Shown here: piece after piece, positions 1 through 64,000 of the stretch
Numbering within the stretch: position 1 is the first letter of the stretch
Layout: every line of letters starts with the position of its first letter
Assembly: GCF_006715635.1 (NCBI RefSeq)
Contig: NZ_VFNP01000001.1
Coordinates: 1,240,001 to 1,304,000 of the forward strand
Source of the DNA: Streptomyces sp. SLBN-118
GTDB lineage: Bacteria; Actinomycetota; Actinomycetes; Streptomycetales; Streptomycetaceae
DNA length: 64,000 nt
Direction: 5' to 3'
Notes under the pieces: model-generated
Databases searched by the model: none
What the model saw: the letters and a program-made list of their open reading frames with translations, nothing else
What the model was told of the DNA's origin: nothing
Made by a program: the position numbers and the translations under genes

Positions 1-450
1 GCGCAGGTCCCGGTGCGTTTTCTGCCGCAGCGGCTCGATGTGCTGGACGACGAGCTGAGCGTGGTGGAGAACGTGGCGCGGTTCGCGCCCGACGCCACCA
101 ACAACCGGATCAGGGCGCGGCTGGCCCGCTTTCTCTTCCGGGGCGCGCGGGCCGACCAGCTTGCCGGGACGCTGTCGGGCGGTGAGCGGTTCCGCGCCGC
201 ACTTGCCGCGCTGCTGCTCGCCGAACCGGCGCCGCAGCTGGTGATGCTGGACGAGCCGACGAACAATCTGGACATGGCGAGCGTCCGGAAGCTGACGGCG
301 GCCCTGGAGTCGTACGAGGGAGCGCTGATCGTGGCGAGCCACGATGTGCCGTTCCTGGACTCGATCGGCATCACGCGCCGGCTGTTGCTGGACGGCGAAC
401 TGCGCGACATCACGCCGGGCGAGGTACGGGAGGGGGCGCCGGGTCGCTGA
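1..450 (+). CDS. ABC-F family ATPase, C-terminal part (5' end outside window)
   Basis: The reading frame is open from base 1, so the gene begins upstream of the window. The visible ~149 residues are the second nucleotide-binding domain of an ABC-F protein. The signature LSGGERFRAA lies near residue 57, the Walker B MLDEPTNNLD near residue 83, and the switch histidine in IVASHD near residue 115. There are no membrane segments. ABC-F proteins act on ribosomes in translation or antibiotic protection; which subtype this is cannot be told from this fragment. A GTG at base 13 is in frame but is internal, not a real start. Confidence 0.9.
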   Translation, partial: AQVPVRFLPQRLDVLDDELSVVENVARFAPDATNNRIRARLARFLFRGARADQLAGTLSGGERFRAALAALLLAEPAPQLVMLDEPTNNLDMASVRKLTAALESYEGALIVASHDVPFLDSIGITRRLLLDGELRDITPGEVREGAPGR

Positions 451-533
451 CACGGTCCGTAGGGATTCCATCACCCGAGCGCGGCGGGTCATGATGGGCG
501 CCACCAGCCCCGTATCCCCCTGGAGAACCCCTC

Positions 534-1310
534 GTGCCCAGCAGGAAAGCCTTGATCCGCCGCCCCAGCCCGCGTCTCGCCGAGGGTCTGGTCACCCATG
601 TCGAGCGCTCCCCTGTCGACGTCGAACTGGCGCTGGAACAGTGGGAGACGTACGCCGAGACCTTGCGTGAGCACGGTTGGGAGACCGTCGAGACGGAACC
701 GGCCGACGACTGCCCGGACGGTGTGTTCATCGAGGACACGGTGGTGATGTTCCGCAATGTCGCGCTGATCGCCCGGCCGGGGGCCGAGTCCCGCAGGCCG
801 GAGACGGCGGCCGTCGAGGAGACCGTGGCTCGCCTGGGCTGCTCGGTGAACTGGGTGTGGGAGCCGGGCACGCTCGACGGCGGAGATGTGCTCAAGGTCG
901 GCGACACGATCTACGTGGGGCGCGGCGGGCGTACGAACGCGGCGGGCGTGCAGCAGCTGCGCGCCACGTTCGAGCCGCTGGGCGCCCGGGTCGTGGCGGT
1001 GCCGGTGACCAAGGTGCTGCATCTGAAGTCGGCGGTGACCGCGCTGCCCGACGGGGCCGTCATCGGCTACCCGCCGCTGGTGGACACCCCCACTGTCTTC
1101 CCGCGCCACCTGCCCGTGCCGGAGGAGTCGGGGGCGCATGTGGTGCTCCTCGGCGGCGGGAAGCTGCTGATGGCGGCGAGCGCGCCGAAGACGGCAGAGC
1201 TGTTCACGGATCTCGGCTACCAGCCCGTGATGGTGGACATCAGCGAGTTCGAGAAGCTCGAAGGCTGCGTGACCTGCCTCTCCGTACGCGTCCGCGACCT
1301 GTACGCATAA
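534..1310 (+). CDS. ddaH: Dimethylarginine dimethylaminohydrolase (DDAH)
   Basis: 258 residues with a GTG start preceded by GGAGAA. This is the amidinotransferase-superfamily fold that hydrolyses N-omega-methylated arginines to citrulline and methylamines. Visible family features are the acidic VFIEDT segment (about residues 64-69), the LDGGDV loop, the histidine segment KVLHLKSAVT, and the C-terminal TCLSVR motif with Cys245 and Cys248, which carries the nucleophilic Cys in this family. Length is normal for the family. It is monocistronic, about 80 bp after the ABC-F gene and followed by the desaturase promoter. Confidence 0.9.
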   Translation: MPSRKALIRRPSPRLAEGLVTHVERSPVDVELALEQWETYAETLREHGWETVETEPADDCPDGVFIEDTVVMFRNVALIARPGAESRRPETAAVEETVARLGCSVNWVWEPGTLDGGDVLKVGDTIYVGRGGRTNAAGVQQLRATFEPLGARVVAVPVTKVLHLKSAVTALPDGAVIGYPPLVDTPTVFPRHLPVPEESGAHVVLLGGGKLLMAASAPKTAELFTDLGYQPVMVDISEFEKLEGCVTCLSVRVRDLYA

Positions 1311-1366
1311 CGGAACGTAACCGGACATCCGTCATCCGGGCTTGGCCGGGGGCTTACTGCGGCCTT

Positions 1367-1400
1367 AACCTACGGTCTCGTAACCTACGAATACGTAGGT
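1367..1400. promoter_or_regulatory. Palindromic operator in front of the desaturase gene
   Basis: Positions 1383-1400 form a perfect inverted repeat, ACCTACG-AATA-CGTAGGT. A further direct half-site AACCTACG begins at 1367, one and a half helical turns upstream of the copy at 1382. It lies 27-60 bp before the desaturase start, where a repressor would overlap the promoter. TetR-type repressors commonly control bacterial desaturases, but no candidate regulator is adjacent; the cognate protein is inferred, not seen. Confidence 0.6.
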
Positions 1401-1426
1401 AACTGTCCCGTCCCCCTGGAGCACCC

Positions 1427-2401
1427 GTGACGATCACCTCTCCCCACCTCGGCAGTTCGGAAGCGTGGACTGACGCCCGACTGCTGTACGCGCTGGAAGA
1501 GGTGGTGGAGAAGGAGCTCAACCGCCATCTCAAGGTCGCCAAGGACTGGATGCCGCACGAGTACGTCCCGTTCGGCGACGGCCGCAACTTCCCCGGCTTC
1601 TTCGAGGACGGCCAGGCCTGGGAGTCCGAGCAGTCCAAGGTCACCGACATCGGCCGGATCGCGCTGGTGGTGAACCTGCTGACCGAGGACAACCTCCCCA
1701 GCTACCACCACGAGATCGCCTCGCTCTTCGGCCGCGACGGCGCCTGGGGCACCTGGGTGCACCGCTGGACCGCGGAAGAGGGCCGGCACGGCATCGTGAT
1801 GCGCGACTACCTGCTCACCTCGCGTGCGGTCGACCCGGACAAGCTCGAGGAGTTCCGGATGGCGCACATGGCGGAGGGCTTCGAGTCCGACAACCGCCAC
1901 TCGATGCTGCACTCCGTGGCGTACGTCGCCTTCCAGGAGCTCGCCACCCGCGTCTCGCACCGCAACACCGGCCACCAGTCCGGCGACCCGGTCTGCGACC
2001 GGATGCTGGCGCGGATCGCGACCGACGAGAACCTGCACATGGTCTTCTACCGCAACCTGCTGGGCGCGGCCTTCGAGCTCGCCCCGGATCTGACCATGGA
2101 GGCTGTGCGCGACGTCGTCGTCAACTTCCGGATGCCCGGGCACGGCATGCCCGGCTTCGAGCGGGCCGCCGCGCAGATGGCGATCGGCGAGATCTACAAC
2201 ATGCGCATTCACCACGACGACGTACTGCAGCCGGTGCTGCGCTTCCTCAAGGTGCTCGACATGGACGGTCTGGGCCCGGAGGGCCTGAAGGCGCAGGAAG
2301 AGCTCGGCCTCTACATGAACGGGCTGAACTCCGAGGCGTCGAAGTTCGACGAGAAGCTCGCGGCCCGCAAGGCGCGGATGCAGGCGCGCGCGGCCGGCTG
2401 A
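1427..2401 (+). CDS. Acyl-ACP desaturase (soluble di-iron stearoyl-ACP desaturase family)
   Basis: 324 residues, GTG start with GGAG 9-12 bp upstream. The di-iron ligands of the soluble desaturase family are visible: E87, EEGRH at 117-121, E171 and DENLH at 200-204. There are no membrane segments, which separates it from membrane DesA-type enzymes. It should introduce a cis double bond into ACP-bound fatty acids in the cytosol, using O2 and reduced ferredoxin. It stands alone behind the palindromic operator at 1383-1400 and ends at a hairpin shared with the facing strand. Confidence 0.92.
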   Translation: MTITSPHLGSSEAWTDARLLYALEEVVEKELNRHLKVAKDWMPHEYVPFGDGRNFPGFFEDGQAWESEQSKVTDIGRIALVVNLLTEDNLPSYHHEIASLFGRDGAWGTWVHRWTAEEGRHGIVMRDYLLTSRAVDPDKLEEFRMAHMAEGFESDNRHSMLHSVAYVAFQELATRVSHRNTGHQSGDPVCDRMLARIATDENLHMVFYRNLLGAAFELAPDLTMEAVRDVVVNFRMPGHGMPGFERAAAQMAIGEIYNMRIHHDDVLQPVLRFLKVLDMDGLGPEGLKAQEELGLYMNGLNSEASKFDEKLAARKARMQARAAG

Positions 2402-2416
2402 GGTCCGCGTCGAACG

Positions 2417-2442
2417 GGCGGCCGGCTCACCAGTCGGCCGCC
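2417..2442. terminator. Bidirectional hairpin terminator
   Basis: GGCGGCCG (2417-2424) and CGGCCGCC (2435-2442) are perfect 8-bp complements with a 10-nt loop. The hairpin follows the desaturase stop and overlaps the 3' end of the SDR remnant on the other strand. There is no U-tract, as is usual in Streptomyces. Confidence 0.6.
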
Positions 2443-2651
2443 TCGTAGTCCTTGAGAAAAACACCGGCGACCGGTGCGCCCGCCTCACCGCGCACGATCG
2501 GGTCGTAGACGCGGGCCGCTCCGTCCACGATGTCGAGCGGCGTCCGGATCCCGCCGGCGGCGATGCGCGCCTTGCGTGGCGCGGGGTTCTCGTCGGTGAT
2601 CCAGCCGGTGTCGACACTGCACATATGGACCCCCTGGGCGGCGAGCCCCGG
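2427..2651 (-). pseudogene. Remnant of a short-chain dehydrogenase (C-terminal ~70 residues)
   Basis: The minus-strand frame reads about 70 residues that look like the very end of an SDR-family oxidoreductase, with VHMCSVDTGWITDENP, then RTPLDIVDGAARVYDP and the terminal GVFLKDYEAADW. The Rossmann GxxxGxG segment and the YxxxK active site are absent, and the frame upstream turns into low-complexity sequence running into the WhiB gene. This is best read as a decayed 3' fragment. The family call is from memory of such sequences, not from a search. Confidence 0.6.
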
Positions 2652-2685
2652 CCGCGCTCGTGCGGGTGAGCATGGCGGGGGCGCC

Positions 2686-2931
2686 TCAGCCCTGGCTTCG
2701 CTTGAGGCGGTAGCGCTCCTTCTCCGACAGCCCGCCCCACACTCCAAATCGCTCGTCGTGCGCCAGCGCGTACTGCAGGCACGGCACTCGCCCCTCGCAC
2801 GCCCCGCACAACTGCTTCGCCTCCCGCGTCGACGAGCCCGGCGCCGGGAAGAAGAATTCCGGGCCCGCCTGGGCGCACAGCGCGGTCTCCTGCCAGGAGA
2901 GTTCCTGGCGTGTGGTGGTGTTGATCGGCAT
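2686..2931 (-). CDS. WhiB-family iron-sulfur transcription regulator
   Basis: 81 residues from the ATG at 2931 (MPINTTTRQELSW); an in-frame ATG 13 codons upstream lacks family similarity. The four cluster cysteines are present: one in TALCAQAG, the CGAC pair and one in PCLQYA. They are followed by the GVWGG turn and a basic tail (SEKERYRLKRSQG). WhiB-like proteins bind a 4Fe-4S cluster and usually act by contacting the principal sigma factor. Length and layout are normal for the small Wbl group. The subtype cannot be assigned from the sequence alone. Confidence 0.9.
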   Translation of the reverse strand: MPINTTTRQELSWQETALCAQAGPEFFFPAPGSSTREAKQLCGACEGRVPCLQYALAHDERFGVWGGLSEKERYRLKRSQG

Positions 2932-3033
2932 GCCGCACACGCTCCCCGGCCGCGATAAACGCCGGGTCAACGAAGCATCAACGTCCCCACGTGCACCATC
3001 GTTTCGGCGCCCGTCACCACGAATCCGGCCGGC

Positions 3034-3828
3034 TCAGTCGTCCTGCTGCACGCCCTGCATCAGCGCGAACCGCGCGCCCGCCGGGTCCGCCAGTTTCGCG
3101 AAGCGGCCGACGCCTTCCATGTCGACCGGGGCCATCCGGACGCTTCCGCCCAGTTGCTGCGCCGTGGCCACCGCCGCGTCGCAGTCCGTCACCTCGAAGT
3201 AGGGCAGCCAGTAGGGACCCTCCGTCTCGAGCGGGTCCGCGGCCAGCGGGACGATGCCGCCGAACATCGCTTCCGCGCCCGCGCCCGCCGGGTTGATCAT
3301 CGTGTACGAGCCCGTGCCGTCGGGCAGCGGCATCATGGAGGTCTCCCAGCCGAACACGCCCTGGTAGAAGATGAGGCCCGCGCCCGGGTCCTCGGTGTAA
3401 AGCTCTGCCCAGCACAGCGTGTTGGGGTCGTTGACGGCGTCCAGGCCCTTGTTCTGGCCCGGCTGCCAGGTGGCGAAGGCCGCGCCCCCGGGGTCGGTGA
3501 AGACCGCCATGCGGCCGAGTTCGAAGACGTCCATCGGCTCGAACAGGACCGCGCCGCCGCCCGCCTGGACCGCTTTGGCCGTGCCGTCGGCGTCGGGCGA
3601 CTGGAAGTAGACGGTCCAGCCGGGCCCGCCCTGTTCGGGGGTTACTGTCATGGCGCCCGCGACGGTCTTGCCGTCCACCTGGTACATGCCGTAGCCGCCG
3701 GCGTCTGGGCCCGCGGACTGGAAAGTCCAGCCGAACAGTCCGCCGTAGAAGGCAGTCGCCGCGTCGAGGTCGGGGGTGCCCAGGTCGATCCAGTTCGGGG
3801 AGCCCGTGACAAAACGGGTGCTGAGCAT
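3034..3828 (-). CDS. VOC-family protein with two glyoxalase-like domains
   Basis: 264 residues made of two tandem vicinal-oxygen-chelate modules. The first begins with GSPNWIDLGTPDLDAATAFY, the second with NTLCWAELYTEDPGAGLIFY. Each carries the G-x-F-GW and DPxGAxFA signatures seen in Streptomyces hydroxylase/antibiotic-resistance-type VOC proteins. There is no signal peptide, so it should be cytosolic. The substrate cannot be inferred. It lies 190 bp downstream of the TetR gene on the same strand and might be co-regulated with it, although the gap is long. Confidence 0.85.
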   Translation of the reverse strand: MLSTRFVTGSPNWIDLGTPDLDAATAFYGGLFGWTFQSAGPDAGGYGMYQVDGKTVAGAMTVTPEQGGPGWTVYFQSPDADGTAKAVQAGGGAVLFEPMDVFELGRMAVFTDPGGAAFATWQPGQNKGLDAVNDPNTLCWAELYTEDPGAGLIFYQGVFGWETSMMPLPDGTGSYTMINPAGAGAEAMFGGIVPLAADPLETEGPYWLPYFEVTDCDAAVATAQQLGGSVRMAPVDMEGVGRFAKLADPAGARFALMQGVQQDD

Positions 3829-4017
3829 GGTGCGCTCCTTCGGGGTGATCCCGTTGTCCTGTCCTGCCCTGTGGTGCCGAGTCTGCTATCGACCCCCGAC
3901 GCCCGCACCCAGTGCGCATCGCAGGCGGTCCGCACGATCGCGCTTTGAGAGCGCCGCCCCGGGGCCGCCGTCGTGCCGAGTTGGTGGTGCCGCCGACCGC
4001 GCCGCGGCCGTCGGCGC

Positions 4018-4806
4018 TCAGCCGGCGTTCTGTACGAAGCGGTCGAGAAGGGCCGCCAGGCCGGCGGCCAGCCCGTCGGGTCCGGCGTGCTCGGCGAGAG
4101 CGGGCGCGGTCCGGCGAAGAAGGGGAAGTTCCTGGACCGGCATGCGGTGCAGCCCGAGCCGGAAGGCGGGGTCGGTTTCTTCGGGGTTGTCCACCATGGC
4201 TCGCAGTTCCACGAAGATGTAACCGAGCACCCAGCTGTTGAACGCCCGGAAGGCCATCGAGGCCCTTTCCTCGTCCAGGCCTGCCTGTTCGAGCAGCTCC
4301 AGTACCCGCTCGTGGTCCATGAGGACCGCCAGCGGGCGCCGGGCCAGCGGAACCGCCAGCATGCGGGTGGCCAGGAGGGGAACCACCTGCGGGTGGGCAA
4401 GGGCGACCCGATAGGTCGCCTCGGCGATCCGGTGCAGCTCGGTGCGCCATTCCGGCTCCCCGGCCGGCGCGCCCGCACCTCCGGCCGCGGCTTCGCCCGG
4501 GCCGACGAGTTGATGGACAGCGGCATCGTCGGCCAGGTACTCCTGCAGCTCGATGAACAGGGCCTCCACCAGTCCGTCCAGGAGTGCGTCCTTGCTGGGT
4601 GCGTACCGGTACAGGGCCATGGCCTCGACGCCGAGCTCGGCTCCCACCCTGCGCATGCTCAGTGCCGAGAGCCCTTCGCGGTCGACGAGCTCCAGAGCGG
4701 TGGCCAGTACGCGTTCGCGGCTCAGCCGGCCGTAGTGGCCGCGATCCCCGGAGCGACGGCCGCCCTCTTTCCCCCCGCGCTCGGCGCCCTTGCCCTTCTT
4801 CGCCAT
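4018..4806 (-). CDS. TetR-family repressor (TetR_C class)
   Basis: 262 residues from the ATG at 4806 (MAKKGKGAERGG), chosen over an upstream ATG because the extension is not protein-like. A basic Lys/Arg/Gly-rich head precedes the helix-turn-helix (SRERVLATALELVDREG, then MRRVGAELGVEAMALYRY). The C-terminal ligand domain resembles the classical tetracycline-repressor type. A long inverted-repeat-like site is 72-99 bp upstream of its start and recurs before the GT2 gene at 6125, which argues for autoregulation plus control of the neighbouring glycan genes. Confidence 0.88.
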   Translation of the reverse strand: MAKKGKGAERGGKEGGRRSGDRGHYGRLSRERVLATALELVDREGLSALSMRRVGAELGVEAMALYRYAPSKDALLDGLVEALFIELQEYLADDAAVHQLVGPGEAAAGGAGAPAGEPEWRTELHRIAEATYRVALAHPQVVPLLATRMLAVPLARRPLAVLMDHERVLELLEQAGLDEERASMAFRAFNSWVLGYIFVELRAMVDNPEETDPAFRLGLHRMPVQELPLLRRTAPALAEHAGPDGLAAGLAALLDRFVQNAG

Positions 4807-4877
4807 GTCTTCCCTCCAGTCGCCGGAGCAAGTCGTCGTGGCTTCCCTCTTGACCGTAGACGCAAAAGAGACAAAAG

Positions 4878-4905
4878 TGTATGTATACGGCGTAAATATA
4901 TAGCG
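4878..4905. promoter_or_regulatory. Putative TetR operator, copy 1 (between tetR and the galE-like gene)
   Basis: The block starts TGTATGTATACG and continues GTAAA..TA.AGCG. It matches the sequence at 6071-6098 in 23 of 28 positions, including an identical first 12 bases. It lies in the divergent region between the repressor start (4806) and the epimerase-like gene (5013), so it could control both. The surrounding 60 bases are much richer in A+T than the rest of the window. Confidence 0.65.
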
Positions 4906-5012
4906 TCGGCGCGGTTTGAGACAACAGGCGCCCATCCGGTCCCGGGCCCGCCCCTTGGACGGCCGGCGGAGACCTCCCCCCTAGGCACATCGCGCCCGAA
5001 GGAGAAGAGTCC

Positions 5013-6047
5013 ATGCCCGAGCCGTCAATTGTCCTGGTCACAGGCGGCGCCGGTTTCATCGGAAGCCACACCTGTGTCGAACTCCTGGACCACGGCTACG
5101 AAGTCGTCGTGGTCGACGACTACTCCCACAGCTCACCCCTGGCCTGCACGCGCATCCAGCGGATCGCCGGCCGACGCCTGGCAGGCGTGTACGCGGTCGA
5201 TATACGCGACCGGCGCGCGCTCTCGGCCATATTCCACCAGCACCGAGTGGACGCGGTGGTGCACCTCGCCGGAAAGCGGTCCGTCGACGAGTCCCTGCAG
5301 ATGCCGATCGAGTACTACGACGTGAACGTCGGCGGCACCACCTCCCTACTGAGCGTGATGCAGGAGCACGGCGTCAGCCGGCTGGTCTTCTCCTCGTCCT
5401 GCTCCATCTACGGCAAGGCCGACGGCGCGCCGCTCACCGAGAACGCCCCGGCCGATCCGGCGACCCCGTCCGCCGCGTCGAAATGGGTCTGCGAGCAGAT
5501 GCTCGCCGATGTGTGCCGGCTCCTCCCCGAGTTCACCGTGCTGACGCTGCGCCACTTCAATCCGGTCGGCGCGCATCCGAGCGGTCTGCTCGGCCAGGAC
5601 TCGCGCGGCGAGCCCGACCACCTGATGCCCCGCATGGCCCGCGTCGCTGCCGGACGGCATGTGCGCCTGAGCGTCTTCGGCGGCGACTACGACACCTCCG
5701 ACGGCACCGTGATCCGGGACTTCATCCACGTCATGGACCTCGCCGACGCGCACCGCAGCGCACTGGAGCATCTCGCCGACCGCAGAGGTCTGCGCGTCTT
5801 CAACCTCGGCGGCGGATCGGGCACCACGGTCCTCGAACTCCTGGCGGCGTTCGGCGAGGCAACCGGCACGTCCATCCCGTACGAGGTCGTGGACCGCCGC
5901 CCGGGCGACGCGAGCAGGCTCGTCGCCGATGCGAGCGCAGCCGCACGGGAGTGGGGCTGGCAACCGACCAGGGACCTTGCCGCGATGTGCCGGGACGCAT
6001 GGCGCTTCCAGCAGATCAATCCGACGGGATACACGTCCGAGACTTGA
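5013..6047 (+). CDS. GalE-like UDP-sugar epimerase/dehydratase-family protein with altered active site
   Basis: 344 residues, the usual GalE length. The start has GGAGAAGAG 6-14 bp upstream. The NAD-binding VTGGAGFIGSH lies at about residues 8-18, DIRD near 65, the catalytic-Ser segment FSSSCSIYG near 130, and LRHFNPVGAHPSG and RDFIHVMDLA follow as in UDP-glucose 4-epimerases. The YxxxK active site is instead SAASK (Ser153, Lys157), so the catalytic Tyr is replaced; the codon is TCC at 5469. It is transcribed away from tetR with a shared operator region and precedes the GT2 operon by 77 bp. Whether it is active, altered or regulatory is unknown. Confidence 0.85.
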   Translation: MPEPSIVLVTGGAGFIGSHTCVELLDHGYEVVVVDDYSHSSPLACTRIQRIAGRRLAGVYAVDIRDRRALSAIFHQHRVDAVVHLAGKRSVDESLQMPIEYYDVNVGGTTSLLSVMQEHGVSRLVFSSSCSIYGKADGAPLTENAPADPATPSAASKWVCEQMLADVCRLLPEFTVLTLRHFNPVGAHPSGLLGQDSRGEPDHLMPRMARVAAGRHVRLSVFGGDYDTSDGTVIRDFIHVMDLADAHRSALEHLADRRGLRVFNLGGGSGTTVLELLAAFGEATGTSIPYEVVDRRPGDASRLVADASAAAREWGWQPTRDLAAMCRDAWRFQQINPTGYTSET

Positions 6048-6070
6048 CCAAATGTCCGATATGGGTATTG

Positions 6071-6098
6071 TGTATGTATACGCTGTAAACGTACAGCG
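6071..6098. promoter_or_regulatory. Putative TetR operator, copy 2 (before the GT2 operon)
   Basis: CGCTGTA (6081-6087), AACG, TACAGCG (6092-6098) form a perfect 18-bp inverted repeat, preceded by TGTATGTATA exactly as in copy 1. It ends 26 bp before the ATG of the first GT2 gene, a position that would block transcription or initiation of the operon 6125-9329. The perfect symmetry here suggests this may be the stronger site of the two. Confidence 0.7.
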
Positions 6099-6124
6099 GA
6101 CACAGCGGACGATCCGGAGACATC

Positions 6125-6952
6125 ATGACCACGAACCAGACGCAGTACCCGGCCACTGACCAGGCGTCGCCCCGCGCCGCCCACCCCATGCGCCGGGCCA
6201 CCGACACTCCCGCCCACCCGATGCGCCGCGCGGAGGACAACCTCCCGCCCCGCGGGTCCGTGAGCCTGGTCGTTCCTGCCCTCAACGAGGCCCGCAACAT
6301 CCCCTGGGTCTTCGAGCAGATCCCCGACTGTGTCGACGAGGTCATCCTGGTCGACGGCAACTCCAGCGACGCCACGGTGCCCATGGCGACCCACTGCCTG
6401 CCCACCGTCCGAAGTGTCCGGCAGAACGGCCCGGGCAAGGGAAACGCCCTGCGCACCGGTTTCCTCGCGGCGACCGGTGACTACGTGGTGATGATGGATG
6501 CGGACGGCAGCATGTCGCCCGCCGAGATCCCGCACTACCTGCACTTCCTCGAGAACGGCTACGACTTCGTCAAGGGCTCCCGGTTCGTCGCGGGCGGCGG
6601 TTCCCTGGACATCACCCGCTTCCGGCGCATGGGCAACCACGTACTGCTGGCAGCCGTCAACCGGCTCTACGACGCCTCGCTGACCGACCTGTGCTACGGA
6701 TTCTGCGCCTTCCGGCGCAGCTTCCTGGACCAGCTGGACCTGCATGCCGCCGGCTTCGAGATCGAGGCCGAGATGATCGTGCACGCGCTGCGTTCCGGAC
6801 TGCGGATCGCTGAGGTCCCGAGCCTCGAACTGCCCCGCCGCAGCGGCCGCTCCAATCTGCACGCCATATCCGACGGCCGCCGCGTGCTGCGCACCCTGCT
6901 GTCCGAGCGCCCCGGCGCACAGCACCCGTCGACCGGACGGAGCACTGGGTGA
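6125..6952 (+). CDS. GT2 family glycosyltransferase (polyprenyl-phosphate sugar synthase-like)
   Basis: 275 residues, ATG with GGAG 9 bp upstream. A GT-A domain starts at about residue 47 (VSLVVPALNEARNI), with the nucleotide-binding VILVDGNSSD and the metal-binding MMDADGS near residue 125, and KGSRF, all as in dolichyl/polyprenyl-phosphate glycosyltransferases. The ~45-residue N-terminal extension carries a repeated HPMRR (near 20 and 32). There are no membrane helices. The stop overlaps the start of the next gene. It is first in a three-gene GT2 operon behind the perfect operator at 6081-6098. Confidence 0.88.
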   Translation: MTTNQTQYPATDQASPRAAHPMRRATDTPAHPMRRAEDNLPPRGSVSLVVPALNEARNIPWVFEQIPDCVDEVILVDGNSSDATVPMATHCLPTVRSVRQNGPGKGNALRTGFLAATGDYVVMMDADGSMSPAEIPHYLHFLENGYDFVKGSRFVAGGGSLDITRFRRMGNHVLLAAVNRLYDASLTDLCYGFCAFRRSFLDQLDLHAAGFEIEAEMIVHALRSGLRIAEVPSLELPRRSGRSNLHAISDGRRVLRTLLSERPGAQHPSTGRSTG

Positions 6953-8289
6953 ACGCCGCCGGCCCCCGTATCCCGACCCCCGACGCGGCAGTCTCCGTCC
7001 CCGCCGCCCCGCCGTACACCCCGGCAAGAATCGTCGACATCGATCTGGCCGAGCCCGGCGATTTCCGCCCGCCGGGCAGCCTCGATCTCATCCGCCCGCA
7101 GGGCCGGGTGATGGCCCTGGTACGGCTCCACGGTCACCCGCTGGGCATGGTCTCCACGACCGGCGCCGGCCCCGTCGAGCTGTGGCAGTCCCTGGCCAAT
7201 GCGGCCCACCGCGATCTCACCACCTCCGTCGCCCAGCACCTGACAGCCGACGGGCCGAGCACGGCGTCCCGGGATGCCTCCCTGCCGTGGGACGAACCGG
7301 CCGGCCTACGCTGCCAGGCCGCCCGGCTGCGCGCCCTGCGCGAGGCCACCGACATCAGCGTGATCGTCGCCACCCACAACCGGCCCGAGCAGCTTCGGCA
7401 GTGCCTGGACTCGCTCCTGCAGATGGAGTACCCCCGGTTCGAGGTGATCGTGGTCGACAACGCCCCGGCGAACGGGGCCACCGAGCAACTGGTCCACGAG
7501 GTCTACGGCCGACGGGTCCGTTACGTCCGCGAGCCTGCAGCCGGTCTGGCCCGCGCTCACAACCGGGGACTGGCCGCAGCGCGCGGCCGGATCGCCGCCT
7601 TCACTGACGACGACACCCTCGTCGACTCCCGGTGGCTCACCGAACTCGCCGCGGCCTTCTCGAGCGACCCCCGAATCGGCTGTGTCACCGGCCTGATCGT
7701 GCCCGCCGAACTCCAGACCAGAGCGCAGGCCGCCCTGGAGCGGCATGGCGGATTCGCGAAGGGATACACCCCCCGCACCTGGTCGCTGGACAACCCTCCG
7801 GCCGACCCGCTGTTCCCGTTCACCGCCGGACGCTTCGGCTCCGGCGCCAATATGGCCTTCCGTACGGATCTGCTGCACGCCATGGGCGGCTTCGACCCGG
7901 CCACCGGAACCGGAACCCCGGCCCGCGGCGGCGACGACCTGCTCGCCTTCTTCCGGGTGCTGGTCGGCGGCCACACCCTCGCCTACCAGCCCGGCGCCAT
8001 CGTCTGGCATCGCCATCACCGTACCGAGGACGCCCTGAAGACACAGGCCTTCGGATACGGCGCCGGGCTCGGGGCCTATCTGACCGGAGCGCTCGCCAAT
8101 GAACCGCGGATGCTGCCCGCCCTGCTGCGCCGGCTCCCCGGCGGCATCCAGTACGCCGCGGCCAAGGCACGCGGCCGGAAGGAGGCGGGCGACGGATGGT
8201 CCCGGCGACTGGCCGTCCTGGAGATGAAGGGTCTGCTCTACGGGCCGCTCGGGTATCTGCGCAGCCGGGCTTCCGGGAGGTCCTCATGA
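6949..8289 (+). CDS. GT2 family glycosyltransferase with N-terminal extension
   Basis: 446 residues, GTG start overlapping the previous stop by 4 bp. The first ~130 residues are an extra domain of unknown role (SLDLIRPQGRVMALVRLHGHPLGM). The GT-A domain begins near 140 (ISVIVATHNRPEQLRQCLDS), with IVVDNAP and the acidic TDDD metal site near 225, then FGSGANMAFR and a GGDD segment near 325. The layout fits a processive or transfer enzyme acting on a polymer or lipid-linked acceptor. The donor is not predictable. It is translationally coupled to both neighbours. Confidence 0.85.
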   Translation: MNAAGPRIPTPDAAVSVPAAPPYTPARIVDIDLAEPGDFRPPGSLDLIRPQGRVMALVRLHGHPLGMVSTTGAGPVELWQSLANAAHRDLTTSVAQHLTADGPSTASRDASLPWDEPAGLRCQAARLRALREATDISVIVATHNRPEQLRQCLDSLLQMEYPRFEVIVVDNAPANGATEQLVHEVYGRRVRYVREPAAGLARAHNRGLAAARGRIAAFTDDDTLVDSRWLTELAAAFSSDPRIGCVTGLIVPAELQTRAQAALERHGGFAKGYTPRTWSLDNPPADPLFPFTAGRFGSGANMAFRTDLLHAMGGFDPATGTGTPARGGDDLLAFFRVLVGGHTLAYQPGAIVWHRHHRTEDALKTQAFGYGAGLGAYLTGALANEPRMLPALLRRLPGGIQYAAAKARGRKEAGDGWSRRLAVLEMKGLLYGPLGYLRSRASGRSS

Positions 8290-9329
8290 ATGCTGCACCG
8301 ACTCTGTCGGTCGTCGTCTGCGCCTACACCGTCGACCGGTGGGACGACCTCCGCGCCGCGATCGGGTCGGTGCACGCGCAAGCCCGCCCGGCGGACGAAA
8401 TCGTGTTGGTCATCGACCACTGCCAGGAGCTCTACGAACTGGCCTCCACCTCGCTGTCCGGAGTGCGGGTGATTCCCAACCACCAGAGCAAGGGTCTGTC
8501 CGGTGCCCGCAACACCGGTGTGGCCGCGGCCAGGTGCGAGGTGGTGGCCTTCCTCGACGACGACGCGGCGGCCGACCCGGACTGGACCGACCGCATGCTG
8601 GCACGCTACGACGACCCGCACGTCGTGGGCGTCGGCGGGCTCGTCCGGCCATGGTGGGGCACGGACCGGCCGGCATGGTTCCCGCCGGAATTCGACTGGG
8701 TGGTCGGCTGCTCGTACCGGGGACTGCCTGAACAGCCCACCCCGGTACGGAACTTCATCGGCGCCAACATGTCCTTCCGCAGGGCCGAGGTGGTCGCGGC
8801 CGGCGGCTTCCGCACCGACCTGGGACGGGTCGGAACCAGGCCCCTGGGGTGCGAGGAGACCGAGCTGTGTCTGCGGATCGCGGCCCGCCGGCCCGACGCC
8901 GTGCTGCTGTACGAGCCTGCCGCCGCGGTACGTCACCATGTGCCCGGGACGCGTACCACCTGGGCGTACTTCCGTTCCCGCTGCTATGCGGAAGGGCTTT
9001 CCAAGGCGCTGGTCGCCCGGCACAGCGGCAGCAAAGCCGCGCTGGCCAGCGAGCGCACCTATCTGCGGTCGACCATCCCCCAGGCCTTCGTCCGAACCCT
9101 GCGGCTGGGCCGTCCCGGCGCCCTGCGCACCCTTGCGGCGCTGGCCGGAGGCGTCTGGGCCACGGTCGCCGGGTACGTCGTCGGCCGGATTCACTCGCTG
9201 TCGTCCGGCTCCGCCCCCCACCGCCTGCGGCCGCCTCTGGAGCTGCCGAGCGCCGAGGGTGAACCGGTGCCCTTCTGGGGGTCCCCCTACGCCCTGCGAG
9301 GGTGGGGGCCGGTGGGCAGGAAAGGCTGA
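8286..9329 (+). CDS. GT2 family glycosyltransferase
   Basis: 347 residues from the ATG at 8286, which overlaps the previous stop (ATGA). A longer in-frame reading from 8196 lies wholly inside the upstream gene and is rejected. GT-A features are LSVVVCAYTVDRW at the start, SGARNTG near 77, the FLDDDAA metal site near 90, FIGANMSFRR near 160 and GCEETELCLR near 195. A hydrophobic stretch near 285-305 may tether it to the membrane. It is last in the GT2 operon and converges with the GH16 gene 13 bp away. Confidence 0.87.
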   Translation: MNAAPTLSVVVCAYTVDRWDDLRAAIGSVHAQARPADEIVLVIDHCQELYELASTSLSGVRVIPNHQSKGLSGARNTGVAAARCEVVAFLDDDAAADPDWTDRMLARYDDPHVVGVGGLVRPWWGTDRPAWFPPEFDWVVGCSYRGLPEQPTPVRNFIGANMSFRRAEVVAAGGFRTDLGRVGTRPLGCEETELCLRIAARRPDAVLLYEPAAAVRHHVPGTRTTWAYFRSRCYAEGLSKALVARHSGSKAALASERTYLRSTIPQAFVRTLRLGRPGALRTLAALAGGVWATVAGYVVGRIHSLSSGSAPHRLRPPLELPSAEGEPVPFWGSPYALRGWGPVGRKG

Positions 9330-9342
9330 CGCCCGTTACGGC

Positions 9343-10170
9343 TCAGTGCTGCCAGACGCGCACCCAGTCCACCCGCATACGTGCCGAATCGACCGAGGGG
9401 GGCGGGGGGCCGGGAACGCCGACAGCCAGATTCACCAGCACTTCCATGGGGACGTGCGGGATCCTGGCGGGTTCTGTCACCCGGAACCGTTTGACGCCGT
9501 CCACGTACCAGGTCAGCTCGTCGGCCTCCCAGAGAAGCCCGAACACGTGGTACCCGGCGGGGAAATCGGCCGGTCCATAGGTTCCTCTCGCCCGCTGTTC
9601 TGCGCCCTCGCGGTCACGCCAGTGCACATACATGAAGGCCCGCTGCGTGGTTCCGATGAACTCCATAATGTCCAGCTCGGGAGGGGTGTAGCGGGACGCG
9701 GGCATCATCCAGAAGGCCGGGAACATGCCGGCCTGAGGGGGAATGCGAATCGCCGCTTCGAAGTAGCCGTAGGTGAAGGTCCGCCGGGGACGGCCGTCCC
9801 AGTGGTCACGCCCGGTGGAGATCATGCCGGAGGTCCACGGGTAGGTCCTGGCGTCGCTCCCCCGGGTGCTTCGGCGCTCGGCCTTCAGGGTCAGGGAGCC
9901 TCCGCCCACCGACACCTGGCCCGGGAGGTACCACTGCGCCTCGTTGTTCCCGCGGTTGGTGCACCCGTCCTTGTTCCAGTCGTAGCAGGTCACCCAACGT
10001 TCGGTATCGAGTTGCGAACCGTTGAAGTCGTCGTGGAATACCAGCCGCCATGAGCCCGCGGCAGGCGGGCCCGGCGGGGCGCTGCCGCTGCCGCTGCCGC
10101 AGGCCGTCGCCAGGAGAAGCAGCCCCGCGGCCACGGCCTGCCAGGCGCGCCGGGCAGGCCCCGTTCTCAC
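9343..10170 (-). CDS. GH16 family lipoprotein (endo-beta-glucanase-like)
   Basis: 275 residues from the GTG at 10170, which overlaps the upstream stop by 4 bp. A lipoprotein signal ends in LLLLATAC, so Cys is about residue 24 and the mature protein should be anchored on the outer face of the membrane. The GH16 catalytic core is visible with ELDIMEF (nucleophile and acid/base Glu flanking Asp), FPAFWMMP and the terminal RVDWVRVWQH. GH16 enzymes cut beta-1,3- or mixed-linkage glucans and galactans. As the last gene of the operon 14886-9343 it may trim or release the cluster product. Confidence 0.87.
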   Translation of the reverse strand: MRTGPARRAWQAVAAGLLLLATACGSGSGSAPPGPPAAGSWRLVFHDDFNGSQLDTERWVTCYDWNKDGCTNRGNNEAQWYLPGQVSVGGGSLTLKAERRSTRGSDARTYPWTSGMISTGRDHWDGRPRRTFTYGYFEAAIRIPPQAGMFPAFWMMPASRYTPPELDIMEFIGTTQRAFMYVHWRDREGAEQRARGTYGPADFPAGYHVFGLLWEADELTWYVDGVKRFRVTEPARIPHVPMEVLVNLAVGVPGPPPPSVDSARMRVDWVRVWQH

Positions 10171-11438
10171 CGGTTCCTGGCCGCGACCGAGGCGGCGAGC
10201 TGCCGGGCAGCGAAATCCGTGCCGCAGACAAATCGCAGGAACGGCCCGAAGCTGGGTGCTGCGGCCAGTCCAGTGAAGTAGAGGCCGGGCACCGAGGACT
10301 CGAAGCCGGCCGAAAGCCGCGGTGCACCTCCGACGGTCCGTACTGCCTGACGGAGTGTGGGCTCCAGGAGCTCGAGCCGGTCCACGTCCACTCGGTACCC
10401 CGTGGCCATCAGAAGATGGTCGGCGCGCAACCGTTCGCTCCCGCCGCCCGGGTCCGTCAACTCCAGGAGCACCGCCCCGTCCTCCGGCTCGGCGGAACGC
10501 ACCGTGCGCCCGCACAGCACCGGGAAACGGCCTGCGACGCGCTCTCGCAACCACCAGGCTCCGGACGGCCCCAGCACGGTGTGCAGCAGGCGGAACCGCA
10601 CCGGAGTCGGCAGATGGCGGTAGGCAGCGGCGCCTCGGCTGACAGCCAGCAGTGACCAGCCCGGGCCGAGGGGAGAGCCGGGTTTGTGCAGTCGGGTGGA
10701 CCGCGGGCGGGCGCTGGGCAGGTCCGCCTGCGGAGGGTCACCGAAGAGGACGGACGGGGCGCGGGCGACGACGGTGGGACTGGCGCCCGCCTCGTGCAGC
10801 AGTGCTGCGCTCTCCAGCGCGGACTGCCCCGCACCCAGGACGGCCACCTGCTGTCCCGCGAAGCCGGTCAGGTTCCGGTGCTCGCACGTGTGGGAGGTCC
10901 GGCCCGTGGCGGCGAGGCCGCGCAGCTCCGGTGGCTCATGGGCAAAGGGGGCAAGGCCGGTGGACACCACCACGGCCGCGGCGAGGAACTCCTCGCCGGA
11001 GTCCAGCGTGATTGAGAACCCGCCGTCGACGGCCTGTACATGGCGCACCATCGACCGTTCCACTTCTGGCACCCGGCGCTCCTGGAACCATCGCCCGTAG
11101 TCGATGAATTCATCGACCGGGATCGGGTAAAGGTCGCCAACCGGCTCTCTGCCCTGGGCAGCACGGAAATCCGCGAACCCGTACCCGGGCTCCGGGGCGG
11201 AAATGGACGACGCCGCCGGGACGGACTTGAGAAACATGCCTTCGGGCATATGGGTGTCCCAGCCCTGCATCGGCTCGCCGAAAATTCTCAGACGAACCCC
11301 CGATGCGTTCAGCCAGGCAGCGGTGGCGAGCCCGTACGGTCCAGCTCCGATGACCACGACGGGAATGCCTTCCCGGCGGATCTCAGTCGCTCTCGTGGCT
11401 GCCCGGTACCGGGCAGCCACGCGCAAATTCGGGGGCAT
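10167..11438 (-). CDS. FAD-dependent oxidoreductase (flavin monooxygenase-like)
   Basis: 423 residues, ATG with an excellent GGAGGAGG 8 bp upstream. Two dinucleotide-binding folds are seen: VVVIGAGPYGLA near residue 28 (FAD) and VAVLGAGQSALESA near 195 (NADPH), plus the late MATGYR segment near 345. This arrangement fits class B flavin monooxygenases and ornithine-hydroxylase relatives. The substrate is unknown. The stop overlaps the GTG of the GH16 gene, so the two are co-translated. Confidence 0.83.
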   Translation of the reverse strand: MPPNLRVAARYRAATRATEIRREGIPVVVIGAGPYGLATAAWLNASGVRLRIFGEPMQGWDTHMPEGMFLKSVPAASSISAPEPGYGFADFRAAQGREPVGDLYPIPVDEFIDYGRWFQERRVPEVERSMVRHVQAVDGGFSITLDSGEEFLAAAVVVSTGLAPFAHEPPELRGLAATGRTSHTCEHRNLTGFAGQQVAVLGAGQSALESAALLHEAGASPTVVARAPSVLFGDPPQADLPSARPRSTRLHKPGSPLGPGWSLLAVSRGAAAYRHLPTPVRFRLLHTVLGPSGAWWLRERVAGRFPVLCGRTVRSAEPEDGAVLLELTDPGGGSERLRADHLLMATGYRVDVDRLELLEPTLRQAVRTVGGAPRLSAGFESSVPGLYFTGLAAAPSFGPFLRFVCGTDFAARQLAASVAARNR

Positions 11439-11534
11439 TCCCGTACCTCCTCCGAGGAAAGGTCCTTCAACCAGGGTGCACCAGCCGCCCGAAGGCGACC
11501 ATTCGCGGACCCTGCCCGCGCAGCGCCATTCCTG

Positions 11535-11933
11535 TCACGCTTTCGACTCGGGCTCAATGGCCGGTGCGGTGGCCTGCCGTTCCGCAAACCGCTTGCCACC
11601 CCGTCGCGGCATGAGTGCCAGGAGGGAGGTGAGGACGGCGAGTGCCAGCAGAGCCCGCCTGGCGGTGAACGTGCCGCTGAGGAAGAGCGCCTCCGCCACG
11701 AGCACCGACAGCGACAGGCTGAGCACCACGCTGAGTACAGCGGTCTCCAGGAGAGCGACTCGGCCGACGCCTCGCCGCGCCCCGGGACGTACGGGTCCCA
11801 CGGCCGCGAGTCCCGGACAGACGAGCAGAAAGACGGCAGTGATGACAGCGCGCAACGGAGACCCCGCCGGTGCCACGGTGGCCGCGAGGGCCAGCCAGCC
11901 GGACGCTGCGAGCCCCCAACGTAGCGACGTCAT
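11535..11933 (-). CDS. Small integral membrane protein
   Basis: 132 residues with three or four hydrophobic helices (about 10-22, 27-45, 60-85, 88-108) and a basic, Pro/Glu-containing tail. The ATG overlaps the stop of the polytopic protein upstream by 4 bp, so the two are made together and may form a complex. No recognised domain; the function is unknown. Confidence 0.7.
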   Translation of the reverse strand: MTSLRWGLAASGWLALAATVAPAGSPLRAVITAVFLLVCPGLAAVGPVRPGARRGVGRVALLETAVLSVVLSLSLSVLVAEALFLSGTFTARRALLALAVLTSLLALMPRRGGKRFAERQATAPAIEPESKA

Positions 11934-13759
11934 CGGCGGATCGTCTCCCTCGGAGCCTCGTACCGGTACACCACCGCGTCATCGTTGTGATAGACGCGAG
12001 CGAAGCCCGCTGCCCCCGACAGCGCCGACTCCAGTCGTCTCACGGTGTCGGCGGGCAGCTCGCCCGTCAGATAGAGGTCCCTGGCCTGTGCCTGGCTGAG
12101 GATGATGTACGCGGGCTCCTTCGCGGTGGCCCCGTAGACGAACCCCTTCACGCCCTCCACGGGATCTCGTACCAACCGACGTCTGTCCCCGATGTCCTGC
12201 TGGCCCAGTAGCACTTGCTCGTGCTGGTCGTAGTGCATGAAGAGGCCGGGAACGGCGGACGTCAGTGTCACGATCCGTGAGCCTTCGGGAGCGTGAGATG
12301 TCACATAGCGGGCAGCTGCGACCTCCTGGAGGGTGAAGTGGTTCACGGCCTCCTTGCCGTAGTAGCCGAAGACGAGGCCGCCGAGCATGGCCAGCAGCAG
12401 AGGGTAGATGACGAGCATCCGCGGACGTGGCCGCGTGCCGCGGTGCACGAGGAGCGCGGCGATCAGGAAGGCAGCGGCGGGCAGCGCGAACAGGTAGGCC
12501 CGGAAGATCATCTCTCCGCCGTAGGCGTTCGCCGCGAGGATCAGCAGGGGGGAGATCACCAGCAGGGGCAGTCCGGTGCGGCGCGTCCAGGGACGGCGTA
12601 CGAAGCCGATCGCGGCCAGCAGGAACACAAGCCCGGACAGGCCACGGTCGATCCAGGACACCAGGGCCAGTCCCGGCGCTGCGGTGCCAAGGGTGGCCAG
12701 GCCGGAGGAGATGTTGGCATCGGGCTGGATCAAGGCGTCAATCATGCTGCCGATGTGGGGCGAGATGTACGACCGCGCGACGGTGGCGTCCCACGCGGCC
12801 GTGAGGACGAGCGCACCGACCAGAACCGGCAGCACCACCCGCCGGTTGCGGCGCGGCAGCGACAGCACAACCAGCGCGCTGATCAGCATCAGCGGGGTGA
12901 GTGGGTGTGACGACACGATCGCGGCCACGATCACAAGCACCACGAGCAGCAGTCCCGGCGGCCAGGCTCCTCGTCTGCGACGGTCCGGCCGTGGGAGCGC
13001 GGAGGATGGCAGCTGCCGCAGGATCAGGGCGATCACGGTCACGAACAGCAGAAAGGCGAAGGCCTGCGGCGCGAAGTAGTCCTGCCCCACCCAGGAGCAG
13101 GAGTAGAAGATCCATGCCGCTCCCCAGATGAGCCTTCTGTCACGGGCCACCGCCCGGTACAGCAGCAGCAGCGGACCGAGCAGCAGGGCGTTGGTGAACG
13201 CCGGGGCCCAGGCCGCGTACCCGACGGCGGATTCCAGACCGGTGGCCCGCAGGAACAGCGCGTTGAGCTGGAAGAAGCCCGGCCAGTCGTTGTAGATGGA
13301 GAGCCCTTGCGAGTTCGGCACATCGCCGCCGTGTCGCAGCATCGCGTCGACGATCGCCAGATGCTTCCAGGCCCAGGAATAGCGCAGGGTCGGATACAGC
13401 AGCGTGGGCGTGGCGTGGATGACGGCGATCAGCGCCAGGACGTAGGCCGCGTACCAGCTGTTGCCGGTCCGCCGGTCGCCCAGCGCGATGCAGAAACCCA
13501 GGGTGAGCAGGGCCAGTGCGACCCAGAAGAGTACCGGCAGCACCTGCAGCAGACCGAGATCGCGCATCCGGTCGAGGTCGACATTGCGTAGCGACAGCAG
13601 CCACAGGGCGAGCGCGGTCGGCAGCACTGCCCGGATCACCCAGCGGCGCGCGGCTGCTCGCCCTGGCCTGGATTCGCCGGTCGTGGACGTGCCGGGCGGC
13701 GCCTCGGCCCCCGTACGAGACGACATCGAGCGACCTGTCACCGTCGGGCGCTCGCCCAT
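11930..13759 (-). CDS. Polytopic membrane protein, GT-C glycosyltransferase-like
   Basis: 609 residues from the ATG at 13759, which has GAGGAGGTG about 6 bp upstream and overlaps the end of the phosphotransferase gene by 22 bp. After a ~45-residue polar head there are a dozen or so hydrophobic helices, then a soluble C-terminal ~120 residues (VTSHAPEGSRIVTLTSAVPG onward). Loop 1 and the overall plan resemble lipid-sugar-dependent GT-C enzymes or polymer-assembly proteins, but no diagnostic motif was identified. It belongs to the minus-strand operon 14886-9343. Confidence 0.78.
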   Translation of the reverse strand: MGERPTVTGRSMSSRTGAEAPPGTSTTGESRPGRAAARRWVIRAVLPTALALWLLSLRNVDLDRMRDLGLLQVLPVLFWVALALLTLGFCIALGDRRTGNSWYAAYVLALIAVIHATPTLLYPTLRYSWAWKHLAIVDAMLRHGGDVPNSQGLSIYNDWPGFFQLNALFLRATGLESAVGYAAWAPAFTNALLLGPLLLLYRAVARDRRLIWGAAWIFYSCSWVGQDYFAPQAFAFLLFVTVIALILRQLPSSALPRPDRRRRGAWPPGLLLVVLVIVAAIVSSHPLTPLMLISALVVLSLPRRNRRVVLPVLVGALVLTAAWDATVARSYISPHIGSMIDALIQPDANISSGLATLGTAAPGLALVSWIDRGLSGLVFLLAAIGFVRRPWTRRTGLPLLVISPLLILAANAYGGEMIFRAYLFALPAAAFLIAALLVHRGTRPRPRMLVIYPLLLAMLGGLVFGYYGKEAVNHFTLQEVAAARYVTSHAPEGSRIVTLTSAVPGLFMHYDQHEQVLLGQQDIGDRRRLVRDPVEGVKGFVYGATAKEPAYIILSQAQARDLYLTGELPADTVRRLESALSGAAGFARVYHNDDAVVYRYEAPRETIRR

Positions 13760-14886
13760 CGGGACACCTCCTCGAGAACCGGGGCGACGGTGTGGGCCAC
13801 CCACCAACGACTTCGCCCGAACTGCGGCGCCTTCCGCACATTGCTGGACACGTGCCACAGCCACGTCAGCAGCGGAAGTACTGCCGGGTCGCCGCCGTCC
13901 GGATCCACGGCGGCAGTGGAGAGCAGTGCACGGTCCGCAGCCGCCAGCCCGTCGCCACGCAGAGCATCGGCGACCAGCCTTCCCAGCGGGCGGCCGCTGA
14001 GCGCCTGTCGGACTGTCAGTACGAAGGTGCAGGCGTCGATCTCGGAGGGACCGTCCATTCGCGCACTCCCCCAGTCGTAGACACCAGTGACCCGGGTCCG
14101 CTCCTCGTTCAGCAGCACATTGCCGGGATGAAAATCCCCATGCGTCCAGGCCTGCGTCAACACTGCTCCGGCAAGGCCCGCGTCCAGGCGCCGACGCAAC
14201 GCTTCCAGTCCCTCCGCTCCGGCAGCCGTCCTGCACCATCCGATCTCCGACGAGAGGATCTGCAGCTGTGGTTCGGCCCACTCGCCGACCCGTTCGGCTG
14301 CCGGCTGCCTGTGTCCGTTCGCACGCCGCAGTTCCGCCAGGAAGGAGAGTGCGGCAGTGACCGTACGCTGCAGGTCCTGCGGTCGGTGCGGGACCAGGTG
14401 ATCGGCGGGGACGCCCGCGAGCCAGCTCTGGGCCAGCATCCGGGCCGGCCCGTCGGGCCGGTAGCCGACGGGTTGTGGCAGCAACTGCCGCCAAGGTTCG
14501 AGCCGGTCGTCCGCGGCCAGCTGCCGCAGGACCTCCCACTCACGGGCGAGGCCGTCGGCCGCCCTTTCGTTCCTCGGGTGTTTGACCAGGACGGCCCACG
14601 TGCCTCGCTGCAGCCTGAACACGAGCAGGTTGGTCTGAGGGTAGGTGTTTCGCCGAACCACGGTGACTTCGCAGGGGTGCATCCCACGCACCAACCAGTG
14701 CGCCCTCAGGCCGTCGGTCAGTCCTCCGAGAACACGTGGAGAGCGGAGCGGCAGCAGCCCGAGCACAGACTCCCGCAGCGACTGGCCGCTCGGGTGACCC
14801 GTCGGATTCACGGCGTCCGCACACTGCCCGGTCGGAAGCCTCGTCATCGTCTCGGGCGGAGTCGCGAAGTTCTGGGCATGATTCAT
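13738..14886 (-). CDS. Aminoglycoside-phosphotransferase-fold kinase (paralogue 1)
   Basis: 382 residues from the ATG at 14886 (MNHAQNFATPP). A longer in-frame start at 15006 runs into the AT-rich promoter and is less likely. Kinase hallmarks are WAVLVKHPRN (ATP-Lys) near 125, the catalytic loop AWTHGDFHPGNVLL near 262, and the metal-binding GVYDWGSAR near 286. It is clearly paralogous to the gene at 16711, sharing the DFHPGN loop, PLLTWLWHV and W-V-A C-terminal segments. It should phosphorylate a small molecule or sugar. It is first gene of the five-gene operon ending in the GH16 lipoprotein. Confidence 0.83.
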   Translation of the reverse strand: MNHAQNFATPPETMTRLPTGQCADAVNPTGHPSGQSLRESVLGLLPLRSPRVLGGLTDGLRAHWLVRGMHPCEVTVVRRNTYPQTNLLVFRLQRGTWAVLVKHPRNERAADGLAREWEVLRQLAADDRLEPWRQLLPQPVGYRPDGPARMLAQSWLAGVPADHLVPHRPQDLQRTVTAALSFLAELRRANGHRQPAAERVGEWAEPQLQILSSEIGWCRTAAGAEGLEALRRRLDAGLAGAVLTQAWTHGDFHPGNVLLNEERTRVTGVYDWGSARMDGPSEIDACTFVLTVRQALSGRPLGRLVADALRGDGLAAADRALLSTAAVDPDGGDPAVLPLLTWLWHVSSNVRKAPQFGRSRWWVAHTVAPVLEEVSRWASARR

Positions 14887-15331
14887 GATCAAACTTTCGG
14901 GGGCAGGGTGCCCACCGGCACGACATGCGCGTCGCGCGAACGGCGGAACCGATGGGGCCCAGACGGCGGCACTTCGGTCCGACAGCGCAACCGGGCAGCG
15001 GTTCACTTCCTGCTGTCGGCGGTCGATTCTCGAGGAAAGTCACTCAACCATGAGATTCAGGGTATATATGGTACTAATTCCTGTCTCCTCCTACATAAGT
15101 GCTGATGGGTAGCAGGAGCCGGGTAACGGTCCGTCACGCCGCGATCAGAACAGCAGGCGCATCCCCGTCGCGTGAAGGGAGAACCGCGTGTCCACGAGTG
15201 AGGGCGCGAGGCCCTTCCCGGTTGGCGGGTCTTGGCGTACCGGGAGCGAGGCGGCCCGACTGCCTGGCCCCCAACTCCTGGTCGACGTCTGGAGACGCGA
15301 TGACTGATCTCCGCGGTGCACGGGACAACGG
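14887..15331. promoter_or_regulatory. Divergent intergenic region between the kinase operon and the ATP-grasp gene
   Basis: 445 bp without a convincing gene. An AT-rich block lies at about 15045-15110 and contains TATATATGGT at 15063-15072. The same decamer in the same orientation occurs at 16664-16673 before the second kinase gene. It probably holds the promoters of both operons; no clear palindrome or -35/-10 pair could be fixed. Confidence 0.4.
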
Positions 15332-16576
15332 ATGAATCCCGGATCGCCCCTGGACCGGGAGGTGCCCACGCTGCTCACCAAGATCGGCAGCTATCCCCAG
15401 CACCATGGCGGCCTCGGCGTGGTGCGCACGATCGGCCGCATGGGTGTTCCGGTGCACGCCGTCGTCGAGGACCGGTTCACTCCGGTGGCGGTATCACGCC
15501 ATGTCACCAGGAGATTCGTCTGGCCCACTACCGGGCTGGAGGAACCGCGGCTGCTGGTCGAAACCCTACTGTCGATCGGCCGGGCCATCGGCTCGCCCTG
15601 CATCCCCGTACCGACCGACGACGAAGCGGCCGTCCTGCTGGCCGAGAACTCGGACCGGCTGGCGGAGTGCTTCCTGCTCCCACCGACGCCCTCGGACCTG
15701 CCGCGGCGGCTGGCCAGCAAGGCAAGTCTAACCAAGCTCTGCGAGGAGCTCGGCGTACCCACCCCGCGCACACGGGCACCCGCAAACCGCGATGAACTGG
15801 TCGACGCGGCGCGTGAACTGGGCTATCCGGTGGTGCTCAAGAACCGCGAAGCATGGACCAGACTGCGCGCCCCGGCCGTGGGCAACACCACCATGGTCCG
15901 CGACGAGCAGACTCTGCTCGCCCGGTATCCGGAGGAGTCGCTGCCCCCGCTCGTGATGCAGGAATACATCCCCAGGGAGCAGGCCGAGGACTGGATCACG
16001 CATCTCTATTGCGGGGCGGGCGGCGTGCCCCGCGTCGTCTTCACCGGTCTGAAGCTGCGCTCGTGGCCCCCGCACGCAGGGGTGACCACCCGGGCTGTGA
16101 CCCTGCGCAACCCCTGTTTGGCGAAGCTCGCCGGGGAGCTGTGCCGGCGGATCGGCTACAGCGGACCGGCGGACCTCGACTGGCGTTACGACCGGCGCGA
16201 CGGGCGCTACAAGCTGGTGGATTTCAACCCGCGCACGGGTGCCCAGTTCCGACTGTTCGAGAATGTCCACGGAATCGACGTGGTACGGGCGATGCATCTG
16301 GACCTGACGGGCCGCCATGTACCGGTCGGCCCGGAGGTCGAAGGGCGGGTGTTCGTCGCCGGTCAGCTCGATCTGCCATCGGTTGCCGCCTGGCTGTGGG
16401 AGGAGCACCGGCTGCCGCCTGCCCCGCTGCGCGGGACGGAGCGGGCCTGGCTCGCCCGGGACGACCCCATGCCCGCGGCGGCCGAGGCGATCAGGCTGGC
16501 GGGCACCGTGGCGCGTCGCATCGGCTGCTCCCTGAACCTCCGGCTCGGCGGACACCGGAAGGCGTCCTGCCCCTGA
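15332..16576 (+). CDS. ATP-grasp family ligase
   Basis: 414 residues. The N-terminal Rossmann-like part (GGLGVVRTIGRMGVPVHAV) is followed by an ATP-grasp fold: KASLTKLCEELGVPTPRT near 130, ELGYPVVLKNREAW near 165, VMQEYIP near 210, and the metal-binding LVDFNPRTGAQFRLF near 300. The family joins a carboxylate to an amine or similar nucleophile at ATP cost; the substrate is unknown. The sequence resembles D-aspartate-ligase and carbamoyl-phosphate-type ATP-grasps acting in surface or peptide modification. It stands between two paralogous kinase genes. Confidence 0.85.
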   Translation: MNPGSPLDREVPTLLTKIGSYPQHHGGLGVVRTIGRMGVPVHAVVEDRFTPVAVSRHVTRRFVWPTTGLEEPRLLVETLLSIGRAIGSPCIPVPTDDEAAVLLAENSDRLAECFLLPPTPSDLPRRLASKASLTKLCEELGVPTPRTRAPANRDELVDAARELGYPVVLKNREAWTRLRAPAVGNTTMVRDEQTLLARYPEESLPPLVMQEYIPREQAEDWITHLYCGAGGVPRVVFTGLKLRSWPPHAGVTTRAVTLRNPCLAKLAGELCRRIGYSGPADLDWRYDRRDGRYKLVDFNPRTGAQFRLFENVHGIDVVRAMHLDLTGRHVPVGPEVEGRVFVAGQLDLPSVAAWLWEEHRLPPAPLRGTERAWLARDDPMPAAAEAIRLAGTVARRIGCSLNLRLGGHRKASCP

Positions 16577-16663
16577 TGCCGAATCGCGCGCGGCCGGACC
16601 TCTGCGCCTCGCGCGTTGCTGTCGGCACAACCGCAGCGAGTCGTCCAATATCTCGCTAATGCC

Positions 16664-16673
16664 TATATATGGT
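16664..16673 (+). promoter_or_regulatory. TATATATGGT box before the second kinase gene
   Basis: An exact 10-bp match to 15063-15072. It lies 38 bp before the preferred GTG start at 16711, in a locally AT-rich stretch, so it may be part of the promoter or an activator or repressor site common to the two units. Confidence 0.35.
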
Positions 16674-16710
16674 GATGAGCCCTGCTTACGCAACAGTGGA
16701 CGGAGGGTCT

Positions 16711-17778
16711 GTGGAAGTCGCCTTCCCTCGCGCCGAGCTGTCGGTATCCTGGGTGCGCGGCCTTGTCCCGATCCGGCCCCGCGGCCTGCTGACCCGGCCC
16801 GCAGATCTGCTGATGGCCCGTCGGCTGGCGAGCCGGCTGCGTCGGGAAGCCGTCAGCTTCCGCGACCTGCATCGGCTGCAGCGAACTGTCTCCGATCTCC
16901 TGGTGTTCCAGTTGGACGGACAGGCCATGCAGCCCCCTCTGGTTGTCAAGCATCCCCGCAGCAGCCGAGCTGCCGTGTCGCTGGCTGTGGGATGTGAGGC
17001 CGTGCGGCAGCTGACGCGGGACGACCGCCTGGACGACTGGAGGCTGCTGCTGCCTCGTGTGGAGGAATGCCGACTCGATGAGCGGCTTCCCCTGGTCGCG
17101 GAAGGCCTGCTGCCTGGCGTCGAAGGCGACACACTGCTGCGGCGCTCTCCACAACAGGCTCGGCGCGTGGCTGTCTCCGCGCTCCGCACGGTCGGCGACC
17201 TGCACCGGGCGACCGGCCGCCCGGAGCGCGTCACGGACCGTGTCGGGGGCTGGGTGGACCCCCAGCTCGCGATCCTGTCCGAAGAGATCCACTGGTGCCG
17301 CAAGGGCCGCGGCGCGGCCGCCGTCGAGGCACTGCGGGAGCGCCTTGTCCGTGGTCTGGACGGACGTACTCTGACGGTCGCCTGGACCCATGGGGACTTC
17401 CACCCCGGAAACATTCTGCTGAGCGAGGAGCGCGGGACACTCACCGGGGTGATCGACTGGTCGAGCGCCCGCCCCGACGGTCCGTGCGTGATCGATTCCT
17501 ACATGTTCGTTCTGACGCTCCGGCATCAGCGCGGTGGGCGGCAGCTCGGGCGAATCGTGGCCGATGTCGTGCGACGCGGCTCTCTGCTGCCCGACGACCG
17601 CCGCCTCCTCACCGAAGCGGATGTTCCGCCACCGGACGAGGACGAGGCGGTGCTGCCGCTGCTGACCTGGTTGTGGCATGTGGCGGGCAACCTGGCCAAG
17701 TCGGCTCGCTACGGGCGCAGCCATCGATGGGTCGCGGGCAATGTGGTGCCAGTGCTCAAAGAGGTGGCGGGGCGGTAG
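16711..17778 (+). CDS. Aminoglycoside-phosphotransferase-fold kinase (paralogue 2)
   Basis: 355 residues from the GTG at 16711, preferred because GGAGGG lies about 4 bp upstream; an ATG at 16669 lies inside the TATATATGGT box. The ATP-Lys segment PPLVVKHPRSS lies near 90, the catalytic loop AWTHGDFHPGNILL near 230 and GVIDWSSAR near 254. It is a paralogue of the gene at 13738-14886 with the same order of motifs, including the VLPLLTWLWHVAGN tail. The substrate is unknown. It is followed after 135 bp by the first FemAB-like gene. Confidence 0.83.
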   Translation: MEVAFPRAELSVSWVRGLVPIRPRGLLTRPADLLMARRLASRLRREAVSFRDLHRLQRTVSDLLVFQLDGQAMQPPLVVKHPRSSRAAVSLAVGCEAVRQLTRDDRLDDWRLLLPRVEECRLDERLPLVAEGLLPGVEGDTLLRRSPQQARRVAVSALRTVGDLHRATGRPERVTDRVGGWVDPQLAILSEEIHWCRKGRGAAAVEALRERLVRGLDGRTLTVAWTHGDFHPGNILLSEERGTLTGVIDWSSARPDGPCVIDSYMFVLTLRHQRGGRQLGRIVADVVRRGSLLPDDRRLLTEADVPPPDEDEAVLPLLTWLWHVAGNLAKSARYGRSHRWVAGNVVPVLKEVAGR

Positions 17779-17913
17779 CGCCCAGCACCTGTTGCCCGGC
17801 TGCCGACTGCCGCCGGGAGGCCGTGCGACGGGGCTCGGCCTAGGCTCGGGAAAGGCAGGCAGGGCCCCCGTCCCCCGCCCCGTCCTCTTACCCCCGGTCA
17901 GCAGGAGGAGGCC

Positions 17914-19002
17914 ATGAACTCAGCCGTCGTACTCCAGGCGACCACAGCCTCGGGCCCCGTGCGGGTGACCAGCCCCGCCCCCCGGGAGACCTGGCGGCAG
18001 CTGGCCGACACCGACGAGAACGCCATGGTCAGCCAGACTCCGACGTGGCTCGATTGCATCTGTGCGACGGGACCGTTCGAGGACGCCAGCCGACTGTACG
18101 AATTCGACGGAGGGAGTCAACTCGTCGTACCGCTGGCCCGGCGGCGAGGCTGGTCCGCGAGGCTGGCGGGCGAGGGTTCCTGGCCGTCGGACTGGGGTAT
18201 CGGCGGGCCGTTGGTGCCCCCCGGGGCGCCCGACGAGAGCGAGGCTCGCGTCGTCTTCGACGACCTCGCGCGGCGCCCGACGCTCCGGGTCGCCATTCGG
18301 TTGGGGCCTGGCGCCGACCCGGTGTGGGCACGGGCGGCCCCGCCGAGCTTTCATACGGAGGAACACACGACGCAGGTGCTGAACCTGGACGGCGGCTTCG
18401 GCACCGTCTGGGACCGGCGCTTCCACGGGCGCGTCCGACGTGCCGTGCGCCGAGCCGAGCGGTCCGCGATCGAGGTGGAGGTCGATCGCACGGGCAGGCT
18501 CGTGCCGGCCTTCTACCACCTGTACGAACAATCGATGGTGCGCTGGGCACGGCAACAGCACGAGCCGCTGGCCCTCGCCCGATGGCGACAGGCCCGGAGC
18601 TTCCCACGCCAGCGGCTGGAGGCCGTTGCCGAGCGGTTCGGTGAATCGTGCGTGATCTACATGGCATCGTGTTTCGGCGAGCCTGCCGCCGCGATTGTCG
18701 TCCTCCGTCACGGGCCTCATGCGAAGTACTGGCGCGGTGCGATGAACCGGGATCTCGCCCACCCTGTCCGGGCGAACTTCCTGCTCCACCAACTCGCCGT
18801 CGAGGACGCGTGTGCGGCGGGCTGCGCCTACTACCACCTGGGGGACTCCCGGCCGGGGTCCTCGCTGGCTCATTTCAAGGAGGGCTTCGGGGCCGAGAGC
18901 TACTCGACCCCCACCTTCCTGCGCGAGCGACTTCCGGTCTCGGCCGCCGATCGCGGGCTGCGGGACGTCGTCAAACGCCTGATCCGCTTCGAGGACGCCT
19001 AG
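17914..19002 (+). CDS. GNAT/FemAB-like acyl- or aminoacyl-transferase (paralogue 1)
   Basis: 362 residues, ATG with AGGAGGAGG about 5 bp upstream. The protein has a double-GNAT layout of the FemAB/BioF2-like kind. WLDCIC lies near residue 46, a central basic helix RRAVRRAERSAIEVEV near 175, then AAAIVVLRHG and a YYHLGDSRPGSSLAHFKEGFGA segment near 305-326. FemAB relatives add amino acids or acyl groups to cell-wall precursors or polysaccharides. It shares WLDCIC, DASRLY and the C-terminal F-K-G motif with the protein at 20656. It lies upstream of the flippase. Confidence 0.75.
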   Translation: MNSAVVLQATTASGPVRVTSPAPRETWRQLADTDENAMVSQTPTWLDCICATGPFEDASRLYEFDGGSQLVVPLARRRGWSARLAGEGSWPSDWGIGGPLVPPGAPDESEARVVFDDLARRPTLRVAIRLGPGADPVWARAAPPSFHTEEHTTQVLNLDGGFGTVWDRRFHGRVRRAVRRAERSAIEVEVDRTGRLVPAFYHLYEQSMVRWARQQHEPLALARWRQARSFPRQRLEAVAERFGESCVIYMASCFGEPAAAIVVLRHGPHAKYWRGAMNRDLAHPVRANFLLHQLAVEDACAAGCAYYHLGDSRPGSSLAHFKEGFGAESYSTPTFLRERLPVSAADRGLRDVVKRLIRFEDA

Positions 19003-19349
19003 CTCGGGACACGAAAACCCGTGAGAGGACGGCCCGGGGCGGGCCAGGTCGCAGACTGCCCGTCCTCGACCTAGGCTGAGGGGAACGAGGAGTTGTTGGA
19101 AAGCCAAGCTATCCGTGGCCGCCGGATGGAGTCCTCCGTAACGCGGATTCTTCGTACGGATCACCCGTCGCCTCCTTGTCCGGGCTGCGCATCACTGGGA
19201 GTCACCTTGCGCCGTCGGCAGGTCTGCTACTGCGGACACCTGAGCACCGCCCGGTGCCCTGAGGGTGATTGGGCGAGCGCTGCTGCCGACGGCCGAGCGC
19301 CCACCGCGCCGCAGGAGGCCGAGCACGTGCCCGACAACTGGCGGGCACG
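19003..19349. other. Intergenic stretch with an unconvincing small ORF
   Basis: 347 bp between the FemAB-like gene and the flippase. An open frame from a TTG at 19093 to 19353 would give 86 residues with CPGC and CYCGH motifs, but its RBS spacing is poor and it has no recognisable family. A CCTAGGCT sequence at about 19072, also present about 70 bp before the gene at 17914, may be a -10 element. Confidence 0.3.
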
Positions 19350-20648
19350 GTGAGCCCGGGACGGCAGCCCAAGGACCATCTGCTGCGCACCGGCCACGTG
19401 CTGACGTTCAACTCGCTGGTGACAGCAGCGCTCGGGGCCGGATACTGGGCGTTGGCCGCCCGCTGGTACGACACCGGTGCGGTGGGCCGCAACTACTCGG
19501 CCGTGTCGGCGATGATGCTGCTGGCCGGAGTGGGCCAACTCAACTTGACCAATGTCCTGCTCCGGTTCGTGCCCACCGCTGGGGAACGCACCCGGGCTCT
19601 TGTCTCCAAGGCCTACCTGGCAGCTTGCGTTTTCACCGCGTTCCTTGCAGGGATGTTTCTCTTCCTGGTGCCCCAGATTTCGCCAGGACTGCAGTTCCTG
19701 CGCGAGCCGCTGCTCGGGGGATGCTTCGTCCTGGCTACTGCGGCGTACGCGGTCTTCGTCATCCAGGACGGCGTGCTGACCGGCCTGCGCCGTCCGGAAT
19801 GGGTGGTGTGGGAGAACGCCGTGTTCGCGGTGGGGAAGATCGTGCTCGTCGGTTTGCTCGCCGTCGTCGCGAAGTCGACAGGAATTCTGCTGTCCTGGGC
19901 CATCGCCCTGGTCTTCGCCATCAGCCTCACCAACGGCTTCCTGTACGCCAGGGCCTTCCCCCGGCACGCCAGCAACCCGGCGGACGAACGGGCCGACCCG
20001 AGCAGACCGACGCCGGGATACGTCATGGCGGACTACGTGGCCGCGCTTTTCTGGCTCGCCGCGACCGCCCTGCTCCCGATCCTCGTTCTCAACCGCTTGG
20101 GCCCCGACCAGGCCGCCTACTTCTCGCTTGCCTGGCTCGCCGGGTTCTCGCTGTACCAGCTGAACGCGAGTATGGGTGAGTCGCTCATCGTCGAGGCAGC
20201 GAACGACCCGGCCCAATTGCCCATGCAGTGCCGCCGGGTGCTGCGTCACACCGGGATGCTGCTGCTTGCGGGAACAGTGGTGCTCTGTGCCGCGGCGCCG
20301 CTGGTACTGCGGGTGTTCGGCCCGGACTACGCCCAGAACGGGGCCGGTCTGCTCCGCCTGGTGGCTCTGTCGGCGTTTCCCAATCTGGTCATCATCACGG
20401 CCGTCAGCGCCTGCCGGGCCCAGCGCCGGATGCGCGTGCTGGTCGGAATCCTGGCCGTCGTCTGCACGCTGGCCACCGCACTGTCCTTGATGCTGCTGTC
20501 GGCACTGGGCATCGCGGGGGTCGGCGCCGGCTGGCTGATCGCCCAAACCGTGGTGGCCGCGTGGCTGTGGTGGCGGAAGCCGCTCTGGCTGCCCGTGCGG
20601 GACCGGTCGGCATCACCGACAGACGGGGGCCTGGTGGGACCGCCGTGA
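19350..20648 (+). CDS. Polysaccharide flippase (Wzx/MOP superfamily)
   Basis: 432 residues from the GTG at 19350. A reading from a TTG at 19269 adds an Arg/Cys-rich head unlike a flippase and is rejected. About 12-14 hydrophobic helices begin at residue ~15 (VLTFNSLVTAALGAGYWALA), in the typical MOP pattern with short charged loops (RPEWVVWENAVFAVGK). It should move a lipid-linked glycan from the inner to the outer face of the membrane. It sits between two FemAB-like paralogues and converges with the second one 8 bp downstream. Confidence 0.83.
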   Translation: MSPGRQPKDHLLRTGHVLTFNSLVTAALGAGYWALAARWYDTGAVGRNYSAVSAMMLLAGVGQLNLTNVLLRFVPTAGERTRALVSKAYLAACVFTAFLAGMFLFLVPQISPGLQFLREPLLGGCFVLATAAYAVFVIQDGVLTGLRRPEWVVWENAVFAVGKIVLVGLLAVVAKSTGILLSWAIALVFAISLTNGFLYARAFPRHASNPADERADPSRPTPGYVMADYVAALFWLAATALLPILVLNRLGPDQAAYFSLAWLAGFSLYQLNASMGESLIVEAANDPAQLPMQCRRVLRHTGMLLLAGTVVLCAAAPLVLRVFGPDYAQNGAGLLRLVALSAFPNLVIITAVSACRAQRRMRVLVGILAVVCTLATALSLMLLSALGIAGVGAGWLIAQTVVAAWLWWRKPLWLPVRDRSASPTDGGLVGPP

Positions 20649-20655
20649 GGCTCGC

Positions 20656-21780
20656 TCAGCTCCGCGCGGGGGTGAGACGGGACTCGACAGCCCCGCGGAT
20701 CCGGTCCAGCCGATCCTGGAGCCGAGTGAGCGGCAGGCGCTCGAGCCGGTACTCGGCGAGGTGTCTCTCGCGGGCACCGAGGTTGGTCTTGAACCGCTCC
20801 AGTGAAGCCACCCCGCCCGATTCGCCCATCTCGTAGTGGCTGCAACCGACATCACAGGCTTGCTCGACCGAGCGGAGCTGAAGGAGCTGGTTCACGCGCA
20901 GCGGACCGGCCGTCTCCTTGTCGCTGAAGCCACGCCAGTAGATGCAACTCGATCCGTGCAGCAGAACGATCGTGGCGGCCACCGGTTCACCGTCGAGGGT
21001 GGCGACCAGAATGCGGCAGGTGCCCGGGAGGGAAGCGGCAACCGCATGGAATTTGGCGAGCGGCTCCGAACGCTTGCCGCGCTCCCGGACAACAGCCGGG
21101 GGCAGGCGCCTTTCCCGCGCCCGCCGGTCGAGCCAGCGCAGGTAGAGATCGTAGAAGGCGGCGACCAGCTCGGGCGAGTGGCCGCTTTCGATGACCAAGC
21201 CGGCCTGCTCGGCCCTCCGTTCAGCCGAACGCAGGCGACTTCGCGTGTTCCTGGACCATCGCTGCGTCCACAGGACGTCCATGCCGCCCTCAAGATCCAG
21301 TACATGGACCTTCCGGGGGATGTGGACGACCCCCGGCGCCTGGTCGGGCCACGCGGGCGCAGCGGCGAAGGCAGGGCGGACGCTGGTGCGCAGTGCTCCG
21401 TCCGACGCAAGGTCGGCAAGGATCATGTCGACTTCGTGGGGGCGGACTCCTCCGGACGCCAAAATGCCGCCCGTTCCCCACCCCGGGGGAAAAGAGGCCT
21501 GCAACGAGAGTGTGCGGAACCACCTCGGCCGACGAACCATCGGCAGAACGAGCTCCCGGCCTTCGCCGGTCCGGTAGAGCCGGCTCGCGTCGTGCCAGCC
21601 ACCGACGGTGCAGATGCAGTCGAGCCATTGCGGCATGTGGAATGCCGTGGCTCCCGGGTCGGTGGCGAGCACTCGCGCCCAGGTCTCACGTGGAACCGGG
21701 CTCACGGCCCGCACCACCCCATCACCGGTGTGGACGTCCCACTCCTGGGGCTCAAGTTCGGATGCCTGGTGATGGATCAC
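20656..21780 (-). CDS. GNAT/FemAB-like acyl- or aminoacyl-transferase (paralogue 2)
   Basis: 374 residues from the GTG at 21780 (VIHHQASELEP), which has GAGGAG about 8 bp upstream; an open frame extends further upstream but is Arg-rich and shadow-like. It shares with paralogue 1 the segment PRETW...WLDCIC...DASRLY near the N terminus, the basic helix RSRLRSAERRAEQAG, VAATIVLLHGSSCIYWRG and the SHYEMGESGGVASLERFKTNLGA-like C-terminal block. The conserved Lys/Phe near the end suggests the same reaction type. Function inferred from family only. Confidence 0.75.
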   Translation of the reverse strand: MIHHQASELEPQEWDVHTGDGVVRAVSPVPRETWARVLATDPGATAFHMPQWLDCICTVGGWHDASRLYRTGEGRELVLPMVRRPRWFRTLSLQASFPPGWGTGGILASGGVRPHEVDMILADLASDGALRTSVRPAFAAAPAWPDQAPGVVHIPRKVHVLDLEGGMDVLWTQRWSRNTRSRLRSAERRAEQAGLVIESGHSPELVAAFYDLYLRWLDRRARERRLPPAVVRERGKRSEPLAKFHAVAASLPGTCRILVATLDGEPVAATIVLLHGSSCIYWRGFSDKETAGPLRVNQLLQLRSVEQACDVGCSHYEMGESGGVASLERFKTNLGARERHLAEYRLERLPLTRLQDRLDRIRGAVESRLTPARS

Positions 21781-22030
21781 GAATGGTCTCCTCACGACCC
21801 CGCCCCCGCCCCCGCGGATGGACACCACGGCCCAGTGTTCGGGCAAGCGGACCAGGAGAACTCGGAGCGTCGGCTCAAGTCTCCTGCTGCCACGATCCAT
21901 TGTCGGAACAGCTGCGGGGCCACGCAACGGGACGCCTGTACCGGTGCAGTGGCGACACTCGGCACGTGGTGTCGAGCAATGCAGCCCGTGGACACGAATG
22001 GCGGAACGTTCTGCCGGGGGCAGTGTCCGT

Positions 22031-24784
22031 TCACGTCCTCTGCCCGTCTCCGGCGGACCAGCGGTTCCCCATGAGGGATCCGTCCAGGCCTGCACTCGCC
22101 AGAGCGAGCCTGACCAGCCGGGCAGGCATGCCGGCACGGCCGGACTCCGGTACTGCAAGCAGGGCCGTCAAGGCTCTGTCGTCGGGAGCCAGGCGCGGCG
22201 CCCGGCAGACTGGACAACGACCCGGCCGGTGGCCCAGCAACCGCCCGACGGCCTCGGCGAGCCCGGCTTGGCAGGGCCGCCGGAGGACAGGAAACCCTGC
22301 TGCGCGCACAGCCCGGTCCGCGTTGCGCGGTGCACAACCGGTCTCCGCCGACTGCAGCATCGGGATATCGGTGAAACTGTCGCCCACAGCCAGCACGGGC
22401 CGCCCTCCGCGGTCGCCGAGCAGATCCATCAGACCGAGCAGGCCCGTGGCCTTGTCGATGCCCAGGGGCACAAAATCGGTCTGCATATCCCCTTGAACCA
22501 CCGAAAACCGACCGGCGCCTCCCGGCTGTGCCATGAGACGGCTGACGGTCGCCATGTCCATGGCCCTACGACGGGCACCTTTCCCGCGATATGCCCGCAC
22601 GGCCCACCGGTACTGCGAGTCCACACTCACGGACGGCACAGCCGACAGCAGCGCAGTCAAGGCGCCGTCGTGTTCGGCCACGAGCCCGACCGACCGGTCA
22701 GAGGCCGCGTCGTACGCCACGGCCCCGTACTCTGCGACCCCTCCGGACAGGCCGTACGCCCGGCACCGGTCCCTCACCTCGGGGAGGGAGCGTCCCGTGG
22801 CGAGCAGCACTCTGTATCCATGGGCGCGAAGCGCACGGAGAGCGAGCATCCCGGCCGGCGTGGAGACCGGGAAGCCCGACAGGCTTGTCTCCAGCACGCC
22901 ATCCACGTCCAGCACGCACCACGGGCCGTCCGCCACGGCATCCACATCCTGGAGGAAGAGACCTGCCAGGTACTGCTGCACAGCCCGGGACTGGGCCCGC
23001 CGCGCCTCGGCCTCGGTCATACCCACGTCAACCCCCGAATGGGCGAGCCTCTCCGCATTCCAGCCGTGCGCCACCTTGTACAGGCACCACTGTGAGGGCG
23101 GAACTGGGCTCCCGGTCAGCTTCTCATAACGGGTCAGCAGCCCGTCCCCTTCCCCGGACAGCGAGAGCGCAGCCCCTGCCAGGTCGTACGCCGCGTCGTA
23201 GGCGGCCAGGTCCAGGTGGCTGAATAGTCCTTCATGGAAGTCGACCTTGATCCATCCGTCGGCACCTTCCCGCCAGTGCCCGTAAGAGATCCGGCCGTCC
23301 ACGAGGCAGGGCGACTGCGAGCGGAGCAGAGCGCGCAGCAGGGGATCAATCAGTAGCGGGCGGAGCGGGGCCGCCAGCATTCCGCACCTGTCGGCGAAGA
23401 CCCGGGCGCCGACCTCCCACACGGGCTGACGTCCCTTGAGGAACGAGCTGCGGTCGGCCGTCACGGCCAGTCGCTGTCGACGTTGCGTGACGTATTGGAC
23501 GACGGCGTGCGGCGGCACGCGAGCGGCATCCCCGGCAGCCGCCCCCTCCCCCGATTCCTCACCCTGGCGTTCGCGCAGCAGTACCCCGTCGTGGAACCCG
23601 TAGACGCGGGGCACGAGGCTGCCCAGCTGGTCGGCGATCGCGATGGCATACCGGCCGAAATAGCCGGTCCCCGCCGCTTCCGCGACCATCTCCAGGCGCT
23701 TCTCACCGGAACCGGTGCGGACACGTGCGCTGACAGGAACCGCTACCCGCGACCAGCGGGACGGGAGCGCCGGCCGGCCCAAAGACAGTTCGATCACTTC
23801 ATGGTCGGGCAGCACATGCTCCAGGGTTCGGCGCATCGCTTCCTCGCCCATACGGGTGCGTATGTACCAGTCCGCGCCGGGGAGCACGACACTGGGGTGG
23901 CCGGCAATCAGATCCGGAAGGGAACCGTCACCGAAGGCGGCGAGCAGCATCACGATGTGTTCGTCTGGAATCCCCGCCCGGCCGAGCTGTCCGGCGACAG
24001 CCGCCAGGCTCCCGCCCGTTGTGGGCGGGTCGTCGCACAGCAGCACCAGGCCTCGGCTGTGTCCGAGGGAGCGGAGAAACTCCCTGTCGCCGCGCAGCGG
24101 CGGTTCACCCGGCCGGACGGTGCGGACACGGACATGCCGGTATCCCGCCTCGCGCAGGGCGGCTCCGGTCAGCGGAGCAAGGTAGCTGCCTGAGGTGCGC
24201 AGCCCGACGACCACGAGCTGACGGTCCCGTTCTGGATATTTCCGGGCGAAACGGGCGACGAGTTCTATGACATCGCGGGGGTGCTGGTCGAAGCTACGGA
24301 AGGAGGAAGGAGGCCGCAGCAGGCTGCCCTCCAGGAGCGCCGCAATGCGTCCGGGTACTCCCGCTGTGTGGCGGCGCAGCAGGTGTTCCACCCGCGCAAC
24401 GCACTCGACGGAACGAGTGCCGGAAGCAGACACCAGCTCGGCGATCACAGCATCCGCGAGCGCATCGGCGAGATCCTCGAAGGACGTCAGCCACGCTCTC
24501 AGTTCACGTGCTGCGGGCGATGTTGCGGCGATCGAGAGCAGGCCGCCCACGGCGCCACGCAGGGCGGTTGCGCCAGTCCCGCGCGCGCCCAGCTGCCGCG
24601 CGACCCGACTGGGCAGCCAAGCCGTCCCGTGCAGGTAGTCCTGACCCACCTGAACGATGCCCGCAGCACACAGAAAGGCATCCAGCATGTCCCCCCGGTC
24701 CGCGGCTGCCCGCAGACGGCTGTGCAGTTCCGGCACATTCGCATGCAGGTCCGGCACCGTCGGCCAGGGGACCGCACCGCTCAC
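22031..24784 (-). CDS. Trifunctional fusion: phosphoribosyltransferase, kinase-like domain, HAD phosphatase
   Basis: 917 residues, GTG start. Residues ~1-150 are helical and unrecognised. Residues ~165-340 read as a type I phosphoribosyltransferase (LVVVGLRTSGSYLAPL, then the PRPP-loop-like LVLLCDDPPTTGGSLAAV). Residues ~345-610 resemble an aminoglycoside-kinase-type lobe (LVDGRISYGHW...IKVDFHEG...AYDAAYDLAGAAL). Residues ~635-860 are a HAD phosphatase with WCVLDVDGVLE, LLATGRS, a Lys region and VGDSFTDIPML. A CPVC pair follows near 868. Such a fusion suggests synthesis of a phosphoribosyl- or nucleoside-like metabolite. Similar parts occur in the biosynthetic arm of Ter stress operons; that link is inference. 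Confidence 0.75.
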   Translation of the reverse strand: MSGAVPWPTVPDLHANVPELHSRLRAAADRGDMLDAFLCAAGIVQVGQDYLHGTAWLPSRVARQLGARGTGATALRGAVGGLLSIAATSPAARELRAWLTSFEDLADALADAVIAELVSASGTRSVECVARVEHLLRRHTAGVPGRIAALLEGSLLRPPSSFRSFDQHPRDVIELVARFARKYPERDRQLVVVGLRTSGSYLAPLTGAALREAGYRHVRVRTVRPGEPPLRGDREFLRSLGHSRGLVLLCDDPPTTGGSLAAVAGQLGRAGIPDEHIVMLLAAFGDGSLPDLIAGHPSVVLPGADWYIRTRMGEEAMRRTLEHVLPDHEVIELSLGRPALPSRWSRVAVPVSARVRTGSGEKRLEMVAEAAGTGYFGRYAIAIADQLGSLVPRVYGFHDGVLLRERQGEESGEGAAAGDAARVPPHAVVQYVTQRRQRLAVTADRSSFLKGRQPVWEVGARVFADRCGMLAAPLRPLLIDPLLRALLRSQSPCLVDGRISYGHWREGADGWIKVDFHEGLFSHLDLAAYDAAYDLAGAALSLSGEGDGLLTRYEKLTGSPVPPSQWCLYKVAHGWNAERLAHSGVDVGMTEAEARRAQSRAVQQYLAGLFLQDVDAVADGPWCVLDVDGVLETSLSGFPVSTPAGMLALRALRAHGYRVLLATGRSLPEVRDRCRAYGLSGGVAEYGAVAYDAASDRSVGLVAEHDGALTALLSAVPSVSVDSQYRWAVRAYRGKGARRRAMDMATVSRLMAQPGGAGRFSVVQGDMQTDFVPLGIDKATGLLGLMDLLGDRGGRPVLAVGDSFTDIPMLQSAETGCAPRNADRAVRAAGFPVLRRPCQAGLAEAVGRLLGHRPGRCPVCRAPRLAPDDRALTALLAVPESGRAGMPARLVRLALASAGLDGSLMGNRWSAGDGQRT

Positions 24785-25073
24785 GGCGACGGCGCCTGTC
24801 CCCCGGACAGCGACGAAAACACCTGCCGGGACGGGTAATCAGTACCTGTACAGCTCATCAGGACCTCTACCACTCCTCCCGGGGTGCTTGCGCAACTACC
24901 CGGGAATTGCCGGGATGTACACCACGAGTGACAGGCGTGCAATGCCTCCGTGTCCCATGCTATGGCTGCGCCCTCGAGCGGGCGACCGCTGAGCCGCCGA
25001 CCGGCGGCTCGGCACCGGGCTGGAGCTTTCACCCGTCGTCGCCGGGTCGAACGGATCCGCCGAAGGCACAGAC
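24785..25073. other. Intergenic region upstream of the fusion gene
   Basis: About 290 bp with no credible gene. It should hold the promoter for the minus-strand fusion gene. No inverted repeat was found apart from the hairpin that follows. Confidence 0.4.
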
Positions 25074-25104
25074 GTGCCCGGCCGCGAGGTACACGGCCGG
25101 GCAC
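25074..25104 (-). terminator. Hairpin terminator of the GH16 gene
   Basis: GTGCCCGGCCG (25074-25084) and CGGCCGGGCAC (25094-25104) are perfect 11-bp complements with a 9-nt loop, starting 14 bp past the stop of the minus-strand GH16 gene. No U-tract. Confidence 0.75.
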
Positions 25105-25118
25105 GGTCGGTCTGAGGG

Positions 25119-26384
25119 TCAGTGCTGCCAGACCCTCACATAGTCGGTCATCATGTCGGCCGGGGTCACGAGCGGACCTCCGTGCTCGGTGCTGACGCCG
25201 TTGTTCAGGATCAGGTACATCGGGGACGAGGTGATGCCGGTCGTGATCTGGCCCACCTGCTTGCCGTCGTAGTAGTACGTGACGACTCCGGGCTTCCACT
25301 CGGCTCCGTACGTGTGCCATCCGGTGAAGTCACCGGGGGCGCAGCCGCCCGGGCCGCCCGACGGGGAGTGGAAGTGGTAGCAGGCCTTGCCGCCGCCGAG
25401 GCCCTCCATGACGTCCATTTCGCCGTCTTCCGGCCAGTTCTGCCCATCGGTCCAGAAGGCGGGCCAGTTGGCGATCACCCCAGGTGACGCCGCCGGGGTG
25501 TAGATCCTGGCCTCGAAGGCGCCGTAGGTGAACTGCGCCTTGCCGTCACTCTCGACCAGGCCGGAGCGGTAGGCGTAGGTCTTGCCGTCGGTCGCCGTGG
25601 TCTGCGCCTTCTCGGCCTTGAGGTGCAGGGAGCCGCCGCTGACGCTCACCTGGGACGGGGCGTAGGCAGCCAGCTCGGCGGAGTTGACCGGCTTCGTCGT
25701 GCAGGTGGGGCAGCCCAGCCAGTTCGGGTTCCACTTAGAACCGTCGAGGCTGGTGCCGTTGAATTCGTCCCCGAAGACCTGGCGCCAGGTGCCGGGGATA
25801 CCCGCCGGTGCGGCGCCGGTCGTCGACGTGGTCTGGCTGGGGGAAGGAGCCGGCGAGGTCGACGCAGTCGGGGTGGAGCTCGGACTGGTTGTGGAGGTCG
25901 AGGTCGGGGACGGGCTGGGCGATGCGGAAGCCGTCGCGCTGGGCGTCTGAGTGGCCGTGTCGCCGGAGGTGAACGTCTTCACCGGCGAGAGGTTGTGCCA
26001 GGTGTCGTGGTACTTGTACGCGACGAAGGCGGTGTACGTGCCGGCCGGGAATGTGCGGCTGCCGGAGGTGAATGTCGTCGGCGAGGGGCTCAGTTTCGAC
26101 GCCGACGCACCGGGGAAGTCGAAGCGGGAGCCGTCCGAGGACCGCACGGCGACGGTCAGGGCCTGCACCCGGAGCGTACGAGCGGAGTGGACCGTCGCAG
26201 TCGCCGTCAGCCCGCCGCTCGGTGCCGCCGAAACGGACAGCGAGTCGACGACCACGCCGGTCGACTGCTGCGACTGGCCCGCCCATGCGGCGCTGCCCAT
26301 CGCAAGGGCCGCGAAGGAAAGTACGAGGGCGGAAATCTTCGTCCGAGTGGTCAGCTTGCGGCGGTGTCTGGAATCTCTGGGCAT
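25119..26384 (-). CDS. Secreted GH16 glycoside hydrolase with Ig-like domain and Ser/Thr/Pro linker
   Basis: 421 residues from the ATG at 26384 (MPRDSRHRRK), with GAAAGG about 9 bp upstream. Signal peptide to about residue 36 (MGSAAWAGQS). An Ig-like module (~40-135) is followed by a ~60-residue Thr/Ser/Pro linker and a GH16 catalytic domain (~195-421) with GEMDVMEGLG supplying the E-x-D-x-x-E catalytic residues, and FTGWHTYGAEWKPG. The terminal TDYVRVWQH mirrors the other GH16 protein of the window. Likely an extracellular beta-glucanase. Together the two GH16 genes bracket the glycan region. Confidence 0.9.
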   Translation of the reverse strand: MPRDSRHRRKLTTRTKISALVLSFAALAMGSAAWAGQSQQSTGVVVDSLSVSAAPSGGLTATATVHSARTLRVQALTVAVRSSDGSRFDFPGASASKLSPSPTTFTSGSRTFPAGTYTAFVAYKYHDTWHNLSPVKTFTSGDTATQTPSATASASPSPSPTSTSTTSPSSTPTASTSPAPSPSQTTSTTGAAPAGIPGTWRQVFGDEFNGTSLDGSKWNPNWLGCPTCTTKPVNSAELAAYAPSQVSVSGGSLHLKAEKAQTTATDGKTYAYRSGLVESDGKAQFTYGAFEARIYTPAASPGVIANWPAFWTDGQNWPEDGEMDVMEGLGGGKACYHFHSPSGGPGGCAPGDFTGWHTYGAEWKPGVVTYYYDGKQVGQITTGITSSPMYLILNNGVSTEHGGPLVTPADMMTDYVRVWQH

Positions 26385-26882
26385 GAATGGATGACCTTTC
26401 GCCCCCCACATCAGGCAATAGGCCTGCCATTGCACGGAGCAAAAGCGGGCTGAAGGACATGGACTCTGCGCGAGCCGAATCCGGCACGCAACCGCCTCGT
26501 TGCCCTCCCACCCGAATCCCCGAGTTCACTGACCCTCAGGACTTAAGACACAACGCCGAGTTGGCGAGACTCGGCGCCTTTTATGTGATATCCGCCATAG
26601 CGAATTACATTTCACTCAAATAGGACGAACGCGATGCAATAGAAACGCCCCATTTACGCCGAAGGTGAAGTATTACCGACCCGCCGAGAATCAGTGAGAC
26701 GCCCCACGGGGCCGACATGCGGAGAAAGACCTCGACGCCTGGGCCCGGAGTCTCTCCAGACCTCCGGTCGCCACCCGCCCAAAGCAGACATATGATCAAA
26801 AAAGCCAATGGCCAGGCCCGCCGTTGCCCAGCAGACAGCGGTGCAGTCCCCGCTGTCCGATGGTGGTAGGAGGGGGTGCGCA
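26385..26882. promoter_or_regulatory. AT-rich divergent intergenic region
   Basis: About 500 bp between the GH16 gene and the GGDEF-EAL fusion. The part at 26525-26700 is unusually AT-rich for this genome and holds the perfect hairpin at 26554-26576 followed by CCTTTT. No ORF here looks real. Probably promoters of both genes plus a terminated short transcript or leader. Confidence 0.4.
26554..26582 (+). terminator. Intrinsic terminator-like hairpin without an upstream gene
   Basis: CGCCGAGT (26554-26561), loop TGGCGAG, ACTCGGCG (26569-26576), then CCTTTT. The perfect 8-bp stem plus T-tract on the plus strand is the best textbook terminator in the window, yet the genes on both sides are divergent, so no known coding transcript ends here. 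Confidence 0.6.
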
Positions 26883-29800
26883 TTGACCCGGTTCCAGCGA
26901 CTGATGGCCGGATACTTCGTCGTCGTGATCCCGCTCACCGTCGTGTACCTGACGATTCCGGGCAGCCGCGACGTCACCTGGGCCGCCATCGGCATCCTCG
27001 GCGTCTGCGCCATTCTCCTGGGCATCCGGATCAACCGGCCGACCCACCGCTGGCCGTGGTTGGTGCTGGCCGCCGCCGCGTTCACCTTCACCGTCGGCGC
27101 CACCACTTACAACATCCTCAACACCTTCTTCAACCAGCAGAATCCATTTCCCTCACTGGCCGACGTCTTCTATCTGGCGGCGTATCCGCTGTTCGCCATC
27201 GGGCTGTACGGGTTCATCAGGTATCGCGCGACAGGGCGGGATCTGGCGAATCTGCTGGACGCGTTGATCCTGGCCTCCGGCCTGGCTCTGCTTTCCTGGG
27301 TCTACCTGATCGCGCCTTATGCCGAGGCCGCCGACATGACCTGGACTCAGCGAGCGATCTCGATCGCCTACCTGGTCGGTGACGTGCTGATGCTGGCGAT
27401 GCTCGTGCGGCTGCTCGCTCCCGGCGATGTGCGCGGCCCTGCGATTCAGCTCCTCACCGTCGGCACGCTCGGCATCCTCTGCTCCGACGTCCTCTACAAA
27501 CGTCTCCAGCTCAATGGAACCTGGCGGGACGGCACCCCGATGGATCTGGGCTGGGTCGTCTTCTTCACCGCCTGGGGTCTGGCGGCGCTGCATCCCTCCA
27601 TGGTGGAACTGACGGCACGAATGCCCGAGCGGCGCCCGGGCATCCGCGTCCGGCGGCTCGTCATACTCGCCCTGGCCGCGCTGGTCGTTCCCTCAGTGCT
27701 CCTGTACGAATCCCTGAGCGGCTCTGTGGACGATGCGGCTGCCATCGCGGTGGGCTCGATCGTTCTCTTCCTCCTCGTACTCGCCCGTCTTTCGGTCCTG
27801 GTCGCATCCCAATTGAAGGCCGTGAGCCGCGAACGGGGCCTTCAGGCCGGGGCCGCGTCGGTGGTGGCGGCGGCCAGCCTGAAGGAGATCGCGAATGCGG
27901 TCCAGGGAGCGGCGGACGTGTTCTTCGGGGCGGGGACGCCCCACGAGGCCGTCCTGCTGACCACGGACCAGGGTGAGTCCAGGCTCCACAGCGTGCGCAC
28001 GACGTCGCGCGTCTGGGACTGGCGCCTCGACTGGACCGACGAGACCGCTGAGGCGTGGCTGCCCGCATTCCTCGCCCGTGAGACGCAGGTCGTGGGGGTC
28101 GAGGACCTCGGGGAGTCCGCAGCCTCCGAGTTGGGGGACCTGCCATACGCACTGCTGTGTCCGCTGTCCTTCCCGGACCGCCCGACCGGTGACTCGCTGG
28201 TCGGTGCGCTGGTCGTGGCGGGGCCGGAGCGGAGCCTGGCGGAATTGCGGGGGTCGTTCGAGACCCTGGCCTCGCAGGTCGCGCTGGCGGTGGAACGCGT
28301 CGCGCTCGACAAGGAGGTCAACCGCCGCAACAGTGAGGCGTACTTCCGCACCCTCGTGCACAACGCCTCGGACGTCATCCTGATCCTCGACGACGACAAC
28401 ACCATCAAGTACGCGAGCCCGTCCGCCGAGGGCATGTTCCGCCGGTCCCCGCTGTACGGAGTGCGACTCGGCGACCTGGTGGCGGACCAGGACAGTGAGC
28501 GGGCGATGGAGTCGCTGGCGCGGATGCGCACCGAGGACGACCTGGACAGCCGCGACGACTGGCAGGTCCTGCAGCAGGGTGGCGCACTCATCGATGTGGA
28601 GGTCCGATGCAGCAATCTGCGGCACGACCAGACCGTCCACGGGCTGGTCCTCACGCTTCGGGACGTGACCGAGCAGCGCAAACTGGAGCAGGAACTCACC
28701 TACCGCGCCTTCCACGATTCACTCACCGGCCTCCCCAACCGCGTGCTCCTGCTGGAGCGCATCGAGCGCGCGCTGCTGCGCGGACGCAGGGCCTCCACGC
28801 TCACCTGCGTACTGTTCGTGGACCTGGACGAATTCAAGATGGTCAACGACACGAGGGGCCACCCGGTGGGGGACGAACTCCTCGTGGCCGTGGCCCGGCG
28901 GTTGACCGGAACACTGCGGGTCAGTGACACGGCGGCGCGTCTGGGGGGTGACGAGTTCGCTGTGCTCATGGAGGGTGCAAAGGAACCGGCAGCCGCGGAA
29001 GTGCTCGCGGGACAGATCATCCAGAGCCTCTCCCAGCCGTTCCGGCTCTCGAGCGGGATGGTCAGCATTTCGGCCAGCGTGGGGATATCCAGCGCGCAGG
29101 ACAGCTCCAACGCGGAAGAACTGCTCGCACACGCCGACTTGGCCCTGTACGCCGCGAAAACGGCCGGGAAACGGCAGTGGCGCAGCTATCAGGCGCAGTT
29201 GAACGCCGGAATGCTGGAGCGGCACGAGCTCCAGGCGAGCCTTGAAAGCGCCATCGCCGCCGAGGCGTTCCATGTGCGCTATCAGCCCATTGTGGAGATC
29301 GCCACCGGCGAGGTCGCCGGCTTCGAGGCGCTGGTCCGCTGGCCGCAGGACCGGCGCGGTCTGGTGCCTCCCGACCAGTTCATCGCGCTCGCCGAGGAGA
29401 CCGGGCACATCATGCCGCTCGGCGGCTGGGTGCTCGAACACGCCGCCGCCCATGTGGCCCGCTGGCAGCGGGTGGTGCCACGGCCGGAGCCCCTGAACCT
29501 CAACGTCAACGTGTCAGCCCGTCAGTTCCGCGACCCCGGGTTCCTCGACCAGGTGCGCCGCGTCCTCGACACGTCCGGCCTGGCGAGCGGTTCGCTGGTG
29601 CTGGAGTTGACGGAGACCGTCCTCATGAATCGCGACGACCAGATACGGTCGGTGATGAGGACGCTGAAGGAACTCGGTGTGGGGATGGCCATCGACGACT
29701 TCGGCACCGGCTTCTCGTCGCTCAGCTACCTCCGTGAATTCCCGATCGACGTGCTCAAAGTCGACAAGTCGTTCATCGACGACATCAGCGTCGACGAACA

Positions 29801-31364
29801 GCAAGTCGCCCTGGTCGAAGGCATTGTGCGCATTGCCGACACCCTTGGCCTCCAGGTCATAGCCGAAGGCATCGAAGAGGTGGAGCAGCGCGACCGGTTG
29901 GCGGCCATCGGCTGCCGGTTCGGGCAGGGTTATCTGTTCGCCCGCCCGATGACAGCGGACCAGGGCGAACAACTCCTCAGGAGCGCCAGCGAACACCAGG
30001 CCCCACGGCTGATCAGCAGCACGACGACGCGTCGGACGGCCCGCATTCGCCGGAGCACCGCCGACGTGGGCCCGCTGTCGTCGACCGGTGGTGAAGGCGC
30101 GGTCGACGACGCTCACGCGCGCAAGACGCTGACACCCAGCGACGTGCGACGCGACCCACGCTGGGGAGACCTCGAACACCTGCGGCGTTCCAGCCCGATG
30201 TGCGATGCGGTCATCGACGAGGTCCGCGGCCGGCACCTGCGCTGCGGTGACCACTGGCTCATCGACTTCGCGTCGTGCAACTTTCTGGGCTTCGACCTCG
30301 ACCCCGAAATCATTGACGCGATCGAGCCACAGGTACATCGTTGGGGCACCCACCCGAGCTGGTCGCGGCTGAACGGCAGTCCCAGCCTCTACCCGGAGAT
30401 CGAGGAGCGGCTCACCGAACTGCTCGACGCGCCCGACACGTTGCTGCTCCCGACCATCACGCTCATCCATGCCTCCGTGATCCCGGTGATCGGCGGCGAG
30501 GGCCACATCTTCATCGAGGCACGCGCACACCGCACGGTCTACGACGGCTGTCTGGTCGCCCGGGGACACGGCGCCACGGTGCAGCGGTTCCATGCCGAGC
30601 GGCCGGACGAACTCGACGCTCTGCTGCGCACCGCTCCGGCCGATTCCACCCGGCTGGTGTGCCTGGACGGGGTCGACAGCATGAGCGGGAACCTGCCCAA
30701 CCTGGCTGAACTGGCGGGTGTCTGCCGGGCTCGGGACGCATTGATGTACATCGATGACGCGCACGGCTTTGGGATCATCGGCGAACGCCGTGCCGACGAG
30801 ACGTCCCCGTACGGCTCCCGCGGCAACAGCGTCGTCCGCCATCTCGGGGAGACCTACGACGACATCATCCTGGTCGGCGGATTCTCCAAGGCGTACTCGT
30901 CCATGCTGGCGTTCCTTGCCCTTCCGACATGGCTGAAGGACCATCTCAAGGTCGCCGCCGCACCGTACCTCTACTCCGGATCCGCGCCAACGGCCTCGCT
31001 CGCCACCGCGCTCGCCGGCCTGGATGTCAACGACCGGCGGGGTGACGCCATCCGCGCCGATCTGCATCGCAAGACGATGCGCGTACTGGACCATGTCAGC
31101 GCCCTTGGCATCTTCACGCCCAACACCACTGGGCTGCCCGTCATCGGGATTCCGCTCGCCGAGGGCTCGGATCTGGATGCGGCCGCGAAGTTCCTCTGGG
31201 ACCACAAAATCTACGTCACGCTTGCGGCCTATCCGATTGTCCCGCGTGATCGGGTCGGAGTGCGGATCCAGGTCACCGCCAAGAACAGCGATGAGGACAT
31301 CGACCGGCTCAACGAGACGCTTTCGGCCTTCGCCGAGCGGTTCGAACTCCAAATGCGGCCCTGA
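26883..31364 (+). CDS. Membrane GGDEF-EAL c-di-GMP protein fused to a PLP-dependent alpha-oxoamine-synthase-family domain
   Basis: About 1493 residues from a TTG at 26883 that has AGGAGG 9 bp upstream; an in-frame start at 26808 lacks an RBS. Residues ~5-310 contain about eight to ten membrane helices. A GAF-like region (~330-465) and a PAS domain (~475-595) follow. The GGDEF domain has RLGGDEF near 688 and an intact RxxD inhibitory site five residues before it. The EAL domain (~770-1035) keeps FEALVRW, ELTET, DDFGTG, KVDKSF and GQGY, so both enzymes look active. After a ~50-residue linker, residues ~1088-1493 form a full alpha-oxoamine-synthase fold with CNFLGF, IDDAHGFG and the PLP Lys in GGFSKA (Lys1336). 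Confidence 0.88.
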   Translation: MTRFQRLMAGYFVVVIPLTVVYLTIPGSRDVTWAAIGILGVCAILLGIRINRPTHRWPWLVLAAAAFTFTVGATTYNILNTFFNQQNPFPSLADVFYLAAYPLFAIGLYGFIRYRATGRDLANLLDALILASGLALLSWVYLIAPYAEAADMTWTQRAISIAYLVGDVLMLAMLVRLLAPGDVRGPAIQLLTVGTLGILCSDVLYKRLQLNGTWRDGTPMDLGWVVFFTAWGLAALHPSMVELTARMPERRPGIRVRRLVILALAALVVPSVLLYESLSGSVDDAAAIAVGSIVLFLLVLARLSVLVASQLKAVSRERGLQAGAASVVAAASLKEIANAVQGAADVFFGAGTPHEAVLLTTDQGESRLHSVRTTSRVWDWRLDWTDETAEAWLPAFLARETQVVGVEDLGESAASELGDLPYALLCPLSFPDRPTGDSLVGALVVAGPERSLAELRGSFETLASQVALAVERVALDKEVNRRNSEAYFRTLVHNASDVILILDDDNTIKYASPSAEGMFRRSPLYGVRLGDLVADQDSERAMESLARMRTEDDLDSRDDWQVLQQGGALIDVEVRCSNLRHDQTVHGLVLTLRDVTEQRKLEQELTYRAFHDSLTGLPNRVLLLERIERALLRGRRASTLTCVLFVDLDEFKMVNDTRGHPVGDELLVAVARRLTGTLRVSDTAARLGGDEFAVLMEGAKEPAAAEVLAGQIIQSLSQPFRLSSGMVSISASVGISSAQDSSNAEELLAHADLALYAAKTAGKRQWRSYQAQLNAGMLERHELQASLESAIAAEAFHVRYQPIVEIATGEVAGFEALVRWPQDRRGLVPPDQFIALAEETGHIMPLGGWVLEHAAAHVARWQRVVPRPEPLNLNVNVSARQFRDPGFLDQVRRVLDTSGLASGSLVLELTETVLMNRDDQIRSVMRTLKELGVGMAIDDFGTGFSSLSYLREFPIDVLKVDKSFIDDISVDEQQVALVEGIVRIADTLGLQVIAEGIEEVEQRDRLAAIGCRFGQGYLFARPMTADQGEQLLRSASEHQAPRLISSTTTRRTARIRRSTADVGPLSSTGGEGAVDDAHARKTLTPSDVRRDPRWGDLEHLRRSSPMCDAVIDEVRGRHLRCGDHWLIDFASCNFLGFDLDPEIIDAIEPQVHRWGTHPSWSRLNGSPSLYPEIEERLTELLDAPDTLLLPTITLIHASVIPVIGGEGHIFIEARAHRTVYDGCLVARGHGATVQRFHAERPDELDALLRTAPADSTRLVCLDGVDSMSGNLPNLAELAGVCRARDALMYIDDAHGFGIIGERRADETSPYGSRGNSVVRHLGETYDDIILVGGFSKAYSSMLAFLALPTWLKDHLKVAAAPYLYSGSAPTASLATALAGLDVNDRRGDAIRADLHRKTMRVLDHVSALGIFTPNTTGLPVIGIPLAEGSDLDAAAKFLWDHKIYVTLAAYPIVPRDRVGVRIQVTAKNSDEDIDRLNETLSAFAERFELQMRP

Positions 31365-31438
31365 CGCCCCGGTCGCAGGCTGTTCACGGCGGTCAGGCGG
31401 CCAAAGGATCCGGAACCGGCTGCTCTCCGGCGACCCGG

Positions 31439-33250
31439 CTACGCTCCGGCCGGATTGCGGCCCGCTTCCGCCTCCGCCTCCCGCAGAGTGAAGGCCGTGT
31501 TGACCAGCGCGATATGGCTGAACGCCTGTGGTGTGTTGCCGAGTTGGCGGCGGATCACCGGGTCCCACTCCTCGGAGAGCAGCCCGACATCGTTACGCAC
31601 GTCGAGCACTCTCTCGAACACCGCGCGGGCCTCGTCCGGGCGCCCGGTGGTGGCCAGCGCGTCGGCCAACCACATCGAACATGCAAGGAAGGCACCCTCC
31701 GAGCCACGCAGCCCGTCCACGTCGTTCACCATGTGGTCCTGGCTTGCGTAGCGCCGCAGGAAGCCGTGGTGATCCAGCGTCCTGACCGCCGCCACGGTGC
31801 CGAGCACCCGGGGATCGTGAACCGGAAGGAAGCCCACTCTGGGGATGAGCAGCGCGGAGGCGTCCAGTACAGGGGCCCCGTAGTACTGCACGAAGGACCC
31901 CTTCTCGTCGTTCCAGCCGTCGCGGCACACCTCCCGGTGGATCTCTTTGCGCATGGCCCGCCATCGCTCCACCGAGTCGGTGCGCCCGGCCAGCTTCCAC
32001 ATCCGCAGGGCGCGGTCCACGGCCACCCAGCACATGATCTTGGAGTGGACGAACTGCCGCCGTGGGCCGCGGACCTCCCACAGCCCCTCGTCTGGCTCGC
32101 GCCAGTGCTCTTCGAGGTAGCTCATGAACGCGTGGACGAGGCTCCAGACGTGGCGCTCCATGGGGACACCGGACCGCAGGGCCAGATACAAGGCGTCCAG
32201 CACCTCGCCGTAGACGTCGAGCTGGAACTGCCCCACCGCCGCGTTTCCGAAGCGGACCGGCTCCGACCCCTCGTAGCCGGGCAGCCAGAAGGCCGACGAC
32301 TCTTCCGGCAGCCGCCGCTGGCCGGCCACGCCGTAGAGCGTCTGCAGGTCCGCCGGATCGCCCGCCATGGCGCGCAGAAGCCAGTCCGTCCAGGACACCG
32401 CCTCCTCCCGGAAACCGCTGCGCAGCAGGCAGGAGAGGGTGAGAGTGGAATCGCGGAGCCAGCAGAACCGGTAGTCCCAGTTCCGCTCACCGCCGATGCT
32501 CTCGGGCAGGGACGTCGTCGGCGCGGCGACGATACCCCCGGTGGGCGCGTAGGTGAGCGCCTTCAATGTGATCAAGGAGCGCACCACCGCGTCCCGCCAG
32601 GGTCCCTGGTAGCGGCACTTCGCCGCCCAGCGCTCCCAGAAATCGAGGGTTTCCAGCAGTGCGGTCGCCGGGTCCTCGGGCGGCGGGACCGGCATGTGCG
32701 AGGGTGACCAGCTGAGCATGAAGGCGAGGGTCTCGCCTTCCCGGACGGTGAAGTCGAAGTAGGTGCAGTCGTCGGTGGCGCGCACATCCACGCGCTGGTC
32801 GGCGCTCAGCCATGCGGAGTCGGGTCCGGCGACCGAGACCACGTAGGTACCGCGGGTGCGCGTCCAGGGAACGACACGGCCGTGGTTGAACCGGAGCCTC
32901 AGTTCTCCGCGCATGGCCACGGTCCCGGAGAGACCTTCCACGATGCGCACGACATGAGGCAGGTCGGCACGCGGAGGCATGAAGTCGGTGACGCTGACCG
33001 CGCCGTCGACCGAGTCCCAGATGGAGTCCAGCACAAGGGTGTCGCCGCGGTACGACCGGCGGTTGCACTGACTCCCGCCGACGGGCGAGATGCGCCAGTA
33101 CCCATTGTCGGGATTCCCGAGAAGCGCGGCGAAACAGGCAGGAGAATCGAAGCGGGGCACGCACAGCCAGTCGATCGCCCCGTCGCGGCTGATGAGGGCT
33201 GCCGTCTCAAGATCACCGACGACGGCATAGTCCTCGATCATCCCGGCCAT
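31439..33250 (-). CDS. GH15 family glycoside hydrolase (glucoamylase/trehalase-like)
   Basis: 603 residues with no signal peptide, so it is cytosolic. The N-terminal beta-sandwich begins IEDYAVVGDLETAALISRDG as in bacterial GH15 proteins. The (alpha/alpha)6 domain carries RNWDYRFCWLRDS near residue 260 and the second catalytic region GLLSEEWDP near 563. This subtype usually cleaves trehalose or maltodextrin with inversion. Length is normal. Promoter in the 320-bp gap toward the laccase gene. An in-frame ATG three codons downstream is an alternative start. Confidence 0.92.
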   Translation of the reverse strand: MAGMIEDYAVVGDLETAALISRDGAIDWLCVPRFDSPACFAALLGNPDNGYWRISPVGGSQCNRRSYRGDTLVLDSIWDSVDGAVSVTDFMPPRADLPHVVRIVEGLSGTVAMRGELRLRFNHGRVVPWTRTRGTYVVSVAGPDSAWLSADQRVDVRATDDCTYFDFTVREGETLAFMLSWSPSHMPVPPPEDPATALLETLDFWERWAAKCRYQGPWRDAVVRSLITLKALTYAPTGGIVAAPTTSLPESIGGERNWDYRFCWLRDSTLTLSCLLRSGFREEAVSWTDWLLRAMAGDPADLQTLYGVAGQRRLPEESSAFWLPGYEGSEPVRFGNAAVGQFQLDVYGEVLDALYLALRSGVPMERHVWSLVHAFMSYLEEHWREPDEGLWEVRGPRRQFVHSKIMCWVAVDRALRMWKLAGRTDSVERWRAMRKEIHREVCRDGWNDEKGSFVQYYGAPVLDASALLIPRVGFLPVHDPRVLGTVAAVRTLDHHGFLRRYASQDHMVNDVDGLRGSEGAFLACSMWLADALATTGRPDEARAVFERVLDVRNDVGLLSEEWDPVIRRQLGNTPQAFSHIALVNTAFTLREAEAEAGRNPAGA

Positions 33251-33569
33251 GATGCACTGTCACTGTCAGGGGCACCCGCCGGACGGACAACCCGTAGTAC
33301 ATACCTCCCGGCTGCCACGACCCCGACGCTGAATGCCCAGATCTTCCAAGCTCTCACGATGGCCGCCACAGTCGATGGAGTATCAGCCTTTCCGGTTCAG
33401 TTTGCCTTGGATGCAGCATAACTCCGCCTTTGTCACGGCGCGCGGCGCGGCAACCTGGACGAACCCGGGAGGCCCGGGCGGCGGACGCACCGGCTGGCGC
33501 GTTCACCCATATGGCCGAGTGGTGGGCGTGCCGGGGCACGCGAGCCCGGCAAGATCGGCCGGACAGGAC
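33251..33569. other. Intergenic region
   Basis: 319 bp between the GH15 start and the end of the laccase gene. It should hold the GH15 promoter. No ORF, repeat or strong hairpin was recognised. Confidence 0.4.
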
Positions 33570-34592
33570 CTAATGGCTGTGCCCGCCCACCTTGGCTTCC
33601 GAGTCGGGTTCGGGCCCGGCCTTCGCCGGGTGGTGCGGCTCGTAACCCGGAATCGTGCCGTCCGGCTTTGCCACCAGGAACAGCCCGGCCATGCCCATGT
33701 CGGAGTGGCTCTGGACATGGCAGTGGTACATCCATGCCCCCGCCCCCACGCTCTCGCCCGCGACGACCTGGAAACCGAACGAGTCCGCGGGGCCCGTGAT
33801 CTTGTTGTCGATGACGCGGCTGATGTCGTCCGGGCCCAGAAGCAGGCCGGTCCTGTTGTCCGCCCAGCGATGGCCGTGCATATGGAACGTGTGGTAGTAC
33901 TCGCCGTGCGTGATCATGATGATCTCGACGCGATCGCCCACCGTGGCCTGGAAGTTGGGGCTCGCGCTCGCCGGCTTGTTGTTGATCGTCATGTCGTTGA
34001 AGACGATCGTGAATTGCTTGTCCGGGAGGATGTCGCCCTTCCTGCGGACCACCACCGGACCGTAGAGACCTTTACGGATGCCGCCGGTGCCGTGGTCCGT
34101 GCCCACCACATGGTCGTGGTAGTGCCAGTAGCCTGCGCTCCCGGGGCGCCAGGTGCCGTCGGCACGCTTGCCCGGGGTGTGCGTGCGCCAGGTGTACGTC
34201 CGCGTGCCTCCCGGTTCGACATGACTCCTGCTCATCCGGGTGCCGTCGTTGGCGATGTCGTAGTCGACGCCGTGGGCATGCAGACTGACCGGAACGTCCA
34301 TCGTGTTCTCGAACTCGATGTGCAGTGTGTCGCCCTCGATCAGCTCGATGAGCGGGCCGGGAATCGACGCCTTCCCGCGCTCCAGGCCGTAGCCCATCTG
34401 GCCGTCCGCCAGCTTCTCCGCATACAGCGAGAGATGACGTACCCGGCCCCCGGCAGGAGCGGTCCTCGGCGCGCCCACCATCGACGCCGCGCTCGTCGCG
34501 CTCTGGGCGAAGGCCACCGATAACGATGTCACGCCCGTCGCCGCGACCGCGCTCCCCGCCAGCAGCCGCCGGTTGAAGCTTCGTCTGTCCAT
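33570..34592 (-). CDS. Two-domain multicopper oxidase (small laccase, SLAC type)
   Basis: 340 residues from the ATG at 34592, with GGAGAG about 7 bp upstream. A Tat signal [16 protein letters not shown] runs to about residue 30. All four copper-ligand clusters are visible: SLHAHGVDY near 105, [11 protein letters not shown] near 158, [10 protein letters not shown] near 235 and [14 protein letters not shown] near 290 (type 1 Cys and the axial Met). Length matches the 343-residue small laccases of Streptomyces, which are exported folded and trimeric. The C-terminal His-rich tail (PHHPAK...GGHSH) may bind copper. Divergent from the sugar-oxidation genes. Confidence 0.93.
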
Positions 34593-34797
34593 GCCGAACT
34601 CTCCAGTCCTGTACGGGGTTTGACGGGCAGGGATGAGACACAAGTGCCCCCCGGACGGCGCCACGGTAGCCCGGTGATCTTCGTTTATCCACACCAAGGA
34701 CAAAGTTCGTGCCACTGCGGTCTTACCTATTGGCGAACCACGAAAAGGGGTCTAGTTTCCAAGGCTGTTGTTGTGACCACAGAGGGGTGGGTGACCC

Positions 34798-37281
34798 ATG
34801 CAGCGCACACCACATCACCGGTCGAGATCCCGAAGAAGCGCTCTGGCGGCGGCACTTGGGGTCGGCGCACTGACCGTGTCCCTGCTCGGGGGCGGTGATG
34901 TCGCCTCGGCCCGGACCTATCCGGAACCAGCGTCGACAACGTTGTCCTTACCGTCGCCCCCGGGCGGCCAGAAGGTGAAAGTCCTCGTCTTCCATGCCTC
35001 GGCCACCGCCGAGTCGCCGACCGTCGACGCGGGTATCGCGGCGATCGAGACCATCGGCCGGACGGGGCCCGCCGCGGGCCGGTTCACCACCGAGGCCACG
35101 GACGACGCCTCCGTCTTCACCGATGCCACCAAGCTCGGGAAGTACAACGCGGTCGTCTTTCTGACCGGCGGCGGCGATGTGCTCGACCCGGAGCAGGAGG
35201 CCGGGCTCGAGTCGTATCTGGAGGCCGGCGGAGGCTTCGTCGGCATTCATGACGCGGCGCGCACCGAGCCGTACTCCGACTGGTTCACCGGGCTGATCGG
35301 CGCCCGGCCGACCGGCGCGCCGAGCACGGTGCAGCGCGCGGTCGTCGAGGTCGGCGACCGTCAGCATCCAGCCACCGCGTCGCTTCCGCTGCAGTGGAAA
35401 CGGCCCGACGCATGGTTCAACTGGGCGGTGAATCCGTCCGGCAGCGTGCACACCGTGGCCCGTGTCAAAGAGAGTTCCTACAAGCCCGCCGCCGGCGCCA
35501 ACGGCTGGGACCACCCCGTCTCCTGGTGCCGTGACTACGACGGCGGCCGCTCCTTCTACACCGGCATGGGGGGTACGGTCGACAGCTTCGCCGAAACCGA
35601 CTTCCGCGACCATCTGCGCGGCGCCCTCGCCTGGACCACCCGCCTCTCGCACGCCGACTGCAAGGCCACCATCACCGCCAACTACACCGCCGAGCGAGTC
35701 ACCCGGCCCAACCAGCCGGGGCAGAACGACCAGATCGGCGAGCCGCACGGCCTGGTCACCGCCCCCGACGGGCGGGTGCTCTACATCGGCCGCGGCGGCG
35801 CCGACGCCGGCAAGCCCGTCGTCACCGACTGGAACAACCCCGACATCGGCAAGGGCCAGGGCGAGATCCATGTCTACGACCCGGAGACGAGGAAGGTCAC
35901 CCTCGCCGGAGCGCTGACCGTATTCGGCAACAAGGGCGGCGGCGACGAGCTGATCAAGGTCGAGGAAGGACTGCTCGGCATCGAGTTGGACCCCGGCTTC
36001 ATGACCAACGGCTGGGTGTATCTGCACTACACGCCGCACGCGCAGATCAACCGCGACACGCATATGGCCCAGCGCCGCGTCTCGCGCTTCACACTCGACC
36101 TGGCCGCCAACAAGCTGGATCTCGCCTCCGAGAAGGTACTGCTCACCTGGCCGGTGCAGATCCACAGCTGCTGCCACGCGGGCGGCGGCATGGCGTGGGA
36201 CTCGAAGGAGAATCTCTATATCGCCACCGGTGACAACAACTCCTCCGGTTTCAGCGGCGGTTACTCCGGCAACAACCCCCAGCCCAGCTTCAAGGGCGTG
36301 TCCTTCGCGGACGCTCGCCGCACCGCGGGCAACACCAACAACCTCAACGGCAAGATCCTGCGGATCCACCCCGAGGACGACGGGACGTACACGCTCCCGG
36401 CGGGGAACCTGTTCACCGGCAAGGAGCCGGACGAGGGCGGCGGCAAGACGCGCGGCGAGATCTATGTGATGGGCGTGCGCAACCCGGCACGTATCTTCGT
36501 CGACAAGTCGACGGACATTCTGTACGCGGGCTGGGTCGGTCCGGACGCGGGCGCACCGAGCACTACCTGGGGCCCGGCGAAGTACGACACCTTCTCCGCC
36601 ATCACCAGGGCGGGCAACCACGGCTGGCCGTACTGCATGGGCAACAAGCAGCCCTACCGGGACCGCAATCTGCCCGATCCGGCAAAGCCGCTCGGCTGGT
36701 ACAACTGCGACGCTCCGAGGAACGAGTCCCCCAACAACGACGGCCTGGTGAATCTGCCGCCCGTCACCTCCAACACCATCTGGTACTCGCCACAGGGCGG
36801 CGGCGTGGACTATCCGCGCGATGCGGCCGGCGTCCCCAGCTACCGGACGGATGAGCAGAAGATCCTGCTCCCCTGGCTCAAGGGCGGCGGCCAGGCGACC
36901 ATGAACGGCCCGGTCTACCGCTATGACGCGGCGAGCGCCAGCAAGGGCAAGTGGCCCTCGTACTGGGACGGGAAGTGGTTCGTCGGCGACTTCTACGACG
37001 GCGACCAGCCGCGGCACGCGGTGCTGACCGACCCGAAGACCGTCGGCAAGGGCGGGCTTCCCGTGCACGCCGAGTCCCTGAAGAAGATCATCCCGGTGGG
37101 GACGGACGGCATCCGCAATCTCATGGACTGGAAGTTCGCCCCCGACGGCTCGCTCTATGTCCTGGACTACGGCCGCGGATTCTTCACCTCCGACTCCAAG
37201 TCCGCGCTGTGGCACATCACATACAAGGGCGGCGAGCAGACACCGTCCGCCGACAAGCTGGCACGGAAGGCGGCGCGGTGA
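34798..37281 (+). CDS. Secreted ThuA-domain / PQQ-dependent sugar dehydrogenase fusion
   Basis: 827 residues, ATG with GAGGGG upstream. An Arg-rich signal peptide (SRSRRSALAAALGVGAL) ends near residue 39. Residues ~58-285 are a ThuA/trehalose-utilisation domain (VLVFHAS...GGGFVGIHDAA). Residues ~295-810 form a glucose/sorbosone-dehydrogenase beta-propeller (GLVTAPDGRVLYIGRGG, LLGIELDPGF, HSCCHAGGGMAWD, NHGWPYCMGN, PDGSLYVLDYG). ThuA proteins act on keto-sugars, so oxidation of an extracellular sugar is the likely role. The stop overlaps the next start by 4 bp. Confidence 0.9.
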   Translation: MQRTPHHRSRSRRSALAAALGVGALTVSLLGGGDVASARTYPEPASTTLSLPSPPGGQKVKVLVFHASATAESPTVDAGIAAIETIGRTGPAAGRFTTEATDDASVFTDATKLGKYNAVVFLTGGGDVLDPEQEAGLESYLEAGGGFVGIHDAARTEPYSDWFTGLIGARPTGAPSTVQRAVVEVGDRQHPATASLPLQWKRPDAWFNWAVNPSGSVHTVARVKESSYKPAAGANGWDHPVSWCRDYDGGRSFYTGMGGTVDSFAETDFRDHLRGALAWTTRLSHADCKATITANYTAERVTRPNQPGQNDQIGEPHGLVTAPDGRVLYIGRGGADAGKPVVTDWNNPDIGKGQGEIHVYDPETRKVTLAGALTVFGNKGGGDELIKVEEGLLGIELDPGFMTNGWVYLHYTPHAQINRDTHMAQRRVSRFTLDLAANKLDLASEKVLLTWPVQIHSCCHAGGGMAWDSKENLYIATGDNNSSGFSGGYSGNNPQPSFKGVSFADARRTAGNTNNLNGKILRIHPEDDGTYTLPAGNLFTGKEPDEGGGKTRGEIYVMGVRNPARIFVDKSTDILYAGWVGPDAGAPSTTWGPAKYDTFSAITRAGNHGWPYCMGNKQPYRDRNLPDPAKPLGWYNCDAPRNESPNNDGLVNLPPVTSNTIWYSPQGGGVDYPRDAAGVPSYRTDEQKILLPWLKGGGQATMNGPVYRYDAASASKGKWPSYWDGKWFVGDFYDGDQPRHAVLTDPKTVGKGGLPVHAESLKKIIPVGTDGIRNLMDWKFAPDGSLYVLDYGRGFFTSDSKSALWHITYKGGEQTPSADKLARKAAR

Positions 37282-39482
37282 GACACGTGAAACACAGAAC
37301 GGCGAGTTTCTGGACGGCCCTGCTGGCCGCGCTGACGATGGTCCTCGGTCTGATGGCCGCGGTCGCGTACGGGCAGAGCGACCACGTGGCCGCCGACCAG
37401 GTCCTCACCTGGACGGCCGGCGACTCGATCGAGAAGTACGCGTCGTTCCCGGCCACCGCGGTGGCGGGGAAAGCGACCATCGTCTTCGAGAACAGCGCGG
37501 CGACCGGCAACACCATGGGCATGCCGCACACACTGACCTTCGACGTCTCCGATCCCGAGTACAACAACGACGTACCGCTGAACATCCTCGCCAACCCCAA
37601 TGACGACCAGGGCGGCAAGCACACCGCCGAGGTCATTCTCGCCCCCGGCCGGTACCGCTTCCACTGCACCATTCCCGGCCATGGCGCGATGCAGGGCATC
37701 CTGACCGTCACCGAGGGCGGGGGCGAGGACACCATCCCGCCCCAGACGTCCGCGAAGGTCGACGGTGACAAGAACGCCGACGGTGCGTACGTCGGCCAGG
37801 CGTCGGTGACCGTGTCGGCGACCGACGCGGGTTCGGGCGTCAAGACCATCGAGTACGCGGTCGGGACCGACGGCCCCTGGCAGCCGTACACCGCGCCCGT
37901 CGTGGTGAACGAGGTCGGCACGCACAAGATCCGCTACCGGGCCGGTGACAAGGCAGGGAACGTCGCCGCCGAGAAGGCGGTCGACTTCGCGGTCGTCGCC
38001 CCGCCGACCGACGACAAGACCCCGCCGGAGACCTCGGCGACGGTGAGCGGCGAGAAGAACGAGCAGGGCCAGTATCTGGGCATGGCCACGGTCACCGTGA
38101 CCGCCTCCGACACCGGCTCCGGGGTCAACACCATCGAGTACGCGATCGGCGCGAGCGGGGCCTGGCAGCCGTACACCGCCCCGGTGATGGTGCACGAGGC
38201 GGGCACGCACAAGGTCCGCTACAAGGCGACCGACAAGGCAGGAAACGCGGCCCCGGAGAAGGCCGTGGACTTCACCGTCGTCACACCGCCCGCCGAGGAC
38301 AAGAATCCCCCCCGGACCTCGGCAGCGGTGAGCGGCCGGCAGAACTCCGACGGCGCCTACATCACGAGCGCCAAGGTGACCGTCACCGCGAGCGACGCGG
38401 AATCCGGGGTCGACACGGTCGAGTACTCCCTCGACGGCGGTCCCTATCTCGCGTACACCACGCCCGTCATCGTCGACCGGGTCGGCCACCACACCGTCCT
38501 GTACCGGGCCACCGACAAGGCGGGCAACACCTCGGCCGCGCAGAAGGCGACGTTCACGATCGCCGAGGGCGGCGGCGTCCCGGCACCCAACTGCCCCGAG
38601 TTCGACGAGCGGTTGACGGTGATCGTGGGTACGGTCGACACGGGCGTGCCCAACCGCATCACCCGTAGCCGCTGCACCATCAACGAGCTGATCGAGGACG
38701 AGAAGGACTGGTCCTCGCACGCGCTGTTCCTCATGCACGTGGACAAGGTTCTCGACCAGCTGCTCGCCGACGGTGTGATCGACCAGCGCGAGCACAAGAA
38801 GATCTACCGGGCGGCCCAGCAGTCGGGCATCGGGAAGCCGGGCCAGAACACCGGCTACCGCGATCTCTTCGACGGCACCCAGGCCTCCTTCGACAAATGG
38901 CAGCACGTGGGCGGCGGTTCGTTCGGGCTGGGCACGGACGGGTCGATGACCAGCGGCACCACCAAGGGCGGCCTGGGCATGCTGTGGTATCCGAAGCGGC
39001 AGTACGGGGACTTCTCGCTGAAGCTCCAGTGGCGCGACGACGCTCCTGGCACCGGCAACGCCAACAGCGGCGTCTTCGTGCGCTTCCCCTACGTCCACGA
39101 CAATCCGGAGGAGCCGCGTCCCGAGTGGGTCGCCATCAAGTACGGCCACGAGGTACAGGTTCTGGACCGCCCGGGCGGAGACATGTACAAGACCGGCTCG
39201 GTCTACGGTTTTGACCGGGTGGGCCTCGGCGGCGCGGGTGTAACGGCCAAGGGCACCTGGAACGACTACGAGATCCGGGTGGTCGGCCAGCACTACTCGG
39301 TCTACCGCAACGGCGTGCTGATCAATGAGTTCGACAACACCGGCGGCCAGGAGTTCGTCCCGCCGCGGGCGGACGACCCGGGCACGGACGGCCGGCGGTA
39401 CGCCTCCGGCTACATCGGGCTCCAGGTCCACGGCACGACCGACGTCATCTCCTACCGCAACATCCGGGTGAAGGAGCTCTAG
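37278..39482 (+). CDS. Secreted cupredoxin / Ig-repeat / DUF1080 (3-keto-glycoside hydrolase) fusion
   Basis: 734 residues from the GTG at 37278, coupled to the upstream stop. The signal peptide ends near residue 32. Residues ~35-148 are a cupredoxin with copper ligands in MPHTLTF and FHCTIPGHGAMQG. Three OmpL47-like Ig repeats of ~100 residues follow (each with VTVTASD.GSGV..IEYA and KVRYKATDKAGN), then a linker (~440-520) and a DUF1080 domain to the end (FDGTQASFDKW, NSGVFVRF, ISYRNIRVKEL). DUF1080 members hydrolyse 3-keto-glycosides. With the ThuA/dehydrogenase and laccase neighbours, this forms a secreted sugar-oxidation unit. Confidence 0.88.
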   Translation: MRHVKHRTASFWTALLAALTMVLGLMAAVAYGQSDHVAADQVLTWTAGDSIEKYASFPATAVAGKATIVFENSAATGNTMGMPHTLTFDVSDPEYNNDVPLNILANPNDDQGGKHTAEVILAPGRYRFHCTIPGHGAMQGILTVTEGGGEDTIPPQTSAKVDGDKNADGAYVGQASVTVSATDAGSGVKTIEYAVGTDGPWQPYTAPVVVNEVGTHKIRYRAGDKAGNVAAEKAVDFAVVAPPTDDKTPPETSATVSGEKNEQGQYLGMATVTVTASDTGSGVNTIEYAIGASGAWQPYTAPVMVHEAGTHKVRYKATDKAGNAAPEKAVDFTVVTPPAEDKNPPRTSAAVSGRQNSDGAYITSAKVTVTASDAESGVDTVEYSLDGGPYLAYTTPVIVDRVGHHTVLYRATDKAGNTSAAQKATFTIAEGGGVPAPNCPEFDERLTVIVGTVDTGVPNRITRSRCTINELIEDEKDWSSHALFLMHVDKVLDQLLADGVIDQREHKKIYRAAQQSGIGKPGQNTGYRDLFDGTQASFDKWQHVGGGSFGLGTDGSMTSGTTKGGLGMLWYPKRQYGDFSLKLQWRDDAPGTGNANSGVFVRFPYVHDNPEEPRPEWVAIKYGHEVQVLDRPGGDMYKTGSVYGFDRVGLGGAGVTAKGTWNDYEIRVVGQHYSVYRNGVLINEFDNTGGQEFVPPRADDPGTDGRRYASGYIGLQVHGTTDVISYRNIRVKEL

Positions 39483-39502
39483 GTCCTTTTACGAGAGCCG
39501 GA

Positions 39503-39545
39503 AGGGCCCGGCCCGGCGCGCTCAGGCGTCGTCGTGCCGGGCCCT
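39503..39545. terminator. Hairpin shared by two converging genes
   Basis: AGGGCCCGGC (39503-39512) and GCCGGGCCCT (39536-39545) are perfect 10-bp complements with a 23-nt loop that contains the stop of the polymerase gene. Placed between two convergent genes, it can serve both directions. Confidence 0.5.
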
Positions 39546-40535
39546 GCTCGGCTGCACCCGCTTCGGCTCGCCCGGCATCTTCGGATACTCCGGCGGGTAG
39601 GGCAGGTCGCCGAGGCCGTGCTCCGCCTCGTCCTTGCGGGCCACCTCCAGCAGGCTCTCCAGGCTGAACCGCTGATCGTCCATGTCCGCGTGCACGTCGC
39701 CGACCTCCGCGTACCGCGCGGGCATCGTCTGGATGTCGAAGTCCTGCGGCACGGCGTCGTCGATCTCCTCCCAGCGCAGCGGCGCGGAGACGGGGGCGTG
39801 CGGGCGTGGCCGCACGGAGTAGGCGGAGGCGATGGTGCGGTCCCGGGCGGTCTGGTTGTAGTCGACGAAGATCCGCTCGCCGCGCTCCTCCTTCCACCAT
39901 TTGATGGTCACCCGGTCCGGCATGCGGCGCTCCAGCTGCCGGCCGACGGCGATCGCGGCCCGCCGGACCTGGGTGAAGGTCCACCGCGGCTCGATCGGTA
40001 CGAAGACATGGATGCCGCGTCCGCCTGACGTCTTGGGCCAGCCGCGCAGTCCGGACTCGTCCAGTACGGCGCGCAGTTCGTGGGCGGCACGCACGGCGTC
40101 GGCGTAGTCGGTGCCCGGCTGCGGGTCGAGGTCGATCCGCAGCTCGTCGGGGTGGTCGGTGTCCTCGCGGCGTACGGGCCAGGGGTGAAAGGTGACGGCC
40201 CCGAGGTTGGCGGCCCACAGCACGGCGGCGGGTTCGGTGGGGCACATCTCGTCGGCGGACCGGCCGCTGGGGAAGGTGATGTGGGCGGTCGGGATCCAGT
40301 CGGGCAGATATTTGGGGGCACGCTTCTGGAAGAACGACTCGCCGGTCACCCCCTCGGGGTAGCGCTCCAGGGTGGTGGGCCGGTTGTGAAGGGCGCGGGT
40401 GATGCCGTCGCCGACGGCGAGGTAGTAGCTGACCATGTCCAGCTTGGTGTAGCCGGGCTCAGGGAAGTAGATCTTGTCGGGATTGGACACGCGAACGGTC
40501 CGCTCCCCCACGTCCAGTTCGATCGCTCCGGCCAT
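39522..40535 (-). CDS. LigD-type polymerase/primase domain protein
   Basis: 337 residues from the ATG at 40535; a longer frame begins inside the ligase gene. This is the archaeo-eukaryotic primase-type polymerase of non-homologous end joining. Motifs seen are DELRIDLDPQPG near 130 (metal Asp pair), KTSGGRGIHVFVP near 168, and DYNQTARDRTIASAYSVRP near 225. It synthesises short gap-filling stretches during double-strand-break repair with Ku and a ligase. It is a stand-alone domain divergent from the ligase gene with 52 bp between starts. Ku is not in the window. Confidence 0.9.
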   Translation of the reverse strand: MAGAIELDVGERTVRVSNPDKIYFPEPGYTKLDMVSYYLAVGDGITRALHNRPTTLERYPEGVTGESFFQKRAPKYLPDWIPTAHITFPSGRSADEMCPTEPAAVLWAANLGAVTFHPWPVRREDTDHPDELRIDLDPQPGTDYADAVRAAHELRAVLDESGLRGWPKTSGGRGIHVFVPIEPRWTFTQVRRAAIAVGRQLERRMPDRVTIKWWKEERGERIFVDYNQTARDRTIASAYSVRPRPHAPVSAPLRWEEIDDAVPQDFDIQTMPARYAEVGDVHADMDDQRFSLESLLEVARKDEAEHGLGDLPYPPEYPKMPGEPKRVQPSRARHDDA

Positions 40536-40587
40536 GCCCGCCAGCGTAGGCCGTGCCGAGATTCCCCGCATACCGGACAATCGCCGT

Positions 40588-41652
40588 ATGGATCTGCCTG
40601 TGATGCCACCCGTGAAGCCGATGCTGGCCAAGTCGGTCAAGAAGATCCCGCCGGGCATGCAGTACGAGGCCAAGTGGGACGGGTTCCGGGCGATCGTCCA
40701 CCGGGACGGCGACGAGGTGGTCATCGGCTCCCGGACCGGCAAGCCGCTCACCCGCTACTTCCCCGAGCTGGCAGCCCATCTGCTGGCCAATCTCCCGGTC
40801 CGCTGTGTCGTCGACGGAGAGATCGTCATCGCCCACGAGGGACGCCTCGACTTCGACAAGCTCACCGAGCGCATTCACCCCGCCGACTCCCGGGTGCGGC
40901 TGCTCGCCGAGCAGACACCCTCGAGCTTCATCGCCTTCGATCTGCTCGCGCTCGGCGACGAGGCCCTGCTGGACGCCCCGCTCTCGGTGCGGCGGGCCAT
41001 GCTGGCGGCAGCTCTGGCCGATGCCGTCGCGCCCGTACACCTGGCGCCCGCCACCACGGATGTCGCAGTGGCGCAGGAGTGGTTCGAGCGGTACGAGGGC
41101 GCGGGGCTCGACGGGATCGTCGCCAAGCCGCTGGACCTGCCCTACCGGCCCGACTCCCGGCTGATGTTCAAGATCAAGCACGAGCGGACGGCCGATGTGG
41201 TCGTGGCGGGCTACCGCTTCCACAAGAGCGGCCCGATCGTCGGCTCGCTGCTCCTCGGCCTCAATGACGCATCGGGCGCACTGCAGCACGTCGGCGTCTG
41301 CGCGGCGTTCTCGATGAAGGTGCGCGAGGAGCTGATCGAGGAGCTGGAGCCGCTGCGGATGGATCCGCCGGACAGCCATCCGTGGGCGGCGTGGGCGGAG
41401 GAGAGCGCACATGAGAGCGCCCGGCTGCCCGGTGCGCAGAGCCGCTGGACGGGCAAGAAGGATCTCTCGTGGGTGGCGCTGCGGCCAGAGCGGGTCGCCG
41501 AGGTGGCCTACGACCACATGGAAGGCGACCGATTCCGGCACACCGCGCAGTTCCGGCGCTGGCGGCCGGACCGCGAGCCCGCCGACTGCACCTACGCGCA
41601 GTTGGAGGAGCCGGTGCGCTACGACCTGTCCGAGGTGCTTTCAGCGCCCTGA
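40588..41652 (+). CDS. ATP-dependent DNA ligase (LigD/LigC-type ligase domain)
   Basis: 354 residues from the ATG at 40588. The nucleotidyl-transfer motif YEAKWDGFRAI (adenylated Lys) lies near residue 27, GSRTGKPLTRYFPEL near 47, DGEIVI near 73, the EGLDGIVAK-like GAGLDGIVAK near 180, and FKIKHERTADVVV near 200. An OB-fold follows to the end. It seals nicks in the NHEJ pathway and presumably works with the divergent polymerase. There is no polymerase or nuclease domain, so it is a split LigD arrangement. Confidence 0.92.
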   Translation: MDLPVMPPVKPMLAKSVKKIPPGMQYEAKWDGFRAIVHRDGDEVVIGSRTGKPLTRYFPELAAHLLANLPVRCVVDGEIVIAHEGRLDFDKLTERIHPADSRVRLLAEQTPSSFIAFDLLALGDEALLDAPLSVRRAMLAAALADAVAPVHLAPATTDVAVAQEWFERYEGAGLDGIVAKPLDLPYRPDSRLMFKIKHERTADVVVAGYRFHKSGPIVGSLLLGLNDASGALQHVGVCAAFSMKVREELIEELEPLRMDPPDSHPWAAWAEESAHESARLPGAQSRWTGKKDLSWVALRPERVAEVAYDHMEGDRFRHTAQFRRWRPDREPADCTYAQLEEPVRYDLSEVLSAP

Positions 41653-42201
41653 AGCGATCGCTCACGGAGCCTGCGCGTGGCGCCGCGACCGCCTCCGGCT
41701 TGCTCCGCGCTCGTGTCGATCAGGTGACGTGCACCACTGCCCACGCACGGTCCCTTCGGCCTGACCGGGCGACGAGGTCGCATGGATGGGCAGGCTCCCG
41801 CCGCCCGCCGCCCGGACCGCCAATGCGGGCACGGCCCACTCGTGGCTGGTCCGGGGCATGATCGCGACTCGGCAGCCGGGTTCGGGGCACGCAATGATCA
41901 ACCCCTTGGCCACAGTGGTCACTTCGGCCGTGACGACGCTCACCGTGACGGGCCGCTCGTCGCCGCCCCGTCGGCCGGGCGACCGAGTGGGGTGCCCTGC
42001 CGCCGTTCGCATAAAGTGGGGAAGCGGCTGTCCGTGCGGCTCGCGCAGTGCGCGCTGCCGGCACGACACCGTTGGCCCGTGATCCGAAACGGTTGCCGCA
42101 CAGAGACATCCCAGACGACGAACACGGAAGACCGTCCGGTACGTATGAAGGGGTGGGCGCCGGCCTCCGGTGCCCGACAGAGAAGAAGAGAAGGACTAAA
42201 C
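41653..42201. other. Intergenic region without recognised features
   Basis: About 550 bp. Several frames are open on both strands, as expected at this GC content, but none has family-like sequence, a good RBS or Streptomyces-like composition. No hairpin or palindrome stood out. Confidence 0.4.
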
Positions 42202-42459
42202 GTGACCGCGTCGCCCCTCGTACCCGTACCGATCCCGGATCGAATCGCCGTGCTGATCGGGTCCTGCATGCCGATGGACATACTGCAGGCAGAGGTCGAC
42301 GCCGAGTGCGCCGCACGCGAGGTGAACCGGTTCCGCATGCCCTTGTGCACCGAGGACCAGGCGGACCGCGAGCACGCGCTGTCCACGCTGGCGCAGGCCA
42401 ACAAGATCCTTGCCGCCTACAACCCGCGGCTGGTCATCAAGCCGTCTCGCGGCTTCTGA
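42202..42459 (+). CDS. Small hypothetical protein
   Basis: 85 residues from the GTG at 42202 with AGAAGG about 9 bp upstream. The product starts TASPLVPVPIPDRIAVLIGS and contains a charged helix-forming middle (EVDAECAAREVNRFRM) and an AQANKILAAYNPRLVIKPSR tail. No cysteine motif, signal or membrane segment. Unknown function; the RBS and balanced composition support it as real. Confidence 0.45.
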   Translation: MTASPLVPVPIPDRIAVLIGSCMPMDILQAEVDAECAAREVNRFRMPLCTEDQADREHALSTLAQANKILAAYNPRLVIKPSRGF

Positions 42460-42706
42460 AGTCACCGGGGTCGTGGTGAGCGGGGCCAGGGGCCGCTGGT
42501 GGCTGCTGCTCGCGGATGGCCCCGCGGGCGAACCGCAACCCGGCACCCCGCCCCTGCGCCTAGCCGTCGGCGCGGGGCTTCACTCGCTCGCCATGAGCAC
42601 CGGGGTGTTCAACCTGTTGTGGGCGACGGCGACGGTGCTGATGATCGTCCGGCCCGGATCCACCACCGGGGCGTGATCCGCCCTCCCCCGCTGATCCGCT
42701 CCCGGC

Positions 42707-43141
42707 TCAGTCCAGGAACTCTCCGTCGACATACACCCAGGCGCCGCCGTGCCGCACGAAACGGCTGCGCTCGTGCAGCGCGCCGCGCATTCCGTGATGC
42801 CGGAAGCGGGCACGGAAGGTGACCGTGCCGGACGAGTGGAACGCACTGCCGTCCTCGGTGTCCAGGATCTCCAGGCGCGTCCACTGCATCCCGGGGTCGA
42901 TCTCCAGGGTCCGTGGCCTGGTCGATGGATGCCATGTACGCAGCAGATACGCCTCGTTGTGGGTGACAAAGGCGCTGTAGCGGGAGCGCATCAACAGTTC
43001 TGCGGTGGGCGCGTTGGCTGCGCCCGAGTGGAAGCGCCCGCAGCACTCGCCGTAGGTGGCGGGCAGCCCGCAGGGGCAGGGCGACGTGTCGGTGAGGGCG
43101 GGGGCGGAACCGCGCCGGGGGCCGGAGCTGCGTCGGGACAT
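42707..43141 (-). CDS. YchJ-like SEC-C metal-binding protein
   Basis: 144 residues from the ATG at 43141. The N-terminal SEC-C zinc motif PCPCGLPATYGECC lies near residues 21-34. It continues with the YchJ/UPF0225 core LMRSRYSAFVTHNEAYLLRTWHP and an NTF2-like end (GAWVYVDGEFLD). Small cytosolic protein; the biochemical role of the family is unsettled. Monocistronic. Confidence 0.85.
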   Translation of the reverse strand: MSRRSSGPRRGSAPALTDTSPCPCGLPATYGECCGRFHSGAANAPTAELLMRSRYSAFVTHNEAYLLRTWHPSTRPRTLEIDPGMQWTRLEILDTEDGSAFHSSGTVTFRARFRHHGMRGALHERSRFVRHGGAWVYVDGEFLD

Positions 43142-43440
43142 GACTCCATTTTCCAGCCATTGGACGAATGGCGGCCTCCCGCTGCACGGTGAAGCCGCTG
43201 TTCCGGGCCCCGGAGATCGAAGTCCTGAAGCGTCACGACCGCACCCGCTACCGGCTCGGGCTGCGCATCGCCCTCGATCTCGGGTGACGGCCACGAGGAC
43301 AGGGGGCGGGCAGCGTATCGGTGGGCCGCTTCGTTCCTCGCGGTGAGCTTCCCCGAGCGGGCTACGGAAGTCCTTACGGACCTGTGACGACACGGCGCGC
43401 AAGGGCTATCAGTGCCCTTGTCGGCCGTAGCGTCGCCAGT

Positions 43441-44496
43441 ATGCGTGTACTCGTCACAGGAGGCGCGGGCTTCATCGGCTCGCAGATCGTCGCTGCTCTC
43501 GCCGCCCGCGGCCATGACCCGGTCGTGCTCGACGCCCTGCTGCCTGCGGCCCATCCCGAACCCCCGCCCCGGCCCGACGCCGAGTGGATCCTGGGGGACG
43601 TAAGGGACCGTGAGGTCCTGGCGCGGGCCCTGCGCGGCGTGGACGCCGTCTGCCACCAGGCGGCGATGGTCGGCCTCGGCAAGGACTTCTCGGACGCACC
43701 GGAGTACGTCGGCTGCAACGACCTCGGCACGGCCGTGCTCCTTGCGGCGATGGCCGAAGCGGGTGTCGAGGAACTGGTGCTGGCCGGCTCGATGGTGGTC
43801 TACGGCGAGGGCCGCTACGACTGCCGGCGCCACGGCCGCATCCGCCCGGGCCCGCGCGCCGCGGCCGATCTGGCGGCCGGGCACTTCGAGCCCCTGTGCA
43901 CCGAGTGCGGCGCCGAGCTGACCTCGGGCCTGGTGGGCGAGGACGCCCCGACGGACCCCCGCAATCTGTACGCGACGACCAAGCTGGCCCAGGAGCATCT
44001 GGCCGCGGCCTGGGCCAGGGCGACGGCCGGCCGGGCCGTCGCCCTGCGCTACCACAATGTGTACGGGCCGGGGATGCCGCGGAACACCCCGTACGCGGGC
44101 GTGGCCTCCTTCTTCCGGTCCGCCCTCGAGCGGGGCGAGGCGCCGCGGGTCTTCGAGGACGGGCGGCAGCGACGGGACTTCGTCCATGTACGGGACGTCG
44201 CGGACGCCAACGCGATCGCCCTGGAGACCCTTGGCGACCGGGAACCGGGTGTGCTCACCGCGTACAACACCGGCAGCGGGACCCCGCACACGGTCGGCGA
44301 GATGGCGGACGCGCTGGCCCGTGCCCACGGCGGCCTCGCGCCGGTGGTCACCGGGGAGTTCCGGCTCGGCGACGTACGGCACATCACCGCCGACTCCCGG
44401 CGGCTGCGGGCCGAACTGGGCTGGAAGCCGCGGATCGGCTTCGCCGATGGCATGACGGAGTTCGCCGCCGACGGGCTGCGGGGTGCGGCGTCATGA
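43441..44496 (+). CDS. NAD-dependent sugar epimerase/dehydratase
   Basis: 351 residues from the ATG at 43441. The Rossmann glycine motif VLVTGGAGFIGSQ lies at 4-16, the active-site segment NLYATTK (Tyr and Lys of YxxxK) near 178, HNVYGPGMPRNTPYAG near 200 and RDFVHVRDVADA near 243. A CTECGAEL insertion near 152 is unusual and may bind metal or form a disulfide. The ATG of the next gene overlaps its stop. First gene of a four-gene operon. Confidence 0.9.
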   Translation: MRVLVTGGAGFIGSQIVAALAARGHDPVVLDALLPAAHPEPPPRPDAEWILGDVRDREVLARALRGVDAVCHQAAMVGLGKDFSDAPEYVGCNDLGTAVLLAAMAEAGVEELVLAGSMVVYGEGRYDCRRHGRIRPGPRAAADLAAGHFEPLCTECGAELTSGLVGEDAPTDPRNLYATTKLAQEHLAAAWARATAGRAVALRYHNVYGPGMPRNTPYAGVASFFRSALERGEAPRVFEDGRQRRDFVHVRDVADANAIALETLGDREPGVLTAYNTGSGTPHTVGEMADALARAHGGLAPVVTGEFRLGDVRHITADSRRLRAELGWKPRIGFADGMTEFAADGLRGAAS

Positions 44497-45182
44497 CGGT
44501 CGATGTGATCCTTCCCTGCCTCGACGAGGCGGAGGCGCTGCCCTGGGTCCTGAGCCGGATCCCGGCCGGATGGCGCGCGATCGTCGTCGACAACGGCTCG
44601 ACGGACGGCTCCGACCGGATCGCCCGCGACCTGGGCGCGACCGTCGTGCATGAGGGCCGGCGCGGATTCGGTGCCGCATGCCATGCGGGACTGCTGGCGG
44701 CGGAGGCGGAGTATGTCTGCTTCTGCGACTGCGACGCCTCACTGGACCCGGGGCTGCTGGTCGATTTCGTGACCCGAGTCGGCGACGGCGAGAGCGACTT
44801 GGTGCTGGGGCGGCGCCGGCCGCAGGGACGCGGGGCCTGGCCGCCGCACGCCCGTGCCGGGAATCTGGCCCTCGCACGGATGCTGCGCCGGCGCACCGGC
44901 CTGCGACTGCATGACCTGGGCCCGCTGCGGGCGGCGCGCCGCGGGGAACTGCTCGCCCTCGACCTGACGGACCGCCGCAGCGGCTATCCGCTCCAGATGG
45001 TGGTCCGCGCGGCGGAGGCGGGCTGGCGGGTGACGGAGGTCGACGTCCCCTATCTGCCGAGATCGGGAAGGTCGAAAGTGACGGGCACATGGCGGGGCAC
45101 CTGGCAGGCGGTCCGGGACATGCGGGCGGTACTGGCCCAGGGGCCCGCGGACCGGGTCGGCGTCGTGGGCGGGGTGCAATGA
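44493..45182 (+). CDS. GT2 family glycosyltransferase
   Basis: 229 residues, ATGA overlap with the epimerase stop. The GT-A domain has VDVILPCLDEAEALPWVL at the start, IVVDNGSTDGS near 32, FCDCDASLDPG near 74 (metal site) and LPRSGRSKVTGTW near 190. The sequence is of the polyprenyl-phosphate-sugar-synthase sort without membrane helices. Overlaps the next gene by 4 bp. Confidence 0.88.
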   Translation: MTVDVILPCLDEAEALPWVLSRIPAGWRAIVVDNGSTDGSDRIARDLGATVVHEGRRGFGAACHAGLLAAEAEYVCFCDCDASLDPGLLVDFVTRVGDGESDLVLGRRRPQGRGAWPPHARAGNLALARMLRRRTGLRLHDLGPLRAARRGELLALDLTDRRSGYPLQMVVRAAEAGWRVTEVDVPYLPRSGRSKVTGTWRGTWQAVRDMRAVLAQGPADRVGVVGGVQ

Positions 45183-45934
45183 GCCCGGCACGCGCGACCG
45201 GGCATGCCGACGAGGCGGCGGACGGCGCGGCGCGGCGCGGTGACCGGCTGCCCGAACCGTCCGGCGCCCGTGCGACCGCACCCCACACGTCCCGCGACCG
45301 GGAGGAGCGCTCCGGCACGCTGCTGGTCATCGCCAAGGCCCCCGTGCCCGGGCGCGTCAAGACCCGGCTCTGTCCCCCGTACTCCCCCGACGAGGCGGCC
45401 CGGCTCGCCGAGGCCGCGCTCGCCGACACCCTGGAGGTCGTGCTGGCCACTCCCGTACGACGCCGGGTTCTGGTGCTCGACGGTGCGCCCGGCGACTGGC
45501 TGCCGGACGGTTTCGACGTCGTGCCGCAGTGTCAGGGCGGGCTCGACGAACGGCTGGCGCACGCCTTCGGGCTCTGCGAGGGGCCCGCGCTGCTCGTCGG
45601 CATGGACACACCACAGCTGACCATCGAACTCCTCGCCACCGGACTGGAGTTGGGCGAGGGCGAGGCCTCCTTCGGTCCGGCCGACGACGGCGGATTCTGG
45701 GCGCTGGGCCTGGCCGAACCGGATCCCGCGCTACTGCGCGGCGTACCGATGTCCGTGCCCGAGACCGGCGCGATCCAGCGGCACCGGCTCCTGCGTACCG
45801 GTCTCGCGGTACGTCAACTGCCCGTGCTGCGGGACGTGGACACCGCCGACGATGCCCGCCTGGTCGCGGCACAGGCCCCGCACGGCCGGTTCGCCGCGGC
45901 GATGACCGCGCTCGCCGGGACCGGGGCGCGATGA
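45179..45934 (+). CDS. DUF2064 / TIGR04282-type glycosyltransferase-like protein
   Basis: 251 residues starting with a ~45-residue Arg/Ala-rich polar head, then the family core: LLVIAKAPVPGRVKTRLCPP near 48, LLVGMDTPQLT near 140, FGPADDGGFWALGL near 163 and LRDVDTADD near 222. The fold is a nucleotidyl/glycosyl-transferase (cofC/MobA-like). It is coupled on both sides by 4-bp overlaps. Confidence 0.87.
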   Translation: MSPARATGHADEAADGAARRGDRLPEPSGARATAPHTSRDREERSGTLLVIAKAPVPGRVKTRLCPPYSPDEAARLAEAALADTLEVVLATPVRRRVLVLDGAPGDWLPDGFDVVPQCQGGLDERLAHAFGLCEGPALLVGMDTPQLTIELLATGLELGEGEASFGPADDGGFWALGLAEPDPALLRGVPMSVPETGAIQRHRLLRTGLAVRQLPVLRDVDTADDARLVAAQAPHGRFAAAMTALAGTGAR

Positions 45935-46626
45935 CCGCCCCGGCCTGGCAGGCCGATCCGTACACCGACGCGCTGCGCACGGGCCGCGGGCCGCTGTTTC
46001 TGCGCCGCCCCGACGGCTGGCTGCTGCCCCTGGAGGTCGAGCGGTGGTGCGCAGATCCGGACGACGCCGATCTGACCGTGCTGGAGCGCTGCCGGGGCGC
46101 GGTGCTCGACATCGGCTGCGGGCCCGGCCGGCTGGTCGCGGCGCTCGCCGCGCTGGGGCGGCCGACGCTGGGCATCGACGTCAGCCCCGAGGCGGTGGCC
46201 CGCACACTGCGGATCGGCGGCAGCGCGCTGCACCGTTCGGTCTTCGATCCGCTTCCCCGCGAGGGAAGTTGGGGCACCGCTCTGCTCATCGACGGCAATA
46301 TCGGCATAGGCGGGGACCCGAAGGCACTGCTCTCCCGGGTGGCGGATCTGGTCGCCGATGACGGTGCGCTGCTGGCCGAGACCGCTCCGCTCGATGTCGA
46401 CGAGCGCGTGCAGGTGCGGGTCTACGACGGCAGTGCGCAGGGCTCGGCGTTCCCCTGGGCCCGAGTGGGCACGACCGCGCTGCTCGACTACGCGGCGTCG
46501 GCGGGCTGGGCGGCGGACGAGGCCGAGCTCTGGACGGTGGCGGGGCGCACGTTCGTGGCGCTCCGCCGGGCACGGCGGCCGAGGCTCATACCGCAGAGGG
46601 GCTCGGTTTCAGACGCGGTGTTGTGA
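45931..46626 (+). CDS. Class I SAM-dependent methyltransferase
   Basis: 231 residues with the SAM motif AVLDIGCGPGRLVAAL near residues 56-71 and an acidic GIDVSPEAV after it. The GNIGIGGDP segment near 125 and LAETAPL near 150 fit the small-molecule methyltransferase class. Last gene of the epimerase operon; its 3' end overlaps the facing frameshifted gene by about 40 bp. Confidence 0.87.
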   Translation: MTAPAWQADPYTDALRTGRGPLFLRRPDGWLLPLEVERWCADPDDADLTVLERCRGAVLDIGCGPGRLVAALAALGRPTLGIDVSPEAVARTLRIGGSALHRSVFDPLPREGSWGTALLIDGNIGIGGDPKALLSRVADLVADDGALLAETAPLDVDERVQVRVYDGSAQGSAFPWARVGTTALLDYAASAGWAADEAELWTVAGRTFVALRRARRPRLIPQRGSVSDAVL

Positions 46627-46910
46627 AGACGGGCGGCCGGCCCGCCGGGAGCGGCTGTTCCGGCTGGTCCACGGCGCCCTGCCACAGCAGCACTCGGTGC
46701 CTGCGCTCCCAGCGGGCCGCCCGTTCGGCACGTAGCAGCGGGTCCACCGCCCAGACGAGGTTGAACGTCACGACCAGCGGTTCGTGGGCGGCGAGTGCCG
46801 TGCCCAGTCCCGCGGGGCCCGTTCACGGCGGCGCCCACCGTCGCGGCGATCGCCCCCGAGATCCCTATCACCAGGGCGTACGCCACTTGTTTGTGTACGA
46901 ACCTGACCAT
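46586..46910 (-). pseudogene. Small membrane-anchored protein gene with an apparent frameshift
   Basis: The ATG at 46910 opens MVRFVHKQVAYALVIG and a single membrane helix. The frame then derails at the GGGG run 46814-46817 (plus strand). In the neighbouring frame the sequence continues smoothly as ALAAHEPLVVTFNLVWAVDP to a stop at 46586. Removing one base from the run restores a ~107-residue protein. It is either a pseudogene or a base-call error in a homopolymer. Confidence 0.6.
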
Positions 46911-47008
46911 GACCGCGTCCCCCTTGTACGCCACGGACGGGCACTCGGTGTCACATGCCCAGGAAGACAGCGTCACCGAGCGTCCCGGCCGATGCGTTCG
47001 CCAAGTGT

Positions 47009-47398
47009 TCAACGCCGCGGCACTCGCCGCCAGATCCATCGCGCCGCCGGCAGCAGCCCGGTGAGCACCGCGACGGCCGCAAGCGCCAGCAGCCAGTTGC
47101 GTACGTAGTCCAGCGGCAGCACCGAGGTGTTCTTCGGTGTTCCCGGCCGCAGGAGCACCGGCAGCGCGACCACCGTCAGGCAGCCCGCCACGATCAGCGC
47201 GCCGCGGACCGTTCCGCGCGCCGGAACTGCCGCGAGAAGCAGCCCCACGCCGAGGACCAGCGGGGCGACGATCCCGTCGTGCAGGACGATCGCGCCCGCC
47301 AGCCACAGCGCCACGTCCTTCAGTTGTCCCCCGGTCACCAGCAGTACGGCGCCGACAGTCATCAGGGCGAGGCCCAGCGCACCCGTCACGATCCGCAT
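47009..47398 (-). CDS. Four-helix membrane protein
   Basis: 129 residues with four hydrophobic helices (about 4-22, 28-58, 62-78, 95-115) and a basic tail WIWRRVPRR. The ATG overlaps the stop of the oxidoreductase gene (ATGA), so it is probably a partner membrane subunit. No known motif. Confidence 0.75.
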   Translation of the reverse strand: MRIVTGALGLALMTVGAVLLVTGGQLKDVALWLAGAIVLHDGIVAPLVLGVGLLLAAVPARGTVRGALIVAGCLTVVALPVLLRPGTPKNTSVLPLDYVRNWLLALAAVAVLTGLLPAARWIWRRVPRR

Positions 47399-48567
47399 CA
47401 GATGACCTCCATCCTGGCGACCCACTTGGTCTGGAGCACACCGGGCCGGTTCGGGGCGATGATGCGTGCCGGGAAGCCGTGGTCGAGCGAGAGCACCTCG
47501 CCGCCCAGGCGCAGGGCGAGCAGGCTGAGCGGATCGTCGGCGTAGTCGGCGCCCATCTCCATCACGCGGTAGGCGCCGCGCCGCTCCATCGACACGACCC
47601 GTACCGCCGTGCCGGGCCTGGCTCCGGCGCGCTCCAGCAGGTCCCGTACGCGGACGCCGGTCCACTGGGCCGACTTGCTCCAGCCCTCCACACAGGCGAT
47701 CGGCAGGGTGACGGTGGTCTGGGGCAGTGCCCGCAGTTCGTCGAGGGTGAGTTCGTAACTTCGCCTGCCGATCACGGTCAGCCGCCAGTCGGCCACGGTC
47801 AGGGCGGTCACGCCCGCGGTGGAAGCCAGACGGTTGACGGGCAGCCCCTGCGGGCCGTGGTCGGGATGTCTCGGCGCGAGCAGGTCGAAGCGCCTCAGAG
47901 GAGTGAAGGACTGACCGACGGTCGCCAGCGTCACCGCGCCGACCGCCGCGGCGACTCCGGTCAGCAGGGAGCGCCGGTCGGGCCCCTCGGCCGCCGGGAG
48001 TTCGAGCGTGCCCGGTGAGCGGCTGGTCCAATGCGCCCTGATCTCCGGGTACTTGACGGCGATGTGCAGGATCAGCGCGCCGAACAGAAGCCATGCCACA
48101 GCGAAGTGCACCGGAACGAAGGAGAACGGCCACGGGTACCACTGGACGGTGTTGAGCAATCCGGTGAACAGCTGGAACACGGCCGCTGCGACCAGGACGG
48201 CCACCGATACACGCTCCAGCGCATGGCGCACCGACTTCAGCGCGGGCCACACGAACAGCCGGGGATACACGGTCCACAGCTTGGCGAACAGCAGCGGGAT
48301 CGCCGCGATACCGCTCGCCACATGCAGCCCCTGCGTCACCCGGTAGCCCCAGGACGGGCGGCTCGGCAGGACGTTCACGAGAAAGTCCGGCGGGTGCTGG
48401 AGGTAGTGGCTGATCACGCCGGTCACAAAGCACACGGCGATCGCCAGGCCCAGCCAGCGGCCGATCGAGGTTGCCGTACGGGCGTCGTGCAGCTTGCCCG
48501 AGAAGGACGGCAAGGGGGGCGCGGACAGTCTGGGCAGTCGGGGTGGCCTGATCTTCATGTCTTCCAT
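47398..48567 (-). CDS. Molybdopterin-dependent (sulfite-oxidase-fold) membrane oxidoreductase
   Basis: 389 residues. A membrane part with four or five helices (~35-185) carries several His (VISHYLQH, LHVASGIAAI, VPVHFAVAW, LHIAVKYPE) and resembles a cytochrome b subunit. A second hydrophobic stretch (~200-225) precedes the sulfite-oxidase-type domain with PIACVEGWSKSAQWTG, where the Cys ligates the molybdenum. It should transfer electrons between the membrane and an external substrate. It is fused or linked to the small membrane protein downstream. Confidence 0.83.
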   Translation of the reverse strand: MEDMKIRPPRLPRLSAPPLPSFSGKLHDARTATSIGRWLGLAIAVCFVTGVISHYLQHPPDFLVNVLPSRPSWGYRVTQGLHVASGIAAIPLLFAKLWTVYPRLFVWPALKSVRHALERVSVAVLVAAAVFQLFTGLLNTVQWYPWPFSFVPVHFAVAWLLFGALILHIAVKYPEIRAHWTSRSPGTLELPAAEGPDRRSLLTGVAAAVGAVTLATVGQSFTPLRRFDLLAPRHPDHGPQGLPVNRLASTAGVTALTVADWRLTVIGRRSYELTLDELRALPQTTVTLPIACVEGWSKSAQWTGVRVRDLLERAGARPGTAVRVVSMERRGAYRVMEMGADYADDPLSLLALRLGGEVLSLDHGFPARIIAPNRPGVLQTKWVARMEVI

Positions 48568-48672
48568 GAGACTCCCGCCGGGGCCCGAGTGGAGCGCTCT
48601 GACACCTTACGGAATGCGGACATCAGGCGGCTGCCAGGCGTCCGGGCCTCCTCCGGCTGCCAGGCTGAGCCT

Positions 48673-50094
48673 GTGATCAACCCGCGTACGCTCACCGCCG
48701 GCGTCCTCCTGGGGGCCCTGACCGCCGCACTCGTGCTGACCGTCCGCAAGGACGGCTACTTCACCGACCCCGTCGGTCTTTCCTGGTGGTACGCCGCCTG
48801 CTGGGCGCTGTTCGCCGCGGCGGTCTTCGCGGTGCGCAGGGCCCCGGTGCGCCAGGCCGTGGTCCTGGTGATCGCGGGGGGTGTGGCGGTCGCCGCGACC
48901 GGGCTGCTGGCTCCCCCGCGTACCAGTACGGATTCGTACCGTTACGCCTGGGACGGCAGGGTGCAGGCGGCCGGCATCTCGCCGTACGACCACGCCCCGG
49001 CCGATCCCGCGCTCACCGGCCTGCGCGACGACTGGCTGTTCCCGAGCGGGGCCGCGTGTGCCGGGCCCGGCCTGGTACGCATCGCCGGGCCCGAAGGCGA
49101 GGTGCACTGCACACGGATCAACCGGCCGCAGGTGCACACCGTCTACCCGCCGGTGGCGGAAGGGTATTTCCTGCTCGTCGACTCCCTCTCGCCGGACGGT
49201 TCGCGGCACAAGGCACTGCAGGCCGGCGGTGTGGTGCTGTCGCTGGGCACCACGGCGGCGCTGCTGCTCGTCCTGCGCAGGCGCGGCGATCCCCGCCGCG
49301 CGGCGTACTGGGCCTGGTGCCCGATCGTGCCCATCGAGGCGGTGAACAACGCGCACGCCGATGTGCTCGGGGCGCTGCTGACCGTGGTGGGCCTGGGAGT
49401 GCTGGTGCGGCGGCGCATCGCGGGCGGGGCGCTGCTCGGCGCGGCGATCGCGACCAAGCTGCTGCCCGCGGTGGTGTTGCCGGGCGCCCTGTCCGGCGTA
49501 CGGCGGGTGCGGGACGCGGCAGCGGTCCTGCTGCCCGCGGCCACCGTGGTCGCGCTGACGTATCTGCCGTACGTCCTGGTCTCCAACAGCTCGGTGCTCG
49601 GCTATCTCAGCGGCTACACGGAGGAGGAGGGGTACGACGATCCCTCGGCCCGCAACCGCTACGCGCTGCTGCGGCTGGTGCTGCCGGACGACTGGGCGCT
49701 GCCCGCTGTGGTCGTGGCGATGCTGGCGGTCACCGCCCATGTCCTGCTGCACGGTGATCCCGAACGACCGTGGAGCGGCGCCCTGCTGGTCACCGGATCG
49801 GCCTTCCTGCTGCTGACTCCCGGCTACTCCTGGTACGCGTTGCTGCTGGTCGCGCTGGTGGCCCTGGACGGGAGGTGGGAGTGGCTCGCCGTGGCGGTCG
49901 CGGGTGCTGCGAAGTACGTCACCGTGAGGATGGACGCCGATCCTGACAGCTTGGGGACCTGGGTGTACGCGGCCGCGGCCGCAGTGGTGCTCGGCGGCTG
50001 CGTGCTGCGTCGTCGTCGGCCACGGCGCGCGGCACCGCGCGGTGATGACGACCGGCGGGTCAGCGCGGGTGCGGCTCAGTCGACGCGGTCGTGA
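48673..50094 (+). CDS. GT87/DUF2029-type membrane mannosyltransferase-like protein
   Basis: 473 residues from the GTG at 48673. About ten hydrophobic helices; loop 1 carries TDSYRYAWDGRVQAAGISPYDHAP, which fits the acidic active-site loop of the GT-C superfamily. AIATKLLPAVVLPG and YTEEEGYDDPSARNRYA follow. Enzymes of this group transfer mannose or arabinose from polyprenyl-phosphate donors on the outer face. Its neighbours are a sugar-epimerase operon and a redox pair. The acceptor is unknown. Confidence 0.8.
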   Translation: MINPRTLTAGVLLGALTAALVLTVRKDGYFTDPVGLSWWYAACWALFAAAVFAVRRAPVRQAVVLVIAGGVAVAATGLLAPPRTSTDSYRYAWDGRVQAAGISPYDHAPADPALTGLRDDWLFPSGAACAGPGLVRIAGPEGEVHCTRINRPQVHTVYPPVAEGYFLLVDSLSPDGSRHKALQAGGVVLSLGTTAALLLVLRRRGDPRRAAYWAWCPIVPIEAVNNAHADVLGALLTVVGLGVLVRRRIAGGALLGAAIATKLLPAVVLPGALSGVRRVRDAAAVLLPAATVVALTYLPYVLVSNSSVLGYLSGYTEEEGYDDPSARNRYALLRLVLPDDWALPAVVVAMLAVTAHVLLHGDPERPWSGALLVTGSAFLLLTPGYSWYALLLVALVALDGRWEWLAVAVAGAAKYVTVRMDADPDSLGTWVYAAAAAVVLGGCVLRRRRPRRAAPRGDDDRRVSAGAAQSTRS

Positions 50095-50140
50095 CGCGCT
50101 CCCGGACGGTCCCCTGCCGCGCTCGGGCTCACCGTCGGCA

Positions 50141-50480
50141 TCACGACGGCTGCGGTCGCTGTAGTCCCTGGAGGAGCAGTTCGATCAGTCGGCGGGGGTC
50201 ATAGCGGGGGTCGTTGTGACGTCCGATGCAGAGGTTGCCGATGCCGCGCATCAGTTCGTAGGCGTGCGTACCGGGCCTGATTTCGCCGGCGTCGTGCGTC
50301 GAAGCCGCCGCTGTCCGATTGCATCGCGTTGGCGAGTCCGTGCTTCGTGACCAGGAAATCGACGAACAGGTCGACCCACTGGCGGAGTGCCGCGAGCCAC
50401 CCCGGGGACACCGCTTGGCAGGCGGCGAGTGAAGCGCTGACGGCCGGCCCCCACCCGCTCGTACGGGTCGAATCCAAGTG
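50141..50480 (-). pseudogene. Remnant of a TetR-family regulator (C-terminal domain)
   Basis: One frame reads LDSTRTSGWGPAVSASLAACQ ... WVDLFVDFLVTKHGLANAMQSDSGGFDA, and another continues DAGEIRPGTHAYELMRGIGNLCIG ... RRLIELLLQGLQR. Together they give the C-terminal ligand-binding part of a TetR regulator, with roughly 20 or more residues deleted and a frame change at about 50300. The DNA-binding domain is missing. It lies next to the methyltransferase on the same strand. Confidence 0.65.
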
Positions 50481-50511
50481 AGCCGCAGAGGCACCACCTC
50501 TGTGGCGCGGG

Positions 50512-51321
50512 TCAGCGGCGCGCGCGGGCGAGCAACGCCGCATGCGGCAACGTCAGCACGCCGTCCTGATCTGCGAACTCCCTGCTGAACAGATCGAAGT
50601 GACGCTTGATCTCGGCGCGGATCCGGGGGGTCTGGCTCTGCACCATCTGCCCGCCGAACGCCACTCCGCTCGCAGGACCGCTCCACCACTCGTCGGCGCT
50701 TGCGCGATGATCCCAGCGCAAGGTCTCGCACACGGCCTCGCGCAACCCTGCCGCATTCATCAGGCCCCTCAGGCCGCACTCGTCACGGGGAAATTCATCT
50801 TCAGAAGCCAGTCCTGCGGGCAGGTGCGGCGGACGCACTGCTGCTCCGGCCTGGATCGCGCGGCCGATCAGAGTCTGTCCGGCGGCCGGAGGCACCGCCC
50901 AAATCGTCAACGCGATCAAACCGTTCGGCTTCACGACACGGCGCAGCTCGGCCAGGGCAATCTTGGGCCGGCCCACATGGTTCAGCACGAAGTTGGCCAC
51001 GACAGCGTCGAACTCTGCGTCGGCGAAGGGAAGCTCAGGAAGGGCGGCCACGCCCACGTCAGCCGCCGGTGCGGCCCGCGTCGCCAACTCGACCATGCTC
51101 GGCTCTGCATCCACGGCAGCCACCGTCGCACCCCGGGCGCACGCGGCGGCAGCGACCGTCCCCGGCCCGGTCCCCACATCCAGCATCCGCGCGCCCGGCC
51201 CCACCTCGGCGGCATCGAGCAACTGTGGCACCGGATAGGCGCACAGCTTGGCAAAGCTTCCGGCATAAGCGGCTCCCTGGCCCGCCCATATGAGCCGCTC
51301 ACTCTTGTCGAACGTCGTCAT
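50512..51321 (-). CDS. Class I SAM-dependent methyltransferase
   Basis: 269 residues from the ATG at 51321 (MTTFDKSERL); an upstream GTG at 51348 is possible. The SAM motif MLDVGTGPGTVAAAA lies near 43, VDAEPSMVELA near 68, the PFADAEFDAV block near 95 and VLNHVGRPKIALAELRRV near 108. A small-molecule methyltransferase of unknown substrate, adjacent to the TetR remnant. Confidence 0.85.
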   Translation of the reverse strand: MTTFDKSERLIWAGQGAAYAGSFAKLCAYPVPQLLDAAEVGPGARMLDVGTGPGTVAAAACARGATVAAVDAEPSMVELATRAAPAADVGVAALPELPFADAEFDAVVANFVLNHVGRPKIALAELRRVVKPNGLIALTIWAVPPAAGQTLIGRAIQAGAAVRPPHLPAGLASEDEFPRDECGLRGLMNAAGLREAVCETLRWDHRASADEWWSGPASGVAFGGQMVQSQTPRIRAEIKRHFDLFSREFADQDGVLTLPHAALLARARR

Positions 51322-51595
51322 CGACACCGGCGCCCTCCCCGACCTCACCCAAGATCAACTGTTGTCACGACCCTAACCCACCGCCTGATCAGTGCGGACG
51401 GCTCAGAAACCCTCGAATGAGCATGGCCAGCTCTGCTGTCTTTGCGGGCTCCTGGGCCGAAGCCGGGGAGTCTGGTCTTAACTGTCTCGGAACCGGGCGT
51501 TTATGCACGACGCGGCCCGTCGGGCGCGAGTGAGCGGAAGAAACGGGCGAATCAACGCTCTTTTCAGGGGGCAACTGTCCCGAATGTCCTGAGGG

Positions 51596-51625
51596 TTGAC
51601 TGGGCGTCACTCAAGCGATTAGAAA
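51596..51625 (+). promoter_or_regulatory. Housekeeping-type promoter of the RHS gene
   Basis: TTGACT (51596-51601), a 17-bp spacer and TTAGAA (51619-51624) resemble a principal-sigma promoter. The predicted start of transcription is near 51631, about 135 bp before the GTG of the signal-peptide ORF. Confidence 0.45.
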
Positions 51626-51715
51626 CACGCCGCCACAGCCGTGAACTGCCAGTTCTCGGCTGTGGAGCCATGAGTCACGCCGACCGGAAACCTCCGGGTC
51701 GGCTCATTCGGCGTG
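51626..51715 (+). promoter_or_regulatory. Structured 5' region: palindrome and nested hairpin
   Basis: A 33-bp near-perfect palindrome at 51633-51665 pairs CCACAGCCG and GAACTG with CAGTTC and CGGCTGTGG around one C. A second hairpin pairs ATGAG (51670-51674) with CTCAT (51703-51707) and CCGACC (51680-51685) with GGTCGG (51697-51702). CACGCCG (51626-51632) could close the whole as a 7-bp helix with CGGCGTG (51709-51715). It could be a structured leader or a protein-binding palindrome. Confidence 0.45.
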
Positions 51716-51764
51716 CCTATTTCGCATGCGGCGAATTGGCCCGCCGATGCGAAAGGGCATTGAG

Positions 51765-51923
51765 GTGAAAGTTCCGTACAGGAGATATATCTCCTGTCTG
51801 GTGGTCTCGGCGGTGGCGGGAACGCTGCTGCCGCAGGTCGCTTATGCGGCCCCGGCGTCGTCGTCGGATGACGGCGGTAAGGGGATCGTCGATCGACGGA
51901 CACCGGTATCGCCCGGTCGCTGA
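51765..51923 (+). pseudogene. Detached signal-peptide segment of the RHS protein
   Basis: From the GTG at 51765, with AAAGGG about 7 bp upstream, a frame encodes a clear Sec signal (KVPYRRYISCLVVSAVAG, cleavage near AYA-AP). It stops at 51923 after an acidic segment. It is in a different frame from the RHS body, which has a stop at 51878 when read backwards. About 60 residues usually found between signal and first domain seem to be missing, so the original gene has a deletion and frame change here. Confidence 0.6.
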
Positions 51924-51955
51924 TCAAGTTCCCGCTGAGTGAGGTCCCGGCGGGC

Positions 51956-54900
51956 GTGAAGGTCGATGCCGCCCGCCTGGAGATGTACTACGACCAGGCG
52001 CACACCACCAACTCCAACGCGGTGACCCTGGAGGCGCACCGGGCGACGGGTGCGTGGGACGAGACGACGGCGACGTGGTCCAACACCAGTGCTTTGGCGG
52101 GTGAGTTGTCCGCCACCACCGTCATGATCGATGACGGGGCTGTGGGGACGGCGGCGGTTGGCGAGTGGCCGGGGGGCACCACGACTGGTGGGGCTGCGAC
52201 CTACGACGATTTCGCGTACAACAAGAACGCGTTGACGGGTGAGTCGTACTCCTGGCAGCCGCAGGTGGCGGAGAGCGATTCCTACCGGGTGGATGTGCAC
52301 TACCCGGCGGCGGCGGACGCGGCCACGGCAGCCCCGTACACCGTGAACTACAACGGCGGTACAAAGAATTACACGGTCAACCAGACCGGTACGGGCGGGG
52401 TCTGGAAGACCCTGGATGCCGCCGAGTACAGCTTCGTCAAGGGCAACACCGGCAAGATCGTGCTGGGTGACACGGGCAGCTCGACGACGCGGACGCTGGC
52501 GGACTCGGTCCGGCTGGTGAACCCGGCTCAGATCGTGAAGCCGGTGGGCAAGTACAACCAGTGGCACAAGTTCCCGGTGACCGACACGGTCCAACGCTGG
52601 GTGTCCGGGGTCAATCCCAACTACGGGTTCGTGGTGCAGGCCAAGGACGACACCCTGGCCGGGACGCTGACCGGCGGTCCGCGCTACGAGGCGGGCGACG
52701 GCGACTACGGTGGTGAGACCTCCACCATTCCGCGCCTGACCGTCACCTACGGCAAGATCGGCACCGCGCTGAACTCCCCGACCGTGGTGCACTCCACGGG
52801 CCCGGAGCTGTCCTGGCCCGCGTATGTGAACACCAGCGGCGCGGCGAACGACGACATCGTCGAGTACCAGCTGCACCGCTCCACGCAACAGGTCTTCACC
52901 CCGTCCGCCGCGACCCTGATCGCCCCGATCGCGTCCACGGCGACCTCCTACACGGACACCACGGCGGTACCGACCCCCGACTCCAGCTCCTCGGAGATCG
53001 GGAAGTCGTACTTCTACCAGCTCGCGGTCAAGACCAAGAGCGGCGAGCTGCTCGGCTCGCCGACCCGGGTGGTGGGCATCCCCAAGGCCGGCCGGACGAT
53101 GAAGATCATCCAGGCGGGTCAGACGGACACCACGCTGTCCTCCGCGCAGCCCACCGTCAACCAGGACGCCATCCAGTCCTTCGGTGTGGGCCAGACTTGG
53201 CTGAGTGTCGGCAACAACTCCACCACGTACGGCAAGACCCGCGCGGTGCTGAAGTTCCCCACCACTGACATTCCCACCACCGCCACGGTGCTGGAGAACA
53301 AGATGTACATGTGGGGAGCGGAGACCACCAGCACCACCAACGGTGCCATCTACGAACTCCACTCACTGACCCGCGACTTCACCGAGACCCAGGCCACCTG
53401 GAACAACGCCACGTCCACCACCGCGTGGACCACCCCGGGCGGCGACATGTCCGCCACCGTCGCCGACACCGTCCCCCAGATCACCGACGAAGTCGGCCGC
53501 CACTGGTGGGACGCCACCGGCCTCATGCAGTCCTGGGTACGCACACCCGCCAACAACAAGGGCGTGGCCGTCAAGCTGAAGGACGAGACGACCACCGGCC
53601 CGCAGGAGCGCACTCTGTTCCTGTCGTCGGAGGCCTCCGACCCGCAGCTGCGCCCGTACATGCAGGTCATCTACGTCGACTCCACCACGGAGGACACGTA
53701 CTACGCGCCGCAGACGCCGGCCCGGATGACGCCGAACTCGCAGTACACGGTCGAGTTCACGGTCACCAACACCACGTCCACGACGTGGGCTGCGGGTGAG
53801 CGGGAGCTGTCGTACACCTGGAAGCTGCCCGACGGCACGGACATGACCAACGGCGGCAACCAGCTGTCGACGGCCATTCCGGCGCTGCTGCCAGGCAAGT
53901 CCGCGACCATCCAGGCGCAGGTCAAGACCCCCATCAATTCGGACAACGGCTCCAAGCGCACCGAGTACGTGCTGGGCTGGGACGTCCGCAAGATCTCGGA
54001 CGGCAGCTGGCTGTCGGCCGGGACGGGCGCCATTCCGTCGCTGAAGCAGAACGTGGCGGTGGAGGACCCGACCTCGAACGACCTGGGTCTGGAGAAGTTC
54101 TACTCCTACACCGGCAAGAACACCGGCGCCGGCTCCACGGTCATGAACAACCTGGCCTCGGGCAACAGCGTCTGGTCGTACAACGCGTTCACGAACCCGG
54201 GCCGGGGCCTGAGCACCTTCGCCCGTTTCTCGTACAACTCGCTGGACACGAGCGACACCGTCGCTGGTCACGGCTGGTCAATTCAGGCGGCAGGTCCCAT
54301 CCGACTGGGCGCCCCACTGGACTTCCACCCCAACCCGAACCCGACGGAGATCCGTCTCCCCGACGGCGACGGCACCACGCACATCTTCCGCTGGGACAGC
54401 ACCAACTCGGTGTGGAAGGCCCCCGCCGGTGTGCACTACAAGGTCACGATGAAGTCCGGCCTGGACTGCAAGCCGACCAAGGACCCAGTACCGGATGCCT
54501 GGACGCTCACCCGTCCTGACGGCACCCGCTTCCTGTTCGGCTGCGACGGCTACATGACGTCCACGGTCGACAAGAACGGCAACACGCAGACGTTCACCTA
54601 CGAGGAGCGCAAGTCCAACAACAAGCCGACCAAGTTCCTGACCTACATCACGGACCCGGCCGGCCGTCAGTCGCTGACCATCACCTACTTCAACAAGGGT
54701 GACGCGTCCTACGACTACATCAACGCCACAGGCGCCAAGGTCACCGGCACCAACCTCACCAACTCCAAGATCTACGACCACGTGAAGTCCATGACGGACA
54801 TATCCGGTCGCAAGATCTCCTTCTACTACACCGACAAGGGCCTGCTGGGGCAGTTCACCGACGGTGACGGCTTCGTGCAGCCGAAGGTGTTCAAGTTCAC

Positions 54901-57900
54901 CTACGATGCCACGCAGGGGAACAAGAACGTCAAGCTGGTCAAGGCCACCGACCCGCGCGGCAACGCCACCAACATGGCGTACTACGCGCCGCAGGCCGGT
55001 GACGACCCGAAGTACCACTGGTGGACCAAGACGATCACCGACCGTCTCAACGGGAACACCGGCTTCGCCTACGCGGTGAACGCGGGCAACACCAAGTTCG
55101 TCGACACCACGGTCACTGACGCGGAGACACACGCCACCAAGTACGTGACGGACGACTTCGGCCGCCCCGTCCAGACGACCAACGCCAAGTCCCAGACCAC
55201 CAAGATGAGCTGGGACGCGGACAACAACGTCACCTACCTCGAAGAGGCCAACAACGCCAAGACCGCGTACTGCTACGACCAGAAGACCGGCTACCCGCTG
55301 TGGTCGCGTGACGCCGAGAACAACAAGGCAGGGGTCCCGCCGTCCTCGGACTGCGCCCCGGGCACCTACCCGGCCAACGCGCAGAAGTACGAGTACCAGA
55401 CCCGGCTCGACGGCTACTCCGCCGACCTGTTCACCAAGACCTCGCCCGAGGGCCGCAAGTGGCAGTTCGGCTACGACGCCTTCGGCAACCTGAAGACGGT
55501 CACCGATCCCAAGGGGGTCGCCACCGCCACCGTGGACGACTACACCACCAAGTACGAGTACGACGGCTACGGTCAGCTGACCAAGGCGACCGACGCCAAC
55601 GGCAATCCGACGACCAACAGCAACTTCGGTCCGACGGGCTACCCGGCGACCATCACCGACGCGCTCGGCAAGTCGACTTCGTACGTGTACGACGCACGTG
55701 GCCAGGTCACCGAGGTCACCGACGCGCTGGGCAAGAAGACCACGCAGACCTACGACGTCTATGGGCGTCCGCTGGTCAACACGGTGCCCAAGGACCAGAA
55801 CACGGGCCTGCTCATCACCACGCCCGCGCCGGTGTACGACGCCAACGACAACGTCACCACGTCGACCGCGCCCAATGGTGCCGTCTCCACGGCGGTGTAC
55901 GACAAGGCCGACCACGTCAGCGAGGCGACCGTGCCGAAGGACACGGCCACCTCGGACGAGCGGAGGACGGCATACACCTACGACAAGGCCGGTCACCTCA
56001 AGACGACGACGGAGCCCAAGGGAACGCTGACCACGGCCGATCCGAACGACTACGTCACCACAAACAACTACGACGAGATCTACCAGCTCACCTCGGTGGT
56101 GAACGCCGACCAGGACAAGTTCTCCTACGAGTACGACAACGTCGGCAACGTCACCAAGGTCATCGACCCGAAGAAGAACGCCACCGCCGACACCACCGAC
56201 TACACCACCAAGTCCGACTACGACCTGAACCACCGGGTCGTCACCGCCACGGACGCCGCGGGCAAGACCACCAAGAAGGCCTACGACAAGGACTCCCTGG
56301 TCGTCTCCAACACGGACGCCGAGAACAACACCGCGCTTGTCACCTATGACGAGCGGGGCAAGCAGACCGAGGTCAAGGTCCCGTACTCGGGCACCTCGCC
56401 GATCACCTACCGCTCGACGAAGTTCGAGTACGACCAGGCCGGCAACACCACCAAGGTGATCACGCCCAGGGGCGTGGCGACGGCTGCCGCGGATGACTTC
56501 ACCGCGCGTACCGAGTACGACGCGCTGAACCGTCCGGTGAAGCAGTACCAGCCGTACGACCCGGCGGACTCCCGCTACAACAAGGCGGACGTCTACACGC
56601 GGACCGACTACGACGCGGTGGGCCGTGTCGACACGACCTCAATGCCGCCGTCGGAGGGCGAGACGGTCCGCAACGACACCACGTTCAGCTACTTCGACAA
56701 CGGCTGGGCCAAGTCGTCCACCGACCCGTGGGACATCAAGACCACTTACGACTACAACGAGTTGGGCAAGCAGACCGCTCGCACGCTCACCTCGGCCGGC
56801 GGGTCCTCGGACCGAACCATGTCGTGGTCGTACTACCCCGACGGCAAGCTGAAGTCGAAGTCCGACGACGGCGTGCCGGTGGGCAAGTCGGTGGTCCTGA
56901 ACGACAACTCCGACACGCAGAACACGTCCTCGACGGGCACCTGGGCGAGGGGCGACATCACCGGCCAGCAGGGATACGACCACCGCACGCATGCCGCGGG
57001 CAGTGGCACCGACGCGTTCACGTGGACGCTGAACATCCCGAAGGACGGCACGTACACGGCGTACGTGAAGTTCCCGAAGGTGACCGGCGCCGCGACCACG
57101 GCGAAGTACACGCTCACGCACGGTACGACGACCGAAACGGCCGTCACCAAGGACCAGAACGCGAACACCGGTACGTGGGTCAACCTCGGCTCCTACTCAC
57201 TCAAGCAGGACGAGGACACCAAGCTGAGGCTGGACCAGAACAGCGGCGGCATCGCCGTCGCCGACGCGGTGAAGCTGGTGCGGGACACGGCAGGTGATCC
57301 CGCCGACACGGAGAAGAAGTCCTTCGCGTACGCCTACGACGCCAACGCCAACCTGACGTCGATCGACGACACCTCGTCCGGGGCGAACATCGACGCCTAC
57401 ACGGTCGCCTACTCCGGTCTCAACGAGGTGCAGAAGGTCACCGAGGCGCTGTCCGGGCAGGAGAAGAAGGCCACGTCGTTCACCTACGACGCCAACGGGC
57501 AGCCGGAAACGGTCACGCACCCGGACCAGTTCTCCAAGTACACCTATGACCTGCGGGAGTTGGTGGAGAGCATCTCGGTCGGCAAGAGCGCCACGGACGC
57601 TGACCCGAAGGTCACGTCCTACACCTACACCGACCGCGCACAGAAGCTGAAGGAGACGAAGGGCAACGGCAACACCGTCGACTACACGTACTACCTGAAC
57701 GGCACCGTCGCGTCCACGACGGAGAAGAAGCCGAACGGCTCCCTGGTCGCCTCGCACTCCTATGCCTACGACCCGAACGGCAGCAAGGCGCAGGACGTCG
57801 CGAAGAAGATGAACGCCGACGACCACGCAGCGTACCTCTCCTCGACGACCGACTACACCTACGACCCTGTCGACCGGCTGGCCAAGTCGGTCAAGTCCGG

Positions 57901-58414
57901 CAACGGCGCGGGCACGGAGACGTACGTCCACGACGACAACGCGAACGTCGTCAGCCAGTCGGTGGGCGCGACGAGCAGCACCTACGAGTATGACCGGAAC
58001 CGCCTGCTGTCGATGACGACGGGCGGTGCGACGGCCAGTTACACCTACGACCCGTTCGGGCGGCAGGAGTCGGTGACGGCCCAGGGCAAGGTCATTCAGC
58101 GCAGCGTCTACGACGGATTCGACCACGTCGTGGAGTCCCAGAAGATGGACGACACCGGCGCGCTGAAGTCGACGGAGTACAGCTTCGACCCGCTGGACCG
58201 CACCACCTCGAAGACGGCGGACGGCAAGACCACCGCCTACGAGTACCTGGGTATGTCCGATGAGGTACTGGACGAGAAGGTCGGCAGTCAGCTGACCAAG
58301 TCGTACCAGTACAGCCCATGGGGCGAGCGACTGTCGCAGATCAAGCACAACACCGACGGCACGACGGAGGACGGCTACTACGGATACAACAGCCACACCG
58401 ACTCGAGACCCTGA
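51956..58414 (+). CDS. RHS/YD-repeat secreted protein, main body (lacks in-frame signal and C-terminal tip)
   Basis: 2152 residues. Homology-like sequence starts before the GTG at 51956 (TGIARSLIKFPLSEVPAG from 51902). Several DNRLRE-type modules (each with ATW..TA... and VQRWV-like motifs) and a golvesin-like module fill the first ~750 residues. About 1200 residues of YD repeats (YDxxGxxxxxTDxxG type) follow, with another golvesin-like module near residue 1680. The frame ends abruptly at DSRP after GYYGYNSHTD, exactly where the RHS core should continue. Such proteins form a hollow beta-cage that delivers a toxin tip. The present gene looks disrupted. Confidence 0.85.
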   Translation: MKVDAARLEMYYDQAHTTNSNAVTLEAHRATGAWDETTATWSNTSALAGELSATTVMIDDGAVGTAAVGEWPGGTTTGGAATYDDFAYNKNALTGESYSWQPQVAESDSYRVDVHYPAAADAATAAPYTVNYNGGTKNYTVNQTGTGGVWKTLDAAEYSFVKGNTGKIVLGDTGSSTTRTLADSVRLVNPAQIVKPVGKYNQWHKFPVTDTVQRWVSGVNPNYGFVVQAKDDTLAGTLTGGPRYEAGDGDYGGETSTIPRLTVTYGKIGTALNSPTVVHSTGPELSWPAYVNTSGAANDDIVEYQLHRSTQQVFTPSAATLIAPIASTATSYTDTTAVPTPDSSSSEIGKSYFYQLAVKTKSGELLGSPTRVVGIPKAGRTMKIIQAGQTDTTLSSAQPTVNQDAIQSFGVGQTWLSVGNNSTTYGKTRAVLKFPTTDIPTTATVLENKMYMWGAETTSTTNGAIYELHSLTRDFTETQATWNNATSTTAWTTPGGDMSATVADTVPQITDEVGRHWWDATGLMQSWVRTPANNKGVAVKLKDETTTGPQERTLFLSSEASDPQLRPYMQVIYVDSTTEDTYYAPQTPARMTPNSQYTVEFTVTNTTSTTWAAGERELSYTWKLPDGTDMTNGGNQLSTAIPALLPGKSATIQAQVKTPINSDNGSKRTEYVLGWDVRKISDGSWLSAGTGAIPSLKQNVAVEDPTSNDLGLEKFYSYTGKNTGAGSTVMNNLASGNSVWSYNAFTNPGRGLSTFARFSYNSLDTSDTVAGHGWSIQAAGPIRLGAPLDFHPNPNPTEIRLPDGDGTTHIFRWDSTNSVWKAPAGVHYKVTMKSGLDCKPTKDPVPDAWTLTRPDGTRFLFGCDGYMTSTVDKNGNTQTFTYEERKSNNKPTKFLTYITDPAGRQSLTITYFNKGDASYDYINATGAKVTGTNLTNSKIYDHVKSMTDISGRKISFYYTDKGLLGQFTDGDGFVQPKVFKFTYDATQGNKNVKLVKATDPRGNATNMAYYAPQAGDDPKYHWWTKTITDRLNGNTGFAYAVNAGNTKFVDTTVTDAETHATKYVTDDFGRPVQTTNAKSQTTKMSWDADNNVTYLEEANNAKTAYCYDQKTGYPLWSRDAENNKAGVPPSSDCAPGTYPANAQKYEYQTRLDGYSADLFTKTSPEGRKWQFGYDAFGNLKTVTDPKGVATATVDDYTTKYEYDGYGQLTKATDANGNPTTNSNFGPTGYPATITDALGKSTSYVYDARGQVTEVTDALGKKTTQTYDVYGRPLVNTVPKDQNTGLLITTPAPVYDANDNVTTSTAPNGAVSTAVYDKADHVSEATVPKDTATSDERRTAYTYDKAGHLKTTTEPKGTLTTADPNDYVTTNNYDEIYQLTSVVNADQDKFSYEYDNVGNVTKVIDPKKNATADTTDYTTKSDYDLNHRVVTATDAAGKTTKKAYDKDSLVVSNTDAENNTALVTYDERGKQTEVKVPYSGTSPITYRSTKFEYDQAGNTTKVITPRGVATAAADDFTARTEYDALNRPVKQYQPYDPADSRYNKADVYTRTDYDAVGRVDTTSMPPSEGETVRNDTTFSYFDNGWAKSSTDPWDIKTTYDYNELGKQTARTLTSAGGSSDRTMSWSYYPDGKLKSKSDDGVPVGKSVVLNDNSDTQNTSSTGTWARGDITGQQGYDHRTHAAGSGTDAFTWTLNIPKDGTYTAYVKFPKVTGAATTAKYTLTHGTTTETAVTKDQNANTGTWVNLGSYSLKQDEDTKLRLDQNSGGIAVADAVKLVRDTAGDPADTEKKSFAYAYDANANLTSIDDTSSGANIDAYTVAYSGLNEVQKVTEALSGQEKKATSFTYDANGQPETVTHPDQFSKYTYDLRELVESISVGKSATDADPKVTSYTYTDRAQKLKETKGNGNTVDYTYYLNGTVASTTEKKPNGSLVASHSYAYDPNGSKAQDVAKKMNADDHAAYLSSTTDYTYDPVDRLAKSVKSGNGAGTETYVHDDNANVVSQSVGATSSTYEYDRNRLLSMTTGGATASYTYDPFGRQESVTAQGKVIQRSVYDGFDHVVESQKMDDTGALKSTEYSFDPLDRTTSKTADGKTTAYEYLGMSDEVLDEKVGSQLTKSYQYSPWGERLSQIKHNTDGTTEDGYYGYNSHTDSRP

Positions 58415-59442
58415 CGGACAAGAACGGCGACACGAAGGCGACGTACGGCTACACGGCGTACGGCGCTGACGACAAGTCGGAGTTCACCGGCATCGACAAG
58501 CCCGACGCCGGCGACCCGACCAAGGAGGCGTACAACGCCTACCGCTACAACGCCAAACGCTGGGACTCGCAGTCCGGCACATACGACATGGGCTTCCGCG
58601 ACTACGACCCGGGGCTCAACCGCTTCACGACCCGGGACATGTACACCGGGGCCCTGGCCGACATGAGCCTCGGAGCGGACCCCTACACTGGAAACCGCTA
58701 TGCGTTCACCGGTGGTAACCCGGTCAGCTTCGTCGAACTCGACGGTCACCTTCCCTGCGCACCGGGCGTGCCGGAGATCGGCAACACGTGCGGCGGCAGC
58801 GGAGGCGGCTTCCTGTCGCCCCTCGTTCCGTCGGGTGCCGCCGTGGCTCCTACGGTCGAGAACGGGAAGCTGCGCGGAATTCTCGGTGACATCTACCTCA
58901 AGCCGGGATCGGTTCCGGAGGTCGGTGACGGAAAGGTGAGCTCCGCGCTGATCAACGAACTCAAGACGGGCAATCCGACCAAGGGACTGTGGCATGTGGC
59001 CGACGCCGCCGACCAGTTGACCCGGCTGACGAAGCTCCTTGAGGACGACCGGAAGCCGGACAAGAAGGTCAACCTCTCAGAGGCGGACCGTAACGTCGCC
59101 CTGGCCGAGGCCGACGAAATCTGGAGGGCCCTGAACACGGTCGACGAGAACGGCGCGGTGACCAAGCTCATCAATGAGAACCAGGAGGTGCACAACGCCG
59201 TGAAGTCGGCGGGTGATCGCATGTGGCGCGCTCCTTCGATGAAGGCCATCACCGGCGGCGAATTCGAGGCAAACCCGCATGGGGTGCCACGCCTCAAGGG
59301 GGAACCCAGGCTGCCGAAGCTGCTCAACGGGGCAGGGGCGCTCGGTGACCTCCTCTTCATCTGGGACGGAATGCGTTCCCTTTTCCGAGGGGACCAACCG
59401 TGTGATGTGATGGGAGACTGCCCGGTTCCTGAGGTCGCGTAG
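58405..59442 (+). CDS. RHS core end plus C-terminal tip (continuation of the RHS gene after a 1-bp frameshift)
   Basis: Reading from the GAG at 58405 restores the protein: ETLTDKNGDTKATYGYTAYG, then YRYNAKRWDSQSGTYDMGFRDYDPGLNRFTTRDMYTG, the invariant end of the RHS core. A variable tip of ~230 residues follows (VGDGKVSSALINELKTGNPTKGLWH onward), with no recognised toxin fold, several Arg/Lys-rich helices and a hydrophobic LLNGAGALGDLLFIWDG stretch. No start codon fits; it would only be expressed by frameshifting, reinitiation or if the gene is intact elsewhere. Confidence 0.7.
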   Translation, partial: ETLTDKNGDTKATYGYTAYGADDKSEFTGIDKPDAGDPTKEAYNAYRYNAKRWDSQSGTYDMGFRDYDPGLNRFTTRDMYTGALADMSLGADPYTGNRYAFTGGNPVSFVELDGHLPCAPGVPEIGNTCGGSGGGFLSPLVPSGAAVAPTVENGKLRGILGDIYLKPGSVPEVGDGKVSSALINELKTGNPTKGLWHVADAADQLTRLTKLLEDDRKPDKKVNLSEADRNVALAEADEIWRALNTVDENGAVTKLINENQEVHNAVKSAGDRMWRAPSMKAITGGEFEANPHGVPRLKGEPRLPKLLNGAGALGDLLFIWDGMRSLFRGDQPCDVMGDCPVPEVA

Positions 59443-59463
59443 CGACTGACGGCCGGACGGATT

Positions 59464-59502
59464 GCGGCGCCCCTTTGCGTACGGAACGCAAAGGGGCGCC
59501 GC
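59464..59502 (+). terminator. Strong hairpin terminator after the RHS tip
   Basis: GCGGCGCCCCTTTGCGT (59464-59480) and ACGCAAAGGGGCGCCGC (59486-59502) are perfect 17-bp complements around a 5-nt loop, 22 bp after the RHS stop and 25 bp before the next ATG. It is the longest perfect stem seen in the window. Confidence 0.8.
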
Positions 59503-59526
59503 CCGGGAAAAGAACTGAGCAGACGT

Positions 59527-60006
59527 ATGAAGGGCAGAGACGAAGTGACGGAAGCGGCGGACGGCGCCGAGCGCGAGCAGGCCGGTCCCACGGCTTCCGC
59601 GCTCGTGCGGGACCTCATTCGGGAGTGCTTTCCGGCGCAGCGGGAGGTGATTCTCGCGTTGGAGGAGGACGAGCGTGAGTACGCCGACTCGGTGAACAGG
59701 CCTGCTGCCGAAGTGGGGGCGTACACCTTGATCAGCGAGGTCTTCGTGGATGAGGTGCTGAAGCCGCTCCTCGATTCCGTTCCCTTGGACGAGGAACTGG
59801 CGAATCGGTGTGCATACTTCCTGGAACGCCTATTGGAGCTGGGGAGTCACAGCCCCTTCATCAAGGAAATGACCAGCATCCGCGTAACGGATCAGCTGCT
59901 GGGCTATCCGGAGAACTGGGAGAAGCTCCGCCCGCACGCCGGGGAGTTGTTGCAGCGTGAAGTGCGGGAGCGTCGGGTCCATTACACCGGTCCGTTCCCT
60001 GTGTGA
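59527..60006 (+). CDS. Putative RHS-associated immunity protein (unknown family)
   Basis: 159 residues, acidic and helical, no signal peptide or membrane helix. It starts MKGRDEVTEAADGAEREQAG and contains an Asp/Glu-rich stretch (LALEEDEREYADSVN), with VFVDEVLKPLLDSVPLDEEL in the middle. It has no known family in my reading. Its place directly behind a polymorphic-toxin-type tip, its size and its acidity are what one expects of an immunity protein; the function is inference. The hairpin at 59464-59502 would separate its transcription from the RHS gene. Confidence 0.45.
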   Translation: MKGRDEVTEAADGAEREQAGPTASALVRDLIRECFPAQREVILALEEDEREYADSVNRPAAEVGAYTLISEVFVDEVLKPLLDSVPLDEELANRCAYFLERLLELGSHSPFIKEMTSIRVTDQLLGYPENWEKLRPHAGELLQREVRERRVHYTGPFPV

Positions 60007-60120
60007 TGGCCCGGGGCCCAATCGCCATGAGTTAAGCCGTGTCGGGTGTCAGCTCAGGGCTCTCGCAAGGTCGAGTTGATCTTGTGAAGTGGCTGGTCAG
60101 GGCGAGGGTGACCGAACCTG

Positions 60121-60178
60121 CCGAAGCTCCGTTGATGCGAGTGACCTCTCAAGTCCCTTGCGCACAACGGAGCTTCGG
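60121..60178. repeat. 14-bp inverted repeat at the end of the IS remnant
   Basis: CCGAAGCTCCGTTG (60121-60134) and CAACGGAGCTTCGG (60165-60178) are perfect complements with 30 bp between them. It lies directly upstream of the transposase-like fragment and probably belongs to the end of that insertion sequence. Confidence 0.55.
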
Positions 60179-60585
60179 TGATTCGTGAGTCTGCCATGCC
60201 TGCGCTCGTGCGTTCTGTTCTGTCGCCCCGGCGGGTGACACAGTCGAGGGTTGGGATCCTCGTGGACGTCGGGGCAGGCGGTATCCGCTGGTCGCGTTGG
60301 TGCGGGCGGCTGCCTATGCGGTCGCATGCGGTCGCGGCCGGGGCGCGTTCGTACGCGGCGGTGGGGCAATGGCTGCGGCGGGCCCCGCAGGACACCCTGG
60401 GCCGGCTGGGCTTCCCGGTGCGCGGGGCGCTGGGCGAGCGGCCCGCCGCGTCGATGGACGCAGTGCGACGGGTCATCGAGCGACTGCGCCCCGAGGGCCT
60501 GGCCGCGCTGGCGAGGCCCGTCGTGGAGCCGCCGGACGGCCCGGCACGCCTGGCGGCGGACGGTAGGAGGGGTCTTCGAAGTTAA
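60178..60585 (+). mobile_element. ISAs1-like transposase N-terminal remnant (frameshifted)
   Basis: Across two frames the DNA reads like the N-terminal associated domain of an ISAs1-family DDE transposase: MPALVRSVL, then RRYPLVALVRAAAYAVA in one frame and AAGARSYAAVGQWLRRAPQDTLGRLG in the other, ending DAVRRVIERLRP. Frames change near 60265 and 60330, and the catalytic DDE domain is absent. Family assignment is from recalled motifs. Confidence 0.6.
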
Positions 60586-60702
60586 GCGGTGCGGAGGTGC
60601 ATGCGGGCTCGCCGCGTGGTGACGCAACGTGTCCGTAGTCGCTGGTTGCCTGCGTTGCGGAAGCCGAACGCGTGGCGCGCGACGAGCTTGATCACGCGGT
60701 TG
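60582..60702 (-). mobile_element. ISL3-like transposase C-terminal remnant
   Basis: On the minus strand about 39 codons read NRVIKLVARHAFGFRNAGNQ ... RTRCVTTRRARMH and a stop at 60582-60584, which looks like the end of an ISL3-family transposase. Nothing else of the element remains. It abuts the ISAs1-like fragment on one side and the orphan rhs fragment on the other. Confidence 0.6.
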
Positions 60703-60707
60703 ATCCG

Positions 60708-61166
60708 GGAACGCTGGTCTCCTCACGCACCTACGCCTACGACCCCAACGGGAACAAAGCGCAGGACGTGGCGCAGAAGATGAACGCCGCCAACCACTCA
60801 ACCGACCTGTCCTCCACCACTGACTACACCTATGACCCGGCCCACCGGCTCGCCAAGTCGGTCAAGACGGGTACAGGTGCCGGTACGGAGACGTACGTCC
60901 ACGACGACAACGCCAACGTCATCGGGCAGACGGTCAAGGACGCCACCACCGTCTACGAGTACGACCGGAACCGGCTGCTCAGGGCCACCACCGGTGGCTC
61001 GGCCGCCAACTACACCTACGACCCGTTCGGCCGCCAGGAGTCGGTCACCGCGGGCGGCAAGGTCATCGAGCGAAGCGTGTACGACGGCTTCGACCACGTC
61101 GTGGAGTCCCAGAAGATGGACGGGATCGGCGCGATGCACCGAGAACTGGCAGAAGGCCCTGGGTGA
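60708..61166 (+). pseudogene. Orphan rhs fragment
   Basis: The frame encodes LVSSRTYAYDPNGNKAQDVAQKMNA and, later, RQESVTAGGKVIERSVYDGF and HVVESQKMDGIGA. It matches the RHS body at about 57740-58160 nearly residue for residue (LVASHSYAYDPNGSKAQDVA there). It begins directly after the ISL3-like remnant and leaves the RHS pattern after QKMDGIGA (about 61133). It is likely a displaced copy of an alternative RHS end, or the relic of a second rhs gene. Confidence 0.75.
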
Positions 61167-61222
61167 CCACAAGCCCTGGGGCAGCGCTTCGGTCACCAGG
61201 AAGGACGATCAGAACGACCGCG

Positions 61223-61462
61223 TCACCCGACCAGGAAGTCCGCCTTCCCGGCCTTGGCCCCCTGGATGAATGCCTCGATCTCGTTGGAGGTGTAGATCAG
61301 GGCGGGGCCGTCCGGGTCAGCGGACTGACGCACCGCGACCCTGCCGTCGGCCAGCTTCATCGTCTCGAAGCAGTTTCCGCCGTTGCCGCCGCTCCACGGC
61401 TTGTGCCAGCCCTCTTCGCCCAGTTGGGCCGCCGGCATGCCGTTGTATATGTTGTGATCCAT
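61223..61462 (-). CDS. DUF397 small protein
   Basis: 79 residues from the ATG at 61462, which overlaps the stop of the XRE gene (TAATG). It shows the DUF397 pattern: KPWSGGNGGNCFETMKLADG, VAVRQSADPDGPALIYT and a final FIQGAKAGKADFLVG. In actinomycetes such proteins are the partners of XRE/DUF5753 regulators and modulate their activity. Confidence 0.88.
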   Translation of the reverse strand: MDHNIYNGMPAAQLGEEGWHKPWSGGNGGNCFETMKLADGRVAVRQSADPDGPALIYTSNEIEAFIQGAKAGKADFLVG

Positions 61463-62322
61463 TACAACTCCTTGCGGAGATCCCTGAGAATCTCCTTCGT
61501 GCGTTGCGCAGTCGCGGCCTGGGCCGCCATGCGGTCCAGAACCTCCAGATGCGAGGCGACCTCGGGGCGGGCGTCCAGGTAGACGGCGCCAGTGAGGTAC
61601 TCGCTGTAGACCATGTCCGGGAGCTCGGGGACGGCGAACCGGAAGAGGACGAACGGCCCGTAGGTGCCGGGGTGATGTCCGGTCGCGAACTCCGCGATCT
61701 GCAGGGTGACATGGGGCAGCCGGGCCCATTCGAGCAGCTGGTCGATCTGCGCTCGCATGACGCCGGGGCCACCGACGGGCCGGCGGAAGACCGTCTCGTC
61801 CATGATCACCCAGAACTTGGGTGCGTCGGGTCGGGTCAGCAGAGCCTGGCGTTCCATCCGCAACGCCACATGGCGCTCGATGTCGGCCGGGTCGGTCTGC
61901 CCGACGGCTCCGCAGGTCATGATGGCCCGGGCGTAGTCCTCCGTCTGCAGCAGACCGGGCACAAAGTGCGGCTCATAAGTCCGGATAAGGGCGGCGGCGC
62001 CCTCCAGACTGACGTACATACTGAACCAGCCGGGCAGAACGTCGTGAAAGCGCTGCCACCAGCCGGGCTTGTTGGCCTCCTCGGCGAGCTCGATAAAACC
62101 TCGGGCCTCGTCGTCAGTGATCCCGTAGGCGTTCAGCAGCAGTTGGACATAGGGGATCTTCAGCGCGACCTCGGCTGTTTCCATCCGGCGGATGGTGCCT
62201 GCGGCCACGCGAAGGATCTTTGCCGCTTCCTCGCGCCTGAGTCCGGCCCGCTCCCGCAGATCCTGCAAGCGCCTGCCGAGTACGACCTGGCCCACCGTGG
62301 GGGCGGACCGCGGTTCACTCAC
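61462..62322 (-). CDS. XRE-family regulator with DUF5753 domain
   Basis: 286 residues from the GTG at 62322, with GGGGAGGT about 7 bp upstream. A helix-turn-helix near residues 15-70 (VLGRRLQDLRERAGLRREEAA, GTIRRMETAEVALKIP) is followed by the DUF5753 domain (FEPHFVPGLLQTEDYARAIM-like YEPHFVPGLLQTEDYAR near 128). It belongs to the XRE-DUF397 pairs typical of Streptomyces (WhiJ/AbaA-type), which control development or secondary metabolism. It overlaps the DUF397 gene and is divergent from a HATPase gene, the usual third member. Confidence 0.92.
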   Translation of the reverse strand: MSEPRSAPTVGQVVLGRRLQDLRERAGLRREEAAKILRVAAGTIRRMETAEVALKIPYVQLLLNAYGITDDEARGFIELAEEANKPGWWQRFHDVLPGWFSMYVSLEGAAALIRTYEPHFVPGLLQTEDYARAIMTCGAVGQTDPADIERHVALRMERQALLTRPDAPKFWVIMDETVFRRPVGGPGVMRAQIDQLLEWARLPHVTLQIAEFATGHHPGTYGPFVLFRFAVPELPDMVYSEYLTGAVYLDARPEVASHLEVLDRMAAQAATAQRTKEILRDLRKEL

Positions 62323-62385
62323 TTCGAGACCTCCCCACGTGCTGTCGCGAGCAGTGTGCCACGCTCCCGCGGAGATGAATATGCC

Positions 62386-62406
62386 CACTCTGAATTTTTC
62401 AAAGTG
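62386..62406. promoter_or_regulatory. Inverted repeat between the XRE and HATPase genes
   Basis: CACTCTGAA (62386-62394), TTT, TTCAAAGTG (62398-62406). Eight of nine arm positions pair. It sits in the middle of the divergent promoter region, 41 bp before one start and 64 bp before the other, in a small AT-rich island, where an operator for the XRE regulator would be expected. Confidence 0.55.
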
Positions 62407-62446
62407 ACCCTTGCCAAGGTGGCAATTGCAGCGGGAGAGTGGTCGG

Positions 62447-62932
62447 GTGAACCGTGACGCGCTCACCGCCCCGCTCGTGGACCAGTGCCCGGGGGCCGAC
62501 CACCGGTACAACTTTGAACTTCCGGCGCGCGTCGAGTTCGTCGCGAGAGCGAGAAGACTCACGCACGAACAGCTGCACTTGTGGGGAATAGGCGGCGACG
62601 TTCGCGACACAGCGATGCTCGTCGTGTCCGAACTGGTCACCAACGCGGTCGTGCACACCGATGGCCATCTGGTGGCCTGCGAACTCCTTATCGGCGCGGA
62701 GCTCCTGCGAATAACCGTGCAGGACCAGGGGGCATCCCCTGCCGTCCCGCACGTGTGCCACACCGTCGAAGAAGAACGCGGGCGCGGCCTTCTGCTGGTC
62801 GAGGCCGTCAGCAGCGCCTGGGGGGCGGACGAGTCGAAGCACGGCCCCGGCCGTCTGGTCTGGGCGGAACTGCCACACGCCCGCACCTCCCAGCAGACCG
62901 GCATTCCACCCGTTCCGCAGAGGCCATGCTGA
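62447..62932 (+). CDS. RsbW-like HATPase (ATP-binding regulatory protein)
   Basis: 161 residues from the GTG at 62447, with GGGAGAG about 8 bp upstream. It shows the GHKL ATPase N box VSELVTNAVVHTDG near 60, the DQGASPAVP region near 92 and the GRGLLLVEAVSSAWG motif near 112. Such small ATPases are anti-sigma-factor-like partners, and adjacent XRE-DUF397 pairs are typical. It overlaps the next gene by 7 bp. Confidence 0.85.
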   Translation: MNRDALTAPLVDQCPGADHRYNFELPARVEFVARARRLTHEQLHLWGIGGDVRDTAMLVVSELVTNAVVHTDGHLVACELLIGAELLRITVQDQGASPAVPHVCHTVEEERGRGLLLVEAVSSAWGADESKHGPGRLVWAELPHARTSQQTGIPPVPQRPC

Positions 62933-63372
62933 AAAGCCTGGCGACTCTCCTCTTCTCCCGGAGCGTCCGCCGCGGCACCTGCCGCACCAAGACCGCGCTC
63001 GCCGAGCGCCCGTTGACCCGGCTCGTCCTTCCGCCCACGCTCCCGGCCCATCTGGGCTGTGATGCCGTGGGCGTTCCCGCGCGCCACGGCTTCCGGCTGC
63101 TGGGCGGACTACCGCGCCACGGCTGCGTCTTCGCCGACACCGACTGGTGGTGGTGGATCGTGCCGGCCGGCTCGGACCTGGAGCTGACCTGGCCGCTGCC
63201 CTCGCACTACGCCCGCGGGGCGTACGTGCCTGCGGCGAATCCCCGGCTGATCCGGCGGCCCGACGACGCCAGCCCCTACACTCCGCCGATACCGCTCTAT
63301 CTGATGGCCTGCCAGCTCACCGGAACCGCTCCCCTGTGGACGGCCGGCGTGGGCGGCGCGCACAGCACCTGA
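62926..63372 (+). CDS. Hypothetical protein coupled to the HATPase gene
   Basis: 148 residues, ATG overlapping the HATPase stop. Basic N terminus (MLKSLATLLFSRSVRRG), then a Trp-rich DTDWWWWIVPAGSDLELTWP stretch and a GxYVPAANPRLIRRP segment. No known domain. Its coupling to the regulatory ATPase suggests the same pathway. Confidence 0.65.
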   Translation: MLKSLATLLFSRSVRRGTCRTKTALAERPLTRLVLPPTLPAHLGCDAVGVPARHGFRLLGGLPRHGCVFADTDWWWWIVPAGSDLELTWPLPSHYARGAYVPAANPRLIRRPDDASPYTPPIPLYLMACQLTGTAPLWTAGVGGAHST

Positions 63373-63394
63373 CCAGGCGCCGGGGCGTACACCA

Positions 63395-63417
63395 GGGGGC
63401 AGGAAAGATCAGCCCCC
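63395..63417 (+). terminator. Weak hairpin after the HATPase-coupled gene
   Basis: GGGGGC (63395-63400) and GCCCCC (63412-63417) with an 11-nt loop, 22 bp past the stop. Six-base stem, no U-tract. Confidence 0.35.
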
Positions 63418-63456
63418 GCAGCCCGAACACCCATCGGACCGCATAGGCTTCGGTGC

Positions 63457-63750
63457 ATGTCGGAAGCCAATTCGAGCCCGGAGCGGCAGGGGCTCACACC
63501 ACGCCAGGCACGTCATGTTCGGATAGCCCTCTCCGCGCTCATCATGATCGCCGTGGGTGTCACGCTCGTGCTGCGGCTGGGCAGCACGCACTCGGTGCTG
63601 ACAGTGGGCTTCTACGGCATCGCGCTGATCCTCTCGGGCAGCGCGCTGGTACTCAGCCGCCAGGGGCGTACACGGGTGGCCACGGCAGTGCTGGGGGTCG
63701 GGGTCGCGGTGGCCCTTGTGGCGGAGTGGGCCGTGGCATCGATGCGCTGA
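63457..63750 (+). CDS. Small membrane protein
   Basis: 97 residues with an Arg-rich head (ERQGLTPRQARHVR) and three hydrophobic helices (~22-40, 47-65, 72-92). No recognisable domain. Start supported by an ATG but a weak RBS. Confidence 0.6.
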   Translation: MSEANSSPERQGLTPRQARHVRIALSALIMIAVGVTLVLRLGSTHSVLTVGFYGIALILSGSALVLSRQGRTRVATAVLGVGVAVALVAEWAVASMR

Positions 63751-63836
63751 AGACGGCAACGCACCGAAGACGGCGATGAGCTGAGGCGGCGATGAGCCGA
63801 CGGAGCGGGCCGTCAGGCCGTCGTGCCGCTCGCGTC

Positions 63837-64000
63837 TCAGCCGCTGGAGACAGCTCGCAGATGCGACTTGCCCCGCCGCACATCGGGCGAGACGGACCGC
63901 CCCTCGCGCAGGACCAGCGTCAACCGGGTGAAGCCCTGGCCCTGAAGGGTCCCGGGGGTCTCGTCGACGATCCGGCACTCGGTCCGCCCCCGCCGGGGAT
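63837..64000 (-). CDS. Partial CDS at the window edge, unknown function
   Basis: The minus-strand frame entering from base 64000 reads a plausible protein end, CRIVDETPGTLQGQGFTRLT then VLREGRSVSPDVRRGKSHLR and a stop at 63837-63839. Composition is protein-like and it converges with the small membrane-protein gene. The family was not recognised. Confidence 0.5.
   Translation of the reverse strand, partial: PRRGRTECRIVDETPGTLQGQGFTRLTLVLREGRSVSPDVRRGKSHLRAVSSG

Follow-up and report, generated by a model that had tools for sequence, protein, structure and literature searches.

The window, a 64,000-nucleotide stretch of the Streptomyces sp. SLBN-118 genome, encodes on its plus strand a single protein in which a membrane domain, a PAS domain and the GGDEF and EAL domains of a c-di-GMP enzyme are fused in frame to an alpha-oxoamine synthase (AOS) domain. 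The best explanation, to which we assign a probability of about 0.47, is that a synthase is kept together with its cognate membrane sensor, as in CqsA/CqsS but mostly with c-di-GMP as the output, and that the two are fused in most Streptomyces loci. The AOS would catalyze condensation of an amino acid and an acyl thioester, giving an alpha-aminoketone, which in most Streptomyces having the gene would be N-methylated and then leave the cell. The membrane domain would sense this aminoketone, whether the cell's own or its neighbors', and its state would be passed through a long helix and the PAS domain to GGDEF and EAL, shifting c-di-GMP locally or globally; in certain other lineages this sensor domain would act on a histidine kinase instead. 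It is possible, if doubtful, that the protein is a one-molecule quorum device, i.e., a signal synthase covalently joined to the multi-helix membrane domain that serves as its receptor, with c-di-GMP output. It would then represent an actinobacterial signal family, so far undescribed, in which the AOS makes aminoketones that are often N-methylated and a common receptor domain is wired to c-di-GMP enzymes or histidine kinases.

The fused gene and its domains

The reading frame is open throughout 26808-31364 (1518 codons counted from the first ATG, at 26808; residue numbers refer to this frame). The TTG start at 26883 given in the preliminary description is preferable to that ATG because AGGAGG precedes it at a nine-base spacing and because the resulting 1493-residue product agrees in length with the full-length kin listed (mostly 1425-1573 residues). 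The database entry for the window protein uses a later start (1486 residues), and databases already list this kind of protein as 'aminotransferase class I/II-fold pyridoxal phosphate-dependent enzyme'. The features are as follows.

26868..26873, plus strand: Shine-Dalgarno AGGAGG, read from the sequence, 9 bases ahead of TTG 26883
26883..31364, plus strand: fused gene, membrane domain-PAS-GGDEF-EAL-AOS, 1493 residues (1518 from ATG 26808)
26883..27890, plus strand: membrane domain (MEM), about ten helices and a long output helix; structure model (pLDDT 85.6) and tblastn
28359..28679, plus strand: PAS domain, residues 518-624; Pfam PAS_4, 36.3 bits
28707..29174, plus strand: GGDEF domain; Pfam; I-site RVSD at 28917-28928, RLGGDEF at 28938-28958
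29238..29948, plus strand: EAL domain; Pfam, 253.5 bits; signature motifs compared
29949..30149, plus strand: EAL-to-AOS linker, no Pfam domain match
30150..31361, plus strand: AOS domain; Pfam, NCBIfam, alignment, AlphaFold model and structure match
30528-30530 (His), 30753-30764 (DDAH), 30888-30890 (PLP-Lys) and 31263-31265 (Arg), plus strand: AOS residues, from alignment

Besides PAS, Pfam recognized GGDEF (residues 634-789), EAL (811-1047) and Aminotran_1_2 (1250-1503); of the GAF/PAS-like regions proposed earlier, PAS was thus recovered and a GAF region was not found by Pfam. An intact GGDEF with its RxxD site and an intact EAL had also been reported, and Pfam and motif comparison agree: the GGDEF active site, the I-site and the EAL signature residues that mark a bifunctional GGDEF-EAL protein are all present in the sequence. 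RLGGDEF and RxxD are kept in all 52 fused proteins, the window's included, and the EAL motifs are conserved too, with isolated deviations (LELTQT and VVADGIE, for example) among the variants listed. In Streptomyces, c-di-GMP acts on BldD and RsiG.

When aligned with serine palmitoyltransferase (SPT), the AOS part has H1241, D1316, H1319, K1361 and R1486, which we take to be, respectively, the ring-stacking His, the Asp and His of DDAH, the PLP lysine and the carboxylate-binding Arg. These family residues are kept at 0.99-1.0 (93 or 94 of 94 sequences across the phylum). The AlphaFold model of this part, a confident one (pLDDT 90.4), shows the fold type I architecture of the AOS family, and structure search matched it to solved members of that family. 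As judged from sequence, then, the enzyme is a complete, intact PLP-dependent AOS, and the preliminary description was right on this point. A bioF-type NCBIfam match at 1139-1505 fell under that model's cut-off, and by curated cut-offs the AOS part is neither BioF (TIGR00858, 164.9 bits vs 426.45) nor SPT (NF047599, 149 bits vs 500) nor CqsA/LqsA (NF005526, PRK07179, 57.4 bits vs 428), the last result leading us to reject CqsA orthology. Profile scores and structure match place it nearer to SPT, BioF and KBL than to CqsA. The earlier guess that a CqsA-like logic may be involved was right.

Joint inheritance of synthase and sensor

We read 96 AOS loci with their flanks in Streptomyces, a sister family and other actinobacteria including Rubrobacter. 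These were drawn from 98 distinct genomes with AOS matches (G164 and G264 were left out) and were counted by tblastn; a simple gene picker missed the AOS in 11 of 57 loci. Fusion in frame was found in 52 of the 60 Streptomyces loci, the window included, and the other eight are split, whereas each of the 36 loci outside Streptomyces has AOS and sensor as separate genes; the split forms are mostly next-door genes. Parts that are always separate genes had been named beforehand as the pattern that would tell against the fusion; on that score the survey is mixed, with fusion in most of the Streptomyces loci and separate genes in the others and in the other genera. Because in-frame fusion recurs in 51 further Streptomyces genomes, a sequencing artifact or chance open frame is rejected as its cause and the fusion first reported stands. 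An overlapping named set, taken from the best 80 of 552 matches and giving tallies rather than frequencies, has 35 fused loci.

The same membrane domain is encoded in the AOS gene or ≤7 kb from it in 96 of 96 loci (tblastn), usually next door. The output domain varies: the sensor beside the AOS is a histidine kinase instead of GGDEF-EAL in four loci (L087, L091, L104 and L116), so that the constant partner of the AOS appears to be the membrane domain and not GGDEF-EAL. No GGDEF gene was found within 7 kb of the AOS in L087 and L116; L091 and L104 end at contig edges, just beyond which a GGDEF-EAL gene is possible. These loci bear on the view put forward in the preliminary description, in which the AOS makes a non-signal lipid or secondary metabolite and the membrane sensor and c-di-GMP domains control when or where it works. 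Against this view are the kinases of L087 and L116, the similar but edge-truncated L091 and L104, and the separation of AOS and sensor into different proteins in 44 of the 96 loci, and we consider such regulated biosynthesis unlikely. The presence of the membrane domain with the AOS in every locus, together with the kinase stand-ins, speaks instead for sensing and not for an action of c-di-GMP on the synthase.

Quick trees of AOS and sensor have groups in common (the AOS tree, of 94 sequences, was used for unrooted groups only; in the sensor tree L105 and L222 carry AOS though labelled AOS-less). AOS and membrane-domain distances were correlated among 59 Streptomyces loci (r 0.89, with 0 of 999 permutations as high), a figure to which shared species history contributes. 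Comparative evidence of this kind indicates that AOS and sensor are inherited together. The cassette is an old actinobacterial unit, widespread in Streptomyces and not peculiar to the window genome, in which two other AOS-like genes each lie >150 kb from all 12 GGDEF genes. Adjacency may nevertheless reflect co-regulation only, and the fusion might be a neutral product of stop loss between operon neighbors, with no functional coupling beyond co-expression. Consistent with that, the quick tree intermixes fused and split loci within Streptomyces, well-supported branches forcing at least four changes between the two, and the split genes of L023, L025, L026 and L118 are 15 to 18 bases apart by the simple gene picker. 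The neighborhood is kept across the phylum despite varied gene orders and output domains, however, and fusion is kept in most Streptomyces loci, making a neutral origin distinctly improbable.

The membrane domain matched neither Pfam nor, by sequence, the PDB, and Foldseek gave nothing useful for it (best E 0.12); this failed matching does not amount to a new fold. It was detected in 88 of 396 genomes of the phylum at E 1e-10 as against 25 of 396 for AOS at E 1e-80, the two thresholds being different. The genome of the window strain has six membrane-domain matches, one of them AOS-linked, and among 75 named loci (from the best 80 of 552) 31 carry a sensor of this type but no AOS in the sequence covered; for two of the 31 the contig is truncated. 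Since the domain is broader in distribution than AOS, its ligand may be another compound, or may differ from paralog to paralog.

Methyltransferase-like and exporter genes

An amine-N-methyltransferase-like gene lies 3' of the AOS on the same strand in 59 of 60 Streptomyces loci (median gap 32 bases), the window locus being the single exception. Among 101 Streptomyces genomes, strong matches to it were found in 16 of 17 AOS-positive and 0 of 84 AOS-negative genomes (Fisher 1e-17, counting genomes as independent and uncorrected for relatedness); five of the 16 have one stop codon inside the aligned stretch. Six of the proteins were scanned with Pfam PF01234 (NNMT/PNMT/TEMT; cut-off 25), L180 scoring 28.0 bits and the five others 20.4 to 24.7, and among solved structures INMT, NNMT and PNMT come closest. 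An MFS_3 exporter is encoded within 5 kb of the AOS in 10 of 36 non-Streptomyces loci, eight of these ten having supplied the queries, and in L119 (= L190), L180, L201 and L222 its gene separates the AOS from the methyltransferase; among the 60 Streptomyces loci it was seen only in L119. A 262-residue open reading frame behind the AOS in L107 was rejected as a third gene, being of low complexity, without a family and unmatched in the other loci searched.

MocR regulators use an aminotransferase-like domain as an input module. By analogy, the AOS-like domain might report metabolism to GGDEF-EAL through binding of PLP, an amino acid or an acyl thioester, a view that suits its place at the C-terminus of a signaling protein and the fact that its catalytic competence is a prediction. 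The near-invariant catalytic residues speak against this, and the separate-gene forms, the methyltransferase-like genes and the exporters nearby in other genera point to a product; we regard an input module as very unlikely. With a synthase kept beside its sensor, as we prefer, that product would be the signal.

Neither a methyltransferase nor an exporter gene adjoins the window gene, which has as its two neighbors a GH16-type and a GH15-type gene, both on the opposite strand, and no conserved adjoining gene was found. Because the strain is without such a methyltransferase, its product would be unmethylated or its pathway reduced.

Comparison with known systems

The cqsA, lqsA and jqsA genes adjoin the gene for the cognate sensor kinase (PMC3566124), and CqsS grafted onto adenylate cyclase made the cyclase respond to CAI-1 (PMC4821796). 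Like CqsA/CqsS, LqsA/LqsS and JqsA/JqsS, the loci described here encode a PLP-dependent AOS-fold synthase beside a membrane sensor, and versions with a sensor kinase and response regulator occur as well (L087, L091). The likeness lies in this layout, seen at every locus as a fusion or within 7 kb. The present systems differ from the CqsA/LqsA type in their mostly c-di-GMP output, covalent fusion, methyltransferase-like and MFS_3 partners and actinobacterial hosts.

Our searches of open-licence papers turned up no description of the fused AOS-GGDEF-EAL architecture. Streptomyces CdgF (vnz02140), published as 10TM-PAS-PAC-GGDEF-EAL and predicted to be bifunctional, has the same domain order as the front part of the fused protein; the passages of PMC6205966 that describe it do not mention an AOS domain. 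CdgF could be of the fused or the AOS-less kind, and the 75 named loci do not include S. venezuelae. Deletion of CdgF in S. venezuelae gave no developmental phenotype in that account, a result that would count against the best explanation only if CdgF is the fused protein. The function of CdgF was still described as undefined in 2026 (PMC13232838), and as of 2018 it was not known what the N-terminal domains of Streptomyces c-di-GMP proteins sense (PMC6205966).

Little is known of the inputs that tune c-di-GMP while Streptomyces develops, and the cassette offers both a candidate source of a ligand and a candidate receptor domain. Should the ligand be what the AOS makes, actinobacteria would have a signal produced by an AOS, and a small molecule would be tied directly to c-di-GMP in an antibiotic-producing genus. 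The separate-gene forms allow each part to be removed alone, opening the system to genetic tests.

Among other relatives, SPT, BioF, KBL and ThaOS are ~20-26% identical to the AOS part, which differs in being fused to or near a sensor. The AOS of FAAL-ACP-AOS and PKS-ACP-AOS megaenzymes is closer, at ~40% identity, but is fused to acyl-loading domains and not to a sensor as here; two such Rubrobacter-group loci also adjoin the membrane sensor.

Domain organization of the fused protein

The fused gene lies in a frame of 1518 codons without a stop (26808-31364, forward strand), and residue numbers below run from its ATG at 26808. Judged from the sequence, the likely start is the TTG at 26883, nine bases past an AGGAGG, which gives 1493 residues and agrees with the start proposed in the preliminary description. 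PAS, GGDEF, EAL and Aminotran_1_2 domains were matched in Pfam; of the GAF/PAS-like regions in that description, PAS was thus borne out and GAF drew no Pfam match. The first ~360 residues matched no family in the Pfam search, and are predicted to fold into about ten helices plus a long output helix (pLDDT 85.6), here called the membrane domain. NCBIfam models of the α-oxoamine synthase (AOS) family span residues 1139-1505, all below their own cut-offs; scored alone, the AOS part reached 164.9 bits (cut-off 426) for bioF, 149 (500) for SPT and 57 (428) on the CqsA-type model, the last ruling out membership of the CqsA/LqsA group.

The flanking genes are:
25119-26435, reverse strand, GH16-type gene
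31439-33250, reverse strand, GH15/trehalase-like gene

Because both lie on the opposite strand, the fused gene is solitary in the window, unlike most of its kin. Elsewhere, 51920-58414 (forward strand) holds an open frame of ~2160 codons with high GC3.

The front part of the protein shares the architecture published for S. venezuelae CdgF, given in the available passages as 10TM-PAS-PAC-GGDEF-EAL; the same passages report no developmental phenotype for a CdgF deletion. Neither the fusion nor the cassette is described in the titles, abstracts and passages searched of the open-licence literature.

Distribution of fused and separate forms

The fusion is no chance arrangement. When the AOS part was searched among proteins of similar full length (497 scored), the best 120 were 71-100% identical to it, all but a few combined GGDEF, EAL and Aminotran_1_2, and the species-named entries were Streptomyces, one Streptacidiphilus excepted. 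Shorter AOS proteins, mostly of ~416 residues, showed 66-76% identity (best 120 of 6231 matches); three of these are pieces with an EAL part. AOS occurs in 17 of 101 Streptomyces genomes at E 1e-40, and at E 1e-80 in 63/293 genomes of the order and 25/396 of the phylum.

Flanks were taken for 96 of the 98 distinct AOS-positive genomes and the loci sorted by tblastn. Fifty-two, the window counted, are fused in one frame, every one from Streptomyces; in the other 44 AOS is separate, a few of these loci lying on a short contig or being broken (L036, L145). AOS is split across two frames in L036 (genome G009) and L222, and in L036 the membrane domain is likewise in two pieces; these are either decayed copies or sequence errors. 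A second, named set, composed from the matches listed and overlapping the 96, holds at least 35 fused Streptomyces loci (including S. lydicus, S. noursei, S. zaomyceticus and S. tanashiensis), at least nine with separate AOS (Dactylosporangium, Pseudosporangium, Couchioplanes, Catellatospora, Jidongwangia, Streptacidiphilus, where AOS is in two frames, and three MAGs), and at least 31 with the sensor and no AOS within the stretch examined, two of these on truncated contigs.

The membrane domain as constant partner

By tblastn, each of the 96 loci has the window's membrane domain either inside the AOS gene itself or no more than 7 kb from it, on varying sides and in varying gene order. Its usual company is GGDEF-EAL; in four loci the sensor seen was a kinase. 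The sensor of L087 is membrane-PAS-HATPase-receiver and matches HisKA weakly; after it come a LuxR-type regulator, MFS_3 and AOS. Those of L091 and L104 are membrane-HisKA_3-HATPase; that of L116 (Rubrobacter tropicus, by way of database protein P0242) is a hybrid kinase that bears two receivers as well as Hpt. L091 and L104 stop at contig edges, so the clean kinase cases are L087 and L116 only. Both sensor kinds are present in L086 and L090, and L092 has two membrane-domain genes, with GGDEF on the second. The partner common to every locus examined is therefore the membrane domain.

In the Rubrobacter-group loci L116 and L117 (the latter via database protein P0257), AOS is in frame with AMP-binding and carrier domains:
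L116 7309-10806, AMP-ligase/carrier/AOS protein, divergent from the hybrid kinase carrying the same membrane sensor
L117 9230-12682, AMP-ligase/carrier/AOS protein, beside the membrane sensor on PAS-GGDEF-EAL, with a four-base gene overlap

Next in similarity, among the matches listed, come ACP- and PKS-linked AOS proteins.

AOS enzymes condense an amino acid with an acyl thioester to an aminoketone. Signals of this type are made by CqsA and LqsA, each encoded beside a sensor kinase (PMC3566124, PMC5289986), and an adenylate cyclase carrying a grafted CqsS receptor becomes responsive to CAI-1 (PMC4821796). The window protein, likewise an AOS synthase with a sensor, most likely works as these pairs do: the AOS product would be sensed by the membrane domain, and sensing would alter c-di-GMP. 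The main rival is that c-di-GMP regulates the making of a metabolite. The strongest argument for product sensing is that the membrane domain is constant while outputs change; the chief counter-argument is that this domain is common without AOS (present in 88/396 phylum genomes), so that its ligand may lie elsewhere.

Membrane-PAS-GGDEF-EAL kin with no AOS nearby were seen in the window's own genome (G000:C2:2298688-2299662) and in at least 29 named-set loci (e.g., L204, L206, L218, L221); their neighbours may include a different ligand-making enzyme. The same genome has two GGDEF genes ~3.5 kb apart (G000:C1:469289 and 472837), the second sharing a 1107-codon open frame with a membrane-domain match at 473341-474291.

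Associated genes and co-inheritance

A gene of ~258 residues follows AOS on the same strand in 59/60 Streptomyces loci (median gap 32 bases), the window being the sole exception. The nearest families of its product are the NNMT/PNMT/TEMT amine methyltransferases, with one of six members above the Pfam cut-off and five just under, and the SCO2525 methyltransferase family, which matches 14/14 members, the first one under cut-off; the best solved-structure match is indolethylamine N-methyltransferase. Among 101 Streptomyces genomes, strong matches (≥59% identity) occur in 16 of the 17 AOS-positive ones, all except the window's, whose whole genome yielded no such gene when searched, and in 0/84 AOS-negative ones, among which 13 have no more than distant kin. 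Behind the open fused genes of L179, L191 and L200 the similarity is weak or scattered over several frames, reflecting degraded copies or sequence errors; none was seen behind AOS in the nearest named relative of the window (L199) or in non-Streptomyces loci. An MFS_3 exporter lies within 5 kb of AOS in 10/36 non-Streptomyces loci, several on short contigs; among Streptomyces loci one was seen immediately after the fused gene in L119 (= L190), L180 and L201 only. The methyltransferase and the exporter point to a small molecule that is completed and then released from the cell.

In a quick AOS tree, 35 non-Streptomyces sequences fall on one side with good support, and Streptomyces fused and split forms are intermixed, forcing at least four changes. 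A quick sensor tree, thinned at 90% identity, places 19 of 21 truly AOS-less rows in one clade (support 91; Streptomycetaceae plus one Nocardiopsis MAG), leaving Asanoa L225 and S. ipomoeae L232 outside. Groups common to both trees include one that joins the window and L119 and another that joins L146 to L028 and L121. Pairwise AOS and membrane-domain distances correlate across 59 Streptomyces loci (r 0.89); by these comparisons AOS and sensor are co-inherited, with common species history adding to the signal.
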